From a virus, in IMG/VR virus record IMGVR_UViG_3300030106_008084, positions 1-56,482 of that record: a stretch of 56,482 nucleotides of DNA; one strand, 5' to 3'. Every line of letters starts with the position of its first letter. Positions within the stretch are counted from its first letter, which is position 1. The translations under genes and the position numbers were made by a program. Shown piece by piece: positions 1-56,482 of the stretch. The notes under the pieces were generated by a model. The model had not been told where the DNA came from. It did not search any database and was given only the letters and a program-made list of their open reading frames with translations.

Positions 1-572
1 CCAAAACCTCTAAACTTTAGATTAAATCCTAACCAACTATCTTTTCTACAAGTGAATAATCCAAGTCCCATAGCTTCGATCTCAAAAGGTTTTGAGTCCA
101 TTGATTCTCCACGTTTATCACATCCCCATTGTCCCCACATATGTGATCCCCATACACTTAAATCAAAATGAGTACTATAACCTTCTAAATCATCATACAA
201 TAATGGCCCATGGAGTAAATTACCTTCATCTTTACCTTTATCGTAGTAATCTAATAACCTCTTTAATGCGCCATTAGCTAGTAGAACGTGACAGTCCATT
301 ACTAAAACATACTCTGTGTTAGCTAATCCAAATATTTTATCTCTTAACGCAGTTGATGCAAAATTATCATACTCGATATATGTTATTGGTTCTTTAATCC
401 AGTTTTTATAGCCATGTAGTGCTTTACCTTGTGGTGATTCTGGATTATTGTTTATAATAACGAACTCTAGTCTATCTATAATATCTCTATTATGCAGTCT
501 TAATGACTGTAGAGTAAAGTAAGCGCCGTCATAATCATCGTATACACAAATACCAATTGTGAGTTTAGTCAT
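1..572 (-). CDS. Family 2 glycosyltransferase (partial, 3' end outside window)
   Basis: The visible 190 codons begin MTKLTIGICVYDDYDGAYFT, the N-terminal strand and nucleotide-binding loop of a GT-A fold. It continues with FVIINNNPES and a YVLVMDCHVLL stretch that takes the place of the DxD metal site. Such enzymes transfer a sugar from a nucleotide-sugar donor. In a phage the target could be virion protein, phage DNA or host surface glycan; the sequence does not say which. ATG at 572 lies 12 nt downstream of the stop of the 1909-residue gene, so it is probably co-transcribed with the tail-fibre genes. No late promoter is visible directly upstream. The C-terminal part lies beyond base 1. Confidence 0.8.
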   Translation of the reverse strand, partial: MTKLTIGICVYDDYDGAYFTLQSLRLHNRDIIDRLEFVIINNNPESPQGKALHGYKNWIKEPITYIEYDNFASTALRDKIFGLANTEYVLVMDCHVLLANGALKRLLDYYDKGKDEGNLLHGPLLYDDLEGYSTHFDLSVWGSHMWGQWGCDKRGESMDSKPFEIEAMGLGLFTCRKDSWLGFNLKFRGF

Positions 573-584
573 TAATAATAATTA

Positions 585-3500
585 CTACCACTTCAACACA
601 TTGCAACGAGGACCTCCTTTAGAATCTGGAGGACAGATTGTTGTAGGTAATCTTGGTGTAGTACCGGTAGTAACTGTAGTAGTAGTTGTACGTAACGGCG
701 GTGTTGTACGTAACGGTGGTGTAGTATCTGGAAAATCTGGAAACTCTGGAGGATCTTCTGCATCACCAGGAACTATTATTACTTCTGGCTCTTGTGGTTG
801 TGGAACCGGTCCACCAGGTCCAGGTCCAGGAGGTTTGTTAGTTTCTGGGCAGGGGCAACATTCACACATTTCCCAACCTAACCCTTTATCACCCGGTTCT
901 AAAGCACCAACACCTAACTTAGCAGGTTTGTCTTCATTTTGTGGGTTGATAGCCGGGTCATTAACATGAGCTAAAACATCTATAGCAGGGTTTAACATTG
1001 GATTTTTGTTAACAAAATCTTTGTCTATAACCTTAAAACAAATAGGTCTACATGCTTCATTACAATCTTCATTAAAGTTTTTAGCAACATCCTTTAAATC
1101 TTTATCTGGCTGAAAAAATTGACCGTCTTCATTTTGAAAAGATTTTAGTTTATCACCATCAGTAATATCTTCTCTTGCAAGCTCGTTACCTTCGGCAGGA
1201 CCAGTCCAGTTATCATCATTTTTAATTAATCTTTCACGCTCTAGAGCTTCATTTATCTCATTTAAAGCTTCATCTACAGGTCCCTGTTCTCCAAAGAGAG
1301 CTAGCTCTTCTCTTAAAGCTTTTTCAAACCACTCAGGTCTTTCTATATCTTCCGGAGCTTTTCCGGGATTAGCTTCTTGAATTTGCTGCTCTCTAAGTAA
1401 TATTTCACGCACTCTGTCTACTTCTTGTGGACCTATTATTTCTCCTCTCTCACCATGGAGAAGGTTTCCACCTAATACACGTTTTACAATTCTCTCTCTT
1501 AAAGCATTAACATTACCTTCAGCTATGTTAAAATCGATTGCTGCTTCATTTACGTTTATTTCAGCATCAATTACCTGGTATTGTGCGTCTTCTACTGCTT
1601 GTTCGAATCCTCGTCGGAGATCTGCTGGTAAATTACCAAAGCCACCTACATCACTAATTCCCTGATCTAACCGGTCATTAGCTTCTTGTAATTTTTCTCT
1701 AGCTGCTATTAATTCATCACTAGCTTCTTTTCCTTTATCAAAAGCTTCTTGTATTACTTCATCAACAAAACCATCCAATACGAAAGGAGGTGGCTCACAG
1801 CAATAAGTCACCACCATATCATCTTTTACATCTATTCTTACTCCATCATCAGCTGCAGGGTCTTGTAATGCCATGCCTAAGAATGTAAATATATTTTGTC
1901 TTCTATTATCCCAGAACCAACATATATCACAATTAGTAGGAGGACAACATGGGCAACATTCACACTCTTCCCAACCATCACCTCGTCGGAATCCTTTTTC
2001 TTCGTTAACTATTTTACCCCCAGCTGTATCTTCAGATGGTCTAACTTCTTTATGAGCATTTACCCAATCAGCATCATGGATAAAATAACATCTTCTAGAA
2101 TCACGATCCTTAAACTCTGCCTGCCATTGTCTAATTCTAGCTTCTAATGCACCTCTTTGCTCTCGAGGTATATCTAGCATTTCTTGACTTGCTTTTAGTC
2201 TATCATTTTCTAATCTAGCATAAGCAACTTCTCTCTCATCTTTAGTTCCTTCAAATTCAGGTCCTTCCCAAAATACACCACCTTCTTCAGCTACACCATC
2301 ATATGGACGAAGATAATTGTTTATTGCATCTTCATAAAACCATTGACCTTCTCTTTCTGCTGGAGGTGAACATTCCGGTACGCAACACGGTGTAGTTGTA
2401 GAAGTAGTAGTACTTGTAGTACTAGTACTAGTACTTGTTGATGTACTAGTAGATGTAGTAGAGGTAGTAGAGGTAGTTGTTGTCGTTACCGGTGGGGTAG
2501 TAGTAGATGTAGTTGTACTAGTCGTAGTTGTAGTAGTTTTATCTGGGGGACAGCAAGGACATTCTTCCCATCCAGGAGTAATTCCGATAATCTTACCCTC
2601 TTCATCAATCTGTACTGGTGGGTTACAAAGAGCTGACATGTCATCTACATCAGAACTTGATCGTTCTATAGCTTTTATATCTACTAACTTATAACACTTA
2701 CCATTATAACTTACAACAATAGGCTCTCCTTTTTCTAAGGCGTCTTCAACAAACCCTACTGGGTCATTATTACCATCAAGCCAACCCATATCTTGAAATA
2801 TGTTATTGTTTGCAGATTTATCACCACTTTCTTCAGCTGCTTCGCGATCCTCTTTGCTTATTTCAGCCATACGTTCGTAATATTTGTCAATATCGCCGTC
2901 TTCTAAATACTGTTGATATGCCTCATTAACTCTTTCATCTGTTCTATCTAAATTACCCGGGAACCCTGGGTTAGGTCGATTAAGTCCTGGAGGTACAACA
3001 TCTTCAGCAGAAACATCTGGTTTTATAGGATCTAAACCACCACCAGGAACTTGATCAGGATTATTTTTTGATTGATCCCCGTCGATGCCAAATTCCTCCC
3101 TAAGATCATCATTTACGGCATTAATATCACCTAGTAATTCTTCTACTTGTTGCGGACTTACACCAGATTCAAAGTTTCCATCTTCATCAACAAGTCCTAA
3201 TAACCTTATTAAATAAGTACTATTTAAATCTCGTGCACGGTCCAATTCAAATAGCTTATCCTTTTGTGGACCTGGCTCAAAATCCGATGCAGGTCTAAAT
3301 CGATCCCTACTACCTTCTACTAACAAATTATTATCTCTAGCTTGTTGTAGTATAGCCTGGTTTACCCAACCATCCGTACTTGCATCTGCAATAGCTTGAT
3401 TGACTCTATCTTGTAACGAACTAGGTGAATTATTATTAGCTGGGACTCGTGTTAATCTAACTGCAGTAGGCTCTAAACCACCACCAGGCATGCCAGCAGC

Positions 3501-6314
3501 TCCTTCTTGTCCTGCATTACCTCTTGCCCCTGCATTACCTGGTATTTGTAATAAGAAAGAATTTGGCCCAGTTTGTTGCAAGTTAGCATTTTTTACTGGT
3601 TGAATAGTATTAGCAGTATTAGCCCATACCCCAGGGTTATTATCTAACATGTTATATGATGAGTAACCACCATAACCACCAGGGCTCGGTGTATTACTTG
3701 GAGCAGGCGTATTACTTGGAGCAGGGGTATTTCCTGATGCAGGGGCTGGTGTATTTGTTTCAGCATACACATCTTCAATATTTTCTACTGGCTTGTGCGT
3801 GTAACCAAGGTTTTGAAATTTTAAATGCTGTTCATATGTACCTGCCCAATAAGCATACCCATTACTATCATACATATAATGAGGTTCAAAAGATTGAGAT
3901 GTAGGATATGGGTTACTACTATTATTAGTAGGACTTGGAGTTGAATCTTGTGATAATGCTGAAATTACATCGACATATGGTGATGGTCTCATCGTCTGAG
4001 GCCCTTGAGTTGTTGTACTTGATGTAACAACTACATTAGGTGCTTCTGTTGATGTAACTACTGGAACAGGTGTTGTTGTTGTAGCAACTATCGGTGAAGG
4101 TGTTGTAGTTGCTGGAGGTGCTAACGGAAAAGGAGTAGTAGTTACTTTAGGATCAGGAGTTGTTGTTGAAGTGGTCGTCCTAGGTGGTAGAGTTGGTCTA
4201 GGTCCTCCAAATAAAGGTGTAGTAGTAACTACTTGTACAGGAGCTCTAGTAGTTGATGTAGTTACTCGAGTAGGAGTCATTGTAGTTGCAGGCGGCGCTA
4301 ACGGAAAAGGAGTAGTTCCAGCTCTAACTGTTGTAGTGGTAGGTTTTGGAGTAGTAGTTATAACAGGTTTTTGAGTAGTTGTGGTAGTGGTAGTTGGCTT
4401 TATTGTAGTTGTAGTTGTTCCTAAACCATCTAAAATATCAGGATCTTCTTCTTCACTATCTTCTTCACTATCTTCTTCATCTGTAGTTTCAGATAATAAT
4501 TCTGTAAACTCAGCAGCGTTAACGGTATATCCTGTTGAGAAACCTAAAACTTCATTATCAACTCTATCTATAAGAGAATTAAGTGTATTTATACTTGTAG
4601 TACCTCCAGTAAATTGAGCTTGAACTAAAGCAGTAGAGGTGATACCAGCTAAAATAGCTTCGTTGTTAGCAACGAAAAAGGTTGGACTGCTTGAGTCACC
4701 TAATACAATCTCACCGCCCCATCCATTATCAGCTAACCCATTAAGGTTATCACTGTAATATGCTAAACTATTATCAAAAGGAGATTCTGAAGGATCATTT
4801 AATCTTGCAAAAGCGCTTCTAAATAATAACCCTTCTTCTTGTTGATTGGTACCCCATAACAACCCATTAAAATCTACCTTATACCTACCCTCTACTTCTT
4901 CTCCTGTAGATATTATTTGACCATCACTTTTAGTAGTACCACTGCCTGCTCTAGTTAAATCTGAGTTAGGAATCTGACTCAAAATGTCTGTTGGCATTAC
5001 CCTCAATATTTCAACACTACTAGGTAAGTCTTCATCTAAAACACTTATATTATAATCTCCTTCTCTTGGAAATTGACCAGATACGTTACCTAACATAGTA
5101 CGCTCAACTGAATTATTATCTTTGTCTATAAAACCTATTTTATTTCCAGGAGTTAAATTATGAAATCCTACATGTCTAGATATTAATACATGTCGTGGTG
5201 TAATAGCTACACCATGATGCCTTAACCACCGTTGTGTAGGTAGATCAGATCCAGGTTCACGCTTTAAATATGGACTTATACCTGTTATACCTTTTAAATC
5301 TTTGCCCCAAAATTCTTCATTTCTTGTAAATCGTCCTATATTTCGGTTATTATAATTTGTAAATAAATTTTTTGTATTAGGACCCGGCTCAAGCCCACTA
5401 ACTAGTGCTTGAATTTCTTGAGTACTTTTATCTGAAAGTGCCGCTATAGGATTATAACTTGAAGTACTTCCTACATTAATAGGACCGGGTGGTATTACAG
5501 GCTCTGGTGTATAAACATCTAAACGCTGTACAATAATATTCCATGGAGCAGCTGAATCTATAGCTACACTTTCTAAATCATCACCTACATAATATGTATT
5601 TAAAGATCCATTAGCAGATACTATATATCTTACAGGGTCTGAATTAGTATCCCAATCTTCTACATCCACGTCCCAAGTACCTGATGGTATAGTAACTATT
5701 CCAGTATCAGGATTTATGCTTACACTAGCCATAGAAGGCGTTATTGGGCCTCCAATACCGGTTTCACCTTCTGTTCCTAATGGCCCTACAACACCCGAAG
5801 TGCCTGTTATAGTACTAGGAGGGGAATTCCTATTCCAATACCATTCACCTCGAGGAGGGCAACACTCTGTTGTAGTACTAGTAGTTGTAGAAGAAGTAGT
5901 ACTTGATGTAGAGGTTGATGGTGTTGTGGAAGATGTTGTCGTACTAGTAGTACTTGTTGTGCTTGTAGTACTAGTACCTTCATCTGGAGGACACTCAACT
6001 ATAATCTCTTTACAGCAACCACAGCTTTCAATCAAAGCGTAAAGTATTTTGGTTCCATCTGGTTGTATTACCGCGGCTCCTGTTAATTGTAATCCATTAG
6101 GAGGATCAAATGGATTCTTATGATTTCCATGTGGATCATTTTCATGCCATACAAACTCTTTTCGGGGACTAGTTTGATCATGCATATATATCCTATAAAG
6201 AGGACCATTACCACTTATATTGTAAATGATAATTAAATCCTTTTCACAAAATGCTTCATACTCAATTTCGAAACCTGCTCCGCAAGATGATGTAACTGTT
6301 CCAGAATCGCTCAT
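585..6314 (-). CDS. Giant modular virion or adhesin-like protein with trypsin-like domain, Thr-rich stalks and Cys-rich modules
   Basis: 1909 residues, not recognised as a whole. In order: a Cys-containing N-terminal module ending near C108; a Thr/Ser-rich linker (114-149); a short Gly-X-Y-like stretch (about 177-190); a trypsin-like domain (about 290-600) with candidate triad H381 (LISRHVGF), D420 (GDYNISVL) and S541 (LGDSSSPTFF); Thr/Pro linker (633-770); NTPAPS repeats (854-878); collagen-like GNAGARGNAGQEG (926-938); an acidic region; three modules that end in GWEECPCC, GWEECECCPCCPP and GWEMCECCPCP (near 1248, 1447, 1813), the first two joined by a pure Thr/Ser stalk (1259-1309); a helical region (1515-1700); and a Thr-rich C-terminus. 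It lies in the fibre operon with only one base between it and the upstream gene. I infer an extended host-contact or decoration protein; no signal peptide is seen. Confidence 0.7.
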   Translation of the reverse strand: MSDSGTVTSSCGAGFEIEYEAFCEKDLIIIYNISGNGPLYRIYMHDQTSPRKEFVWHENDPHGNHKNPFDPPNGLQLTGAAVIQPDGTKILYALIESCGCCKEIIVECPPDEGTSTTSTTSTTSTTTSSTTPSTSTSSTTSSTTTSTTTECCPPRGEWYWNRNSPPSTITGTSGVVGPLGTEGETGIGGPITPSMASVSINPDTGIVTIPSGTWDVDVEDWDTNSDPVRYIVSANGSLNTYYVGDDLESVAIDSAAPWNIIVQRLDVYTPEPVIPPGPINVGSTSSYNPIAALSDKSTQEIQALVSGLEPGPNTKNLFTNYNNRNIGRFTRNEEFWGKDLKGITGISPYLKREPGSDLPTQRWLRHHGVAITPRHVLISRHVGFHNLTPGNKIGFIDKDNNSVERTMLGNVSGQFPREGDYNISVLDEDLPSSVEILRVMPTDILSQIPNSDLTRAGSGTTKSDGQIISTGEEVEGRYKVDFNGLLWGTNQQEEGLLFRSAFARLNDPSESPFDNSLAYYSDNLNGLADNGWGGEIVLGDSSSPTFFVANNEAILAGITSTALVQAQFTGGTTSINTLNSLIDRVDNEVLGFSTGYTVNAAEFTELLSETTDEEDSEEDSEEEDPDILDGLGTTTTTIKPTTTTTTTQKPVITTTPKPTTTTVRAGTTPFPLAPPATTMTPTRVTTSTTRAPVQVVTTTPLFGGPRPTLPPRTTTSTTTPDPKVTTTPFPLAPPATTTPSPIVATTTTPVPVVTSTEAPNVVVTSSTTTQGPQTMRPSPYVDVISALSQDSTPSPTNNSSNPYPTSQSFEPHYMYDSNGYAYWAGTYEQHLKFQNLGYTHKPVENIEDVYAETNTPAPASGNTPAPSNTPAPSNTPSPGGYGGYSSYNMLDNNPGVWANTANTIQPVKNANLQQTGPNSFLLQIPGNAGARGNAGQEGAAGMPGGGLEPTAVRLTRVPANNNSPSSLQDRVNQAIADASTDGWVNQAILQQARDNNLLVEGSRDRFRPASDFEPGPQKDKLFELDRARDLNSTYLIRLLGLVDEDGNFESGVSPQQVEELLGDINAVNDDLREEFGIDGDQSKNNPDQVPGGGLDPIKPDVSAEDVVPPGLNRPNPGFPGNLDRTDERVNEAYQQYLEDGDIDKYYERMAEISKEDREAAEESGDKSANNNIFQDMGWLDGNNDPVGFVEDALEKGEPIVVSYNGKCYKLVDIKAIERSSSDVDDMSALCNPPVQIDEEGKIIGITPGWEECPCCPPDKTTTTTTSTTTSTTTPPVTTTTTSTTSTTSTSTSTSTSTSTTSTTTSTTTPCCVPECSPPAEREGQWFYEDAINNYLRPYDGVAEEGGVFWEGPEFEGTKDEREVAYARLENDRLKASQEMLDIPREQRGALEARIRQWQAEFKDRDSRRCYFIHDADWVNAHKEVRPSEDTAGGKIVNEEKGFRRGDGWEECECCPCCPPTNCDICWFWDNRRQNIFTFLGMALQDPAADDGVRIDVKDDMVVTYCCEPPPFVLDGFVDEVIQEAFDKGKEASDELIAAREKLQEANDRLDQGISDVGGFGNLPADLRRGFEQAVEDAQYQVIDAEINVNEAAIDFNIAEGNVNALRERIVKRVLGGNLLHGERGEIIGPQEVDRVREILLREQQIQEANPGKAPEDIERPEWFEKALREELALFGEQGPVDEALNEINEALERERLIKNDDNWTGPAEGNELAREDITDGDKLKSFQNEDGQFFQPDKDLKDVAKNFNEDCNEACRPICFKVIDKDFVNKNPMLNPAIDVLAHVNDPAINPQNEDKPAKLGVGALEPGDKGLGWEMCECCPCPETNKPPGPGPGGPVPQPQEPEVIIVPGDAEDPPEFPDFPDTTPPLRTTPPLRTTTTTVTTGTTPRLPTTICPPDSKGGPRCNVLKW
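639..725 (-). repeat. Thr/Pro-rich repeat coding segment (C-terminal)
   Basis: Encodes residues 1864-1892 of the 1909-residue protein, with duplicated TTPPLR units followed by a Thr run. Confidence 0.8.
2388..2540 (-). repeat. Thr/Ser simple-repeat stalk (third linker)
   Basis: Low-complexity DNA of the form GTAGT/TGTAG repeated on the plus strand. It encodes residues 1259-1309, almost only Thr and Ser with PPV in the middle, flanked on both sides by Cys clusters. Such a tract is prone to slippage and length variation. Confidence 0.85.
4005..4418 (-). repeat. Thr/Pro-rich stalk (second linker)
   Basis: Encodes residues 633-770 with irregular TTTTxxP units. The segment TTPFPLAPPATT occurs twice (residues 667-678 and 726-737), indicating internal duplication. 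Confidence 0.85.
4515..5447 (-). other. Trypsin-like serine peptidase domain inside the giant protein
   Basis: Residues about 290-600. Candidate triad H381, D420, S541 in the order and spacing of chymotrypsin-fold peptidases. The nucleophile motif is GDSSSP rather than GDSGGP. Flanking segments (STQEIQALVSGL, AITPRHVLISRH, NEAILAGITSTA) align with those of the peptidase domain encoded at 15880-17361. Confidence 0.7.
5868..5975 (-). repeat. Thr/Ser simple-repeat stalk (first linker)
   Basis: Encodes residues 114-149, nearly all Thr and Ser, bounded by the Cys motifs IVECPPDEG and TECCPPRGEW. Same construction as the stalk at 2388-2540. Confidence 0.85.
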
Positions 6315-6315
6315 C

Positions 6316-7215
6316 TTACACGCTTCTAGCAGTTATATTACTAACCGTAGAAACCGCAGTCTTGGGATTTACCGGGATCTCAGCACTAGTAATTGTTTCA
6401 GTTAATACAGTCGACCCTTCATATCCTTCAATATGAAAGTTCTTCAAATAAAATTCTTTTGCACTTAAATTAGCGTTTGTAGAAGAAATAGGTGTAGTAA
6501 AAGCAAAACCACAAAACAAATCATCAAGATTACTATAATTTTGTAATCTAAATCCTAAATTAATAGTAGTAAGAGGAGTAAATTCTGTTGTATTAGACTC
6601 ATGAAAATCTATTAACAGCTTTTGACCTAAGTTTATATATCTAAATCGTAGAGTTCTAAATGTATCTGTTGATAAAGTACTAAAAGCAGTAGATATAGAT
6701 GAAAGACTGTGGTTGTAAATTACATTATGATTTAAATCACGTAATATAAGTGATTGTTTATTAACGTGTGTTAGTCCAACACCGGTGCGTCCGTCTCTAC
6801 CAGATAAAGCGTAAAAGCCTGAAGAATCAAAAGCTATTTTAAGTAATAAACCACTCAATTCATTAACATCAGTGGTTAAGTCAATACCACCTTCTGTAAT
6901 AATGTTAACATTGCTTTCAGATGTAATTACACCACCAGATAGAATTAATGCAGGATCTTGATCACCTATGTATTGACCAGGTAGAGATGAGATTGGGGAT
7001 GATAAAGTAGATAAAAAAGTAGAAAAACCTAACTGGTAATTATCTGGAATATTAGCTCCGGATAATATATTATCTTCATAGTTACTAGTAAGTCTTGGTA
7101 ATTTGTATTGGAATGACCATACAATATCATAATTAGAATTATAACGCTTTTTAGTTTCTAAAAAAGTGTAATATCTTGAAGAATTAGGTAAAACAATGTC
7201 ACTAGGAAAGCCCAT
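6316..7215 (-). CDS. Putative concanavalin/lectin-like tail protein
   Basis: 299 residues, beginning MGFPSDIVLPNSSRYYTFLE. The alternating beta-strand pattern and C-terminal strands such as FCGFAFTTPI and KEFYLKNFHIEGYE look like a jelly-roll (concanavalin A or LamG-like) fold, which in tail proteins binds glycans; this is pattern recognition, not a firm family hit. Its stop is one base upstream of the giant protein start, so the two are surely co-expressed and may form one fibre assembly. A late-type element (7223-7230, ATTAAATA) precedes the ATG. Confidence 0.6.
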   Translation of the reverse strand: MGFPSDIVLPNSSRYYTFLETKKRYNSNYDIVWSFQYKLPRLTSNYEDNILSGANIPDNYQLGFSTFLSTLSSPISSLPGQYIGDQDPALILSGGVITSESNVNIITEGGIDLTTDVNELSGLLLKIAFDSSGFYALSGRDGRTGVGLTHVNKQSLILRDLNHNVIYNHSLSSISTAFSTLSTDTFRTLRFRYINLGQKLLIDFHESNTTEFTPLTTINLGFRLQNYSNLDDLFCGFAFTTPISSTNANLSAKEFYLKNFHIEGYEGSTVLTETITSAEIPVNPKTAVSTVSNITARSV

Positions 7216-7222
7216 GTATTTA

Positions 7223-7230
7223 TATTTAAT
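7223..7230 (-). promoter_or_regulatory. Late-type promoter element
   Basis: ATTAAATA ending 7 nt before the ATG at 7215; a second ATAAATA follows at 7217-7223. Confidence 0.55.
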
Positions 7231-7233
7231 TAC

Positions 7234-7446
7234 TCAACCTCTTATAAAAGTACAGGTCAAAGAATTAGTTGACTCTAACTTTGTTCGAAAAACTAAAACA
7301 TATCCGAGTTTTGCAAGTTCTCTAAATACAATACCAAAATAGTCTTCATGAACATTAACTAGTATACTATCAAAGTCATCATCATATAAGACGAAGTCAG
7401 AGAACTCTTCGCACAGCGAACTGCCTCTCTGATAACTAGCTTTCAT
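7234..7446 (-). CDS. Small hypothetical protein (70 aa)
   Basis: MKASYQRGSSLCEEFSDFVL... with an acidic patch VLYDDDFDSI and a hydrophobic strand-helix pattern afterwards; family not recognised. Its late-type promoter (7452-7459) contains the stop codon of the 55-residue gene upstream. It sits between fibre genes, so a chaperone or small tail component is possible, but nothing in the sequence shows it. Confidence 0.6.
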   Translation of the reverse strand: MKASYQRGSSLCEEFSDFVLYDDDFDSILVNVHEDYFGIVFRELAKLGYVLVFRTKLESTNSLTCTFIRG

Positions 7447-7451
7447 ACAAG

Positions 7452-7459
7452 TATTTATT
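7452..7459 (-). promoter_or_regulatory. Late-type promoter element
   Basis: AATAAATA, 5 nt before the ATG at 7446. The TAA stop of the upstream gene (7455-7457) is part of the element. Confidence 0.65.
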
Positions 7460-7622
7460 CTTTAAATACTTGAATTATTTCTTCTATCTTATCTAAAAGC
7501 ACCTTAGTTTCTTCAAGTTCTTTTGATTGATCAGGAGAAAATGTAGTATTATCTTTTAAGATATTTTTTAAGATAACAAAATCGTAGTAGTCTAGTCCTT
7601 CGACAATAACTTCATCGGTCAT
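7455..7622 (-). CDS. Small acidic hypothetical protein (55 aa)
   Basis: Short reading frame starting MTDEVIVEGLDYYDFVILKN and ending IEEIIQVFKE. It is predicted to be mostly helical and possibly coiled-coil in its second half (QSKELEETKVLLDKIEE). The ATG at 7622 has only a weak element (CATAAATC, 7628-7635) upstream. It fills the gap between the collar fibre gene and the 70-residue gene, and its stop is embedded in the next promoter, which supports its being real. Function unknown. Confidence 0.6.
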   Translation of the reverse strand: MTDEVIVEGLDYYDFVILKNILKDNTTFSPDQSKELEETKVLLDKIEEIIQVFKE

Positions 7623-7655
7623 ATACAGATTTATGTATATAATTAATTATATCAA

Positions 7656-9299
7656 CTATGACCACTCAAACTTAACCATACCAGGGCCTACGCAGTATGT
7701 AGGAGGCCCATTTCCATTTTCACCACCGCCACCGGCTCCAGGAGCTGGAGCTGAACCCCAGAAGGATGAAGCTCCTAATGCGTTGTGATTAGCATCAACA
7801 TTTACTATACCACCATATCCGCCAGTTAATACATGACCTGTTACTACATACTCATTTCCAGTATTTATAGTACCTTCACCATGTAAAGGTATGTTACCCG
7901 GAGATGTTCTGCCTCCATTTGATACAGCAAGGTTACTACCATCCTGACTTATTAGACTTTGATTACCATTAGTATTAATACCTGTTGGATTAGTTCCAAC
8001 AACAACGTTAAATACAGTACCAGCAGGAGCAGATATATATCCTGTTATAGTTGATGCAGCTCCGCCAACTCTATTGCCTCCTGTTGCACCAGATCCTGTT
8101 ACATGAAACTTAACAAACTCTATTCCATTCGGCATAGTAAACCCATTTGCAAAAGTACCTGGTGTTGTTAATATACAATTACCAGGAGTAGCACGTTCAA
8201 TCTTTATTGCTCCGCTTAACGGGTTGAATGATACACCAGTAAAGTTTTCTGAATTTACAAAAGCAGATAAATTTTTACTCACTGTAAGTGTTGGGCTAGT
8301 GACTCCTCCTACAGCTTTTATTATAAACAATGTACCGGTGGCTGATAGTAGAGAGGTTACAGAAGTAGAGTCATTACTAGTAGTAACTTGATATAATGTA
8401 CTGTTTAGTGGATCATCTGAACCATATAAAGCTTTTCGTGTTAAATCAGGTACATTAAATGTAGCTCCACCTACTGCTGTTAAATTGCCTCCATATGCGG
8501 TAGTAATTACTGCTGATAAATCAGGATAATCGGCACCTCTTACAGCTCTACCATCACAGGGTAGCCAACCATTTGGAAAATATTCATTACCTGCTGTAGA
8601 AACATAAGGTACAATTGTTCCTGTAGGTATTAGAGCTGCAGTTGTCGGAGCAACACCAGATGTAATTATGCCTGGAGTGCCCCATTTAAGTTCTCCAGCT
8701 GCATTAGATTCTAAGAAAGAGCTATTTTGAGGTGCACCTCCTGGAAAATTATAATCTATTTTATTAATTTTAAGTTTAGAAGGTATAGTAAAATAATCTG
8801 CTGTATCTGTAGATTTTTGAAGTATACCATCAGTTACAATAGTACTACTTAAAGTAATTCGATTACTTCCTAACGTAATACTTTCACCTAAAGCATCTTC
8901 AGAAAAATTACCTGCAGAAAGAGTACCTACCGTAATACCCTCAGAAACACTTATATCAATTGTAGCATCTCCAGCAGAATTATTAGTAGCTACTTTTTGC
9001 CAATCAGTAATTATGTTACCGTTTCCTGATACACATAAATATAAACTACTATTATCTGTATCATAAGCGTAATCACCTATCTCTACAGGAGCTAATGTAG
9101 TAACATCACTAGCTCTACCTTTATATTTGTTACCTACTAATGTACCACCTTCAGTAGTACCATCTCCAATAAACAACCGCTTAGTATCAGTAGTATAACC
9201 TAGCTCTCCACTGTCTAAAGTAATTTGTTGCCTATCAAAGTTAGTACCTCTTCTAACTAAGAGTTTTAATAAAGTGTTTTCTAATATTTCTATACCCAT
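7656..9299 (-). CDS. Tail fibre protein with phage tail collar domain (547 aa)
   Basis: The N-terminus LLVRRGTNFDRQQITLDSGE followed by LGYTTDTKRLFIGDG is the trimerising module common at the start of marine phage fibre proteins. Residues about 225-300 form a tail collar domain (GTIVPYVS, GWLPCDGRAV, FNVPDLTRKALYG). The C-terminal part is Gly-rich (PAPGAGGGGENGNG) and probably forms the receptor-facing tip. It is a paralog of the next gene upstream (9317-10804), which shares both modules. Likely role: host attachment at the baseplate edge. The start has ATTAAATA 9 nt upstream. Confidence 0.85.
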   Translation of the reverse strand: MGIEILENTLLKLLVRRGTNFDRQQITLDSGELGYTTDTKRLFIGDGTTEGGTLVGNKYKGRASDVTTLAPVEIGDYAYDTDNSSLYLCVSGNGNIITDWQKVATNNSAGDATIDISVSEGITVGTLSAGNFSEDALGESITLGSNRITLSSTIVTDGILQKSTDTADYFTIPSKLKINKIDYNFPGGAPQNSSFLESNAAGELKWGTPGIITSGVAPTTAALIPTGTIVPYVSTAGNEYFPNGWLPCDGRAVRGADYPDLSAVITTAYGGNLTAVGGATFNVPDLTRKALYGSDDPLNSTLYQVTTSNDSTSVTSLLSATGTLFIIKAVGGVTSPTLTVSKNLSAFVNSENFTGVSFNPLSGAIKIERATPGNCILTTPGTFANGFTMPNGIEFVKFHVTGSGATGGNRVGGAASTITGYISAPAGTVFNVVVGTNPTGINTNGNQSLISQDGSNLAVSNGGRTSPGNIPLHGEGTINTGNEYVVTGHVLTGGYGGIVNVDANHNALGASSFWGSAPAPGAGGGGENGNGPPTYCVGPGMVKFEWS

Positions 9300-9308
9300 T
9301 GTTTTATA

Positions 9309-9316
9309 TATTTAAT
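9309..9316 (-). promoter_or_regulatory. Late-type promoter element
   Basis: ATTAAATA with a 9-nt spacer to the ATG at 9299, longer than the usual 5-6. Confidence 0.45.
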
Positions 9317-10804
9317 TTACCAGCTGTATACAGGAATTGCAAATCTATCAAAAGGTTCATTACAGTCATTTCTAGAGGTACCTGATAATGCAAATCTTAT
9401 AAATCCTGCAGAACTTAGAGTAAGATTAGCACCGTTGCAATCAATTGCATCATAAACTTTTTGATCATAAGAACCTTGATAACCTCTTGAAACCTGGTTA
9501 GGGGCCCCGTTAAATAAATTGTTATTACCATCTACAGATGAATAACGAATAATAAAGTTAAATCCTTGTGCACTTAAAGATGCTGTACCGTTATCTGTTG
9601 TATCAGAACTTAAGTAATATGTAGTCGAGTCTGGTGCGCCTGCATCAGAACCATATAACAATACATTACCTCCGGTTAATTGTGGTACTCTGAAAAAATT
9701 GCCTCCAGGAGAAGGCAAGCCATTAGTAGTATCATACCGGTTACCTATAACATCATATAATTCTCTATAATTAGAAGATTCAACAGAGGAGTATATGTTA
9801 CCGTCACAAAGTAGATAACCATCTGGAATAACATTAAATGCACGCGCGTGAGGTAGTATAGTACCTACCGGTACGTCATTACCAGAGTTAGCACCTGATA
9901 ATCCAGTAGCTGTTACAACATCATAAATTGAACTGGCCATTCCATTTATAATACCGTTAGAAACATTAACAAACGGAAACTCATTACCTGAGGCAACCTC
10001 AGTATTTGTACTAAAGCCATTTGCAATAGCAAGAACTCCACTATTAGAAAGAGTTAAAGAACTATCTACTTGTTTAAATAAAGCTTCTAGTTGATTAGTA
10101 GTAGAATTTAACTGTAAGCCATCTCCTATTGAACCAGGAGCAAAATTAGAAAATTTAATAATTTCATTTCCTAAATCAGCTAAAATTAATCGATTAGTAG
10201 AATCAAAATCAAATTGAGCATTATCAACATGCATCACTACTGGTTCACCATTACCACCTGAAAGCCCACTTGAAAGCGCAGTAGATAAAATCTCTCTTTC
10301 TCCTATTGAGTTTTGTTTAATACTTAATTTTTCTGATGATATTTCAAAGAATGCTGTACTACTATCAACAGCTATAGTATCACCAACTTTTGCAATACCA
10401 GCGCCAAATATTTCTGAAGCAAATTCACTAGAATTAACTGAACTTTTTGCAACTATTAAGGTGTTGTTATCACCAAAATCTAAAGTAGTACCTGGTACAT
10501 TACCAATGTATGCTAACCCAGATAAAGAGTCGTTATAATTTTGACCAGAAAGTATATATAGTTTATTGTTAGCGTAACCAATATCACCTATTTCCAGGCC
10601 TGGAATGTTTAAACTTGATTCTAAATTAAATGGACCAATTCCTATGTTTCCTACTACGCGACCACCAACAGAAGCACCGTCACCTATATATAATCTTCGT
10701 GTATCTAGAGTGTAGCCTAATTCACCTTGATCTAAAATTATAGATCTTCTTTGTTCGTTAGTACCACGTCTTACTTTTAATTTTACTATACTTACGTCTG
10801 CCAT
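9317..10804 (-). CDS. Tail fibre protein with phage tail collar domain (495 aa)
   Basis: Starts MADVSIVKLKVRRGTNEQRR and continues with ELGYTLDTRRLYIGDG, the same N-terminal module as its neighbour at 7656-9299. A collar domain follows at about residues 315-390 (VPVGTILPHA, GYLLCDGNIY, FFRVPQLTGG). The C-terminus differs from the paralog, as expected for receptor-binding tips that diversify. The gene is spaced 9 nt from the upstream 240-residue collar-like gene, so probably one transcription unit. Confidence 0.85.
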   Translation of the reverse strand: MADVSIVKLKVRRGTNEQRRSIILDQGELGYTLDTRRLYIGDGASVGGRVVGNIGIGPFNLESSLNIPGLEIGDIGYANNKLYILSGQNYNDSLSGLAYIGNVPGTTLDFGDNNTLIVAKSSVNSSEFASEIFGAGIAKVGDTIAVDSSTAFFEISSEKLSIKQNSIGEREILSTALSSGLSGGNGEPVVMHVDNAQFDFDSTNRLILADLGNEIIKFSNFAPGSIGDGLQLNSTTNQLEALFKQVDSSLTLSNSGVLAIANGFSTNTEVASGNEFPFVNVSNGIINGMASSIYDVVTATGLSGANSGNDVPVGTILPHARAFNVIPDGYLLCDGNIYSSVESSNYRELYDVIGNRYDTTNGLPSPGGNFFRVPQLTGGNVLLYGSDAGAPDSTTYYLSSDTTDNGTASLSAQGFNFIIRYSSVDGNNNLFNGAPNQVSRGYQGSYDQKVYDAIDCNGANLTLSSAGFIRFALSGTSRNDCNEPFDRFAIPVYSW

Positions 10805-10813
10805 TTTATTTTA

Positions 10814-11536
10814 TTATTGTGTTCTTTTCCATATATAAGCTCCATAACTCATTGGCGATATACTGAATGCTTGATTTTTTCCTACCGTTGAAAGCTTTTG
10901 TGCTATAGGTTGAATGCTTGGAAACCCGTAAATTGGTTCTAAAAATTGTGTAGTTTGTCCTACCGGAATTTGTTTATTAATAGCTCCGCCTTCACCCCCA
11001 CCAGGCACTGCTTCTGCACTTGTCCAAGAAAGTACATTTCCGAACTGACTGTTAAAACTATTAGGTACATGGGTATGAGCCGGCATTTGATCTTCATTTA
11101 AAGATACATGAGAATCTTGACCATCTGATCCTCCAATATTATTTTCAGCCGTATACTCTGCATATCCATTACTTGGATTACGACCACCAGCACCTACAAT
11201 AAATCTACCTTCAGATGCTAGTTCCCAGACTGTACCAGGTATTCTTGTTCCTGGGTTAACGTTATCTATAGTCATCTGAATAGAACCTACAGGAAAAAAC
11301 ATATCTACTAAACTAGTAACATCGTTATCAGTTGCCTCTATTGAATCAACATGCTGCTCAGGAAGCGCTACATTATTAACTACTACTTTAGTACCACTTA
11401 AAGCAATACCGGTTTTATTGCCCAAGCCATCATAAACATCTCTAGGTTGTGGATCTTTATACAAATCACCACCACTTAAATGAAGCAAAGAAGTATATAG
11501 ATCTGCTATTAATTCATTCTGTAAGCTTGCTGACAT
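10814..11536 (-). CDS. Baseplate or short fibre protein, gp10 C-terminal / collar-like (240 aa)
   Basis: Residues about 95-240 match the collar-like domain seen at the C-terminus of T4 gp10-type and related baseplate proteins: PVGSIQMTI, GTVWELASEGRFIVGAG, the His-containing DQMPAHTHVPNS and the closing YIWKRTQ. The N-terminal part is short and unknown. It likely anchors fibres to the baseplate. A late promoter lies 5 nt before the ATG. Downstream genes are two collar fibres. Confidence 0.75.
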   Translation of the reverse strand: MSASLQNELIADLYTSLLHLSGGDLYKDPQPRDVYDGLGNKTGIALSGTKVVVNNVALPEQHVDSIEATDNDVTSLVDMFFPVGSIQMTIDNVNPGTRIPGTVWELASEGRFIVGAGGRNPSNGYAEYTAENNIGGSDGQDSHVSLNEDQMPAHTHVPNSFNSQFGNVLSWTSAEAVPGGGEGGAINKQIPVGQTTQFLEPIYGFPSIQPIAQKLSTVGKNQAFSISPMSYGAYIWKRTQ

Positions 11537-11541
11537 ATATT

Positions 11542-11549
11542 TATTTATT
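11542..11549 (-). promoter_or_regulatory. Late-type promoter element
   Basis: AATAAATA, 5 nt before the ATG at 11536. Confidence 0.65.
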
Positions 11550-13490
11550 CTAGTTATTCAAAATACTATCTAGTACGTTCTTTTGAAGGTTATAAAGGCT
11601 ATCAAATACTCTAGTTACTACGTTATAATTAATTTCTTCATTTTCATGAAACTCAAAATCTCTAAAATCTACATCAATATTTGGGTATGAAGTGTATCTA
11701 CCTAATACCGGAACATCTTCTATAGTTTCACCAGTAATAATTAAAGCTAAATTAACATATATCTTTAGTGTATCTTTTAGAATTGATTCTATCTCACTGT
11801 TAAGAGAGATACCTAAACTTGATTCACACCCTAATTCCCTATCATAAGTATTAGCTAAATCTAAAGGAAGTATATTATCATATACTAAACCACCTGTCTT
11901 AGAAAAATACAATCTACCTGTATTTTGCAAAAAGTTATAGACGCTTCCTCCTACTTGTTCAGTTTGTAAATTAATAATATTATAATTATTAGATGGTAAA
12001 TTGTTACTATTAAATGCATATCTGCTATTACTAAATAGTTCTTTCGTTCCACCATAATATGCATTTGGTAAAAATTGTAAATTATTAAAACTTAAAAAGC
12101 CTGCTGGAAATTCAGGATTACTAATAAATCTTGTAGTAACGGAACTACCTTCTTTTAAGATGAAAATATTCGAATCATTATCAGAAAATTTAACAGTAGC
12201 CTCTCCTATAGTTCTTCTTCTTCTTCCAAACACAGGAGTATAAGTACGAACCAATCGAGGTCTATCATTTACTCCGAGTATATAGTTTTCTACTAATTCT
12301 GAATCAACATGATAAACATTAAAAGGCCCGTCTGTTCCAGGAATTCGTACGTCATTGCCTTCTACCTTAGTTAATACTAATACTGAATCATCTGTATCTC
12401 TAATATCAAAATCTACAATGACTTCGTTAATTGTAATACCCCCCGGTAACAGACCAAAGCTTTGCCGCGGCGGAGGCGGCTTAATATAACCAAAAAATTC
12501 ATTAGAGTATTTGTTAGTTAATTCAATAGCAATTTGACCACCTGGAAGTCTTACTAAAGCCCCTTTTAAGTCGTTTCCTATTTTAAACTTACCCTTTACA
12601 ACAGGGTTATCAAAAGTAAAGATATCTTTTATTTTCCATTGACCACAAGTGTTATAAAAACTAAAATCATAACCTATCAATCTATCTATTTGTTTAGGGT
12701 TACCATCTCCATCTAATATTACATCTTTTCCTAAGTTAAATAATGTATCAGTATTGTTATCATATAACAATGTAGTACTCGGAGGTATTTGATCCGTAAT
12801 GTTTTCTCTAAACGAAAAAGGACTATTCTTAACAAAGCTACCTGAAAATACTAATGTTTCAGTAGATGTTACAGTAAAGTAATTAAATGTTTCATCTCTG
12901 TTAATAACTATTGTAGCGCTAGTCGTCTCATCTAATTTATCAAAACCGTCTAAAGCAGTAGGTACTTTATTTTCTTCAATTGTCACACCATCAGAAGTTT
13001 GTCTTGTTACATTAAATGGTAAAGTATTTTCTGCAAATCCATTATCTTTAGTAACAACAACATTTTTTGATCTCGCTTCAGATAAACTTGTTAAAGCTAC
13101 CATAAAGCTATCTGCATCTTTTGAAGTAGATTGGAAATTTAAAATTTGAGGATTAGAAATAATATTTAACGCGTATAAATTTAAATTATTATTATTAAGT
13201 ATTTCTAAATTTGTATCAAGAAATACTTGGTCAATAATATCTCTAGGCGATATATGTGGCTTTTCTAAAACTTGACTACCTCGAGGTACACCACCAGCAG
13301 TTCTATCAAATTCTTTTTTAGCAAGAAATGAATTACCCACAAATGTTCCTTTAGAGCTTAAAGGAGTAGAAGTCTCTGAAAGAGTTTTTCCGGAAAATGC
13401 GCGTCCATCTGTTATGTTAAACAAACCATCATAATCTCTACCACTTAAAGTAAAGGACTCTCCAGAAGTATATTTAAAATAAGATATCAT
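11550..13490 (-). CDS. Putative tail/baseplate structural protein (646 aa)
   Basis: Not recognised. The protein starts MISYFKYTSGESFTLSGRDY and is rich in Ser, Thr, Asn and short beta strands, like the other proteins of this block; residues about 330-360 hold a PPPPRQ stretch. The ATG overlaps the stop of the 790-residue gene by 4 nt (ATGA), so translation is probably coupled and the products may be made in fixed ratio. Position between wedge proteins and collar fibres suggests a baseplate-to-fibre connector. Confidence 0.65.
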   Translation of the reverse strand: MISYFKYTSGESFTLSGRDYDGLFNITDGRAFSGKTLSETSTPLSSKGTFVGNSFLAKKEFDRTAGGVPRGSQVLEKPHISPRDIIDQVFLDTNLEILNNNNLNLYALNIISNPQILNFQSTSKDADSFMVALTSLSEARSKNVVVTKDNGFAENTLPFNVTRQTSDGVTIEENKVPTALDGFDKLDETTSATIVINRDETFNYFTVTSTETLVFSGSFVKNSPFSFRENITDQIPPSTTLLYDNNTDTLFNLGKDVILDGDGNPKQIDRLIGYDFSFYNTCGQWKIKDIFTFDNPVVKGKFKIGNDLKGALVRLPGGQIAIELTNKYSNEFFGYIKPPPPRQSFGLLPGGITINEVIVDFDIRDTDDSVLVLTKVEGNDVRIPGTDGPFNVYHVDSELVENYILGVNDRPRLVRTYTPVFGRRRRTIGEATVKFSDNDSNIFILKEGSSVTTRFISNPEFPAGFLSFNNLQFLPNAYYGGTKELFSNSRYAFNSNNLPSNNYNIINLQTEQVGGSVYNFLQNTGRLYFSKTGGLVYDNILPLDLANTYDRELGCESSLGISLNSEIESILKDTLKIYVNLALIITGETIEDVPVLGRYTSYPNIDVDFRDFEFHENEEINYNVVTRVFDSLYNLQKNVLDSILNN

Positions 13491-15859
13491 TTGTAGTTTA
13501 TAAATTTAACATCATTTATGTTAGTGGTTTCAGGAAGGGAAGAAGTTATATTATTCAATATCATAGTTTTTACTTCTTCAGTAATACTACTGTCTTGTAT
13601 ATTTAAATTCTTTACATTAATATCAACTACATTGCTTCTATGCTTTAAGTTTGTGCCAATAGAATTTACCGTGTTAATAGTATCAGTTAAGTTTCTCATA
13701 CCACATGGTAAAGATATAGTAATATCTTGAATATTATTTAAATTTTGTGTTAAGACAGCAGTAATCTCTTCTTCTGCATTTAACGGTGATAAAGTAAGAT
13801 ATATATCATCTAAGTAAATGTTATCCTCTAGATCTGGTTTAAGAATTTTTTCAGTTATATTACCAGGTGATACTATTTCTATAATACCAAATAAAATCAT
13901 TTTATTTAACATTTGGTATGACTTTATATCAAACGAAAATATAACTTCTGAATTTACATAAAAACTACACGTACCTCTTATAGCATCAAATGATAAAAAT
14001 ATAGCATTAGAAACAAAAGGATTAAGATCGATTATTTTAGTTATAGATCTTACTGTCGGTGGTTCAGGTGAATTATCAAAAATGTTAAAAGTAAATCTTA
14101 AATCACCACTAGCTAATCTTTCTATTTCAAACCCCCCATCAATGTCATTTCTTCTTGATCTTATAGTAAATTGTCCAGCATCACTTTTTATATTAAATCC
14201 TAATGCAAAGCCCCCGTTTTTATTTATTTCGTTAAAGTAATTGTTTATTCTATCAGTAAGAACTGCTCCTTCACAAAAATTAGTAGGCTTTTTTCTTTCT
14301 AATTCATCTTTTTTAATTCGTTCGTATCTGTATCTTTTATTAGGTTGGAATACTAAATCGCTCTTCTTATCAAAGATAACTTTCTTTTCTATAGAAGTTT
14401 TTAAAGAGCTATTGTTTTTAATTAAATTTTCTACTAGTTGCTCATATGTAACATCATAAGTGTTATTAGAAGATAAAGCTTCTTCTTTGGAAGCTAGGTC
14501 TGGATAAAAATACCTATCTACCCATACTCCTCTTTTACCTACGCCACCAGATAACCATGTACATAAGTATGTAGCGTCCTCACTTTTTACGCCATCTTCA
14601 TCATCTAGTTCATATACTCTATCAGCTAAAAATGGTTGTGTATATGAAAATGATCCAGAGTCTACAAATTTAGTATCATTAATATTAATCTGTGTAAAAG
14701 GATTTAAAGAAGAAGGAGTTACAAAATACGTAGAGCCTTCTCTTACCCTTACATTAAAATTATTATAAACATAGTTTAATGAAAGAGTTTCATTCTTTTC
14801 ACTATCTACATCTGAAAATATACTAGTATATTTTCTAAGTCCCTTAACATATATAGGGTTGTTATCACTTGAAGAAAGTAAATTATTAGAAGAAACATAT
14901 TGATCAAAATTATTTGAAATGTTTTTTAAATTTAATAAATCAAATTTAAGAGAGGTAGAATTAGAAGAAGTATGGAGAAGGTAATTAGAAGGTAAGTGAA
15001 AATTACTCTTACTAGTATCAACTTTTGAACCGTTTTCATTGTAGGTTATAAACGATGTATTATATGGAGATGGAATAGTTAAATCGATTTCACCTCCTAA
15101 TTTAATAGCACGAGTTGTAAAGAAAAAAGAATTAACATCATCTATATTAGATATATTTTGTGCTACTAATGTTTGTCCATTATTTTCTAAAATATATCTC
15201 TGTTCAGGACTAAAAGTATTATCTGGATCTTTAACTTTAGTAGAGAAGAAAGCTAAATAATCCGACGTTGTTCCTAACCCTCCCTTTACTATAGTATACT
15301 CTAGCTTAGCATTATCTTTGCTTATTTTATTTTCCCCAACGAATAGAGTTTTCTTTTGAGTGTTTTCTTCTGCATCATCACTAACTACTAGATAATATCT
15401 AAAGTTATTAATTAAGAAAGAAACTCTACAATGAAAAGAATCGATTAATTCAATTTCGAAATCATTAGCTTGAGTTGCATCTGTTGTTATACCAGTGTAA
15501 CCATAATATTGTGCATCATATGTGGTACCGGTTTTTTCAAAATTCTTTTTATCTGCTTTTTGAAAAGTTAAAAATCCCTCTGACTCGGCAGAAAAATTTA
15601 AAGCAGAGAAAATCTTTTTAGGTATTACACGTCCTCCTGAAAAATGTGTTACACTATCAAGAGTATACTCATCAGTGAGAAAGAAATTTGTAAAATTTAA
15701 ATTTTTAAAGCTTTGAGTACCTGAAAGAGCTGTAATAAAATTAAAATTAAATCCTCCAGAATACGTTCTACGAAACTGATCTAATTCCAAATCTACAGGA
15801 CAAATTTCTGCAGATTCTGATTTTAAAGCGCTTAAGCTAGCTTTGACCAATGCTCCCAT
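13487..15859 (-). CDS. Large tail structural protein with LamG-like region (790 aa)
   Basis: Not recognised over most of its length. Roughly residues 530-690 have strands such as GFALGFNIKSDAGQFTIRS and AIFLSFDAIRGTCSFYVN, typical of a concanavalin/LamG jelly roll; this assignment is tentative. A perfect TATAAATA lies 6 nt before the ATG, the clearest late promoter in this block, and the 646-residue gene overlaps its stop. I infer a baseplate-periphery or fibre protein. Confidence 0.65.
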   Translation of the reverse strand: MGALVKASLSALKSESAEICPVDLELDQFRRTYSGGFNFNFITALSGTQSFKNLNFTNFFLTDEYTLDSVTHFSGGRVIPKKIFSALNFSAESEGFLTFQKADKKNFEKTGTTYDAQYYGYTGITTDATQANDFEIELIDSFHCRVSFLINNFRYYLVVSDDAEENTQKKTLFVGENKISKDNAKLEYTIVKGGLGTTSDYLAFFSTKVKDPDNTFSPEQRYILENNGQTLVAQNISNIDDVNSFFFTTRAIKLGGEIDLTIPSPYNTSFITYNENGSKVDTSKSNFHLPSNYLLHTSSNSTSLKFDLLNLKNISNNFDQYVSSNNLLSSSDNNPIYVKGLRKYTSIFSDVDSEKNETLSLNYVYNNFNVRVREGSTYFVTPSSLNPFTQININDTKFVDSGSFSYTQPFLADRVYELDDEDGVKSEDATYLCTWLSGGVGKRGVWVDRYFYPDLASKEEALSSNNTYDVTYEQLVENLIKNNSSLKTSIEKKVIFDKKSDLVFQPNKRYRYERIKKDELERKKPTNFCEGAVLTDRINNYFNEINKNGGFALGFNIKSDAGQFTIRSRRNDIDGGFEIERLASGDLRFTFNIFDNSPEPPTVRSITKIIDLNPFVSNAIFLSFDAIRGTCSFYVNSEVIFSFDIKSYQMLNKMILFGIIEIVSPGNITEKILKPDLEDNIYLDDIYLTLSPLNAEEEITAVLTQNLNNIQDITISLPCGMRNLTDTINTVNSIGTNLKHRSNVVDINVKNLNIQDSSITEEVKTMILNNITSSLPETTNINDVKFINYK

Positions 15860-15865
15860 TGTATA

Positions 15866-15873
15866 TATTTATA
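15866..15873 (-). promoter_or_regulatory. Late promoter, perfect TATAAATA
   Basis: TATAAATA exactly as in T4 late promoters, 6 nt before the ATG at 15859. Confidence 0.75.
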
Positions 15874-15879
15874 CCAGCG

Positions 15880-17361
15880 TTAACTTAAGCGAACCGTTGA
15901 AAGTTGATACCCCCATGTATTTCCTACTGCTTCCATACCTTCACTAATTAATTCCTGTATTTGAGCGTTTCCAAAGTTTTTAGCAGTTCCTCCAGATCCA
16001 CCTCTAGTTTGTATTATACCCAACAATATAAGCTCATCATTATAAGGTATAAATAATGGACCGCCGCTATCTCCGGATGCATAACCTGATAAACTTAAAT
16101 TAGCAGATGAAAGCAATGGCGACACATTAGTTAATCTATAATTAGGTAAACCAGGAGGCTTTAAAAATATATTTACTTTATCAGATACGAGAGTGATTAT
16201 TTCGCCATTGAAACCCCTATTAGTGCGCGTTTCATTAATAACATCTGTAGTAGCTATCCCACTGTAATAATCGTTATCGAAAAATTCATTTCCCCCTTGA
16301 TTTATTAAAGGAAATTTACTAGTAGGTACTTCACTATCAAAACGTGGTACTTTATATAACTTTAAATTACCTGCAGCTCCAGTTGAGGTAGTAGCGGTAG
16401 ATAAATCTCTATCAAAACTAATAACAGTTAAGTCTCTATGAGGAATTTCTGATGTAGCAGATATAGTTGCAGATATTGAATTGCCTGTAGTAAAATCATA
16501 AAAATATACTACGTCACCTGCTGCAGGATCATGAGCTGGTTTTGCATGTGATACGCTAATTCCATGTCTTGGAGAAATTAAAGTTACATTATTTTGATCT
16601 GTAAACCCATCTGCTGCATATGACGTACCGGAAAAATTAATTTTAGATCGATTAGCATAACCCCAAAATGTTGTAGTCCAGGTAGCTGACGCCTGTGTTA
16701 CATTCTGTATAAATTTAAACTTAGCTGCTGATCCAACAGGATCAGCTACACCTGAAACATATGACTGCATTTCAGTAATACTTTGATTAGATGTATCATT
16801 ATAAGAAGATAAAGTTGTTGCAGGTAAATCAGAATACTCAATTTCTGTATCATCATGATTTTGAATTACAAAGTTATCTTTTTTCGTTAAATAGGTAAAA
16901 ATAGAATTATTATCTTCACTATCTAAAAGACTAACATTAAGAAGATCTAAATCTTCAATAGTATCTAAATAACCTTCAGTACGAACATTTACAGGAATTG
17001 TGAATTTGGTAGTATTACCATCTATATAACCAACATTAACTCTCATGGTCATTTCTTTCTTAAGTGCAGTATCTGAGGGGTAGAATATATGCTTATAAGG
17101 TTTATTAAAAAACACTGGAGATGCACCTCTTTTGATTTCAGGAAAGATTGATTCTGTTTTATAATTTCTGTATATGGTAATATCAGGTTCTTCTATGCTA
17201 CTACCATCACCCCATTCAATAGCGAGGTAATCGGGAAATATGTTAGAATAAACTTCTGAAAGATCAAGTGACAACTCAGTCATATCAAACAGATCAACTG
17301 CAGGCATTGGTATAGTTGAGCTTGAGTTAACTGATGTTAAAGATAGAGTAAATGAGTTCAT
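15880..17361 (-). CDS. Baseplate-associated protein with PKD-like and trypsin-like domains (493 aa)
   Basis: Start placed at the ATG at 17361, which overlaps the upstream stop as ATGA; the frame is open further upstream but that would overlap the neighbour by over 100 nt. Residues about 1-128 look like a PKD/Ig-like domain (LAIEWGDGSS, PYKHIFYPSD). Residues about 190-490 resemble a chymotrypsin-fold peptidase, with H272 (ISVSHAKP), D310 (PHRDLTVISF) and S432 (ASGDSGGPLF); the Ser motif is a perfect match to the family. Peptidase activity would be unusual for a baseplate-region protein: it could trim a neighbour during assembly or cut a host surface protein. Conservation of the triad favours an active enzyme. 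Confidence 0.75.
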   Translation of the reverse strand: MNSFTLSLTSVNSSSTIPMPAVDLFDMTELSLDLSEVYSNIFPDYLAIEWGDGSSIEEPDITIYRNYKTESIFPEIKRGASPVFFNKPYKHIFYPSDTALKKEMTMRVNVGYIDGNTTKFTIPVNVRTEGYLDTIEDLDLLNVSLLDSEDNNSIFTYLTKKDNFVIQNHDDTEIEYSDLPATTLSSYNDTSNQSITEMQSYVSGVADPVGSAAKFKFIQNVTQASATWTTTFWGYANRSKINFSGTSYAADGFTDQNNVTLISPRHGISVSHAKPAHDPAAGDVVYFYDFTTGNSISATISATSEIPHRDLTVISFDRDLSTATTSTGAAGNLKLYKVPRFDSEVPTSKFPLINQGGNEFFDNDYYSGIATTDVINETRTNRGFNGEIITLVSDKVNIFLKPPGLPNYRLTNVSPLLSSANLSLSGYASGDSGGPLFIPYNDELILLGIIQTRGGSGGTAKNFGNAQIQELISEGMEAVGNTWGYQLSTVRLS

Positions 17362-20234
17362 AGTATTAAAGCTCCAGCTGAAGGTGAATAAGTTATAGAT
17401 AATGTAGGGTCTCCCGAACTTAAAGCAAAATTTATAAAGCTTAAATCCTTTGAAGGTGTTCCCCAACCTGTAGTTTTAACAAAATTATATGTATATGACA
17501 TATCATTAGATTGATAATAGCTTCCTTTTTTAAATTTTACTTTATCTTTATATTCAAAAACGTACGAATAAAGTCTAGGAGATTTATTTTGATCTTTAAG
17601 TATAAAGCTTAAATTAAACATTTCATTTTCACTACTATAAGTTAGTTGAGGTTTACCTGACTCTAATAGTAAAATATCATTCGAATATTCATTAAAATAA
17701 TTATAACTTTGCAGAACAGGGTTGTCTAAAGTAGGATAAATTTGTTCAGTAGTTTTAGAAGCCCCGGAAAATTTAAATATTCTCGGATATACTCTAATAT
17801 CTTTAAACCCTGAATCATCGTTAACGGCTCCTTCACGAACTAAAATAGCATAAAATACATCATCGCCAACTTTAAATCTATTACTAACTTTATCAAAGTT
17901 ATTTGTGTTACAGGAAAGAAGATTTACTACTGTATTCTCAGTGTTTATAAAATCATATGTATCTACATCATATTCAATATTTTCAATAATAAGAAATGAG
18001 CTAGTCTCTATAAACATAGTATTATAGAGCATATCAAACTCTTTTACCTTACTAGAAAGTTCATTTTTAATAGTAGTCTCATACTCACCACCACCAACAA
18101 ATTTAGTATCTAAATAAGGTAGAGCTTGAGTTAACTCTTTAACATTAGGTAGATTATTTGGTTTATTAATATTTTTAATATAAATTTTACCAAAATTTTC
18201 TTGCTTTGTAAAAAAGCTTTCAGTAGCAGAAAGTACATCTGCAACTACTGTCTTTCTTAAAGTTTCATCATTATAATCAAAACTTTCAAACCCTCGCGGA
18301 CTGTAATCGTATGTAAGTTCATCCGTAAACAACCCTCCATTCATATCTACTACACCATTATCACCGGATGCTACAACATTTAATGTCATATTTCCTGATG
18401 CTGCTGGATGTGTACTATCGCAGAGAGCTCTTACAACTGTAGAGCCGTTATCATAATCAGCTATACCTGCTTCAATTAAATCAGTAAAATAAAAATCTCC
18501 AGTTGAAGTAGTATATGCACTTAAATTGGTACTCACCGCATCATCTAAAATTTCATCATCAGAAAATTTAAAAAAGGCACCTTCTTTTACATCAGCTTCT
18601 ATAGTACCTATTTGTTCTATATCTACTTGTGAAAAATTTGGAGGCTGTATTAGAGGTTCATTAGGACCATAATAACGGAAGAAAATATCTTTCGCTGATG
18701 CAGTTTCAGCATCTGTACCAGCAGTAAAGAATTGAGTAAAAGATGTAATTCCAGATCTAAATGTTTCTGAGTATGTAGCTGATGATCCTGAATTTACCGT
18801 ACTATAATTAAATGCGGAACCTTCGCCATATAGTGTATCAAAAAATTGATAACCATTTAAAATTAAATTTTTAACTACACGGTTAGGCTCTTCTTTAAAG
18901 TTGTTTCTATAAAAATTATTATCTTTAAGTAATCCGTAGATATTACCGTTTAAATCTGTTTTACTGTCATAAATGTATCCATCATCAAACAAAAATGATA
19001 AGTCGGTGTTTATATTTCGATCAGTAGGTACTTCAGAATTATAACCCATCAACGAAGTACTATTTTTATCTGTGTTAGGTTGATTAACTGCTATTCCTTT
19101 ACTTTGATTATTAATAGATCTCGAAGTGTTTATTACAAAAGTAAAAATATTATCATCATTAGTAAATAAAGAAGGATCTGGAAATATATACAATGTATTA
19201 ACAGGATAAAAATCTCTTCCAAAAAATTCTAATCTTTCACTTTCAATAGTTACGATACTCGAGTTAGTAGGTTTGAAAAAGCCTTGATCTCTTACACTTT
19301 TTATATCGTCTGAAAATACAGAAGCAACTGAAGGGTAGTTAGTATTTAAAAAGTTAGCATATGGAGCATCAGCTTCAAACAACTGACCATATTCAGTTCT
19401 ACCTAATTCATTAGTTGAGAGGTAATAATAATCTGCTCCTATAAATTTTTCTGTTTGCTGTCGCTTGTGATCAAAAACTTCATCTACTTCTTTAATTTCT
19501 CTTAAAAAATTATCCGCATCAGCAAAAATTTCTTCTACTAAAACTTCATCATTAGTTAAGAATATATTACTTTCTGGTAACCCATCAGGATTATATTCTA
19601 AATAGTTTCTTCCATATATTTTATCATCAGGCTCTATGTTAAAATATTTTGTATATTGATCTATATATTCGGTTAATGATACAGATAAGTTACTTTTTAT
19701 ATCTTCTATATTATAATCACGAGCAGCTGTATCTCTGTTAGCTAAAAAATCGATTACTAATTCATATGCATTTTGTTGTACTCCAAAATTGCTACCTTTT
19801 AATTTAGCTCTTGTAGTAGAAAATTGTAACTTATCACGTTTTACTTGATAATAGGATATAATACTTCTTATTTTTTTACTATAAAATTGAACAGCTATTT
19901 GTAAATCATAAGGATCACCAAAATCGATTTGTGAAAGAAATTTTCTTTCAGCGTTTGTAGAGTAGTTTAAAGTAATATCTCTCAAAAACTCTCTATACCT
20001 TTCTATTATAATTTGTTTATTATCAGTAGATTTAGAATTTGTAATTTTATTATACCTACGAATATATTCATTATAATAATTTTGTAACCCATCCGGTTCA
20101 TAAAATTCAGGAACATTTTTAATAAATTCTAGAAAAGTAAACGCTACATTTCTATCTAATGCATTTTCTCTACGTACATTAGGGTTGGTTATTGATAAAT
20201 TAACCTCAGGATAACCTTGAATTATTTCGTCCAT
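17358..20234 (-). CDS. Large baseplate/tail structural protein (958 aa)
   Basis: Starts MDEIIQGYPEVNLSITNPNV. The first 250 residues are helix-rich and charged (YYNEYIRRYNKI, RYREFLRDITLNY); the rest is beta-rich with many aromatic and Asn residues. Its size and place right after gp6 and the PKD protein fit a peripheral wedge protein in the position of T4 gp7/gp8, but I see no decisive motif. GATAAATA lies 6 nt before the start. The peptidase-domain gene overlaps its stop. Confidence 0.65.
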   Translation of the reverse strand: MDEIIQGYPEVNLSITNPNVRRENALDRNVAFTFLEFIKNVPEFYEPDGLQNYYNEYIRRYNKITNSKSTDNKQIIIERYREFLRDITLNYSTNAERKFLSQIDFGDPYDLQIAVQFYSKKIRSIISYYQVKRDKLQFSTTRAKLKGSNFGVQQNAYELVIDFLANRDTAARDYNIEDIKSNLSVSLTEYIDQYTKYFNIEPDDKIYGRNYLEYNPDGLPESNIFLTNDEVLVEEIFADADNFLREIKEVDEVFDHKRQQTEKFIGADYYYLSTNELGRTEYGQLFEADAPYANFLNTNYPSVASVFSDDIKSVRDQGFFKPTNSSIVTIESERLEFFGRDFYPVNTLYIFPDPSLFTNDDNIFTFVINTSRSINNQSKGIAVNQPNTDKNSTSLMGYNSEVPTDRNINTDLSFLFDDGYIYDSKTDLNGNIYGLLKDNNFYRNNFKEEPNRVVKNLILNGYQFFDTLYGEGSAFNYSTVNSGSSATYSETFRSGITSFTQFFTAGTDAETASAKDIFFRYYGPNEPLIQPPNFSQVDIEQIGTIEADVKEGAFFKFSDDEILDDAVSTNLSAYTTSTGDFYFTDLIEAGIADYDNGSTVVRALCDSTHPAASGNMTLNVVASGDNGVVDMNGGLFTDELTYDYSPRGFESFDYNDETLRKTVVADVLSATESFFTKQENFGKIYIKNINKPNNLPNVKELTQALPYLDTKFVGGGEYETTIKNELSSKVKEFDMLYNTMFIETSSFLIIENIEYDVDTYDFINTENTVVNLLSCNTNNFDKVSNRFKVGDDVFYAILVREGAVNDDSGFKDIRVYPRIFKFSGASKTTEQIYPTLDNPVLQSYNYFNEYSNDILLLESGKPQLTYSSENEMFNLSFILKDQNKSPRLYSYVFEYKDKVKFKKGSYYQSNDMSYTYNFVKTTGWGTPSKDLSFINFALSSGDPTLSITYSPSAGALIL

Positions 20235-20240
20235 TAAACA

Positions 20241-20248
20241 TATTTATC
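20241..20248 (-). promoter_or_regulatory. Late-type promoter element
   Basis: GATAAATA, 6 nt before the ATG at 20234; the TAA stop of the upstream gene (20244-20246) lies inside it. Confidence 0.65.
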
Positions 20249-22679
20249 CTTCGAATAGAGATAGACTACTAAATAACGTGTCTCTAATCATAATATCGAA
20301 TATTTTATTATCTCCCTCTAAACCTGATAGACCTGTATCAAAGTTAAGAGGTATACTGCCTAAACTATGTGTAGGCTCTCCAGCTGCTCCAGAAGAATAT
20401 CTCGTATTAATTACACCAGTTTGAGGATTGCTCCAATCTATAGTATTATTTAAAATAGTATTATCACCGCCTGGAGTATATTCGAAGAAATCATAAAAAT
20501 GAGTTGCTTCTGCAGATAAAGCACTCAAATTAGTAAATTGTGGTATACCTTTTAATCCCGGTGGGTCCGGACCATATGGAATATCTGTTCCATCTAACGC
20601 TGTCTGGCTAGTTACTAAAGAGTTTCTCAATACTAATGGCCACCCCCATAATTCATTATAAGTGCTTAAACTATAGGTAATAGCACCGTTATGTCCTAAT
20701 CCATTTACTCCAAAAGGAAATTGACTAGGTATATGATTCTGTACTGCGGATAGCGTTCCAGATAAACTTAATGGCTGGTAGGTGTTAAGTCTTGAATAGT
20801 CACCACTAAATTTTTCATACGCTACTATATCGTTACCAGCTGATATAACATAAGTAAGAAAGTCGATTTCATCTCCTAAGTTAGTTCCATATACTTCCTT
20901 AGATGTTCTATTTCTACTATCAAAATTATTACTGAATTGATTTTGATATCCTCTAAATTTATTATACTGAACACTAAACAAATTTATAAGACGTTTAATT
21001 GCTGGTGGATGGTTGCTATCGTAAATTAAATTTTCATTAGCTACCAATCTACTCATTCCATCTAATGCATCTATTTCACAAACATCTACATCTGAAGTAT
21101 TTTGTACAAAGTTAATAATACTCTCGTATAATGTTTTACCTAAAGAACTTTCATTACTACTAATTCCTCCAAATATTGATCCTATAAAATCTGTAAAGAA
21201 CACTTCATCATCTAATAAAAACTCTTGGAAACGAAGATCTTTTATCATTTGTTCAAAATCAAAATCTTCATTTATTTTATATAAAGAATAATAATCTTTA
21301 GGATATAATTGAAAACTAGCTCCTCCACTAAGATCATATTCAGTAGAGGATCGAGTATCTTGATAAAAATTTCTCGCGCTTAAAGTAACATTCATTACTG
21401 CAGCACTAGTAGAAGCAAAAAAGCTATCATCAAAATATAAGTAGCCTCGATACCAGAAGTTAGTACCTATTGAAGAAAGGGTATCATTTAAAGTGCTGAT
21501 GCGATAATAAGTAGTATCAATATCACCCGGAGAGCCGGCGGCTTCTCCAACAGGCAGTAAGAATGACCCATTGTTAATTAAAACTATTTCAGGGTCACCA
21601 GCAGAAAGCGACTTCATAGTAAATTGATTGAAGTTTTTCGGCTTTAAAATAAACGGTATGTATGTGTTTTTATATTGAACAGGACTTAATTCAAACGAAT
21701 TAACTTCTTCTCCTTCATTATCTAAGCCATTAGAAGTAATTGATATATGATCTGGAGATTGAAGTGAAGCATTACCCACATGGGAGGACATACTTACAGT
21801 TAAGTTATTAAGATAGTCGTTATTAGAATAGCCCTTTTTGCCTCTAGAATATATATTTTTTCTATCTTTATAAAAGTTTAAATAGACAGGTTCAGTTCCA
21901 CCCGCTTCGGAAATATCTTGTTGTTCAGTTTTAAAGTATACAACTTGAGTACCAGAGGTACCTGCTAAAACTGAAGAAGGTGAGTTAGTAGTAGATGATA
22001 CCAATACATCACCACTTAACTTTACGTATAAATTTTCAGAAGAAAGCGAAATATTTTTAAGTTCAACATATTCAAAAGCTGTTAAATTGTGTATGAAGTC
22101 TCTTTTATAAAAGGAAAAATAATTTTGTAATTGTTTAAATTTGCTATCGTTTAAATTAAAGTAATTAGGGCAGTTAGTATTTGATACAGAAAAATATATA
22201 CTTTGAAAATCTTGATAGAAAGGCGATTGCGAATTAATTGTAAGAGGAGTTGAATACTCTCCAGCAGAAAGTGTAAGATAGTAATCAGGATCTAAATCTA
22301 AACAAGTAACTGTGAATGTATTAGTAATGTAATCTTCAATTTGTATCTCTTTACTATCTGAAGCTAAAATTGCATTATTATTACAATCTCTTAAGATCAT
22401 TCGCACAGTATATACTCCTGGGTAATCAAAGTTGTGACTACTGCTTAATATATTATTTCCATCTACAGTATAAATTGATGTAGCTTCTTCTATAGTACCA
22501 TCACCATAATCGAATGTAACTTCTGTATTGTTAAGAGTAAGTGATTCGTCTCCAGTTTGAGTTGGAATGTTACCAAAAAATGTAAGCGGTGTTATAGGTA
22601 GATTATATGACGATAATACATGCTCGCCTCTATAATCGACTGCGCTAATAGTAGCGTAATTTGTTCTTGCATTACTCAT
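20244..22679 (-). CDS. Baseplate wedge-associated protein with N-terminal PKD-like domain (811 aa)
   Basis: ATG at 22679 is chosen over a TTG one codon earlier; the first 8 nt overlap the gp6 stop. Residues about 30-115 read as a PKD domain: VTFDYGDGTIEEA, then the closing strand SHNFDYPGVYTVRMILRD. The central part (about 465-600) is helix-rich (FEQMIKDLRFQEFLLDDEVF), and the C-terminus contains ELWGWPLVLRN. No enzyme motif is visible. Its position directly after gp6 suggests it binds the wedge and presents the outer proteins. Confidence 0.65.
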   Translation of the reverse strand: MSNARTNYATISAVDYRGEHVLSSYNLPITPLTFFGNIPTQTGDESLTLNNTEVTFDYGDGTIEEATSIYTVDGNNILSSSHNFDYPGVYTVRMILRDCNNNAILASDSKEIQIEDYITNTFTVTCLDLDPDYYLTLSAGEYSTPLTINSQSPFYQDFQSIYFSVSNTNCPNYFNLNDSKFKQLQNYFSFYKRDFIHNLTAFEYVELKNISLSSENLYVKLSGDVLVSSTTNSPSSVLAGTSGTQVVYFKTEQQDISEAGGTEPVYLNFYKDRKNIYSRGKKGYSNNDYLNNLTVSMSSHVGNASLQSPDHISITSNGLDNEGEEVNSFELSPVQYKNTYIPFILKPKNFNQFTMKSLSAGDPEIVLINNGSFLLPVGEAAGSPGDIDTTYYRISTLNDTLSSIGTNFWYRGYLYFDDSFFASTSAAVMNVTLSARNFYQDTRSSTEYDLSGGASFQLYPKDYYSLYKINEDFDFEQMIKDLRFQEFLLDDEVFFTDFIGSIFGGISSNESSLGKTLYESIINFVQNTSDVDVCEIDALDGMSRLVANENLIYDSNHPPAIKRLINLFSVQYNKFRGYQNQFSNNFDSRNRTSKEVYGTNLGDEIDFLTYVISAGNDIVAYEKFSGDYSRLNTYQPLSLSGTLSAVQNHIPSQFPFGVNGLGHNGAITYSLSTYNELWGWPLVLRNSLVTSQTALDGTDIPYGPDPPGLKGIPQFTNLSALSAEATHFYDFFEYTPGGDNTILNNTIDWSNPQTGVINTRYSSGAAGEPTHSLGSIPLNFDTGLSGLEGDNKIFDIMIRDTLFSSLSLFEG

Positions 22680-24522
22680 CAATGACAGTTATGTTATCAC
22701 CTATAGTTTGGGTATTAATTAAATAAGGGAATTTAAAATATGGTAAAGTTGTATCTTGATTTACTAAATCAATATCACTTTCTGGATATTGAGGGTTGTA
22801 TGATAAAAACGACAACCCGTTAAATATAGTACCATTGCTTTCATTTTTTGTAAATATTCTTCTTACACCTTCTATAGATAATAGCTCTCCTGCTATATCA
22901 GATATTTTTATTTGTTGTCCTAACTTATTATTTTCAGGTAAGAAGTACTTTCTCAAAATAGCTGTTGCTTTACTTGCTAATGTCGATTTACTTATCTTAT
23001 TATTAATTTCTCTTACCAAGTATAAATTAGTATTATCAAGTATATCTAAAGTTAAATTTTCTGTATTACTTATACCTAATCCGAAAGCCATGTAGATTGG
23101 ATCACGAGGCACTACATCATTAGATATCATTTTTCTATCTTGTGTAGTAGATATAATTAAGTTTTTAAATGAATTACTTAAGAATGGGGGATATGCTCCG
23201 TCATCGTTTAAAATAAATTTAGGTACAGCAAATACATTTACATTGTTAAAGTCACACGCATCGGCAAAATTTACCTGGTTTAAAAGCACTCTATTTACTT
23301 TATTAGGATCTACACAAATGTCATAAAAATATTGAATATAGCCATTAATATACTCTTTGTTGTCGACAACTTTTATACTGTTAACTACATTAGCTAAATT
23401 CTTATTTATAAAAAATTCATAGTCTTCACCCGTTACAAGTCTTAACTGGGAAGAGAAGCTCTTTGAAGCATTTTCTCTTATTTGATCAGCCGTTTCTTCA
23501 GTTGTTAACGTAGTAGAATTTACTGGGTTACTTATAGTCAGATTAGATCCGTTATCTACATTAATAAACGTTGTATCGTTTTGATTAGTATATGTATCCT
23601 GGAAAATTTGACGCTGTCGAGGTGAATCGTATACAAAAATTTTATTTCCATTTATTACATTTTTGCTTATTGCTCCCTTTAAGTTGTCAGAGAGTAAGTA
23701 GTTAACTGCTACAACATCCCCACGCTCTAATTTTTTACCGAATGAACCATCACCGAATTTAACTTCAAAGTATCCGTTTTCATTTAGTCTCTTCTCATAA
23801 ACTCTATCATTAGCATTAGAAAGATACAAACTATCTATTTGTTTATATTCGAAGTAAGTATCAGATGCAGCTTCTTTAACAAAAACACTTACAGTGTTTT
23901 CTGATATAAAGCTTGTATCGCTGGTGTTAGTAATGTTTTCGATTACTATAGGAAAAGATTCAAAGTCAATTCCCTCTGCTACATAATCTGGATACTCTTC
24001 AACAGATCCTTGATAAAGTATAGCAGAGTTTTCAAGAGATCTTATTTCTTGTTGTCCGGTATCTGCAGTTACATCGAATGAATAGTCTTCATTAAAGGTA
24101 TACTGTGTATTTGAATCTGCTAAAACATAGCTATATTTTCTTATAGTATAATTACCTTTTTCTAAGTTACCTGAACCTGCAGTAGCTACAGCTTTGATAG
24201 GTACAACAGATGTTTGCTTACCTGTTGGTTTGTAACCAATAAGCTTTACTATACGGTTCATATTCTCATACAGGGTAGCTTGATTAAAATCAACCTCTGC
24301 AGCTGTGTTGTTTAAATAAAATAACAACACGTGATATGAATACGCAATAATGTCAATTACTGCTGCTAAATTACTTCCTTCGTAATTTTGATCAGTAAAT
24401 TTCTCATTTTCATTTAGCCTTTGAATTATAAAATCTTTTAAAGTGGTCGCATCGAATGCAACATAAGCGTCTTGAGGCAAATTAAAATCTAAAAACTTAT
24501 TATCTTCTTTATTTGTTGGCAT
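22672..24522 (-). CDS. 6: Baseplate wedge subunit, gp6-like
   Basis: 616 residues. The N-terminal pattern EGSNLAAVIDIIAYSYHVLL followed by NQATLYENMNRIVKLIGYKP is the signature region of T4 gp6-type wedge proteins (baseplate J-like superfamily). The middle and C-terminal parts keep the family layout, including GEDYEFFINK and a closing domain near IAGELLSIEGVRRIF. Two gp6-type chains form the inner ring around the hub. The gene starts 2 nt after the gp25 stop, the usual partner order. Confidence 0.88.
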   Translation of the reverse strand: MPTNKEDNKFLDFNLPQDAYVAFDATTLKDFIIQRLNENEKFTDQNYEGSNLAAVIDIIAYSYHVLLFYLNNTAAEVDFNQATLYENMNRIVKLIGYKPTGKQTSVVPIKAVATAGSGNLEKGNYTIRKYSYVLADSNTQYTFNEDYSFDVTADTGQQEIRSLENSAILYQGSVEEYPDYVAEGIDFESFPIVIENITNTSDTSFISENTVSVFVKEAASDTYFEYKQIDSLYLSNANDRVYEKRLNENGYFEVKFGDGSFGKKLERGDVVAVNYLLSDNLKGAISKNVINGNKIFVYDSPRQRQIFQDTYTNQNDTTFINVDNGSNLTISNPVNSTTLTTEETADQIRENASKSFSSQLRLVTGEDYEFFINKNLANVVNSIKVVDNKEYINGYIQYFYDICVDPNKVNRVLLNQVNFADACDFNNVNVFAVPKFILNDDGAYPPFLSNSFKNLIISTTQDRKMISNDVVPRDPIYMAFGLGISNTENLTLDILDNTNLYLVREINNKISKSTLASKATAILRKYFLPENNKLGQQIKISDIAGELLSIEGVRRIFTKNESNGTIFNGLSFLSYNPQYPESDIDLVNQDTTLPYFKFPYLINTQTIGDNITVIDE

Positions 24523-24524
24523 AA

Positions 24525-25013
24525 CTAAACTATGTAATATCCTTCTTTATTTAAGCGTCCCTCCAAAGTAATGCCATAAGCATTAAGTGAAGGTACATTG
24601 ATTTGTAAAAATATATCATACCTATTTTCATCAGGCTTTCCGATAACATTTACATTTTGTAACTCTATACGGGGCTCCATTCTAGGTAGGTCATCTTCTA
24701 TATCCTTTCTTAAAAATATTTCAGTAGTTGAAGTAATTGGTTCGAAAACATACCTCCTAACATCCACACCAAATTGCGGATTTAAAATTTTCTGCCCCGG
24801 GGCTGTTAAAAAAGCATTTACTATGCTGTTTTTTACAGCATCGAGATCAAATATTGGCTTTAAATCTCTTAACTGCTGACCTTTATCTAACTGCTCATTA
24901 TAATATACATCCAGTTCAAGATCTAAAAGAAGATCTTTATATAGATATTTTTGCTCTAAACTAGCATTTTCTAATTTACCATACGAGAGCTCAGGTATTT
25001 TTATTAATGGCAT
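24525..25013 (-). CDS. 25: Baseplate wedge subunit, gp25-like
   Basis: 162 residues, close to the family length. It carries the core APGQKILNPQFGVDVRRYVF and the conserved EPR triplet (MEPRIE, residues 113-115) of gp25 proteins, which nucleate the sheath on the baseplate by mimicking sheath domains. First gene of the leftward baseplate operon; a late element lies 6 nt upstream, back-to-back with an early-type promoter for the plus-strand gene at 25075. Confidence 0.88.
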   Translation of the reverse strand: MPLIKIPELSYGKLENASLEQKYLYKDLLLDLELDVYYNEQLDKGQQLRDLKPIFDLDAVKNSIVNAFLTAPGQKILNPQFGVDVRRYVFEPITSTTEIFLRKDIEDDLPRMEPRIELQNVNVIGKPDENRYDIFLQINVPSLNAYGITLEGRLNKEGYYIV

Positions 25014-25019
25014 TATTAA

Positions 25020-25027
25020 TATTTAAT
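25020..25027 (-). promoter_or_regulatory. Late-type promoter element for the baseplate operon
   Basis: ATTAAATA, 6 nt before the gp25 ATG at 25013. Confidence 0.65.
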
Positions 25028-25050
25028 ACCCCAGTGGTAAATCGAGATTA

Positions 25051-25067
25051 AGGAACTATAATATAAT
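25051..25067 (+). promoter_or_regulatory. Early-type promoter AGGAACT-N4-TATAAT
   Basis: AGGAACTATAATATAAT, identical over 17 nt to the copy at 56041-56057. The TATAAT ends 7 nt before the ATG at 25075. Confidence 0.7.
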
Positions 25068-25074
25068 TAGAAGT

Positions 25075-25359
25075 ATGGAGTTAATTGGTAAAACTGATGT
25101 TAAGGTTGATGTTTCGTTAAAAGACATTCTTAATACTATTGAAGTGGAAGTTCATAAAAAGCTAAAACTTCCTCATCCTAATGAAGGCGAGGTTACAGCA
25201 AATCCTCATCATGACGGTAATTGGCGATGGAATATTAAAAAAGATGTTAATACTTCTCACTCGTTTGAACTTGAAGAAAGTTTAGGACCAGCAGACAGCG
25301 AAGATATTGAAATCTTTCAAGCATATCACACCTTGCGCTTTTTTCTTAAAGATAGCTAA
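25075..25359 (+). CDS. Hypothetical early protein (94 aa)
   Basis: Starts MELIGKTDVKVDVSLKDILN; contains HPNEGEVTANPHHDGNWRW, a His/Trp-rich patch, and an acidic C-terminal half. I do not recognise a family. It is the only gene in its unit with the early-type promoter, and the ATG falls where transcription should start. Small early proteins of this kind often act on host functions, but nothing here shows which. Confidence 0.65.
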   Translation: MELIGKTDVKVDVSLKDILNTIEVEVHKKLKLPHPNEGEVTANPHHDGNWRWNIKKDVNTSHSFELEESLGPADSEDIEIFQAYHTLRFFLKDS

Positions 25360-25384
25360 AACTGTATGATTCTTTGCAAGGTAG

Positions 25385-25392
25385 CATAAATA
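25385..25392 (+). promoter_or_regulatory. Late-type promoter element
   Basis: CATAAATA, 5 nt before the ATG at 25398; this spacing decides the start of the gene. Confidence 0.65.
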
Positions 25393-25397
25393 ATAAT

Positions 25398-25970
25398 ATG
25401 GCTGATAAAAAGTTTGTAAATTTACATGAATCTTATATGAGAAGATACGAGCGGGGAGGTTTTCTCGTTGGTGATGTTTTTAAGTTTAATGATAACTTCA
25501 AATCAACTGAATGTTATAAAGCACTTGGAGCTAAAACTAAAACAATGATCGATCAAATGATTGATTCTGGTCTTCATATTAGAGTAATAAACATTAAAGA
25601 TTCTGAGCCAGCCCGCTACCCTGCTAATTCGCAGACATCTTCATTGGATGTAGTTTTAGATCTCGCGCTTGATACAGGAGGTGGAAGATATTCGAATTTT
25701 GTTTCTGTACCAGGTGAGTTAGGAGAAACTGTGCTCTTTGCACCAAATTTACTTCCTATTCCTGATGCAATGAGAAGAAAAGATAAAGTGGTAATTAAGC
25801 CAGAAGAAGCAGAAGAAACTAAAGCTCCAGGAGCGCCTGATAATGCTGAGAGAGCACTTCCAAAACAAAATACTGTAATTCCTTCTGACCCTGCTACTCC
25901 TTCTCCGGAAGCTAGAACTTATACACAACAGTATTTGAGTGATTTGACTAAAGGTCCTAGCGAATATTAG
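25398..25970 (+). CDS. Conserved T4-like phage protein, probably late (190 aa)
   Basis: Start set at the ATG of MADKKFVNLHESYMRRYERG, 5 nt after CATAAATA; the frame is open to a TTG at 25374 but the promoter rule favours 25398. The opening with GGFLVGDVFKFNDNF resembles proteins I associate with T4-like cyanophages whose function is not known. The C-terminal third is Pro/Ala/Glu-rich and probably disordered. It overlaps the convergent gp16-like gene by 4 nt at the stops. Confidence 0.7.
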   Translation: MADKKFVNLHESYMRRYERGGFLVGDVFKFNDNFKSTECYKALGAKTKTMIDQMIDSGLHIRVINIKDSEPARYPANSQTSSLDVVLDLALDTGGGRYSNFVSVPGELGETVLFAPNLLPIPDAMRRKDKVVIKPEEAEETKAPGAPDNAERALPKQNTVIPSDPATPSPEARTYTQQYLSDLTKGPSEY

Positions 25971-26407
25971 ACGTCAATTACTTCTTCGTCTTTATCAATT
26001 AAAGCCTGCATTATATCTTCTCTAGATAATAATACTTTAGTTTGATTATCAGCGATATTAATTCGCTCTCTACTTTCTACATCTATCTTTTTAACCTCAA
26101 GCTGGGTTTCGTTTCTTTCTTTAGCAACATGTAGTTTGTTTAGAGTTTCAATAGCGGAAGAAGATGCTTTAATTAACTCAGCCAAAGCTGCTACGTCTCT
26201 ATTTTCTGGAGCAGATGATATATAATCATTAACGTTATCTACAATACTAAGGGATTTTTTGATAAGCTTTCCTGAATTTTGAATAAGAAAATCCTCTAAG
26301 TCTTCTTTATCAAGAACACTTTCATCTATAGGAGCCCTAGAAACTTTATTATTTTGCTTTAATTGAGAAATAATATCGTTTACAGCTTCATCAAGTTCTT
26401 CAGCCAT
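25967..26407 (-). CDS. Putative small terminase subunit, gp16-like
   Basis: 146 residues, almost all helical. The layout of a short acidic N-terminus, then LIKKSLSIVDNVNDYISSAP, then AALAELIKASSSAIETLNKLH and a charged coiled-coil-like stretch follows T4 gp16-type small terminases, which form rings that recognise DNA for packaging. Length is slightly below T4 gp16. No catalytic motif is expected. It is separated from gp17 (39585-41318) by the whole tail block, which is unlike T4. The assignment rests on pattern only. Confidence 0.5.
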   Translation of the reverse strand: MAEELDEAVNDIISQLKQNNKVSRAPIDESVLDKEDLEDFLIQNSGKLIKKSLSIVDNVNDYISSAPENRDVAALAELIKASSSAIETLNKLHVAKERNETQLEVKKIDVESRERINIADNQTKVLLSREDIMQALIDKDEEVIDV

Positions 26408-26414
26408 TTACATA

Positions 26415-26422
26415 TATTTATT
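26415..26422 (-). promoter_or_regulatory. Late-type promoter element
   Basis: AATAAATA, 7 nt before the ATG at 26407. Confidence 0.6.
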
Positions 26423-26463
26423 CTCCTCTTGAATATTTTGCAAAGTATCTTATTATAGTATAT

Positions 26464-26886
26464 ATGATATTAAAATTTAAGAAGACTGACGATAGTGCTG
26501 TCCTTCCTTCGAAGAATCATAAGGACGATACTGGACTAGACGTAACTTGTGTTGAAGATAAAGTAATTCCTGCTAAGGGATCTGCTGTTATTGAGGTAGG
26601 GTTAAAGTTTGCATATATCGAGCCTGGTTATTGGGTTAGAATTGAAGGTAGATCTGGCTTAGGCTTTAAACACGGTATTTTACCTCACCCGGGAATCATT
26701 GATTCCGGATATAGAGGTAGTGCTGGAATCAAGCTATATAACTTAACAGATAAAGATTACGAAGTCAAAGCAGGTGATAGAATTGCACAATTTGTAGTTT
26801 ATAATAACCATGATGTTAAAGTTATTGAAGGTGAAATTGAAAATTCTCTTCGTGGTGAAAAAGGCTTTGGTTCTTCTGGTAAATAA
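26464..26886 (+). CDS. dut: dUTP diphosphatase (dUTPase)
   Basis: 140 residues with all five trimeric-dUTPase motifs: DTGLDVTC, RIEGRSGLGFKHGI, GIIDSGYRGSAGIKLYN, AGDRIAQFVV and the C-terminal RGEKGFGSSG. The catalytic Asp is in the GIIDSGYRG motif. The enzyme hydrolyses dUTP to dUMP and diphosphate, keeping uracil out of phage DNA and supplying dTMP synthesis. It is followed 2 nt later by the clamp-loader gene. The upstream TATAGT at 26454-26459 may be a -10 element, but it lacks the AGGAACT box. Confidence 0.95.
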   Translation: MILKFKKTDDSAVLPSKNHKDDTGLDVTCVEDKVIPAKGSAVIEVGLKFAYIEPGYWVRIEGRSGLGFKHGILPHPGIIDSGYRGSAGIKLYNLTDKDYEVKAGDRIAQFVVYNNHDVKVIEGEIENSLRGEKGFGSSGK

Positions 26887-26888
26887 TT

Positions 26889-27815
26889 ATGATTGACTTT
26901 GATAAAATTTGGGTAGAAAAGTATCGTCCTGCTAAGCTAGATGATATCATCTTAGATGAACGTACCCGTAATATAGTTAAAGAGTTTAAAGATGAAATAC
27001 CTAATCTTCTCTTTGTTGGTAATCCTGGTACTGGTAAGACCACCCTTGCTAGAGTCATCGTTAATGATATTCTTGGGTGTAATTACCTTTATATTAACGC
27101 TTCTGACGAATCTGGTATTGATACTATTCGACATAATATTACTAATTTTGCTCAAACTAAGTCATTTGATGGTGGGGTTAAGGTAGTAATATTAGATGAA
27201 GCTGACGGGCTAACGCCTCAGGCACAAGCTGCTTTGCGTAACACTATGGAGACGTTTGCTAAGTACTGTAGGTTTATTCTTACAGCTAACTATAAGCATA
27301 AAATTATTCCTGCCTTGCAATCAAGATGTCAGGCTCTAGATATTAAACCTGTAGTAGAGCTTGCTGTAAAGCGTTGTTATCATATCCTTAAAAATGAAAA
27401 TGTTAAAGTATCAGACGAACAAAAGATTAAATTCATCCAACTCGTTAAGCGTCACTTCCCCGATTTACGGAAAGCGATCAATGAGCTTCAAAAGAACGTT
27501 ATTGATTCAGAGTTGTGTATTGCTAACATTAATAGCGATAGCGAGCTTCTCGAGACCATCTACAAAAAAGTAGCTAGTAAAAAGACGCTAGAAGCTAGAA
27601 AGTATCTTATTGAAAATGAGGATAGATTTCAAGGTGATTATGATACTCTGTTATGTAACTTTTTAAACTTTGTATATAGTTCGAACTTAGATGATGCTAA
27701 GAAAAAGACATGTATTGCTACTATAGCAGATCATCTATATAAGAGTGCTTTTGTTGTTGATAAAGAAATTAATTCTTTCGCTTGTTTAGTTAATTTAGAA
27801 AATGCCTTACATTAA
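26889..27815 (+). CDS. 44: Sliding clamp loader large subunit, gp44-like
   Basis: 308 residues of AAA+ ATPase: Walker A GNPGTGKTT (44-52), Walker B VVILDEAD (99-106), sensor TAN near 132 and the SRC arginine-finger motif (145-147). VEKYRPAKLDD at the N-terminus is typical of clamp loaders. With a partner subunit it loads the gp45 clamp on DNA; in T4-like phages the clamp also activates late promoters. The usual small partner gp62 is not evident here. The next gene overlaps its last 14 nt. Confidence 0.93.
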   Translation: MIDFDKIWVEKYRPAKLDDIILDERTRNIVKEFKDEIPNLLFVGNPGTGKTTLARVIVNDILGCNYLYINASDESGIDTIRHNITNFAQTKSFDGGVKVVILDEADGLTPQAQAALRNTMETFAKYCRFILTANYKHKIIPALQSRCQALDIKPVVELAVKRCYHILKNENVKVSDEQKIKFIQLVKRHFPDLRKAINELQKNVIDSELCIANINSDSELLETIYKKVASKKTLEARKYLIENEDRFQGDYDTLLCNFLNFVYSSNLDDAKKKTCIATIADHLYKSAFVVDKEINSFACLVNLENALH

Positions 27816-28062
27816 ACCATCTCAAAGAAAAGACGTAGAAGATAAGCTAAACGTTGCAGGGTTAAATTATGTCCCTAAAAACGCTGGAGAGTTAAACTAT
27901 GTTATGACAGTTTTTATTGATAACTTTATAAGAGCATACGGTAAAAATTATTCTAATCTAAATGAAATGATCGGAGCGTTAGAATGTTGTAAGCAGGAAT
28001 ATTATAGGACTGTAGTAGGACCTTATGAAGATATGAAAATAGATGAAAATGGTGATGTCTAG
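27802..28062 (+). CDS. Conserved small phage protein, DUF6899-like (86 aa)
   Basis: Starts MPYIKPSQRKDVEDKLNVAG; the core AGELNYVMTVFIDNF, IGALECCKQEYYRTVVGPYE and the ending KIDENGDV match a small family widespread in phages that I recall as DUF6899; function unknown. It overlaps gp44 by 14 nt, so it is translationally coupled. That position is where T4 carries gp62, but the sequence does not look like gp62. Its stop overlaps the convergent 381-residue gene by 4 nt. Confidence 0.75.
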   Translation: MPYIKPSQRKDVEDKLNVAGLNYVPKNAGELNYVMTVFIDNFIRAYGKNYSNLNEMIGALECCKQEYYRTVVGPYEDMKIDENGDV

Positions 28063-29204
28063 CTCATCGGATCAGACTCTGGTTCATCTCCACTACCCAA
28101 CTGACCTTCTACAGTGTAGAGTTTAAAGGCATTTTCACCGTCATTATTTTTAGTCTTTAGTTCAAACTCTCTACGACGTACACTATCAAACGGTTGACCG
28201 AACATATCAGCAGCTACTTTAGTTTCTTGTAATTGTAAAATTTCTACCCCTACACCATCTGCATCACATTCTTCTTTATCTTCAAATTTTTGTAACATGT
28301 AATCAAAGACTCTATCTTCGCTATCATTAAGTGATTGAGCTTTGTTTACAGCTTTTAAGAAATAGTTTACACCTTTCTGGAACAAATATATTTGATAAGC
28401 TTTTTTTCCTAAAAACTCTTCTACAGATTTGTTTATACCTTCTACTGCTTGTTTTATTAGATCGATTTTTTCTATATCCCTTACCATATGATTTCCATGT
28501 GCAGGGTTAACTTTGCTACGACCACCTGCTTCTTCTGAATCTATTCTAAGCTGATTTTCTTTATCTATAAATGGTAAAGTGTTTTCTGTGCGTACAGCAG
28601 AATTTACATTAGAATTAAACATTCCTTGACCATTAACTATACCTCCAGCTAACAATTGAATTAAAAAACTTGGAGATTTACCTAATGTTATTTCTGGTGT
28701 ATCTGCAGTTATTCCTCCCCAAACAGGTATAGAAGAATTGGCTTCATCTGCACCAGCGGCATTTACACCCATTATATCCGGAGCAGCATTAAATACATCA
28801 GGTAAACCGCCTTCTTCTGCTTGCGCATTTATAACTCCTGCATAAGGCCCTCTCAACAAGCAATCAACATAATAAAGTACAGAGTAGACATCTAATACGT
28901 TTTCTTCTTCTTTACCTCTTTCATCTCCTGTAGGTGACGCTTTATCTAGCTCGTCTATAAATTTAAATAATTGATCAAATCCTAGTGAAAAAATCTTTTT
29001 AAACTCTTCAATAATTTCTAGATCTATATCGCGAATATATGTTGCTGGTGTAGTTCTGTTCCATTTACGCCATTCAGTAAATGGAATATATGAAATATTT
29101 TTAAAACCTACAGCATCACCAGCATCCGGAAACTCTTTTTTGAATTGATCCTTAGTCCGAACCAACGCTCTCAAAATTTCTACTTTTTTAGTAAATTCAG
29201 CCAT
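28059..29204 (-). CDS. Putative tail/baseplate structural protein (381 aa)
   Basis: Start set at the ATG of MAEFTKKVEILRALVRTKDQ at 29204, 4 nt after the stop of the hub-like gene; an upstream start in the same frame would overlap that gene by 56 nt. The first 130 residues are helical and charged, with a Gly/Ala-rich middle (about 145-250) and a charged C-terminus. Not recognised. It is the last gene of the tail operon that starts at the tape measure, so a hub or tail-tip component is likely. Confidence 0.65.
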   Translation of the reverse strand: MAEFTKKVEILRALVRTKDQFKKEFPDAGDAVGFKNISYIPFTEWRKWNRTTPATYIRDIDLEIIEEFKKIFSLGFDQLFKFIDELDKASPTGDERGKEEENVLDVYSVLYYVDCLLRGPYAGVINAQAEEGGLPDVFNAAPDIMGVNAAGADEANSSIPVWGGITADTPEITLGKSPSFLIQLLAGGIVNGQGMFNSNVNSAVRTENTLPFIDKENQLRIDSEEAGGRSKVNPAHGNHMVRDIEKIDLIKQAVEGINKSVEEFLGKKAYQIYLFQKGVNYFLKAVNKAQSLNDSEDRVFDYMLQKFEDKEECDADGVGVEILQLQETKVAADMFGQPFDSVRRREFELKTKNNDGENAFKLYTVEGQLGSGDEPESDPMS

Positions 29205-29208
29205 ATCT

Positions 29209-30696
29209 TTAATTTTCAGATTTTCGGTTAACTTGTAAATCACTATCAAGAGGCACTCTAACACCTGGTCCTATATGAGGCTTTATACATTGCATTATAT
29301 TTGTATATCCATCTACCTTAGCACTGTTAAATTCATGTCTTACTTTAGTTATAAACCATGTACCTAATAATTTAGCATCACTTCTATGATCGACTCCGGT
29401 TTCTTCTTGTTGAGGTCTACTTGCAGCTATATCTATACCTTTTCCTGGTTCTCTAGCTACATTACCTAATGAGCTAAAGTTTAGTTGTAAATTAAAAAAA
29501 GTCATATTGGTAGTTAGCTCAGCTTCTGCCATTTTTTTAGCTCTATCTCCAGCAAAAGGAAAGCCTATTCCCCTAAAAACTTCACTAGTTTTGTTGTCGT
29601 TTAAAATAACCCAGGGTTGTGCTTTACCTGAAGAATATTTAAACTTATCAACAAACAGCTTTTTCCATTCTTCTTTAATATCCTTAATTCGAAGTACGTT
29701 AATTTTATGCTCCCCTAACGTAGGATCATAATCTGATACTAACATGTTGGTTAAGTAAGCATTAGTATATGTTAACATTGGTGTAGATAGATCAGAGTTT
29801 TGAAGAGGGGAATTATACACATTAACTGGTGTCACACCTGGAGCAGTAGCTGGGTTATTAGGGTTATTTTCTACTTTATCTATTAGATCATTAGCCATGA
29901 ATAACTCTTCTGGCTCAGCAGCAGCAAATTCAAAATAATCGCTTAGAGGTAGATATTGATATTTTTGACACGTTCGACACCAGTTTAAAAACAGTTTTAC
30001 ATATGTCTTCCCAACCTTTTTATAATTTAATTTAAGTAGGTATTTTATTAAATCAGAGTATCTAAAAGTAGATGGGGGTAAAATGTGCTCTGGCAAAGTA
30101 TCAATAACCATATCGCCGGAGTCCCACCTTAGACAATCAGTTACTTTATCCTTACCTAACACTTCAACTAATATACTTTTTATTATATCTCCAACTTTAC
30201 CTCTATATCTTTTACCGAATGGTATTCTTGCATTTAGTAAATGATAATTTTTATCTATGAGTGAATAAATTTTAAAGTTGTTCAATCTATCGGTTTGTGA
30301 CGCACTATTTACTTCACTTCCTATAACAAATTCATACTTTAATTTTTTTTCTCGCGCTACAGCTGCAAACCCATCAATCGGCTCACCTTCACTCTTATCA
30401 TAAAACTCTATAGTAAAGGTATCACCGCCGTCACCTCTTATTAATCCACCGTCTTCAATAAAATCGAGAGGATTATTAATGTATATATTTCCGTTAGTAA
30501 ATGGCTCTAAAAAATTTTCTTCTATATCCATACCACGAACTGCAGATTTAGAAAAGTTAATGATACTTTTATCTCCACCTTGTCCTGGATCTGGAGGACC
30601 GAATTCCCCTTGCCTTGCACCAGAGGTTTCTAAAAGAAACTTTGCTTCAAATTCAGCATTGTTTATTTTATAGGTTATAGTCTCTTTATTAGCCAT
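29209..30696 (-). CDS. Putative baseplate hub subunit, gp27-like
   Basis: 495 residues. An N-terminal beta-domain region has FLEPFTNGNIYINNPLDFIE, the kind of strand-turn pattern seen in gp27-type hub proteins that form the trimeric cylinder under the tail tube. A second domain around residues 190-260 contains a CRTCQKYQYLP segment with two Cys. The gene begins with a 1-nt overlap (TAATG) on the gp53-like stop. Position among gp48, gp53 and tape measure supports a hub role; the homology is inferred, not certain. Confidence 0.55.
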   Translation of the reverse strand: MANKETITYKINNAEFEAKFLLETSGARQGEFGPPDPGQGGDKSIINFSKSAVRGMDIEENFLEPFTNGNIYINNPLDFIEDGGLIRGDGGDTFTIEFYDKSEGEPIDGFAAVAREKKLKYEFVIGSEVNSASQTDRLNNFKIYSLIDKNYHLLNARIPFGKRYRGKVGDIIKSILVEVLGKDKVTDCLRWDSGDMVIDTLPEHILPPSTFRYSDLIKYLLKLNYKKVGKTYVKLFLNWCRTCQKYQYLPLSDYFEFAAAEPEELFMANDLIDKVENNPNNPATAPGVTPVNVYNSPLQNSDLSTPMLTYTNAYLTNMLVSDYDPTLGEHKINVLRIKDIKEEWKKLFVDKFKYSSGKAQPWVILNDNKTSEVFRGIGFPFAGDRAKKMAEAELTTNMTFFNLQLNFSSLGNVAREPGKGIDIAASRPQQEETGVDHRSDAKLLGTWFITKVRHEFNSAKVDGYTNIMQCIKPHIGPGVRVPLDSDLQVNRKSEN

Positions 30697-31103
30697 TAGA
30701 AGTGTCGGTTTCCAAATATCGTAGAATTAGTTATCTCTGTAAAAATTAAAGGCAAAAATTCTTCTTTAATAAATTTTAACTGCACACCTCCTTCAACGTA
30801 AAATTGATTTTTTAGTACTTCTTTATTAGCTAAATATAAAATCCACCAATTGTGGATAGTATCATATATATGATACGATACAGTAGTAAGAGGAAGCCGA
30901 CCTTTAACAGTATGTAAATCGAAAAAATTACTATTTATGTTTTCAGGAAGTTCTATTTTGTTTAATATATTATAAAAATAAAACTGCTTACCGTTAGTAG
31001 GCTGTGTATATACTTTAAATATATTTTCATATCTATCAAATTTAGCACCTGATAGGTTTGTTACTTCTGTACGATATTGTCCTAATTTTCCTGTTAAACT
31101 CAT
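30696..31103 (-). CDS. Baseplate wedge subunit, gp53-like
   Basis: 135 residues. The central segment LPLTTVSYHIYDTIHNWWIL followed by YLANKE is the LysM-like feature of T4 gp53-type proteins, which clamp adjacent wedges together. ATGA overlap with gp48 upstream and TAATG overlap with the hub-like gene downstream indicate coupled translation of three baseplate parts. Confidence 0.65.
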   Translation of the reverse strand: MSLTGKLGQYRTEVTNLSGAKFDRYENIFKVYTQPTNGKQFYFYNILNKIELPENINSNFFDLHTVKGRLPLTTVSYHIYDTIHNWWILYLANKEVLKNQFYVEGGVQLKFIKEEFLPLIFTEITNSTIFGNRHF

Positions 31104-32032
31104 GACGACATATTGGCCTTTTCCAAAAAGTTTGAAGGTTCAAGTGTAAGTGACTGAAATGACATAGATATTGCGTAGGCTTCCGGAACTATTCGTTTAT
31201 CTATCTCTCTTCGAGCACCTATTAAGTTTACTGCTAAGTTAGCAAGTCCTGCCCATTTTATAAATCTTAATCCAGGTATATCTATTTCATATATACGTGG
31301 AAACGAAATCTCAATTGCTGTGTTTCTAGTCGGTCTAGCTTCTTCTATAATGGTCTTTATTAATTTTTGATTTCTCTCTACATCTTCTTTTTCAACAGTA
31401 TTAGCTAATACAAAATTAATTTCTACAGCAGCATCTGTATTAGCGTATTGAAAAAACTTAGGAGTTTCAATATATGTTCCTGGAAAATTAGCTGGATCAC
31501 CTGGTGCTGGTACTTTAAATTGATATCCACCAGGACCCTTATTAGATATTTTACCTAAAAAATCATTTAAGCCTATTTTATCAGCTCCTACTGCAGTAGC
31601 ATTAGCCGCTTTTTGTGTTAACGTTTTAAGCGCTTCTGATTGTGTTTGAGACGCTAATGCAGATCCCCCAACTGCTATTTCTTCAAATATACCACCTCCG
31701 GCATCTAATAAAGGTTGCCCTAAAAATTGAGCCCCCCTTTGTGAAATTTGCGAGAATGTATCAGCATAATTATTTGCAAACGATCTAAAATTATCTTCGA
31801 AATATGGAAAAACATATCTTGTTCTTGATTCTTGATCAACCTTATATAAGTTCTCATAAAAACTCATTGGATCTTCACTCTCTTGGTTGAAAATATTAGT
31901 ATAACCGGAAACAAAAGATCTTAGCTGACTCTCTTGCATTTTATAAGAAGTAACAATAGCTGTAGGAGCCTCACTACGTAAGGGGGAGTTTTTTGGAACT
32001 GAGGTCCAAGAGTATTCTCCTATTATATCCAT
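31100..32032 (-). CDS. Baseplate tail-tube cap, gp48-like
   Basis: 310 residues. The features RYVFPYFEDNFRSFANNYAD, a Gly/Ala-rich middle and the strand-rich end (AIEISFPRIYEID, AYAISMSFQSLTLEPSNFLE) follow T4 gp48-type tube caps that sit on the hub and start tube polymerisation. A perfect TATAAATA lies 5 nt before the ATG, so it heads a translationally coupled string with gp53 and the hub-like gene. Confidence 0.6.
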   Translation of the reverse strand: MDIIGEYSWTSVPKNSPLRSEAPTAIVTSYKMQESQLRSFVSGYTNIFNQESEDPMSFYENLYKVDQESRTRYVFPYFEDNFRSFANNYADTFSQISQRGAQFLGQPLLDAGGGIFEEIAVGGSALASQTQSEALKTLTQKAANATAVGADKIGLNDFLGKISNKGPGGYQFKVPAPGDPANFPGTYIETPKFFQYANTDAAVEINFVLANTVEKEDVERNQKLIKTIIEEARPTRNTAIEISFPRIYEIDIPGLRFIKWAGLANLAVNLIGARREIDKRIVPEAYAISMSFQSLTLEPSNFLEKANMSS

Positions 32033-32037
32033 ATAAA

Positions 32038-32045
32038 TATTTATA
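32038..32045 (-). promoter_or_regulatory. Late promoter, perfect TATAAATA
   Basis: TATAAATA, 5 nt before the ATG at 32032; on T4 geometry transcription would start at the A of ATG. Confidence 0.75.
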
Positions 32046-32051
32046 CTACAA

Positions 32052-33677
32052 CTATGTAATGAGTGAGTTAGGAGTTACACTATATGGAGAATCTAAATAA
32101 CTTATACGGCTGTCTTTTTTAGGTATTCCACCGGTACCTGGGTTTAAATTAGGTGCTACAGTATTTTGATTATTAGGACGACTCTGTGTAGTTGTGCCTT
32201 GACCAGGTGGTATAATTGTTGGACCCATTCCAGCTCTAGTGTTCTTTTCTATTTGTTGTAGAGTCTTATCTGATTTTCTTAATATATCAGTTATATCAGA
32301 GTCACCTTGTATATTATAATCTGTGTACTTTGAAAGAGGAGTAGCTTTAGCAGCAGTTTTAGCTAAATTTTTAGCTTCTATCTCTTCTCTCTTCTGTTTC
32401 ATTTTCTTAAATATTTGACCAGCAGCTAAAAACGGTAACGCTGGAGCAGCTAGAGGTGTAGCAAGCATTGACCCCATCATAGCTTTACCTATCTTAGATA
32501 ATGCGTTATCTTTTCTTCCAGCATTAGGTAACTCACCTGCTATCACAGAATCTGTCTTAGCAAGTTTAAACATACCCTTTCTACCCTGTACAAGTAAACC
32601 TCCATCTGGACCTATTATACCATCTTCAACTTCTTCTGCTTCTTTAGCTCTCTTTATATCTCTTGCAAGTAAACCAACATCTATACCAACTGATGCTGCA
32701 GTACCTACACCCGGTACCGTTGAGGCTGCTCCAGAAGCTACTTCTAATCCAGCACCTGCCCAGTCGCCTTTAGCTGCACGAGCTATTCCAAAACCTATAC
32801 CGGCTAACAAACCTATAACAGGTATCTTTTTAATAGCTGCTTTACTACCGGCTTTAGCTGCTATTTTACTTGCTGATTTACCTCCTTGTTTAGCTGCGGT
32901 TTCAGCAGCAGTTGCTGCTACTTTACCACCAGTTTTAGCAGCTGCTTTACCTATACCTAGAAACGTTGCTATCCCCTTTACTACTTTAACAATAGGAGAA
33001 AATATAGCTTTAGCTAGCCCTTTTAGTGCATCTAACATAGCACCAAGAGGATTAAGTAAAGCTTTTAATCCAAATTTTACAGCACCTTTTACGCCTTTAA
33101 TTGCCAGCTTTAAAGCTGCTAATGGAGCTGCTAATAGACCTCTTATAGCTAATTTAAAAAGACCTGGAAATTTGTCCCATAGTTCACCAAGTTTAGCTTT
33201 TATCGTTTCCCATAATTGTCCTAGCCAACCTTTGAACATTTCCCACAACTCTCCTATTTTATCTTTAAAGAGGTTATAACCTAATGTTAAAAGAGCTATA
33301 GCTCCTAAAATTTTTCCTAACGTACTAACTGTCTTCTTAACTGATGTTTTTCTTTCTTCAGCACCTTTCGCATCCTCTGTTACTCTTTCAGCTATCTTAG
33401 TTTTACCTTTTTCATCAGCAGGTTTACTATACATCCACGGGTACATTTTTTCCATAATACCTTGGATAATTTTAGTTTCATTTACAATTCTTGATCTCTC
33501 TACTGAGGTAACAGTAGCAGTAGGCTTTTTTGGTTTTGCAAAACCAGGTAAAGCAGTACCCGGAGACGGTATTACATCTCTACGAAATTTATTTTTAGCA
33601 AGCTTTTCATCTTCAAGCTCCCCTGAATCTTTTTCTCTTTGTGCAACAAGTCTAGCTATGTTATCTTCTAACGCCAC
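32052..33677 (-). CDS. Tape-measure protein (gp29-like)
   Basis: 541 residues, GTG start at 33677 placed by the late promoter 5 nt upstream. Contains hydrophobic helices (LGKILGAIALLTLGYNLF at 119-136; IPVIGLLAGIGFGIARAA at 285-302), amphipathic repeats (GELWEMFKGWLGQLW), a long Ala/Lys-rich helical region and the GDWAGAGLEVASGAASTVPG segment frequent in phage tape measures. It sets tail length and enters the host membrane on injection. It lies between the gp26-like assembly proteins and gp48, as expected. Confidence 0.7.
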   Translation of the reverse strand: MALEDNIARLVAQREKDSGELEDEKLAKNKFRRDVIPSPGTALPGFAKPKKPTATVTSVERSRIVNETKIIQGIMEKMYPWMYSKPADEKGKTKIAERVTEDAKGAEERKTSVKKTVSTLGKILGAIALLTLGYNLFKDKIGELWEMFKGWLGQLWETIKAKLGELWDKFPGLFKLAIRGLLAAPLAALKLAIKGVKGAVKFGLKALLNPLGAMLDALKGLAKAIFSPIVKVVKGIATFLGIGKAAAKTGGKVAATAAETAAKQGGKSASKIAAKAGSKAAIKKIPVIGLLAGIGFGIARAAKGDWAGAGLEVASGAASTVPGVGTAASVGIDVGLLARDIKRAKEAEEVEDGIIGPDGGLLVQGRKGMFKLAKTDSVIAGELPNAGRKDNALSKIGKAMMGSMLATPLAAPALPFLAAGQIFKKMKQKREEIEAKNLAKTAAKATPLSKYTDYNIQGDSDITDILRKSDKTLQQIEKNTRAGMGPTIIPPGQGTTTQSRPNNQNTVAPNLNPGTGGIPKKDSRISYLDSPYSVTPNSLIT

Positions 33678-33682
33678 ATAGA

Positions 33683-33690
33683 TATTTAAT
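33683..33690 (-). promoter_or_regulatory. Late-type promoter element
   Basis: ATTAAATA, 5 nt before the GTG at 33677. Confidence 0.65.
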
Positions 33691-34426
33691 CTATATCACT
33701 TGTATCGAAAAACGTAGCATCTATAGAAATTAAAACTTCATCAACAGTTAAAATATCATTAAGATATTCATTTATTTTTTCTATATAATTAGAGATCTCT
33801 GAATACATTGATAAAGGAAGCTGTTCAATTAATTTGATTCTTTCATTTATTTTAATTTTATCAAATTCAATTACATCTTCTTCAATAGTTAAGCTATCAA
33901 TATACTTTAAAATTTCTAACATGTATAGCATGCCAACACTTTCTTTTGTTGAGTTTTCATCTACTACAATATCTTGCTCGCCCTTAGTTAAAATGCTATT
34001 TTCTTCTAGTAGCGTAGGTACCTTTAATCCTACCTTTAAAGACTTTAAGCTTACTTCATGTTTGTCTTTAATTTTAAAGGGGGTCTTTTTAATGTTTTCG
34101 ATTATCTTATCTAAGTCAACAACTTTATCGTCTTGCTTAACCTTATTACCTAATGATTGTTTTCTAAGATGAATAACAAACGGAAACTTATCATACAGCT
34201 TTAAATCTTTATTGTCAGTATTATCTAAAATAATTTTATTCAGAGTTTTGTTAAAATTTAACAACCCTTTAACTCCATCTAAAGTAGATGCAATTAAGTC
34301 TTTTTGCTGCTTAAGTGTAAGAGGAGTAGTATTAATCTCTTTTTTTATAGAAGGAATATAAACCTTTATCTTTTCATCATTTATTTCTTCTAGCTTTTCT
34401 AAAAATCCTGAAACACTTTTATTCAT
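33686..34426 (-). CDS. Baseplate assembly protein, gp26/gp51-like (copy 1, 246 aa)
   Basis: KVYIPSIKKEINTTPLTLKQ at residues 19-38 is typical of the T4 baseplate protein family (gp26/gp51 type), small proteins that help build the hub but are minor or absent in the virion. The C-terminus LPLSMYSEISNYIEKINEYL parallels the end of the next gene upstream, so the two look like diverged duplicates. ATTAAATA lies 5 nt before the ATG. The gene precedes the tape measure, whose chaperoning may be its role (inference). Confidence 0.6.
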   Translation of the reverse strand: MNKSVSGFLEKLEEINDEKIKVYIPSIKKEINTTPLTLKQQKDLIASTLDGVKGLLNFNKTLNKIILDNTDNKDLKLYDKFPFVIHLRKQSLGNKVKQDDKVVDLDKIIENIKKTPFKIKDKHEVSLKSLKVGLKVPTLLEENSILTKGEQDIVVDENSTKESVGMLYMLEILKYIDSLTIEEDVIEFDKIKINERIKLIEQLPLSMYSEISNYIEKINEYLNDILTVDEVLISIDATFFDTSDID

Positions 34427-34431
34427 GAATA

Positions 34432-34439
34432 TATTTAAT
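34432..34439 (-). promoter_or_regulatory. Late-type promoter element
   Basis: ATTAAATA, 5 nt before the ATG at 34426. Confidence 0.65.
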
Positions 34440-34454
34440 TGAAGGTTTTAATAA

Positions 34455-35237
34455 TCAAGATTGGTTTGAGTTGCTCTGTTGTTCAATTTCACTCTTATAC
34501 ATTTCAAAGTAATCATTTAACTCTACATATGTACAGTTAAGTAAAAAATTAACATCATTAAATCTCTTAGACAGTATAAACAATAAATCCCTATAACCTT
34601 TTACATCAACGCAATTGAATAAAGATACAATAAAATGTATTAATCCTGGTTCTAATAAGTTAAATTTTATAGGCTGTATTTGCAAATTCTTTCTTTCATC
34701 TAAAAGAGTGATATCAAAAAAATTCCTATTATCCATTAAAAAGGCATCGATGTGTGAATACAGCTCTTTAGGCAATCTTTCAATAACTTTAAAGTATTCA
34801 TCTTCAGACAACTTACCTAAATTCAATTCCTCGCCTTCGATTTTAATCTTAGTTATCATTGATAGAAGAAAATCATCATCACCAATATTAAAATTTAATG
34901 GATAGTCTAAAGTATAATCAACTTTATCAATTGTAACCGTTCTTGTTAAGTTATTAATGCCTCCTATATTCTTAATTAAAAACTCTAAGCTAATTCCTAC
35001 GTCTCCTTTATCTGACCCTATAACAATGTTATCACCTATGCATTGTAATCTTAGATAGAATAATGAATGTATTTTTTCTATTATGTTTAATCCTTTAGTT
35101 AAGATAAATGACTCTAAAAAATTCAATCGACCGCTTATTGATGCTTCTTCATATAAGTTAAAAGTGCGTAGGTCTTTGAAAAATATCTCTTTCAAGCGTA
35201 CCTCTTTACCGTTTGGTAAAATATGAGATATATACAT
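34455..35237 (-). CDS. Baseplate assembly protein, gp26/gp51-like (copy 2, 260 aa)
   Basis: MYISHILPNGKEVRLKEIFF opens with the same short beta unit plus helical layout as copy 1, and LPKELYSHIDAFLMDNRNFF matches copy 1 LPLSMYSEISNYI. These are features of the T4 baseplate protein family. A TATAAATG at 35252-35259 is 14 nt before the ATG, too far for the usual rule. Probably a hub assembly factor. Confidence 0.6.
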   Translation of the reverse strand: MYISHILPNGKEVRLKEIFFKDLRTFNLYEEASISGRLNFLESFILTKGLNIIEKIHSLFYLRLQCIGDNIVIGSDKGDVGISLEFLIKNIGGINNLTRTVTIDKVDYTLDYPLNFNIGDDDFLLSMITKIKIEGEELNLGKLSEDEYFKVIERLPKELYSHIDAFLMDNRNFFDITLLDERKNLQIQPIKFNLLEPGLIHFIVSLFNCVDVKGYRDLLFILSKRFNDVNFLLNCTYVELNDYFEMYKSEIEQQSNSNQS

Positions 35238-35272
35238 ACTATTAATTATAACATTTATAAGGTAGAGCCACT

Positions 35273-35950
35273 TTAGAATTGAGGAGTAAAACTACCTGCG
35301 CCGAAAGAACCTGCAAATCCAGGACTGCTTTCATATCCTTCTTCTGGTACATAATCCCTAAATGAGAAAGTAACTGTTTTTTCTGTAAAGGGTGCGTCGG
35401 GGTCTTGTGTGACAGTAAAACCTTCTACGTTTGTCGGAAATGCTTCAATAAATTTATAACCTTTCCGTTTATTACCTTGGTTGTCATACTGTTGAACTAA
35501 AATATCTGCTCTTAAACCAAAGTTAACTAATCCATCTACACTTAATGCTACACTCCATGGAGTAAAAAGATTATGAACGATATCATCTATGGTCTCTATA
35601 AAATTAATAGCTAATGTTCTAGTTAAGAAACTCTCTCTTTGTTGTAACCCATACCCAGGCATAAATCCACCTCTATTATTTTGACCTGCTTCTAAAAATG
35701 TAGATTGCTCGTTTGGTATGGTAACCTGTCGTGCAGCTAAAAGATTCTTATCTGCACCACCTCCACTTGAAAAAGGCGGACCTACTGCCCATGTCTTTTG
35801 ACTTTGTAACTTAGCAGTAGCATTATTAATAGCGCCAGTTAACTCTCCTATATTAACAAATTGAACTGACCAAAGAAAGGGAAGTGAAAGATAATAACTT
35901 CCGTCTTCAGCAAATGAGTCTAAAAATTCTCCTGTAGGTACTATAGGCAC
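35273..35950 (-). CDS. Tail-tube-like protein (gp19/gp54 superfamily, 225 aa)
   Basis: GTG start at 35950, fixed by ACTAAATA 6 nt upstream. The layout is a beta-rich N-terminus (SLPFLWSVQFVNIG), VTIPNEQSTFLEAG, the strand SFLTRTLAINFIET and the late strand KTVTFSFRDYVPE, which is the order of gp19-type tube proteins. Somewhat longer than gp19. It directly follows gp19, so a tube initiator in the position of T4 gp54 is a good guess. Confidence 0.55.
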   Translation of the reverse strand: MPIVPTGEFLDSFAEDGSYYLSLPFLWSVQFVNIGELTGAINNATAKLQSQKTWAVGPPFSSGGGADKNLLAARQVTIPNEQSTFLEAGQNNRGGFMPGYGLQQRESFLTRTLAINFIETIDDIVHNLFTPWSVALSVDGLVNFGLRADILVQQYDNQGNKRKGYKFIEAFPTNVEGFTVTQDPDAPFTEKTVTFSFRDYVPEEGYESSPGFAGSFGAGSFTPQF

Positions 35951-35956
35951 TACTAA

Positions 35957-35964
35957 TATTTAGT
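35957..35964 (-). promoter_or_regulatory. Late-type promoter element
   Basis: ACTAAATA, 6 nt before the GTG at 35950. Confidence 0.55.
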
Positions 35965-35977
35965 AGTAAAACTTGCT

Positions 35978-36517
35978 TTAACTAAAGTCTTCGTAGTAAT
36001 GATATGAGAAAGTTACGGGAAATGTAACTACTTCACCGGTACCATCTGCTATGGCATAACTCATATCTCCTATCTCTCTTATAGATGCCCCGATAAGAGT
36101 AATTTGCTTTGTTACATTAAGATCTTTTGTTAGTAGGCTTAAAACTATACGGTCTTGTGGCCCGGGCATACCGTATTGACCTGAACTAGTCTGGTCATCA
36201 AATACTGCTCTAGAAGCTTGCTCAAGTTTATCTCTTATATCATTATTTGCATCTGCATAAAACTCTACTGAATAAGCTGCTGAATTATTATAAGTTGCTC
36301 TTCCTGGAACATTAAAAGTTAACCCCATATAATTAACTTCCTTATTATCAATCGTTCTACCAGGTAATGAAGCCGTCCTAGCATAAATTAAATCATCCTG
36401 ACCTTGTAGATCTACGCTAGTTGAACCTAAAGTGATTTCTTGAATCCTAAAGAGAAAATCTCTTGAGAATTGTTTATCAGCTGCGGCTGCAAAAAAGTTT
36501 TGAATTGTCGTTGCCAT
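35978..36517 (-). CDS. 19: Tail tube protein gp19
   Basis: 179 residues, near the T4 length. FSRDFLFRIQEI, LIYARTASLPGRTIDNKEVN, FNVPGRATYNNSAAYSVEFY and the ending VTFPVTFSYHYYEDFS are the family signature. Polymerises into the inner tube within the contractile sheath. Its own late promoter overlaps the gp18 stop codon, which allows high, independent expression. Confidence 0.92.
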   Translation of the reverse strand: MATTIQNFFAAAADKQFSRDFLFRIQEITLGSTSVDLQGQDDLIYARTASLPGRTIDNKEVNYMGLTFNVPGRATYNNSAAYSVEFYADANNDIRDKLEQASRAVFDDQTSSGQYGMPGPQDRIVLSLLTKDLNVTKQITLIGASIREIGDMSYAIADGTGEVVTFPVTFSYHYYEDFS

Positions 36518-36522
36518 ATAAT

Positions 36523-36530
36523 TATTTATT
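36523..36530 (-). promoter_or_regulatory. Late-type promoter element for gp19
   Basis: AATAAATA, 5 nt before the ATG at 36517, overlapping the TAA of gp18 (36529-36531). Confidence 0.7.
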
Positions 36531-38955
36531 AACTAACTGCTGAACCCTCGTATAAAAGACCAGGTCCGTCAACTATTTCTTGGAAATTAGCATCTGTTCT
36601 AGTCGCGTAGAAGGTAATTAAGATAAACTCTGCAGTTCTGACCGGCTTCAGGTAAATGTCAACCCTAAGCTTATTTTCATCAATAACTTGCGGAGTATTG
36701 TTTCTTTCATCGCATACAATCAAGTAGTCATAAACTCCTTGGTTTTGTTTAGCCCTCTCAAAAATCGGTGTTAAGACGTTAACTAGTCTCGTTCTAGTGA
36801 ACTCTGTATTAGGTTCAAATACGAAGAACTGAGCTGCTTTCTTAGTAGGTCTTTCTAATGCTAAGAACAACCTTCTAACATTAATTCTATCGAATGCACT
36901 TGGTTTCTTCTGTAAGGTCTTCTGTCCAAATATAACATTACCCTGTGATGGGAAGAATGCTACTGGGTTAATAGCTGACTTATACAACTCATCTCTTTGC
37001 TTCTGATTCGGATTAATTGCAATATCAGTTGCAGTTGTAAGTAAACCTCTGTTAAATCCTGCTGGCGCAAACCATGGGAACGTTGCAGCGTCACTCTTAG
37101 CCATAGTAGCTGCAGCATATCCTGAGAACGGAACCCATACAAGCTCACCTAATCCCTGGTCATATGTTTGTGCCCAGTTACCATATACTGTAGCATAAGA
37201 AGTGTTCTGTGAAGAGAACTGATGCTTCATTGGCCAGAATACATCCGTTGAGAAGTTTCTAGTCTTATCATCTAATATTCTTGTATTACCATTTCCAATA
37301 GCTACGATCTGTCTAAATGTATCAGCAATAAATATTGCATCTCCTCTTGTTCCTCCAAGATATGGTGGCTTAACAAACGTTTCAAACTTATCAAAGATAG
37401 TATTATAATTACTTCTAAGAGTTAAGCCGCCTCCTGCTAAGTTGCCCGAAGTTCTTAGTGCTTTAACTGCTGTTGCAGTTGTGCCACCGTAGTAGAATTC
37501 ATCATAATATAATGGAGCTCCACCGGCGATTCCTCTAGATTTAGCCATTGCCCAGATGGTACCTAAACCAGCTTCAGGAATAACATCAATATCGTAAATT
37601 TCATCGTTTTTAATACCGTCTAATGCTCTATCAAGTTTAGTTGGAATATCACCTAGATCTTTATTAGTAACTTTAGTATTAGAATAAGCACCTAGTGGGA
37701 ATAATTTACCAGCATAGCCTAGTTCACTTTCTAGTCTAGTAAACTGTGAACTAGTAGCAAATCCTATAGTGTCAAAATCGTCCCCATTCGGATCTGCTGT
37801 TAGCAGCGCATCGCTTAGTACTCTTATTCTTAACTTCGGATTATTATTATCATTTAAATTATCATCACCAGTGTTACGCTGTGTAATATTTTCGTTTACT
37901 AATACCTTTACATTACGTGATTTAGCATCTTGATTGCCAATAAAGTAATTAAGTTGTCTTCCACCCTTTTGATCATCAATCTTACGGAAAGCATTGACAG
38001 ATCCTACTAATTTATCTTCTAAATTATAGCCAAGCTGAAATGCTTGAGCAGCGTTTTGAGTTCTTCTTAATTTAAATACACCCATGCTTAATACATCAGC
38101 ACTATCTCTACCTTCTAAGTCATAATCTACTAAGTTTTCCATTACCTGTGAAAGACTACCATCAGGACCTGTAGTAGCTTTAGCTGAAAGAGGAAAATCT
38201 AAAGTACTATCATTTAATATAGTATATGCATTTTGTTTAAAAGCAGAAGCGGTAATAGTTGCCGTGCTTCTTAATCCAACAAAATTATTAGCTGGGTTAA
38301 TATCAGCATTATCAATTAGACCTATGTAATAACCTTCGTAATTTTGATTAATTGTACTTGTTGACTTGTTTAATATAACAAGAGGTGAATTACCCATTCT
38401 AGTATTTCTTTGAGCAACTGTACCACTTGTAATTGAACTCTTGTCTAAACCGGAAACATCACCCCATTCAAATAATGTACCATCAACAGCGCTAAGATAT
38501 TGTGCTTCAGTTAATTCTACATGAGTAGGTTGTCCAATAACAATTGTTCCTCCAGAAGCAACAGTACTGTAAGTAGCTGCGAGAGCTTGACCATTAGCTC
38601 CACCATAATCAGATAGAGCTGATCCGGCATAAACTAATGCAGAATATTGTGAACCAAATCCATCACCATTACCAGCTCCATATGGCAATCTACTCGTGTA
38701 GAGATTTGCTGGTGAGTTTAAAACTTCTTTTGCAGTATGGTAAAAGTATCTTTCTGCAGAGTTAGTAGGTGGTCCATAAATTTGATCTAAATCTTGCTGA
38801 GTAGTAATTAATATTACTTCATCATAAGGTCCTTGAGCAGCAAAACCCGTAACATACACATTTGTACCTACGTTCGGTAAAGCTATATTCGAAAGATCCC
38901 ATTCTCTTATTTCAACACCCGGTGAAGCTATCGTTGGAGTAAAGTCTATTGCCAT
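36529..38955 (-). CDS. 18: Contractile tail sheath protein gp18
   Basis: 808 residues. SPGVEIREWDLSNIALPNVG and VYVTGFAAQGPYDEVILITT at the N-terminus and the C-terminal sheath core (GQKTLQKKPSAFDRINVRRL, IVDGPGLLYEG) are typical of T4-like sheaths. The variable middle carries the surface domains. The sheath contracts to drive the tube into the host. GATAAATA lies 5 nt before the ATG. Preceded by a tube-like gene, followed by gp19. Confidence 0.95.
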   Translation of the reverse strand: MAIDFTPTIASPGVEIREWDLSNIALPNVGTNVYVTGFAAQGPYDEVILITTQQDLDQIYGPPTNSAERYFYHTAKEVLNSPANLYTSRLPYGAGNGDGFGSQYSALVYAGSALSDYGGANGQALAATYSTVASGGTIVIGQPTHVELTEAQYLSAVDGTLFEWGDVSGLDKSSITSGTVAQRNTRMGNSPLVILNKSTSTINQNYEGYYIGLIDNADINPANNFVGLRSTATITASAFKQNAYTILNDSTLDFPLSAKATTGPDGSLSQVMENLVDYDLEGRDSADVLSMGVFKLRRTQNAAQAFQLGYNLEDKLVGSVNAFRKIDDQKGGRQLNYFIGNQDAKSRNVKVLVNENITQRNTGDDNLNDNNNPKLRIRVLSDALLTADPNGDDFDTIGFATSSQFTRLESELGYAGKLFPLGAYSNTKVTNKDLGDIPTKLDRALDGIKNDEIYDIDVIPEAGLGTIWAMAKSRGIAGGAPLYYDEFYYGGTTATAVKALRTSGNLAGGGLTLRSNYNTIFDKFETFVKPPYLGGTRGDAIFIADTFRQIVAIGNGNTRILDDKTRNFSTDVFWPMKHQFSSQNTSYATVYGNWAQTYDQGLGELVWVPFSGYAAATMAKSDAATFPWFAPAGFNRGLLTTATDIAINPNQKQRDELYKSAINPVAFFPSQGNVIFGQKTLQKKPSAFDRINVRRLFLALERPTKKAAQFFVFEPNTEFTRTRLVNVLTPIFERAKQNQGVYDYLIVCDERNNTPQVIDENKLRVDIYLKPVRTAEFILITFYATRTDANFQEIVDGPGLLYEGSAVS

Positions 38956-38960
38956 AAAAT

Positions 38961-38968
38961 TATTTATC
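38961..38968 (-). promoter_or_regulatory. Late-type promoter element for gp18
   Basis: GATAAATA, 5 nt before the ATG at 38955. Confidence 0.7.
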
Positions 38969-38987
38969 CTATCTCAGTAAAAAATAT

Positions 38988-39572
38988 TCAAAAATCGATA
39001 ATTTCTGTATGTAACTGTGAATAAACAAATGTAAATCCAGATTGAATCTCTTCTGGATTTTGATAGTTATATGTAATTGCTTCTAGAGTTGTAGGAAAGG
39101 CCTTTTTATAGGTGAATTTTATCTTATTATTGTTAAATTCGTCTTTACCATATATTGAAAGATCAGTTTGATATTCTGAAAAATCCGGATCTGATGGTAA
39201 TTCTCTTTCATTATAGCGACCTTCGTACTGACTATGAAGTAAATTTAACCATTGATATATAACCCAGTAGTTTCTATACTGATTGTCTATGTTAAATGAA
39301 ACTGTTACTGGAGGATAAGAATTTTTAGAATGAGAAGATACATATAAAGTGCTTCCAGCAAATCTATTTTCTACAGCAGGTACAGTAATCTCTGGTACTG
39401 CAGTGCCAAAAATAGAAAATTGAACGGAGTCGCTAATTAAACTTTTATTATCATCTTCTGCTATCCAAGGCTTGTTTATATTTTTTAACACAGGTGGTAT
39501 ATCAAATACTAAAAGAAACTTATCAGCTCTTGATTTGTTTAAAACTGCCTGTTTTAATTTATTAGTTGCCAT
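38988..39572 (-). CDS. Tail-tube-like protein (gp19 superfamily, 194 aa)
   Basis: Order of elements as in gp19: RADKFLLVFDIPPVL, then VQFSIFGTAVPEITVPAVEN, the strand PPVTVSFNIDNQYRNYWVIY, and a final IQSGFTFVYSQLHTEIIDF. It is distinct from gp19 in sequence and lies between terminase and sheath. It could cap the tail (terminator) or be a special tube ring. Homology is by pattern. Late element 6 nt upstream overlaps the terminase stop. Confidence 0.6.
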   Translation of the reverse strand: MATNKLKQAVLNKSRADKFLLVFDIPPVLKNINKPWIAEDDNKSLISDSVQFSIFGTAVPEITVPAVENRFAGSTLYVSSHSKNSYPPVTVSFNIDNQYRNYWVIYQWLNLLHSQYEGRYNERELPSDPDFSEYQTDLSIYGKDEFNNNKIKFTYKKAFPTTLEAITYNYQNPEEIQSGFTFVYSQLHTEIIDF

Positions 39573-39578
39573 ATAATA

Positions 39579-39586
39579 TATTTATT
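39579..39586 (-). promoter_or_regulatory. Late-type promoter element
   Basis: AATAAATA, 6 nt before the ATG at 39572, overlapping the gp17 TAA at 39585-39587. Confidence 0.65.
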
Positions 39587-41318
39587 AGTTTACCCGCTCA
39601 CCAGTCCAGTTAGGAGGAGGCTTTTCACCTATCATTTGAAAGCCAAATGCTTCAAGCTCGTCTATATCAGAGCTCTGCTCATCGCCCATACCCCATACTA
39701 GAGCATTCATTTGATGATTAGTAGAACCAACAATCTCATCGTCTAGATATATAGATGTTGGATCTTCAAAATATTGTACTCCAAAATCCATTGGTTCAAT
39801 AACTGAAGGCTTACCCATATCATCAACTTCTACTATCTCAAAAAATCTTTCTGTTATTTCTTTTTCCAAAATAAACAAAGCATAGAGCATAGCCATAACT
39901 CTATCATCGTGGAACCCACCTCTAGCTTTCCATGTACCATTAGGATATCTAACAAAGTTTCTTAGCTCTTCTACAGTCTCTTGTTCATTTATATTAACTA
40001 CTCTAACCTCATTCATAAAATATCGCATATTAAGTACGCCTTTATATTTTGTATTTGTGTGAGCTATCATACCTCGCATTACATTTCTTCTATGAGCATT
40101 TTTATTACCATATGATACAAGCTTTTCATATCCTAAATCTTCAGACAGCCTATCTACTACCTGCGCTCCACAATTGTTTCTCTCTATGAGAGCTAAGGGA
40201 GACCCCCAGTTACGTAATAATTTGTATAATCTATTAGTAAACTCTAAAGGTGGGATCTTATTGTTTCTATAGATAGCTACTTGTTTAATATCTTTAATAT
40301 CAGTAATGTCTAAAATTTGTACTACAGAAGAGTCTACTCCTACACCCTCTGATATATCTACTCCTGCTACGTACAGCTTAGCTTCATCAGGCTCTTCCCA
40401 TATCTTATAATGACCTTCATCTAGAATAATCTTAGGTTCAGATACTTTTGACATCATCTCTTCAAATAGCTCGTCATCTAAAGTAGATTCACCTGAATGA
40501 ATAAACTCACATTCAAACTCTTGTAACCAAGCATCCGCAGAACCAATTGCTGTTTTAGTTGCTTGAGCCCAGGCTTGATCTCTACCTGGAATCTCATCCC
40601 ACTTTATCTTATCATGTGCCCATCCATTTTCACCCTCAATTGCTCCATGGTATAATTTATAGAATAAGTTATCAGTGCCGTTTGATGTAGAGCAAACAAA
40701 CACTTTAGATTTTTTTGAAGAAGTAATAATAGGAAAGACAGACTTCCAAAACTCTTCTACTAAATGAGGTTCAATAAAAGCCATCTCATCAATGACTAAA
40801 CAGTTTACAGATTGACCACGAGCAGCTGTACCAGTCGTAGTAGTGATACCTATTCTACTTCCATTCTCTAATGTCATAGAAGTCTTAGCATATTCTTTTA
40901 CTGGTGGTTTAAGCCAGTTAGGTAACTCTTCATATGCCATTCTAACTCTCTGGAATATCTCAATAGCGGTAGCTTCTTTGTTTGCTACTAATAAGATACG
41001 CTGATCATTATTAAAGCATGCTTGCCATAGAATATAGATAGTCATCATTGTAGACTTACCAATCTGTCTTGAAGCTAGTAAACAAAAGAATCTATTATCT
41101 CTCATTTTTCTAAGAGCTCTTTTTTGAGGTTTATATAATTGAATTTTTTCTTTACCTCTATCTAGATTAACAATATGAAAGAAATTCTCTGCAAAATATA
41201 GTATATTACTACTAGCTTTCTTAAGATCTTTTACTTGTTGTTTAGTGTATTCACCTTTCCAATTTACATTGGGTAAGTTTTTATTACCCATATAGAACAT
41301 ATTATCCTTGGCAGCCAC
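39585..41318 (-). CDS. 17: Large terminase subunit gp17
   Basis: 577 residues, GTG start at 41318. ATPase: Walker A SRQIGKST (83-90), Walker B CLVIDE (173-178), and the coupling motif CSTSNG near 209. Nuclease domain: GVDISEG with D321, LIERN with E379, and GFHDDRVMA with D471/D472, the RNase H-like metal ligands. Packages and cuts the phage DNA at the portal. GATAAATA lies 5 nt before the GTG. Divergent from the acidic repeat protein gene at 41351. Confidence 0.95.
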   Translation of the reverse strand: MAAKDNMFYMGNKNLPNVNWKGEYTKQQVKDLKKASSNILYFAENFFHIVNLDRGKEKIQLYKPQKRALRKMRDNRFFCLLASRQIGKSTMMTIYILWQACFNNDQRILLVANKEATAIEIFQRVRMAYEELPNWLKPPVKEYAKTSMTLENGSRIGITTTTGTAARGQSVNCLVIDEMAFIEPHLVEEFWKSVFPIITSSKKSKVFVCSTSNGTDNLFYKLYHGAIEGENGWAHDKIKWDEIPGRDQAWAQATKTAIGSADAWLQEFECEFIHSGESTLDDELFEEMMSKVSEPKIILDEGHYKIWEEPDEAKLYVAGVDISEGVGVDSSVVQILDITDIKDIKQVAIYRNNKIPPLEFTNRLYKLLRNWGSPLALIERNNCGAQVVDRLSEDLGYEKLVSYGNKNAHRRNVMRGMIAHTNTKYKGVLNMRYFMNEVRVVNINEQETVEELRNFVRYPNGTWKARGGFHDDRVMAMLYALFILEKEITERFFEIVEVDDMGKPSVIEPMDFGVQYFEDPTSIYLDDEIVGSTNHQMNALVWGMGDEQSSDIDELEAFGFQMIGEKPPPNWTGERVN

Positions 41319-41323
41319 GGAAA

Positions 41324-41331
41324 TATTTATC
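41324..41331 (-). promoter_or_regulatory. Late-type promoter element for gp17
   Basis: GATAAATA, 5 nt before the GTG at 41318. Confidence 0.65.
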
Positions 41332-41337
41332 TAAGAG

Positions 41338-41345
41338 CATAAATA
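41338..41345 (+). promoter_or_regulatory. Late-type promoter element
   Basis: CATAAATA, 5 nt before the ATG at 41351, divergent from the terminase promoter only 6 nt away. Confidence 0.65.
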
Positions 41346-41350
41346 ATTAC

Positions 41351-42379
41351 ATGTCAAAAAAGAAAGACTTGTTTAATTTAGGTGAAGCATATAAAGATGT
41401 ATTCAATAAGGTAATAACTGAAGACTCTGTCCCTCCTGGTCAAATAGGTTCAGCTCCATTAGTTGCAGGTGGTCCAGAAGAAAAAGGTGGCTTTAGACCA
41501 GCTCAAGTAGATATTACAAAGATGTCAGATAAAGATAAAAAAGATAATATCTACAATATAAAAGGATATACTTATGGCGATGGCAATAATCCTGGTGATT
41601 GTAACGAGCCAAAGCCTACAGGACCTGAATATGACCAGGTGCCTTATTCTGGTATAGTTGGACCTGAAGAAGATGAAGAAGAAAAAAGACCTGATTATCC
41701 AGATGTAGATGGAGATGGAGATACAGATGAGTCAATGGAAAAAGCTCTGAAAGATAAAAAGAAGGGTAAAAAGGGTAAAGATGACGAAGAAGATGAAGAA
41801 TTTTTGGAAGAACACGAGAAAATTGCACGCGATGGCCTAAATAATTTTATGAGCAAGACTTCTGTATTTGATAAACTTTATAACAAGGTAATGGTTAACG
41901 AAAACTTTGGCGAAGATGCTGAAGATGTTACTGAACTTGAAGCTTTAGGAATTGAAACTGAGACCGATGTCGAAGTTGATGATGTTCCAGAAGAGATCAC
42001 AGTTTCCATTCCCGGTGAACTAGCACAATCACTTTGCGATATCTTACAAACAGCATTAGCTCAACAAGAAGTTGAAGTTGATGTGGATGTAGACGTTGAA
42101 GAGGTAACCGACACTGAGTTCGAAGAGGACGAAGAGGCGGCCATGAAAGACGGTGGAGGTTATGGAATCGATGCTGGTTCTACTCTTAAGCATGCAGTTG
42201 ATTACGGACATGGTGGTAAAAATAAGGTTGGTAACTTAAAGCCAACTGGTGCTGCTAAAGATAAAGACGGTGGAGGCTACGGTGTTGATGCTGGTTCTAC
42301 TCTTAACCATACAGTAGACATGGGCAAGAACAACAAAGTAGGTAAGCTGCCCGTAGGTAAGAACGCTTTTGAAAATTAA
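41351..42379 (+). CDS. Acidic low-complexity protein with EF-hand-like loop and DGGGYG repeats (342 aa)
   Basis: Very acidic overall. Contains PDVDGDGDTDES (117-128), spaced like a calcium-binding EF-hand loop, then a Lys-rich KDKKKGKKGK, two DEE-rich runs, a hydrophobic patch ITVSIPGELAQSLCDILQTA, a VDVDVDVEE stretch and two C-terminal repeats (267-297 and 306-333) built on DGGGYGxDAGSTLxHxVD. No enzyme motif. With its late promoter and position beside terminase it may be an internal head or scaffold-core protein; T4-like marine phages have similar DxDGDGD-containing proteins. Followed by a strong terminator. Confidence 0.65.
   Translation: MSKKKDLFNLGEAYKDVFNKVITEDSVPPGQIGSAPLVAGGPEEKGGFRPAQVDITKMSDKDKKDNIYNIKGYTYGDGNNPGDCNEPKPTGPEYDQVPYSGIVGPEEDEEEKRPDYPDVDGDGDTDESMEKALKDKKKGKKGKDDEEDEEFLEEHEKIARDGLNNFMSKTSVFDKLYNKVMVNENFGEDAEDVTELEALGIETETDVEVDDVPEEITVSIPGELAQSLCDILQTALAQQEVEVDVDVDVEEVTDTEFEEDEEAAMKDGGGYGIDAGSTLKHAVDYGHGGKNKVGNLKPTGAAKDKDGGGYGVDAGSTLNHTVDMGKNNKVGKLPVGKNAFEN
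42149..42349 (+). repeat. Two-copy tandem repeat encoding DGGGYG units
   Basis: Copies at 42149-42241 and 42266-42349 both encode DGGGYGxDAGSTLxHxVD followed by a Lys/Asn-rich NKVGxL. The DNA is also similar (GACGGTGGAGG in both). Confidence 0.8.
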
Positions 42380-42409
42380 GTCGCTCAAATATTAACCAAA
42401 TTCAAATTT

Positions 42410-42444
42410 AAAAGCCCGTAGAGTACGCCTCTTCGGGCTTTTTT
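42410..42444 (+). terminator. Rho-independent terminator
   Basis: AAAAGCCCG, T mismatch, AGAG, loop TACGC, CTCT, T, CGGGCTTTTTT: a 9-bp plus 4-bp hairpin followed by a T run, 30 nt after the stop of the acidic protein gene. Confidence 0.9.
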
Positions 42445-42452
42445 AATAAATA
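42445..42452 (+). promoter_or_regulatory. Late-type promoter element
   Basis: AATAAATA directly after the terminator T run, 5 nt before the GTG at 42458. Confidence 0.65.
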
Positions 42453-42457
42453 TAAGT

Positions 42458-43495
42458 GTGAAGTTCTACAACAAAACTCTAAACAAAAAGTTTTGGTCTG
42501 AAGATAATAAATTTAATCCAGACATTAGAGAAAAACTTTTGTCCATAACTAATGATTTCATTGATAAGCTTGATCTAGATGGTGTAGAAATATATGATGT
42601 AACATTGACGGGTAGTAATAGTAATTACAATTACAATGATTATTCTGATCTTGATGTACATGTATTAATTGATTTTAAAGATATAAACGAAGACGAAGAT
42701 CTTGTTAAAAAAGCCTTAGATGGCCAGCGCTTTGTTTGGAATCTTAGACATAACATTAGTTTAAGAGATCATGGAGTAGAGATGTATATGCAGGATAAAG
42801 ATGAGCCTCATGTAGCTTCAGGTTTGTATTCTCTTTTGAATGATGAATGGATTACCGAGCCTTCTTATGACCCTCCAACAATAGATTCAAGAGATGTTTA
42901 TAAGAAAGCTAAAACAATAGAGGATGATGTAAGAGTGTTAAAGGAGAGAGTCTTAGATGTAAAAGGTAGATCAGCTAAAGATCTCCATGATTGTGCTAAT
43001 CAACTAAAGAAAAAGATCTCTAATATGCGAAAGAGCGGCTTAGAAAGAGAAGGTGAATTTAGTATAGAAAACTTAGCATTTAAAGTATTACGTAACACAG
43101 AGGTTATAGGTGATCTCATTGATATTATCTCTAGATCTTATGACAAAATTTATATGGAAAACTTCAAAACCTTTTTTGAATACTATCAAGGAGAAGAATT
43201 ACTTAATCCTCATATGAGAACAGGTAAAAATATTAACAGAGTAGGGTTAGCTAAGAAGCATCTTAACACTGTACCAAAACAATATAGTCATGAATGTCCA
43301 CATGTAAGAAATTTACTTAACGGCGGTGCACATCAAATAAAGTTAATGGGCGCCCCATTGCATGATACGTTAAATGTATATCAAGTCGACTATGCTCCAG
43401 GAATATCTAAAAGCTTAGGTAACTCTGGTGTTGAAGTTGAAATGTTTGAAGATGAAGAAGGTAACCATTGCGGTATGTTAAAGAGAAAGAATTAA
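42458..43495 (+). CDS. Nucleotidyltransferase-like protein (345 aa)
   Basis: GTG start at 42458 fits the late promoter. Residues 50-70 hold a pol-beta-type nucleotidyltransferase motif: LTGSNSNYNY then SDLDVHV with D64 and D66 as candidate metal ligands. These enzymes transfer NMP to protein, RNA or small molecules; the substrate is unknown. The rest is helical (about 140-240), with a C-terminal part containing HECPHVRNLLNGG. Similar proteins occur in T4-like cyanophages as far as I recall. The neck-like gene follows 4 nt later. Confidence 0.7.
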   Translation: MKFYNKTLNKKFWSEDNKFNPDIREKLLSITNDFIDKLDLDGVEIYDVTLTGSNSNYNYNDYSDLDVHVLIDFKDINEDEDLVKKALDGQRFVWNLRHNISLRDHGVEMYMQDKDEPHVASGLYSLLNDEWITEPSYDPPTIDSRDVYKKAKTIEDDVRVLKERVLDVKGRSAKDLHDCANQLKKKISNMRKSGLEREGEFSIENLAFKVLRNTEVIGDLIDIISRSYDKIYMENFKTFFEYYQGEELLNPHMRTGKNINRVGLAKKHLNTVPKQYSHECPHVRNLLNGGAHQIKLMGAPLHDTLNVYQVDYAPGISKSLGNSGVEVEMFEDEEGNHCGMLKRKN

Positions 43496-43499
43496 TAAT

Positions 43500-44318
43500 A
43501 TGTCTGTATGTAATGAGAATAGAATTAACTGCAAGCCAGATGAAGTATTAGCAGCTACTGCTATACCTCAATGTGGTAAGTTTGTTAATCCTTCTAACTT
43601 ACAAGCAGAGCAATTAGTATATGATCAAGCATTTAATGATCTCATAAACAACTATGGTATACCTATAGATTACTATATTAATACTTTTAATTTATCAGCA
43701 GCAGATCTGCTCTATGGTACTGATTGGGGCTCTAGTGATCTATCAACAGGGTTTGGTGAGTTCAAAGGAGCTCTTGGAATGCAAATGTACGTTGAACTCT
43801 CAGATGATGCGTTGCAGTTATCTAAGTTTGGTTTTGACCCTGGTGATGAATTTACTGGTTATGTACATATTAGTACATTTCACTCAGCAGCATCAGCTTA
43901 TTTTGATTATGCTGAAGTAGGGCAGTCAATAGAACCTAAAGCAGGGGACGTTATAAGCTTAAAAGTTTTAGGATGCGATAGACCTAATGGCAGAGGCACT
44001 GTAATGTATCAGGTAACAGAAAGAATGGAGCAAGATATGTCAGCTCTTAATCCTATTCTCGGACATTATGTATACAGATTAAGAGGTAAGAGATTCGACT
44101 ACTCGTTCCAGAGTGGATTATGTAGCGAGCCAGTCAACGAGCAAATTTACGACAATTCCTTTAGTGGTATATTATCCACCACGCTTGCCGATCAAGTATC
44201 TTCTGATGGTAAGACTTATGCGAATCCGGATGACCCATACAATATTGATGATGTATCAAAAGATCAAGTAATGGATATGGATATCAATGATACTGATATC
44301 TATGGATCATATTACTAA
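43500..44318 (+). CDS. Putative neck protein, gp14-like (272 aa)
   Basis: The pattern IPIDYYINTFNLSAADLLYG, MQMYVELSDDALQLSKFGFD, AGDVISLKVLGCDRPNGRGT and the later YVYRLRGKRFDYSF follows gp14-type neck proteins, which seal the portal and accept the tail. The C-terminus is acidic. Cys residues are present near the N-terminus (SVCNENRINCKP). Its expression with the nucleotidyltransferase-like gene is likely. Stop codon overlaps that of the convergent GT9 gene. Confidence 0.55.
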   Translation: MSVCNENRINCKPDEVLAATAIPQCGKFVNPSNLQAEQLVYDQAFNDLINNYGIPIDYYINTFNLSAADLLYGTDWGSSDLSTGFGEFKGALGMQMYVELSDDALQLSKFGFDPGDEFTGYVHISTFHSAASAYFDYAEVGQSIEPKAGDVISLKVLGCDRPNGRGTVMYQVTERMEQDMSALNPILGHYVYRLRGKRFDYSFQSGLCSEPVNEQIYDNSFSGILSTTLADQVSSDGKTYANPDDPYNIDDVSKDQVMDMDINDTDIYGSYY

Positions 44319-45211
44319 GTAAGAACGCTTTTTACTATTGCATCCACATCATGCAGCTCTTCTAAGCTACTATAAGGACATTGATGGATTACACCGGTAA
44401 AGTCGTAATCATACAAATACGAATCAACAGTACCTTTAGCGTATTCAACTTTAGGAGCAAAGTTATTATGCAACTTATATCCAAATATCTTTGGTTGAGT
44501 AGCTACCCAAGCAACAGTAGAGGGTAAGTTAAGCGCAGCAGCTGCATGCTGAAGAGAAGAGTCAATAAAGATACGCTTACTTGAATGAGCTACCATACTA
44601 AACAAGGCTTTCTTTCCTATCATTTTATCGAACCTATGAACATTGTTCAGTTGAGGATGAAACTCATAACATACATGAACAATATTAAATTTATCAGCCA
44701 ATTTATCTACAACAGCTTGTGCCTGTGTAGGGTGCATATCTCTGGTCCATGAGTATGGATGTTGCTGATGATCTGGTCCTGGTCCTCCATATGGTTGAAA
44801 TAGCAACATAGGTTTTTGACCATCATTAAATTGATTCATATATGCAGCGCCTTCTTCAATCTCTCGAATATTAAAATCTAACTTTAAAGGCTCTCCTTCA
44901 TACTTAACCCCAATCATCTTACACCAAGTACTAATAAGGTGTGACTTTTTACTAATATGTGATGTCTGCTTATATGGGTCTTGCATATAAATCTCAACAT
45001 CTTTATCTTTAATAACATCCTGATAAAAATAAGGTGTATTACCTATTAGATAAAACCGAGCAACATCTGGATTACGAGTCCAAACTTCTGGCCAAGCAGA
45101 TACTACAATAATATTTCGCTCTGGTTTAGCTTTTTTATAGGTAGCTACTACAGCCGTAGCAGCGATGTTTTTACCTATACCTCCTTCGATGTGGAAAACT
45201 GTTGATGCCAT
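44315..45211 (-). CDS. GT9-like (heptosyltransferase-type) glycosyltransferase
   Basis: 298 residues in a GT-B layout: MASTVFHIEGGIGKNIAATA at the N-terminal acceptor domain, LLFQPYGGPGPDHQQHPYSW in the linker region, and SSLQHAAAALNLPSTVAWVA, the C-terminal nucleotide-sugar motif of ADP-heptose/GT9 transferases. It probably glycosylates a virion or cell-surface component; acceptor unknown. The late-type TATAAATT lies 6 nt before the ATG. Together with the GT2 gene at 1-572 and the sugar-nucleotide cassette at 50222-52502 it suggests a glycosylation programme. Confidence 0.75.
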   Translation of the reverse strand: MASTVFHIEGGIGKNIAATAVVATYKKAKPERNIIVVSAWPEVWTRNPDVARFYLIGNTPYFYQDVIKDKDVEIYMQDPYKQTSHISKKSHLISTWCKMIGVKYEGEPLKLDFNIREIEEGAAYMNQFNDGQKPMLLFQPYGGPGPDHQQHPYSWTRDMHPTQAQAVVDKLADKFNIVHVCYEFHPQLNNVHRFDKMIGKKALFSMVAHSSKRIFIDSSLQHAAAALNLPSTVAWVATQPKIFGYKLHNNFAPKVEYAKGTVDSYLYDYDFTGVIHQCPYSSLEELHDVDAIVKSVLT

Positions 45212-45217
45212 ATATTT

Positions 45218-45225
45218 AATTTATA
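45218..45225 (-). promoter_or_regulatory. Late-type promoter element
   Basis: TATAAATT, 6 nt before the ATG at 45211; an overlapping ATTAAATA lies at 45213-45220. Confidence 0.55.
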
Positions 45226-45247
45226 TATTATACTAGAGAAGTCAATA

Positions 45248-46924
45248 CTATCCAACAGATATTTTTAAATCTGTACCATCTCTCCATACAATTCCTGCTA
45301 CAGAAGGATCGCTTGTTGGTAAAGCCCCAGCACTTAAATATAAACACTTAGCATGTAACGTATCTGCAGCTACTGTATCGATATCACTTCCTACAACAGA
45401 AGAACCACTGTGTAATACTTGGTTGTTTTTACCTCCTGCGATAAAGCTAAAACACTGACCACCGCAATGGATGCTGTTACTCTTACCACCTACAATAGCA
45501 CTATAACACCCTGATCCTAAAATACAATTTGACTCTCCTCCACCTACAAATCCATGTGTATTGGATAAGCAATTGTCTTCGCCACCCGCTATAGTTGCAT
45601 AGCAAACAGTACTCTCATTACCACATCCGCCTCCAATGAAAGAATCACTTGCATTTGACTGTATGCAATTTGATCTGCCTCCAACTACTGAACTATAATT
45701 AGCACTACCTAATACGTAGTTAGCTTGACCACCGACGATAGTTGAATATGTAGTAGTTACACAGCTACAAAAACCGCCTACAAGAACGCTACAATGACCC
45801 TGCACGCTGTTAGCTGTACCGCTTCCTACAAAGCCATGATTGCTATTGCATAGACTGTTTTGTTGTCCGCCTACAATAGTACCTAGATTGGAACTATTAA
45901 TAGTATTACTAACTCCTCCTCCAATGAATGCACAATTAGCTGTAGCAGTATTATTACTACCGCCGACAACTACCGAACATCCATTAGCGGTGCAATTATT
46001 TTCTCCACCTCCAATAAAACTTCTACTTCCTGTAGCACAGTTACTACGTCCTCCAACAATAGCTCCACCTAAGTTGGTTACCCTATTGCCATCGCCTCCA
46101 CCTACAAATGAACTTAATCCACAGGCAAGGTTATTAAGTCCTCCAACAACAATATCATAATCTTTTTCTGCCTGGTTAAAGCAACCGCCTCCTATAAAGG
46201 AATAGCAACCATGTGTTACGTTACATCGGCCAGATGTTATACTTGAATGATCACCTAACGTACGACTACTTAGACCAGCACCTAAAAAGGAATAATCGCT
46301 TATAGCACTTAAATTAGTTCCTCCCGCTACTGCACTATACGTGCCATGAATACCATTTTGGTATCCTCCAGCTATAGTTGAGCAACTACCACATGTCATT
46401 ACATTATGACTACCACCACCAATAGCTGCCACAGGTGAACTACAATTAAGGTTGTTGTCTGCACCACCAGCTATGGTGGTATTAACGCTTCTCGACATGT
46501 TAAATCTACCTCCGCCAATCACACTTCTGTCACATGTTTGAAAATTGCATACTCCACCTCCTATTACATTATGCGATCCATTACAAATTGAATGCTTACA
46601 GCCTCCTCCTACACTGTTTAGTACAGCGGTACACGCGATAGTAACTTCACATCCGATAACCAAATTAGATGTACCACTTAATTGACCAACAACTGTTACT
46701 CCAGACTGAAAACATTGACTACAATTAAAATAATTAATTTTATTTGGTGAGGCTAGCGGTGTAACTGCTCCAGTTGTAACAGCGCCAGATAGATATCCTG
46801 CGATTGAAGAAAGCGATGATCTAGAAGTTACAGCACTACCTCGAGGGTCTTGCACCAACGCTACTAATTCATCACCATCGTACTCATTTCCCTCTACGGG
46901 AAGCTCAGAAATCTTAATCGCCAT
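45248..46924 (-). CDS. Tail fibre with Cys-rich GGG..N beta-solenoid repeats (558 aa)
   Basis: N-terminal module MAIKISELPVEGNEYDGDEL is typical of fibre attachment domains in marine phages. From about residue 85 to 515 runs a repeat of roughly 16-17 residues of the form SxIGGGxxNxxxxxxx, about 25 copies, probably a trimeric beta-solenoid shaft like YadA-type heads. About 30 Cys residues sit mostly in the positions flanking the GG turn. The C-terminus LPTSDPSVAGIVWRDGTDLK is a cap I recognise from similar fibres. AATAAATA lies 5 nt upstream. Confidence 0.8.
   Translation of the reverse strand: MAIKISELPVEGNEYDGDELVALVQDPRGSAVTSRSSLSSIAGYLSGAVTTGAVTPLASPNKINYFNCSQCFQSGVTVVGQLSGTSNLVIGCEVTIACTAVLNSVGGGCKHSICNGSHNVIGGGVCNFQTCDRSVIGGGRFNMSRSVNTTIAGGADNNLNCSSPVAAIGGGSHNVMTCGSCSTIAGGYQNGIHGTYSAVAGGTNLSAISDYSFLGAGLSSRTLGDHSSITSGRCNVTHGCYSFIGGGCFNQAEKDYDIVVGGLNNLACGLSSFVGGGDGNRVTNLGGAIVGGRSNCATGSRSFIGGGENNCTANGCSVVVGGSNNTATANCAFIGGGVSNTINSSNLGTIVGGQQNSLCNSNHGFVGSGTANSVQGHCSVLVGGFCSCVTTTYSTIVGGQANYVLGSANYSSVVGGRSNCIQSNASDSFIGGGCGNESTVCYATIAGGEDNCLSNTHGFVGGGESNCILGSGCYSAIVGGKSNSIHCGGQCFSFIAGGKNNQVLHSGSSVVGSDIDTVAADTLHAKCLYLSAGALPTSDPSVAGIVWRDGTDLKISVG
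45380..46672 (-). repeat. Degenerate protein-level repeat array (GGG..N units)
   Basis: About 25 degenerate units of 48-51 nt encoding xIGGGxxN-type turns. Codons vary between units, so the array is conserved in protein more than in DNA. Confidence 0.8.
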
Positions 46925-46929
46925 ACTTA

Positions 46930-46937
46930 TATTTATT
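46930..46937 (-). promoter_or_regulatory. Late-type promoter element
   Basis: AATAAATA, 5 nt before the ATG at 46924, abutting the upstream TAA (46937-46939). Confidence 0.65.
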
Positions 46938-47182
46938 TACTTAGGTGCTTTTAATCGGCAACAAATAGCAATAACTATTGCAAACACACCTGAAAGAATT
47001 AAATGCTTCTTAAATCCTTCAACGTTTTCACTTACAGTACAATATAAATCCCCATCAGTTGTTAAGGCTCCTTTATTTAAAGCATCTAAATACACATTAA
47101 CCATATCTACACAAAAGTACCCTCTAATGACAAATGCTAAAATAATAGCAGCTAAAATATAGACTAGATATTTTGGTTTCAT
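46937..47182 (-). CDS. Small two-helix membrane protein, possible lysis partner (81 aa)
   Basis: Hydrophobic segments at about residues 5-19 (YLVYILAAIILAFVI) and 61-76 (LILSGVFAIVIAICC), with a polar loop carrying two Cys between them. The ATG overlaps the holin stop by one base (TAATG), so translation is coupled. An antiholin or spanin-like role is possible from the position alone. Confidence 0.6.
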   Translation of the reverse strand: MKPKYLVYILAAIILAFVIRGYFCVDMVNVYLDALNKGALTTDGDLYCTVSENVEGFKKHLILSGVFAIVIAICCRLKAPK

Positions 47183-47499
47183 TATTTCTTAATAACCTTC
47201 TCTGGGTTATCTGCAAATTTTTTACCTAATTTTACTATACCTTCAATTACCTCAGGTGATATAACACCGATAATTCCATATGTTACTGCTTTATAAAGAG
47301 ATGAAATCTCTGTTTGCTCAAGTATAAACCATGCTATTCCAGCTGATATACCAGCAGTCAATATCTTTTTAAGCTGTTGACCCCATGTGTAGTTATTCTC
47401 GCCGGATAGCAAACGAGCTAGCATAGCGCCGGCCCCTATTAAAGGTACGACCCATCCACCGCTTAGAAACTCTTTGAGTAGGGATTTTTCCGGCTCCAT
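47182..47499 (-). CDS. Holin, LydA-like
   Basis: 105 residues with an N-terminal short helix, then GGWVVPLIGAGAMLARLLSG (14-33), AGISAGIAWFILE (49-61) and AVTYGIIGVISPEVIEGIVK (71-90), the three-helix pattern of LydA-type phage holins, and a Lys-rich tail. Holins open the inner membrane at lysis. No endolysin gene is visible in this window. CATAAATA lies 6 nt before the ATG, so expression is late. Confidence 0.75.
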   Translation of the reverse strand: MEPEKSLLKEFLSGGWVVPLIGAGAMLARLLSGENNYTWGQQLKKILTAGISAGIAWFILEQTEISSLYKAVTYGIIGVISPEVIEGIVKLGKKFADNPEKVIKK

Positions 47500-47505
47500 T
47501 TTATA

Positions 47506-47513
47506 TATTTATG
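47506..47513 (-). promoter_or_regulatory. Late-type promoter element for holin
   Basis: CATAAATA, 6 nt before the ATG at 47499. Confidence 0.65.
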
Positions 47514-47587
47514 GAAAAAACTACGTAGTTCTAGAGATATGTTAATATATTCTTGATTTTATGATAATACAAATATAATAGAAGATA

Positions 47588-48295
47588 GTGAAAATTTTAT
47601 TCGACGAAGCGTCTCATACCTATACTCATAAAGATACAAAAGAACAATTTACTTCCGTTACTACTTTTCTTGGAAGATATAAACCTCCATTTGATTCTGA
47701 TAAGCATGCTACTAGAGTAGCTAAGCGTGAAGGTGTAAGTAAAGAGTTAGTTCTAGAGATGTGGGAAGAAGAAAAGAATAGAGCTTGTGAAAGAGGTACT
47801 AATATTCATAAGCTATTAGAGGATTATATTGAGTATGGTGAGATAGAAGATACTTATGGTTGGTTGTATAAATCATATGATAAAGCTGTTGAACGTACAA
47901 TAGATCCTTTCGATAATGTACTATGCGAGAACTTACTTTATAACGAAGAGATTAAGATTGCTGGTACTGCTGATTTAATTTACGAGCATAAGGATGATAC
48001 CTTTACTATTGGTGATTTTAAAACTAATAAAAGATTTAGATTTAGTTCACAATATAAAGAGAGAATGAATCCACCTGTAGATCATTTTGATTATTGTGAG
48101 TTTAATACATACGCGTTACAACTCTCTTTCTATGCTTGGCTTTATGAAAGAGCGACAGGTAAAAAATGCCGCAAGTGTGTTATATTTTATTTGAAAGAAG
48201 ATAGATTTTTATCTTATCATGTAAATTATCTTAAGTCAGATATTTATAATATTATTAGTACAGCTAATTTAGGTAGTGATTGGATGGATGTTTAA
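47588..48295 (+). CDS. PD-(D/E)XK (RecB-like) nuclease
   Basis: 235 residues, GTG start. Motifs in order: RGTNIHKLLEDY (70-81, RecB-type His), AGTADLIYEH (125-134) with the first acidic ligand, IGDFKTNK (141-148) with D143 and K145, and YALQLSFYAWLYE, the Q-xxx-Y helix. This is the RecB/Cas4-type nuclease core. In phages such proteins serve in recombination, host DNA degradation or repair. TATAAT at 47574-47579 is 8 nt upstream without the AGGAACT box. Confidence 0.85.
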   Translation: MKILFDEASHTYTHKDTKEQFTSVTTFLGRYKPPFDSDKHATRVAKREGVSKELVLEMWEEEKNRACERGTNIHKLLEDYIEYGEIEDTYGWLYKSYDKAVERTIDPFDNVLCENLLYNEEIKIAGTADLIYEHKDDTFTIGDFKTNKRFRFSSQYKERMNPPVDHFDYCEFNTYALQLSFYAWLYERATGKKCRKCVIFYLKEDRFLSYHVNYLKSDIYNIISTANLGSDWMDV

Positions 48296-48915
48296 GTAGC
48301 AAGTAAAGCGTTACAGAAATCCCAGTTTACTATCTCAAAATAATTTTCAAGCCATTCACCTCTCTTTGGACCATACATTAGGTAGTAGCTATGCTCCCAG
48401 ACATCTACACCTAATACTGGCTTACCTAAATTAAACATAAGCGGATTATCTTGATTTGGAGTTCTTACTAAATCAAGTCTATCATCTTTCTCTACTAACC
48501 AACCCCATCCGGAGCCAAATTGACCTTTTGCATTCTCTATAAACTCTTTTTTAAATTTATTAAATGTACCAAACCTCTTTACTATTCTATCTTTTATTTC
48601 TCCGTTAAAGTTACTTCCTCCAGGTGTCATCATGTTAAAAAACAATTGATGGTTATAAGCACCGCCGGCGTTATCTTTTATATGATCATTATACTTTTTT
48701 ATATCTTTAACCAGCTCAACTAACGGTGGCTTTCTCCTACTACTCATAGCTGCATTTAGCTTTTTAACATATCCTTTATAATGGTCATTGTAATGAAAAT
48801 CAGTAGTTTGTCTATTTACTACAGGCTCTAAAGCGCTAAGAGAATAAGGAAGCTTAATAGGTTTATAAGTATTAACCTTTTCTAAAAGTAAATCTACTTG
48901 ATTTAAAAACTTCAT
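48292..48915 (-). CDS. sodA: Superoxide dismutase, Mn-type of the Fe/Mn family
   Basis: 207 residues. Metal ligands H41 (DFHYNDHYKGYV), H89 (AYNHQLFF), D171 and H175 (VDVWEHSYYL) are all present, as is the FGSGWGWLV core. GG at 84-85 before the NH and Q155 in PNQDNPL are Mn-type marks; Fe enzymes usually have Gln at the former site and Ala at the latter. Converts superoxide to oxygen and hydrogen peroxide in the cytoplasm. ATTAAATA lies 6 nt upstream, so it is probably a late gene protecting the infected cell. Rare cargo in phages. Confidence 0.92.
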   Translation of the reverse strand: MKFLNQVDLLLEKVNTYKPIKLPYSLSALEPVVNRQTTDFHYNDHYKGYVKKLNAAMSSRRKPPLVELVKDIKKYNDHIKDNAGGAYNHQLFFNMMTPGGSNFNGEIKDRIVKRFGTFNKFKKEFIENAKGQFGSGWGWLVEKDDRLDLVRTPNQDNPLMFNLGKPVLGVDVWEHSYYLMYGPKRGEWLENYFEIVNWDFCNALLAT

Positions 48916-48921
48916 TTACTA

Positions 48922-48929
48922 TATTTAAT
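48922..48929 (-). promoter_or_regulatory. Late-type promoter element for SOD
   Basis: ATTAAATA, 6 nt before the ATG at 48915, back-to-back with the plus-strand element at 48931. Confidence 0.65.
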
Positions 48930-48930
48930 A

Positions 48931-48938
48931 AATAAATA
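48931..48938 (+). promoter_or_regulatory. Late-type promoter element
   Basis: AATAAATA, 5 nt before the ATG at 48944. Two divergent promoters fit in the 28 bp between starts. Confidence 0.65.
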
Positions 48939-48943
48939 GCAAT

Positions 48944-49147
48944 ATGACACGGAGTGCTCTTCTAAAAAAATTTGATAAAGAAACTGAAAACCTTTGGGAT
49001 CAATTATATAAAATTAAAGACTTACTTGAAAGCGCTGAGGATTATGAGCTTTCTGAGCTAGGAGGAAAATTTTTAGATCAAATAGCTGAAGGAATAGAAG
49101 ATGGAGATATATCCTTAGAAGATATTAGAGATCAAATATCTGGTTGA
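48944..49147 (+). CDS. Small acidic helical protein (67 aa)
   Basis: MTRSALLKKFDKETENLWDQ, then LGGKFLDQIAEGIEDGDISL; acidic, probably two or three helices. Family not recognised. It has a textbook late promoter 5 nt upstream and lies divergent to SOD. Confidence 0.65.
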   Translation: MTRSALLKKFDKETENLWDQLYKIKDLLESAEDYELSELGGKFLDQIAEGIEDGDISLEDIRDQISG

Positions 49148-49162
49148 TTTCATAGAAAGCTA

Positions 49163-49177
49163 CGTATAATATACGTG
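49163..49177 (+). promoter_or_regulatory. Inverted repeat over a TATAAT box upstream of GMP reductase
   Basis: The plus strand reads cgtataatatacgtg here: arms ACGTAT/ATACGT separated by AAT (arms at 49162-49167 and 49171-49176), with TATAAT at 49165-49170, 9 nt before the ATG at 49180. It could be a promoter with an operator, or chance in AT-rich DNA. Confidence 0.4.
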
Positions 49178-49179
49178 GC

Positions 49180-50220
49180 ATGCGTATAGAGACAGAGCTA
49201 AAGTACGATTTTGATGATGTTCTTATTCGACCTAAAAGGTCGACGCTGACGTCACGAAAAGAGGTTGATTTAACTAGAACGTTTAGATTTAAATACGGTG
49301 GTTCGTATCACGGTATACCAGTTATGGCTGCTAATATGGACGGTGTTGGTACATTAGAGGTAGGAAGAACCTTGAGTGACTTAGATCTCTTTACTTGTTA
49401 CAAGAAAGACATTGATGAAAAGGAGCTTATTGAAGAGCTTAAAGATAATAAAGGTAAGCATGTAGCTGTAACTGTAGGTAGGAATGAGTATGATTATGAG
49501 AGGTTAGCTCGTATTAATAAGAAAGCTCCAGTCCGTAATATTTGTATTGATGTAGCGAATGGTTATACTCAAGCGCTTGTTGACTTTGTAAAGGTAGTAA
49601 GAAGAACGTTTCCTCAAAGGACAATTATAGCGGGTAATGTTGTAACAGGTGAAATGGTTGAAGAGCTACTCTTAGCAGGAGCAGATATTATTAAAGTTGG
49701 TATTGGATCAGGAAGCGTTTGTACTACACGGCTAAAGACTGGAGTTGGTTATCCTCAGTTTAGTTGCATTGCCGAATGTGCTGATGCTGCTCATGGATTA
49801 GATGGTCATATTATTGCTGATGGAGGATGTACTACGCCAGGTGATGTAGCTAAAGCATTTGGTGCTGGAGCTGATTTTGTAATGCTTGGATCGATGTTAG
49901 CTGGTTCGACAGAAGGTGGTGGAGAAAAAATTACTATCGATGATAAAGAGTATGTAGAATTCTATGGAATGAGTAGTAAGAAGGCTAACGAAAAACATAA
50001 CGGTGGTCTTAAAGATTACAGAACGTCAGAGGGACGTAGAGTAGTTCTTCCATATAAAGGACCTATGCGTTATATTGTTCAAGATATTTTAGGAGGTATT
50101 AGAAGTACATGTACGTATGTTGGAGCTGCTAAGCTAAAGCATTTAAGTAAATGCGCTACGTTTGTTAGATGTACTAAAACGCATAGTAAGATATATGAAC
50201 CTAATACCTTAGAGATTTAA
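49180..50220 (+). CDS. guaC: GMP reductase
   Basis: 346 residues, essentially the length of E. coli GuaC and alignable along its whole length: MRIETELKYDFDDVLIRPKR, CIDVANGYTQALVDF, AGNVVTGEMVEELLLAGADI, KVGIGSGSVCTTRLKTGVGY with catalytic C181, and IADGGCTTPGDVAKAFGAGA. The lack of CBS domains and this close match favour GMP reductase over IMP dehydrogenase. It converts GMP to IMP with NADPH, moving guanine nucleotides toward adenine. The RmlD-like gene follows after 1 nt. Confidence 0.92.
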   Translation: MRIETELKYDFDDVLIRPKRSTLTSRKEVDLTRTFRFKYGGSYHGIPVMAANMDGVGTLEVGRTLSDLDLFTCYKKDIDEKELIEELKDNKGKHVAVTVGRNEYDYERLARINKKAPVRNICIDVANGYTQALVDFVKVVRRTFPQRTIIAGNVVTGEMVEELLLAGADIIKVGIGSGSVCTTRLKTGVGYPQFSCIAECADAAHGLDGHIIADGGCTTPGDVAKAFGAGADFVMLGSMLAGSTEGGGEKITIDDKEYVEFYGMSSKKANEKHNGGLKDYRTSEGRRVVLPYKGPMRYIVQDILGGIRSTCTYVGAAKLKHLSKCATFVRCTKTHSKIYEPNTLEI

Positions 50221-50221
50221 T

Positions 50222-51088
50222 ATGAGTAAAAAAATTGTAATACTTGGAAATGGATATGTCGGAGGTAATCTATACGATAGGTTACTTTATAATGAAAAAA
50301 AGCCCTATGATGTTAATATTGAAAAGAGAAAGCTCTTAAACTATAATGATATAAAAAATTTAGAAATATATCTAGATAACGAAAAACCAGATTATGTTAT
50401 AAACTGCTCAGGATTTACTGGAAGGCCTAATGTAGATGAAGGCGAGCTTAAAAAAGAGCTTTGCTTTGAACTGAATACATTTGGACCGCTAAGGGTAAGT
50501 AACCTATGCAAGACAAAGAACATTAACTATATTCATATTTCATCTGGGTGCATTTATACTGGGTATGATAAGTGTTGGGAAGAAGATGATGAACCTAATT
50601 TTGGTTTATTTAATGAAGAATCTTCTACATATTCTAAAAGCAAACATGCATTTGAATTAGGTTGTGATTGGGGTTTAATATTGAGAGTAAGGATGCCATT
50701 TTGTGATATTCTCCATGATAGATCTTTCATTACAAAGATATATAAGTATGATAATCTAATTGATAGAGTTAACTCCAAGACATATATTCCACAACTTCTT
50801 GATTTTATAGAGCATTTTATTAGCAAAGGTTATGAAGCTAAAGAAAAAGATATCTTAAACTTTGTTAACCCCGAAGCTTTATCAACAGCAAGAGTAACTC
50901 AACTAATGGAGAAGTATGACGTATCAAATCCAGACTGGGAATGGGTTCACTTTTGCGATCTTAATACTACAGCTAACAGATCTAACTGTGTAATGTCGAC
51001 TGATAAGCTAGAAAACGAATATGGTTACGAAATGTGGACAGAAGAAGTTGCACTTGAGAGTGCGCTGACTAATATAATAAGTGTATGA
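50222..51088 (+). CDS. NAD(P)-dependent sugar reductase/epimerase, RmlD-like
   Basis: 288 residues, short-chain dehydrogenase fold: KIVILGNGYVGGNL (4-17) binds the dinucleotide, YVINCSGFTG follows strand 4, HISSGCIY carries the catalytic Ser region and YSKSKHAFE the YxxxK pair. Such enzymes reduce or epimerise nucleotide-linked deoxysugars. ATGA overlap with the next gene. Exact product unknown; RmlD-type dTDP-4-keto reductase is the best guess since RmlB lies in the same operon. Confidence 0.8.
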   Translation: MSKKIVILGNGYVGGNLYDRLLYNEKKPYDVNIEKRKLLNYNDIKNLEIYLDNEKPDYVINCSGFTGRPNVDEGELKKELCFELNTFGPLRVSNLCKTKNINYIHISSGCIYTGYDKCWEEDDEPNFGLFNEESSTYSKSKHAFELGCDWGLILRVRMPFCDILHDRSFITKIYKYDNLIDRVNSKTYIPQLLDFIEHFISKGYEAKEKDILNFVNPEALSTARVTQLMEKYDVSNPDWEWVHFCDLNTTANRSNCVMSTDKLENEYGYEMWTEEVALESALTNIISV

Positions 51089-51528
51089 GTAAAGAAGTTT
51101 TAGGATTCACTGCGGGTAACTTTGATTTGTTACATCCAGGTTATATAAAATGCTTTAGAGAAGCTAAGAGGCATTGCGATAGGTTCATCGTGTTCTTACA
51201 ACGCGATCCTTCTCTTCATAGAAAAAGTAAATACAAGCCTGTTATTCCATTATTTGATAGGTATGAAGCTTTAATGTCAATCAAATATATTGACGATGTC
51301 TATTGTTATCAAACAGAACAAGAGTTGTATGATCTAATTAAGTTCTTTAAACCTGACATTAGAATTCTAGGAGAAGATTATATCACTAAAGAGTCATTTA
51401 CAGGAGATGATTTGCCACCAGAAATTATCTATACTACTCGTTCTCATGGATGGTCTACTACTAAACTTAAAGATTTAATTACTGCACAGACTGTTAAGCA
51501 GAATCCTGAGACATACAAAAAGATATGA
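51085..51528 (+). CDS. Cytidylyltransferase-like protein
   Basis: 147 residues of the nucleotidyltransferase alpha/beta-phosphodiesterase superfamily: LGFTAGNFDLLHPGYIKCF holds the HxGH box as HPGY (17-20), with Tyr in place of the second His, and RSHGWSTTKLKD (near 120-131) is the C-terminal RTxGISTT-type motif. Relatives make CDP-glycerol or activate sugars with CTP/ATP. The Tyr replacement could lower or change activity. Coupled to both neighbours by ATGA overlaps. Confidence 0.8.
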   Translation: MSKEVLGFTAGNFDLLHPGYIKCFREAKRHCDRFIVFLQRDPSLHRKSKYKPVIPLFDRYEALMSIKYIDDVYCYQTEQELYDLIKFFKPDIRILGEDYITKESFTGDDLPPEIIYTTRSHGWSTTKLKDLITAQTVKQNPETYKKI

Positions 51529-52502
51529 GTACATATGTTGTTACAGGAGGTTGTGGTTTTATAGGGTCATACGTTATACAAGAGCTTCTTAAGAGTAAAG
51601 ATAAAAAGCTCTTTATATATAATATTGATAAGATGGGTGTAGGTTCATCTGAAGAAAATGTTATTGACGATAAGCGAGTACAAAATCACTTTATTGATAT
51701 CTCTAATGATGAGCATTGGAGACTTCATATGGCTAACCCTTTAGACTTTATTGACAAGGATGTTGATTATGTTATACATTTAGCTGCAGAGTCTCATGTT
51801 GATAGATCTATAGATAATCCTCTATCTTTTGCCTATTCTAACTTAATCGGCACTGCTAAAGTTTTAGAATTAGTACGCAAGCATAGCGCTAGACTTGTTC
51901 ATGTATCTACTGATGAAGTGTATGGTCATTTAGGAGAGAAGGACCCTCCGTTCTCCGAAGATAGTCCTCTAGCTCCACGCTCACCTTATTCTTCTACAAA
52001 AGCAGGGTCAGATCTCTTAGTTCAATCATACATAACTACTTTCGGTATTGATGCGTCAATAACTAGATGCTGTAATAATTTTGGACCTAGACAAGGAGAT
52101 GAGAAACTAATACCAACCGTAATAAGATCTATAATACAAGGAAATAAAGTACCGGTATATGGAACAGGAAAGAATATTCGCGAATGGATTCATGCAGAAG
52201 ATCATGCTAAAGCTATTATAGAAGTATTGCATGATGATGTACCTGCTACTGTTTATAACATTCCAGGTAACGTTGTATGTAATAATTTAGATCTAATTAA
52301 AAAGGTAATAAAAGAGATTGAGCATCAGTTTCCATCATACAAGAGAAAAAAGAGTGATTATATGGAGCTTGTACCAGATAGAAAAGGACATGATTTTAAG
52401 TATCAACTTAGTACTAAGCATAATTTATCTGCAGTAAAGAAGCAGAAGAAGTTTAATCTATCTCAGACTGTTAAGTATTACGTTAACAAGTATAGATCTT
52501 AA
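51525..52502 (+). CDS. rmlB: dTDP-glucose 4,6-dehydratase, RmlB-like
   Basis: 325 residues. TGGCGFIGS (7-15) is the NAD site; VIHLAAESHVDRSIDNP, the catalytic T129-D130-E131 (VSTDEVYG), Y155-K159 (YSSTKA) and NNFGPRQ are RmlB hallmarks. It turns dTDP-glucose into dTDP-4-keto-6-deoxyglucose, feeding deoxysugar synthesis. Last gene of the four-gene cassette starting with GMP reductase. The stop overlaps that of the minus-strand gene by 4 nt. Confidence 0.88.
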   Translation: MSTYVVTGGCGFIGSYVIQELLKSKDKKLFIYNIDKMGVGSSEENVIDDKRVQNHFIDISNDEHWRLHMANPLDFIDKDVDYVIHLAAESHVDRSIDNPLSFAYSNLIGTAKVLELVRKHSARLVHVSTDEVYGHLGEKDPPFSEDSPLAPRSPYSSTKAGSDLLVQSYITTFGIDASITRCCNNFGPRQGDEKLIPTVIRSIIQGNKVPVYGTGKNIREWIHAEDHAKAIIEVLHDDVPATVYNIPGNVVCNNLDLIKKVIKEIEHQFPSYKRKKSDYMELVPDRKGHDFKYQLSTKHNLSAVKKQKKFNLSQTVKYYVNKYRS

Positions 52503-52987
52503 AGCTTGTTAGGATCAACATCGAAGAATTTTAAGAGCATTTCTTCTTCTGTCATTTCTTGCTCTACAATATCACTATCTTCTGTCTCTTCTGTATCGCT
52601 ATAGTATTTGTAAATGTCTTCTTCTTCCATACTATAATCGAAGTCAGTAGTCTTAGCAACAGTTGTATCAAATTTAGCTCTTATGTCACCAATAATAGCA
52701 TGCTTCAATGCTTTTACTTCGTCATTCTTTTCAGCACGTTTCAAAAAGTCTGTTATTTCGTCTTTGGTAAGCTTACCTTTTAGAGCTTCAAACGGATCTG
52801 GATACGTTCCCCAAATAAAAAGTACTAGATATTTCTGAGTAATCATAGCACAATCCCTTATTACATAGTAAGCAGATTTATTCTGAATCTCCACTCCAAT
52901 GTCTGGCTTCTTATGAGCTCTTTGCGCGGGACCTAATAATTTTGCTTGTTTCTCCGTACTGTTCTGTAGAATTTTTTCCTCTAACAC
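52499..52987 (-). CDS. Hypothetical late protein (162 aa)
   Basis: GTG at 52987 is chosen: it lies 5 nt after ACTAAATA, whereas a more upstream TTG (53020) would overlap the early promoter of the plus-strand gene. MLEEKILQNSTEKQAKLLGP, a middle helix-strand part (YYVIRDCAMITQKYLVLFIW) and a strongly acidic C-terminus (TEETEDSDIVEQEMTEEE). Family not recognised. Acidic tails of this type occur in transcription or head-assembly factors, but that is not evidence. Confidence 0.6.
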   Translation of the reverse strand: MLEEKILQNSTEKQAKLLGPAQRAHKKPDIGVEIQNKSAYYVIRDCAMITQKYLVLFIWGTYPDPFEALKGKLTKDEITDFLKRAEKNDEVKALKHAIIGDIRAKFDTTVAKTTDFDYSMEEEDIYKYYSDTEETEDSDIVEQEMTEEEMLLKFFDVDPNKL

Positions 52988-52992
52988 ATATA

Positions 52993-53000
52993 TATTTAGT
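52993..53000 (-). promoter_or_regulatory. Late-type promoter element
   Basis: ACTAAATA, 5 nt before the GTG at 52987; it decides that start. Confidence 0.55.
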
Positions 53001-53010
53001 GGAAACCTAA

Positions 53011-53027
53011 AGGAACTCAATTATAAT
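53011..53027 (+). promoter_or_regulatory. Early-type promoter AGGAACT-N4-TATAAT
   Basis: AGGAACTCAATTATAAT; TATAAT (53022-53027) ends 6 nt before the ATG at 53034. Confidence 0.7.
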
Positions 53028-53033
53028 AGTAGT

Positions 53034-53222
53034 ATGAAAAGGCGCAGACCGCCAGTAAAACCCTTCGAATATGGTAAATTTATCATCGAATATCGCGATG
53101 GTGAATCCGGCCTGCTACGTTTTCATAAGGAACGCATAGATAATTATAAAGATGCAGAAAAAGTTAGAGATAAGCTATTATCAGAAGGGGTCAATGAACC
53201 AGTTATTAAAAGAATAGGATGA
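53034..53222 (+). CDS. Small basic early protein (62 aa)
   Basis: MKRRRPPVKPFEYGKFIIEY, followed by YRDGESGLLRFHKERID and a helix. Basic, not recognised. First gene after an early-type promoter; ATGA overlap with the HExxH gene. Confidence 0.65.
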   Translation: MKRRRPPVKPFEYGKFIIEYRDGESGLLRFHKERIDNYKDAEKVRDKLLSEGVNEPVIKRIG

Positions 53223-53668
53223 TTAGATTTTTTCCATCTAAGAGAATTAAAAAAGAAACAGATATAGATTTTGAATTATTAGGTAAGATTTGCACTGATA
53301 TCTTTGAAAGAGGCTTTGGTAGGAAGATCAATATTGAATGTAAAGTTTGGAAGAGTAAGGTTAAAGAACAATCAACTATGGAACGAACTAAAGGTAGATG
53401 TCATTACGTAATGGATCTAGATACAGAAGGAAATAGACGATATGTATTCGGAAGCATACTTCATGAACTTCGACATGCCTTTCAAGAATATGTTTTTAAC
53501 TTCACTACAGTAGCTAGATTTGCATCTTACAACGCTTATTATAATTCTAAAGAGGAGAAAGATGCTAGAAAGCAAGAAAGGTTGACTACTGAGGTTATGA
53601 AGATTTATGATACTTTTAAGAAAGCTGAAGAAAAATTTGAAAGATTTAACTTAAAGGAACTAGGTTAA
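53219..53668 (+). CDS. HExxH zinc-metallopeptidase-like early protein (149 aa)
   Basis: SILHELRHAFQEYV holds H82-E83-xx-H86, the zinc-binding helix of metallopeptidases, in a short SprT-like context; a third ligand could come from the later Glu/Asp-rich helix. The preceding strand HYVMDLDTEGNRRYVFG fits an edge strand before the active-site helix. If active it would cut a host or phage protein early in infection. Small size (149 residues) resembles mini-gluzincin domains. Translation is coupled to the 62-residue gene. Confidence 0.65.
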   Translation: MIRFFPSKRIKKETDIDFELLGKICTDIFERGFGRKINIECKVWKSKVKEQSTMERTKGRCHYVMDLDTEGNRRYVFGSILHELRHAFQEYVFNFTTVARFASYNAYYNSKEEKDARKQERLTTEVMKIYDTFKKAEEKFERFNLKELG

Positions 53669-53705
53669 AATAAAAGGGTAGAACAAAACAAACCAAAATA
53701 AAAAA

Positions 53706-54545
53706 ATGGGATTCTTAACAGAAATCGAAACGCTAGAAGAAGTACCTCGCTTTGAGGTAAATAAAGTGCCGCTTAAAAATGACCGCGGCGAACATAACGG
53801 AGTATTCGCTCTTGAACGCTCTGATAACGGCGCACACCTTGGTAGTTGCGGTAGGAAGTATCGTCCAATTCAGATGGATGAGATGTTTGACATCTTGCAT
53901 ACGGCCAGCGATAAGGTAGGCGGTATTGAGCACAAAGGGTTTACCTTTGCTGGTAATGGCAAGCGAGTCGTTGTTCAGTCAAAGCTCGGTGAGCCGATTG
54001 ACGTTGAAGGTGATAAGGTAGATGGTTACTTCTACACTATCATTGACAATACAGGAATGAGCTCTAACAAGTGCGCTCCTTCTACAACGAGGATTGCTTG
54101 TGATAACGCTCTTCACTTGATTGAAAAGCGTCGTGGTGATAACCTCCGTCACTCAGCTACTTTCGATGCAAATGTTGAACGTATGGTTCATCGGATTGTC
54201 CACAACATTGAAGACTTTAAAGGATTCAATAAAACTATGGAGTTCTTGAAGAGTAATAAGTTTTCACGCAACCAGATGGTTAAGCTTACACAGAAACTTA
54301 TTCCGGTTGAGAAGGACGAGTCTACTCGTAGAGTTAATCAGCGCGAGGGTCTCGTAGAGCTCTACGAGAATGGTCGAGGTAATGTCGGAGAGTCTCGATG
54401 GGATGCTCTGAATGCTTTCACAGAGTTTGAAACTCATAATCGAAAGCAGTCTCCGGAGAAGCTCGTGAGGTCCTTGATGGGCAACACGCTTTCAACTAAA
54501 GCACTTAGGGTACTGAAGGAGCCTAAGATCCAGTGGGCCGGATAA
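53706..54545 (+). CDS. DUF932-family phage/plasmid protein (279 aa)
   Basis: GSCGRKYRPIQMDEMFDILH, FAGNGKRVVVQSKLG, the central TIIDNTGMSSNKCAPSTTRI with a C-x-N-A pattern after it, and RHSATFDANVERM match DUF932, widespread in phages and plasmids without a settled function. By eye it has more G+C and more CGC/GAG-type codons than its neighbours, as if highly expressed or acquired. No promoter or Shine-Dalgarno sequence is evident in the A-rich leader. Confidence 0.85.
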   Translation: MGFLTEIETLEEVPRFEVNKVPLKNDRGEHNGVFALERSDNGAHLGSCGRKYRPIQMDEMFDILHTASDKVGGIEHKGFTFAGNGKRVVVQSKLGEPIDVEGDKVDGYFYTIIDNTGMSSNKCAPSTTRIACDNALHLIEKRRGDNLRHSATFDANVERMVHRIVHNIEDFKGFNKTMEFLKSNKFSRNQMVKLTQKLIPVEKDESTRRVNQREGLVELYENGRGNVGESRWDALNAFTEFETHNRKQSPEKLVRSLMGNTLSTKALRVLKEPKIQWAG

Positions 54546-54760
54546 ATATTCACAGAACTTATATCCCGGAGTCCGAATTAGGGCCCGGGATATTAGTTCA
54601 CTCTTATTATGAACTTAAAAATTCTATCCCTTGCATAACAGAGATGCAAGTATATTATGTAGATAAAGAAGTTGTAGGTAGTAACATATCAGCTGATTTA
54701 GATATATTCTGTCACCTTTATCTAACTAAATTAATAACAGAGGAGCTAAGCCTAATATAA
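54533..54760 (+). CDS. Small hypothetical protein (75 aa)
   Basis: GTG start inside the last codons of the DUF932 gene (13-nt overlap). Sequence has RTYIPESELGPGILVHSYYE and a hydrophobic C-terminal half (IFCHLYLTKLITEELSLI). The stop overlaps the next ATG as TAATG, which supports a real, coupled gene. Not recognised. Confidence 0.5.
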   Translation: MGRINIHRTYIPESELGPGILVHSYYELKNSIPCITEMQVYYVDKEVVGSNISADLDIFCHLYLTKLITEELSLI

Positions 54761-54936
54761 TGGAAGGTAAAATTGGAAAATACATTTTTCGACACGATCC
54801 AATAGTCAATAAGATTAATATCTTTGAAAAGCCTGCTTCATCAGAACCTGAATGGTTCATTGAAGTATCTGAAGATCTCTCAGAAAAGGACTTTCACTAC
54901 GAGATTATGGATTGGTATGCTAAGTTCAATTCGTAG
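54760..54936 (+). CDS. Small hypothetical protein (58 aa)
   Basis: Short frame beginning MEGKIGKYIFRHDPIVNKIN and ending IMDWYAKFNS. It starts on the TAATG overlap with the gene before it and ends 31 nt before the next gene start; the downstream early promoter begins 9 nt after its stop. Mixed charged and aromatic composition; function unknown. Confidence 0.6.
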   Translation: MEGKIGKYIFRHDPIVNKINIFEKPASSEPEWFIEVSEDLSEKDFHYEIMDWYAKFNS

Positions 54937-54944
54937 AACTCAAA

Positions 54945-54961
54945 AGGAACTATACTATAAT
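54945..54961 (+). promoter_or_regulatory. Early-type promoter AGGAACT-N4-TATAAT
   Basis: AGGAACTATACTATAAT; the TATAAT ends 6 nt before the ATG at 54968. Confidence 0.7.
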
Positions 54962-54967
54962 AATAGT

Positions 54968-55156
54968 ATGACGATAGATCTTACTGAGAGTGATAAGGAG
55001 TATGCTAAGCAGCATGGTCTTACCTTTGGAGAAATGCGAGACTTCAAAGAAGATATGATTCGCGAAGAAGAAATGATGGTTACTTACTATCAAATGAAAG
55101 AGAAAGAACGTAGGGACTTTGAGAATAGCCCTCAAGCAATTTACGCAGCATGGTAA
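54968..55156 (+). CDS. Small charged early protein (62 aa)
   Basis: ATG at 54968 is placed by the early promoter: MTIDLTESDKEYAKQHGLTF, then a Met/Glu-rich helix (EDMIREEEMMVTYYQMKEKE). Probably all helical. The frame is open farther upstream, but that would overlap the 58-residue gene. The DksA-like gene overlaps its last 7 nt. Confidence 0.65.
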   Translation: MTIDLTESDKEYAKQHGLTFGEMRDFKEDMIREEEMMVTYYQMKEKERRDFENSPQAIYAAW

Positions 55157-55410
55157 ACGAAGATAATATTTGTGGTTGTGGAAGAGAAATTGAAGAAGCT
55201 AGAGTCGAATTCGGATTTAAGAACTGTTCGGTTTGCGCGCATTCGGGCGCTGATGTCCCTCGACCGAAAGGCAGGATGGTATATAGTCATAAGACTGGTG
55301 CCGAAATTGAAATACTTTCTGCGGAGAGTTGGGACGAGAATAAGAAGTACTTTACTCCGAATGGTGCTCGCTCGGCGCTGAAGAACTTTAGTCGTAATAT
55401 CTGTTCATAA
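55150..55410 (+). CDS. Small zinc-finger protein, DksA/TraR-like pattern (86 aa)
   Basis: ICGCGREIEEARVEFGFKNC then SVCA gives C8-x-C10 ... C26-xx-C29, a four-Cys zinc site with the IxxxR spacing seen in DksA/TraR-type fingers, although the first pair is CxC rather than CxxC. It lacks the long coiled coil of full DksA. It could bind RNA polymerase or DNA. Followed directly by a strong terminator. Confidence 0.65.
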   Translation: MVNEDNICGCGREIEEARVEFGFKNCSVCAHSGADVPRPKGRMVYSHKTGAEIEILSAESWDENKKYFTPNGARSALKNFSRNICS

Positions 55411-55411
55411 A

Positions 55412-55435
55412 AAAAGCCTCCTTACGGAGGCTTTT
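55412..55435 (+). terminator. Rho-independent terminator, probably bidirectional
   Basis: AAAAGCCTCC, loop TTAC, GGAGGCTTTT: a perfect 10-bp stem followed by CTTTTTT, and preceded by A residues, so it can also stop the minus-strand transcript arriving from 55992. Confidence 0.92.
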
Positions 55436-55455
55436 CTTTTTTATGTTAATGGTTA

Positions 55456-55992
55456 TTAAAGACTGTGAACTGATCTACAGTTTAGTTTAGGTCTAGCTCC
55501 GTGAGGACCTTTTCTCTTTTTAGGAAGCCCGTAAGCTTCGCGAATTGAGTTAAGCTCTTCTTCATCCTCATCAGGGTGATCACCATGCTTGCCGCCATAA
55601 TCTCTTTCTTCACTCTTACGACCAGTCTTTTTATCGAATCTACGAGGTCTATCACCTTTGTTACCGCCAAACGTTTTCTGCTTTTTGGTTTCTTTATGAT
55701 CTTCACCATCTTCTGGCTCTTCTTCATCGCCATGACTTTCCGCTACAATAATTTTAGCTTCATTAGCTGGGACAGAGATTAACTCATCTTTGTAATCTAC
55801 ATAATACTCTTCTACAACTCCATCAGCAGTTAAGCTATGATCAACTACGAGAAACTCTTCGTCCTCTTCACCCAGACCTGGGTGTGCAATAGTCTTAGCT
55901 CACCGATGTTGAATAGCATCAGATGCACTGTTAATAAAATTTTCATTCAATCCCTTAAGGATGTCATTAGCTGTTTTATCGAATTCGCTCAT
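55456..55992 (-). pseudogene. Late-type gene interrupted by one in-frame TGA
   Basis: From ATG at 55992 (MSEFDKTANDILKGLNENFI) the frame reads 30 codons, meets TGA at 55902-55900, then stays open for 147 codons without any Met to TAA at 55456. The continuation (AKTIAHPGLGEEDEEFLVVD, later NKGDRPRRFDKKTGRK, ending KLNCRSVHSL) looks fully coding: acidic and Lys/Gly-rich, similar in style to the acidic protein at 41351. AATAAATA lies 5 nt before the ATG and a terminator follows. TGG for TGA would restore a 178-residue protein. It is a nonsense mutation, a base error, or readthrough; TGA acts as a stop elsewhere here. Confidence 0.7.
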
Positions 55993-55997
55993 AGAAA

Positions 55998-56005
55998 TAT
56001 TTATT
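55998..56005 (-). promoter_or_regulatory. Late-type promoter element
   Basis: AATAAATA, 5 nt before the ATG at 55992. Confidence 0.65.
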
Positions 56006-56040
56006 TAATACAGCTCTATTTCCATAGATTTTTGTAAAAT

Positions 56041-56057
56041 AGGAACTATAATATAAT
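56041..56057 (+). promoter_or_regulatory. Early-type promoter AGGAACT-N4-TATAAT
   Basis: AGGAACTATAATATAAT, identical over 17 nt to 25051-25067; the TATAAT ends 6 nt before the ATG at 56064. Confidence 0.7.
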
Positions 56058-56063
56058 CATAAT

Positions 56064-56375
56064 ATGAAACAGGACAAATACTTTGAACTTAGAATTTTTA
56101 TTTGCTTTATTTTAACTATTTTTTATGTGCAGTATACTGTACTAGTTAATAAGAATAACGAACCATCAACAGTCGAAGTGCTTAAAGAAAAGGCTTTAGA
56201 TGGATTTGAGGTTCGTATTATTAACGACCACGCAAACGAACGACTAGAGTTAACAGAAACTCTCGATCAAGCGCTAGCCTACATTAAGGAATACTCTATG
56301 CATCATGATGACTTAGTAGCATTTAATTTGTCTACTGGTTCAATAGTTGCTAAAAGTAACCCAGCAATTGACTAG
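56064..56375 (+). CDS. Small membrane-anchored early protein (103 aa)
   Basis: MKQDKYFELRIFICFILTIF continues into a hydrophobic stretch (about residues 10-28), a likely single membrane anchor, with a soluble acidic domain after it (ALDGFEVRIINDHANERLEL, a strand-helix pattern). Not recognised. It could act at the host membrane early in infection. Its TAG overlaps the first base of the tRNA gene. Confidence 0.65.
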   Translation: MKQDKYFELRIFICFILTIFYVQYTVLVNKNNEPSTVEVLKEKALDGFEVRIINDHANERLELTETLDQALAYIKEYSMHHDDLVAFNLSTGSIVAKSNPAID

Positions 56376-56450
56376 CGCTTGTAGCTCAGTGGTAAGAGCA
56401 CTCGACTCATAATCGATAGGTCCTGGGTTCAAATCCCAGCGGGCGCACCA
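56375..56450 (+). tRNA. tRNA with anticodon CAT, probably tRNA-Ile2
   Basis: Complete cloverleaf of 76 nt: acceptor GCGCTTG/CGGGCGC (with two G-T pairs), D stem GCTC/GAGC, anticodon loop CTCATAA, T stem CTGGG/CCCAG, discriminator A and encoded CCA. The inner anticodon stem CGA/TCG resembles bacterial tRNA-Ile2, whose C34 becomes lysidine to read AUA; elongator Met is the alternative. ATA codons are abundant in these genes. The outermost anticodon-stem pair is a C-T mismatch. Confidence 0.93.
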
Positions 56451-56460
56451 AAAATTTAAA

Positions 56461-56482
56461 ATGGATACAGACGAAGCAATAC
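56461..56482 (+). CDS. Start of a gene cut by the window edge
   Basis: ATG GAT ACA GAC GAA GCA ATA reads MDTDEAI after the A/T-rich AAAATTTAAA spacer following the tRNA. Too short to identify. Confidence 0.4.

Follow-up and report, generated by a model that had tools for sequence, protein, structure and literature searches.

A gene for superoxide dismutase (SOD) in an uncultured T4-like marine myovirus raises the question of where the enzyme came from, which metal it uses and where in the infection it would act. The gene lies in a stretch of 56,482 nucleotides (IMG/VR record IMGVR_UViG_3300030106_008084), which is called the window below. Phage SOD genes as such are already known; new here are the phage-only clade, the accessory gain and loss of the gene, its capsid, exonuclease and fusion contexts, and the [L/I]xE N-terminus of the viral SODs.

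An intact accessory gene in a T4-like phage

The window was recognized as a phage fragment by its T4-type TerL, sheath and tail-tube genes, baseplate hub, gp14-like gene and gp44-like clamp loader. No near relative was found among 50,697 phage records, and phage isolates are distant from it (TerL ~36–39%, MCP ~32–34%). Several other features of the record and its relatives were observed. Three separate proteins of the tail-tube family (phrog_45) surround the single sheath gene (35273–39572, minus strand). The region 45248–46924 (minus strand) encodes a Cys-/Gly-rich repeat protein of the IGGGxxN type, a candidate tail or surface fibre and by far the most variable protein of the neighbourhood, with 30–47% identity in most relatives. 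At 49180–52502 (plus strand), an IMP dehydrogenase/GMP reductase-like gene (phrog_9582) is followed by ORFs that by eye resemble sugar-nucleotide epimerases and a nucleotidyltransferase, an order that is conserved in relatives. One-piece tmRNA genes with unusual tag peptides (Rfam RF00023, 132–134 bits) are present in the two long relatives G007 (L213:15777–16193, minus strand) and G005 (L231:4252–4661, minus strand).

As the original prediction had proposed, the locus (Table 1) holds an intact, phage-encoded SOD: the ORF is exact, the record contains phage genes, and both Pfam domains score above their cut-offs (Sod_Fe_N, E=1.4e-19, 70.7 bits vs 27; Sod_Fe_C, E=8.1e-33, 113 bits vs 20.9). The gene is an Fe/Mn-family SOD (SodFM) with a complete four-ligand site (H41, H89, D171, H175). 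In NCBIfam, SodA [Mn] ranks above SodB [Fe], both under their equivalog cut-offs, while PHROGs has no SOD family matching it. The solved structures nearest by sequence are Mn-type SODs, among them that of C. difficile (3tjt; phmmer, 1.1e-50). An AlphaFold (AF2) model with a mean pLDDT of 73, poor in residues 1–41, gave dimeric Mn or cambialistic SODs as best Foldseek matches (TM 0.79–0.82), and the enzyme is probably dimeric.

Table 1. Features of the SOD locus (window coordinates) and late ORFs of relatives (contig coordinates)
Feature	Position	Strand	Remarks
Superoxide dismutase CDS	48292..48915	-	207 aa, ATG start, complete ORF, SodFM1/Mn-type signature
Gateway and second-sphere residues of the SOD			H45, Y49, Q155, W173, E174, Y178
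Predicted capsid-targeting propeptide MKFLNQVDLLLE, residues 1–12	48880..48915	-	Ends in [L/I]xE; predicted from sequence
Late promoter TTAAATA	48922..48928	-	13 nt upstream of SOD ATG
Overlapping divergent late-type motifs, ATAAATA x2	48928..48938	+	For the 67-aa ORF
Conserved 67-aa ORF	48944..49147	+	Far side of SOD insertion site
PD-(D/E)XK exonuclease (phrog_298)	47588..48295	+	Convergent with SOD, 3' ends overlap 4 nt
Late ORF, candidate head protein	L227:5515-6210	+	SOD-like or T4-internal-protein-like N-terminus
Late ORF, candidate head protein	L219:13933-14397	+	As above
Late ORF, candidate head protein	L213:17625-18281	-	As above
Late ORF, candidate head protein	L214:1891-2700	-	As above
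Late ORF, candidate head protein	L231:7819-8136	-	As above

The metal ligands are invariant in the 76 aligned viral SODs, H45, W137, Q155, W173, E174 and Y178 are identical in 76/76, and Y49 is kept in 75/76. Purifying selection on the viral SODs is strong, with a median dN/dS of 0.054 over 26 usable pairs, in many of which the synonymous distances are saturated. The enzyme is very likely catalytically active. Many viruses fuse SOD to an uncharacterised C-terminal domain, and on that ground the fold might be supposed to have lost its catalytic function and to serve only structure or metal binding. A purely structural role, however, would need none of the unchanged active site, which makes such reuse barely credible.

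Relatives of the locus were gathered through a terminase search blind to SOD, and 25 loci, some on contigs that are near copies of each other, cover both the exonuclease gene and the 67-aa ORF. SOD lies between the two, on the opposite strand, in 17 of the 25 and is absent from the other 8; it is an accessory gene of these phages. Between L129 and L166, a 616-bp SOD deletion is bordered by flanks identical at 227/228 and 1469/1472 positions (99.6–99.8%), and the promoter and the last SOD codons (TTCTAGCAACTTAG) left behind mark it as a scar of loss. Both contigs also carry an extra ORF between the SOD site and the exonuclease (L129:1737–2470), in the place where SOD itself is found, which by eye is 2-oxoglutarate/Fe(II) oxygenase-like.

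The convergent SOD-exonuclease pair was also found in distant phages (L241, L242, L244, L245, L247, L249); elsewhere, too, viral-clade SODs with 51–55% identity converge on this exonuclease gene. In L246 and L248, which belong to the window's group (MCP 80–81%; TerL 77% for L246), SOD instead stands directly behind gp21-gp22-gp23, the last being the major capsid gene, with the late promoter present. These varied placements indicate that the gene moves between phages and sites.

Lineage and metal type of the viral enzymes

A quick initial tree, which included few viral sequences, had long branches that left the phage SODs unplaceable. In a tree of 20 viral and 57 cellular rows, all 20 viral SODs group together as a single clade (100/99), inside which no cellular SOD fell among the sampled nearest relatives. 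The cellular rows comprise about half of the best 80 of 593 genome matches, E. coli SodA and SodB, Firmicutes SODs and plasmid-borne proteobacterial SODs, with marine alphaproteobacterial and gammaproteobacterial genomes poorly sampled. The viral SODs are a lineage known so far only from phages, and one viral clade without cellular members among the sampled relatives points to a phage lineage and not to a fresh capture from a host.

The nearest cellular SODs, in a single pattern-limited scan of genome contigs, are Bacteroidota-like (40–46% identity). A Bacteroidota-like donor was considered and set aside, as the tree keeps the viral SODs apart; for the same reason no donor can be named, and the phylogenetic search for one suggested by the original prediction ended in a clade of the viruses' own. 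Promoter motifs also speak against a Bacteroidota host: TATAAT is enriched upstream of the non-late genes, and the Bacteroidota motif TAnnTTTG is not.

An auxiliary metabolic gene recently taken from a bacterial host, a mere supplement to the host SOD, would agree with the closest cellular sequences being ordinary bacterial SODs at that identity and with the host-type SODs seen in other phages or prophage-like records, such as the freshwater contig L193, whose SOD groups with a Sinorhizobium SOD. The window SOD, however, does not nest among host sequences in this tree, in which about half of the best 80 of 593 matches are included and marine alpha- and gammaproteobacteria are poorly sampled. 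Its pairing with the exonuclease is moreover common to phages with just 51–55% SOD identity, and the early-promoter type misfits the Bacteroidota, home of the nearest cellular SODs; we therefore consider recent capture very improbable. As a separate observation, unannotated 'phage' records such as OR844989.1 and OR846594.1 seem to be contaminating host DNA, as the SODs in them are of the ordinary bacterial type; counting SODs in the phage collection that includes them is therefore misleading.

The Mn-preferring SodFM1 enzymes are marked by a C-terminal Gln combined with a Gly at the second position ahead of the Asp ligand (G-D-2), although these residues do not always determine metal preference (PMC10172142, in which no virus or phage is mentioned). 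Both are found in the window SOD. The water-coordinating C-terminal Gln is Q155, present in 76/76 viral SODs, and the D-2 position, Gly or Ala in SodFM1, is G169, with Gly in 71/76; G-D-2 also occurs in 73/80 near cellular SODs (the best 80 of 593 genome matches). A residue check of the alignment found no SodFM2-type N-terminal Gln in the viral SODs, and Gly84-Gly85 precede Ala-Tyr-Asn88-His89 in the window SOD. The Mn-type second-sphere signature read earlier from the sequence thus stands, and the enzyme probably prefers Mn; since the Gln/Gly rule has exceptions, Mn use can be called likely at most.

The outcome that the original prediction named as speaking against it, a tree with the enzyme inside the Fe-SODs, was not obtained, as the Fe-type SodFM2 forms a separate clade (100/98) without viral rows. 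A sister grouping of virus and SodFM2, however, was rejected by neither AU test (p=0.746 with fewer viral rows, p=0.373 with more), and the tree alone leaves the metal type undecided. An Fe-preferring or cambialistic enzyme behind Mn-like residues would fit that grouping and the known exceptions to the residue rule. Against it stand the invariant C-terminal Gln, the prevalence of Gly at D-2, the missing SodFM2-type Gln and the exclusion of viral rows from the SodFM2 clade, and we regard it as improbable. The further idea that avoiding iron would suit an iron-poor sea was not borne out: the signature is also found in fused viral SODs that seem non-marine, as inferred from sample identifiers, and in most Bacteroidota SODs, which argues for inheritance and not for marine adaptation.

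Late promoter, N-terminal piece and possible packaging

The late promoter proposed earlier is supported by its context. In the window, [AT]TAAATA stands upstream of 18/27 starts of late or structural genes, with a spacing that is nearly always 8–16 nt and mostly 12–16 nt, versus 1/14 other starts, and lies within 35 nt of 21/45 ORFs of at least 100 aa versus 1.0 expected from the motif density. The relatives G005 and G007 gave comparable results (51/169 and 52/205 ORFs vs 3.8 and 4.1 expected). The motif before SOD is kept in the 16 inspected window-type relatives with the usual arrangement and was found at the SOD start in at least three placements (window, L246 and L248). The corresponding motif of T4 and cyanophages is TATAAATA/NATAAATA (PMC2984593). 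A homologue of the late sigma factor gp55 is encoded by G005 and G007 (E ~1e-7), the window itself being a fragment, and with the motif at its start and late sigma in its phage group the SOD gene is of the T4 late type. In T4, roughly one helical turn separates the late box from the transcription start site (PMC2988020), so transcription of these genes should start at the ATG or beside it. Late motifs lie near start codons in the window, G005 and G007 alike, and their late transcripts should accordingly have little or no leader; a Shine-Dalgarno-like match was seen at only ~5% of genes.

The window SOD begins MKFLNQVDLLLE-KVNTYKPIK-LPY, where LPY opens the SOD fold, and a cut after residue 12 would leave 9 residues before LPY. 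The motif [L/I]xE occurs in the N-terminal piece of 22/25 stand-alone viral SODs, and in 9/10 divergent representatives it occupies residues 10–12 (shuffle mean 0.23). The predicted cut leaves 8–10 residues before LPY in 15/16 viral SODs, a remainder that resembles the starts of cellular SODs, such as MSYTLPS-LPY in E. coli SodA. Leu11-Glu12 is kept while neighbouring residues vary, among viral SODs only ~50% identical overall.

In T4, gp21 cleaves behind L/I-X-E, and IPIII needs no more than its first 10 residues to be targeted (PMC9026906). The window SOD has such a short N-terminal piece with a terminal L/I-X-E, a motif that is short and weak alone, and its phage group has a gp21-type prohead protease and a scaffold (L246, G005, G007); gp21 is 80–82% and gp22 70–72% identical between L246 and the long relatives, both genes lying outside the window fragment. 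The conserved piece thus suggests, as a prediction, that the enzyme is packaged in the head. Particle carriage had been one of two options in the original prediction; it gains from the propeptide-like N-terminus, the [L/I]xE sites and the fact that SOD follows the gene of the major capsid protein in some relatives, and it stays a prediction.

Under this proposal, SOD would have a gp55-type promoter of its own that is used late, and its product would be a precursor in which the first ~12 residues would act as a capsid-targeting sequence. The precursor would enter the prohead core during head assembly, be cut after Leu-Leu-Glu12 by the phage's gp21-type prohead protease and be packaged in mature form together with the DNA. 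In the head or after injection it would remove superoxide that would otherwise harm the genome, the newly infected cell or the phage's Fe-S or radical enzymes. We infer cleavage, packaging and injection as we do Mn use, activity and benefit. That SOD is packaged in the head seems to us, from the sequences, about evenly balanced, and the same holds for the whole account of an intact, Mn-preferring SOD of a phage lineage, made late, targeted by a propeptide, cleaved by gp21 and packaged.

Several results temper this reading. The three-residue motif can also be found within the folded parts of these viral SODs, and it is present somewhere in 15/68 cellular SOD N-termini, whose starts were assigned mechanically. 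A looser N-terminal pattern was not clearly enriched in G005 and G007 (12/126 late ORFs vs 27/537 others). The SOD gene is also dispensable, as its absence from 8/25 loci shows, which we count against packaging. Some late ORFs of the relatives have SOD-like (MKFDDLVKRIIEEN, MQFDELVQRLLKEN) or T4-internal-protein-like (LLAEAY, FLAEAY, LLSEAY) N-termini and are candidate head proteins (Table 1).

An active Mn-type SOD made late could instead stay in the cytoplasm, unpackaged, and shield the dying cell from superoxide. Ribonucleotide reductase, Fe-S enzymes and DNA during packaging would be its protected targets, and the N-terminal extension would serve solubility, dimer contacts or nothing. Such a role, which we hold to be a real possibility though short of an even chance, would be served equally by the late promoter and fits the class I ribonucleotide reductase (nrdA/nrdB) encoded by phage relatives; the protease-like motif is short enough to have a chance or structural origin. 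It leaves aside, however, that the extension retains Leu11-Glu12 amid varying neighbours, that fused forms hold the same type of site at an equal distance from the fold and also in their linker, and that some relatives have SOD just behind the capsid gene.

Fused forms, known systems and meaning

The SODs fused to a C-terminal domain of 270–290 aa make up a large virus-only family (e.g., L252:5062–6555, L273:5980–7422, L020:4890–6533 and ~50 more loci); in L020 the fused gene has an SNF2-type helicase gene on one side and a head-tail adaptor gene on the other. In the C-terminal domain, G-x-D ... QxK is invariant, a pattern similar to that of PD-(D/E)XK nucleases; the domain has no match in Pfam or PHROG and none convincing in PDB. 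Kinship with the window exonuclease was considered and rejected (hhalign probability 0.1%, no detectable relation), so fusion does not explain the SOD-exonuclease neighbourhood. In 46/64 fused viral SODs, [L/I]xE (LITE-M) lies exactly 8 residues before LPY, while 16/64 apparently start MKKIGIE without it, if the starts are right. In the linker, which is modelled with low confidence, the invariant E227 and E237 (L252 numbering) both end an [L/I/V/M]xE in 19/19 fused SODs. More tentatively, and with slightly less than even confidence, we suggest that T4-like phages of the ocean and other waters maintain a virus-only SOD that would be loaded into the head by its propeptide, trimmed by the prohead protease and delivered with the DNA, with a second, abundant branch in which the precursor would bear a protease-separable, nuclease-like domain (PD-(D/E)XK-type motif).

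Parts of this arrangement are known elsewhere. With SodFM1 enzymes (E. coli SodA, S. aureus SodA) the viral SODs share the fold, the four ligands, the C-terminal water-binding Gln and Gly at D-2, at 38–46% identity and with the viral clade apart; unlike them, the viral SOD has the N-terminal [L/I]xE piece and a phage late promoter. The T4 internal proteins IPI–IPIII and Alt are likewise products of late genes, accessory and variable among relatives (PMC9026906, PMC3012670). The internal proteins carry an N-terminal piece of 10–20 residues ending in L/I-X-E, against about 12 in the viral SOD, and gp21 and gp22 are present in the window's phage group as in T4. The T4 proteins, however, are not SODs, and targeting and cleavage are shown for them but predicted for the viral SOD. 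The chlorovirus PBCV-1 expresses its Cu/Zn SOD A245R late and carries the enzyme in its virions (PMC7019647). Like the window SOD, A245R is a late viral SOD present in some relatives and missing from others, but it is an unrelated enzyme of a eukaryotic algal virus, and packaging, shown there, is predicted here.

The PA5oct group and Vibrio phage 2.275.O also encode Fe/Mn-SOD relatives, at 25–30% identity and in different phage groups, with the active-site residues around His89 and Gln155 altered in the alignment. The record of the distant PA5oct homologue bears the note 'ESI-MS/MS', which we take to mean virion proteomics. Metagenomic viral SODs, likewise of the Fe/Mn family, have been described as auxiliary metabolic genes thought to buffer reactive oxygen (PMC12542629), in a study that treats SOD in passing and in which we found no analysis of its lineage, its promoter, fusions or packaging.

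A pair of phages that are almost identical but differ in having SOD (L166 and L129), together with the short propeptide, offers a directly testable system. If the packaging account is true, redox defence would join restriction inhibitors and Alt among the functions that abundant T4-like phages of aquatic habitats inject into their hosts, and superoxide, early in infection or during storage of the particle in sunlit water, would be costly enough for the enzyme to be retained.
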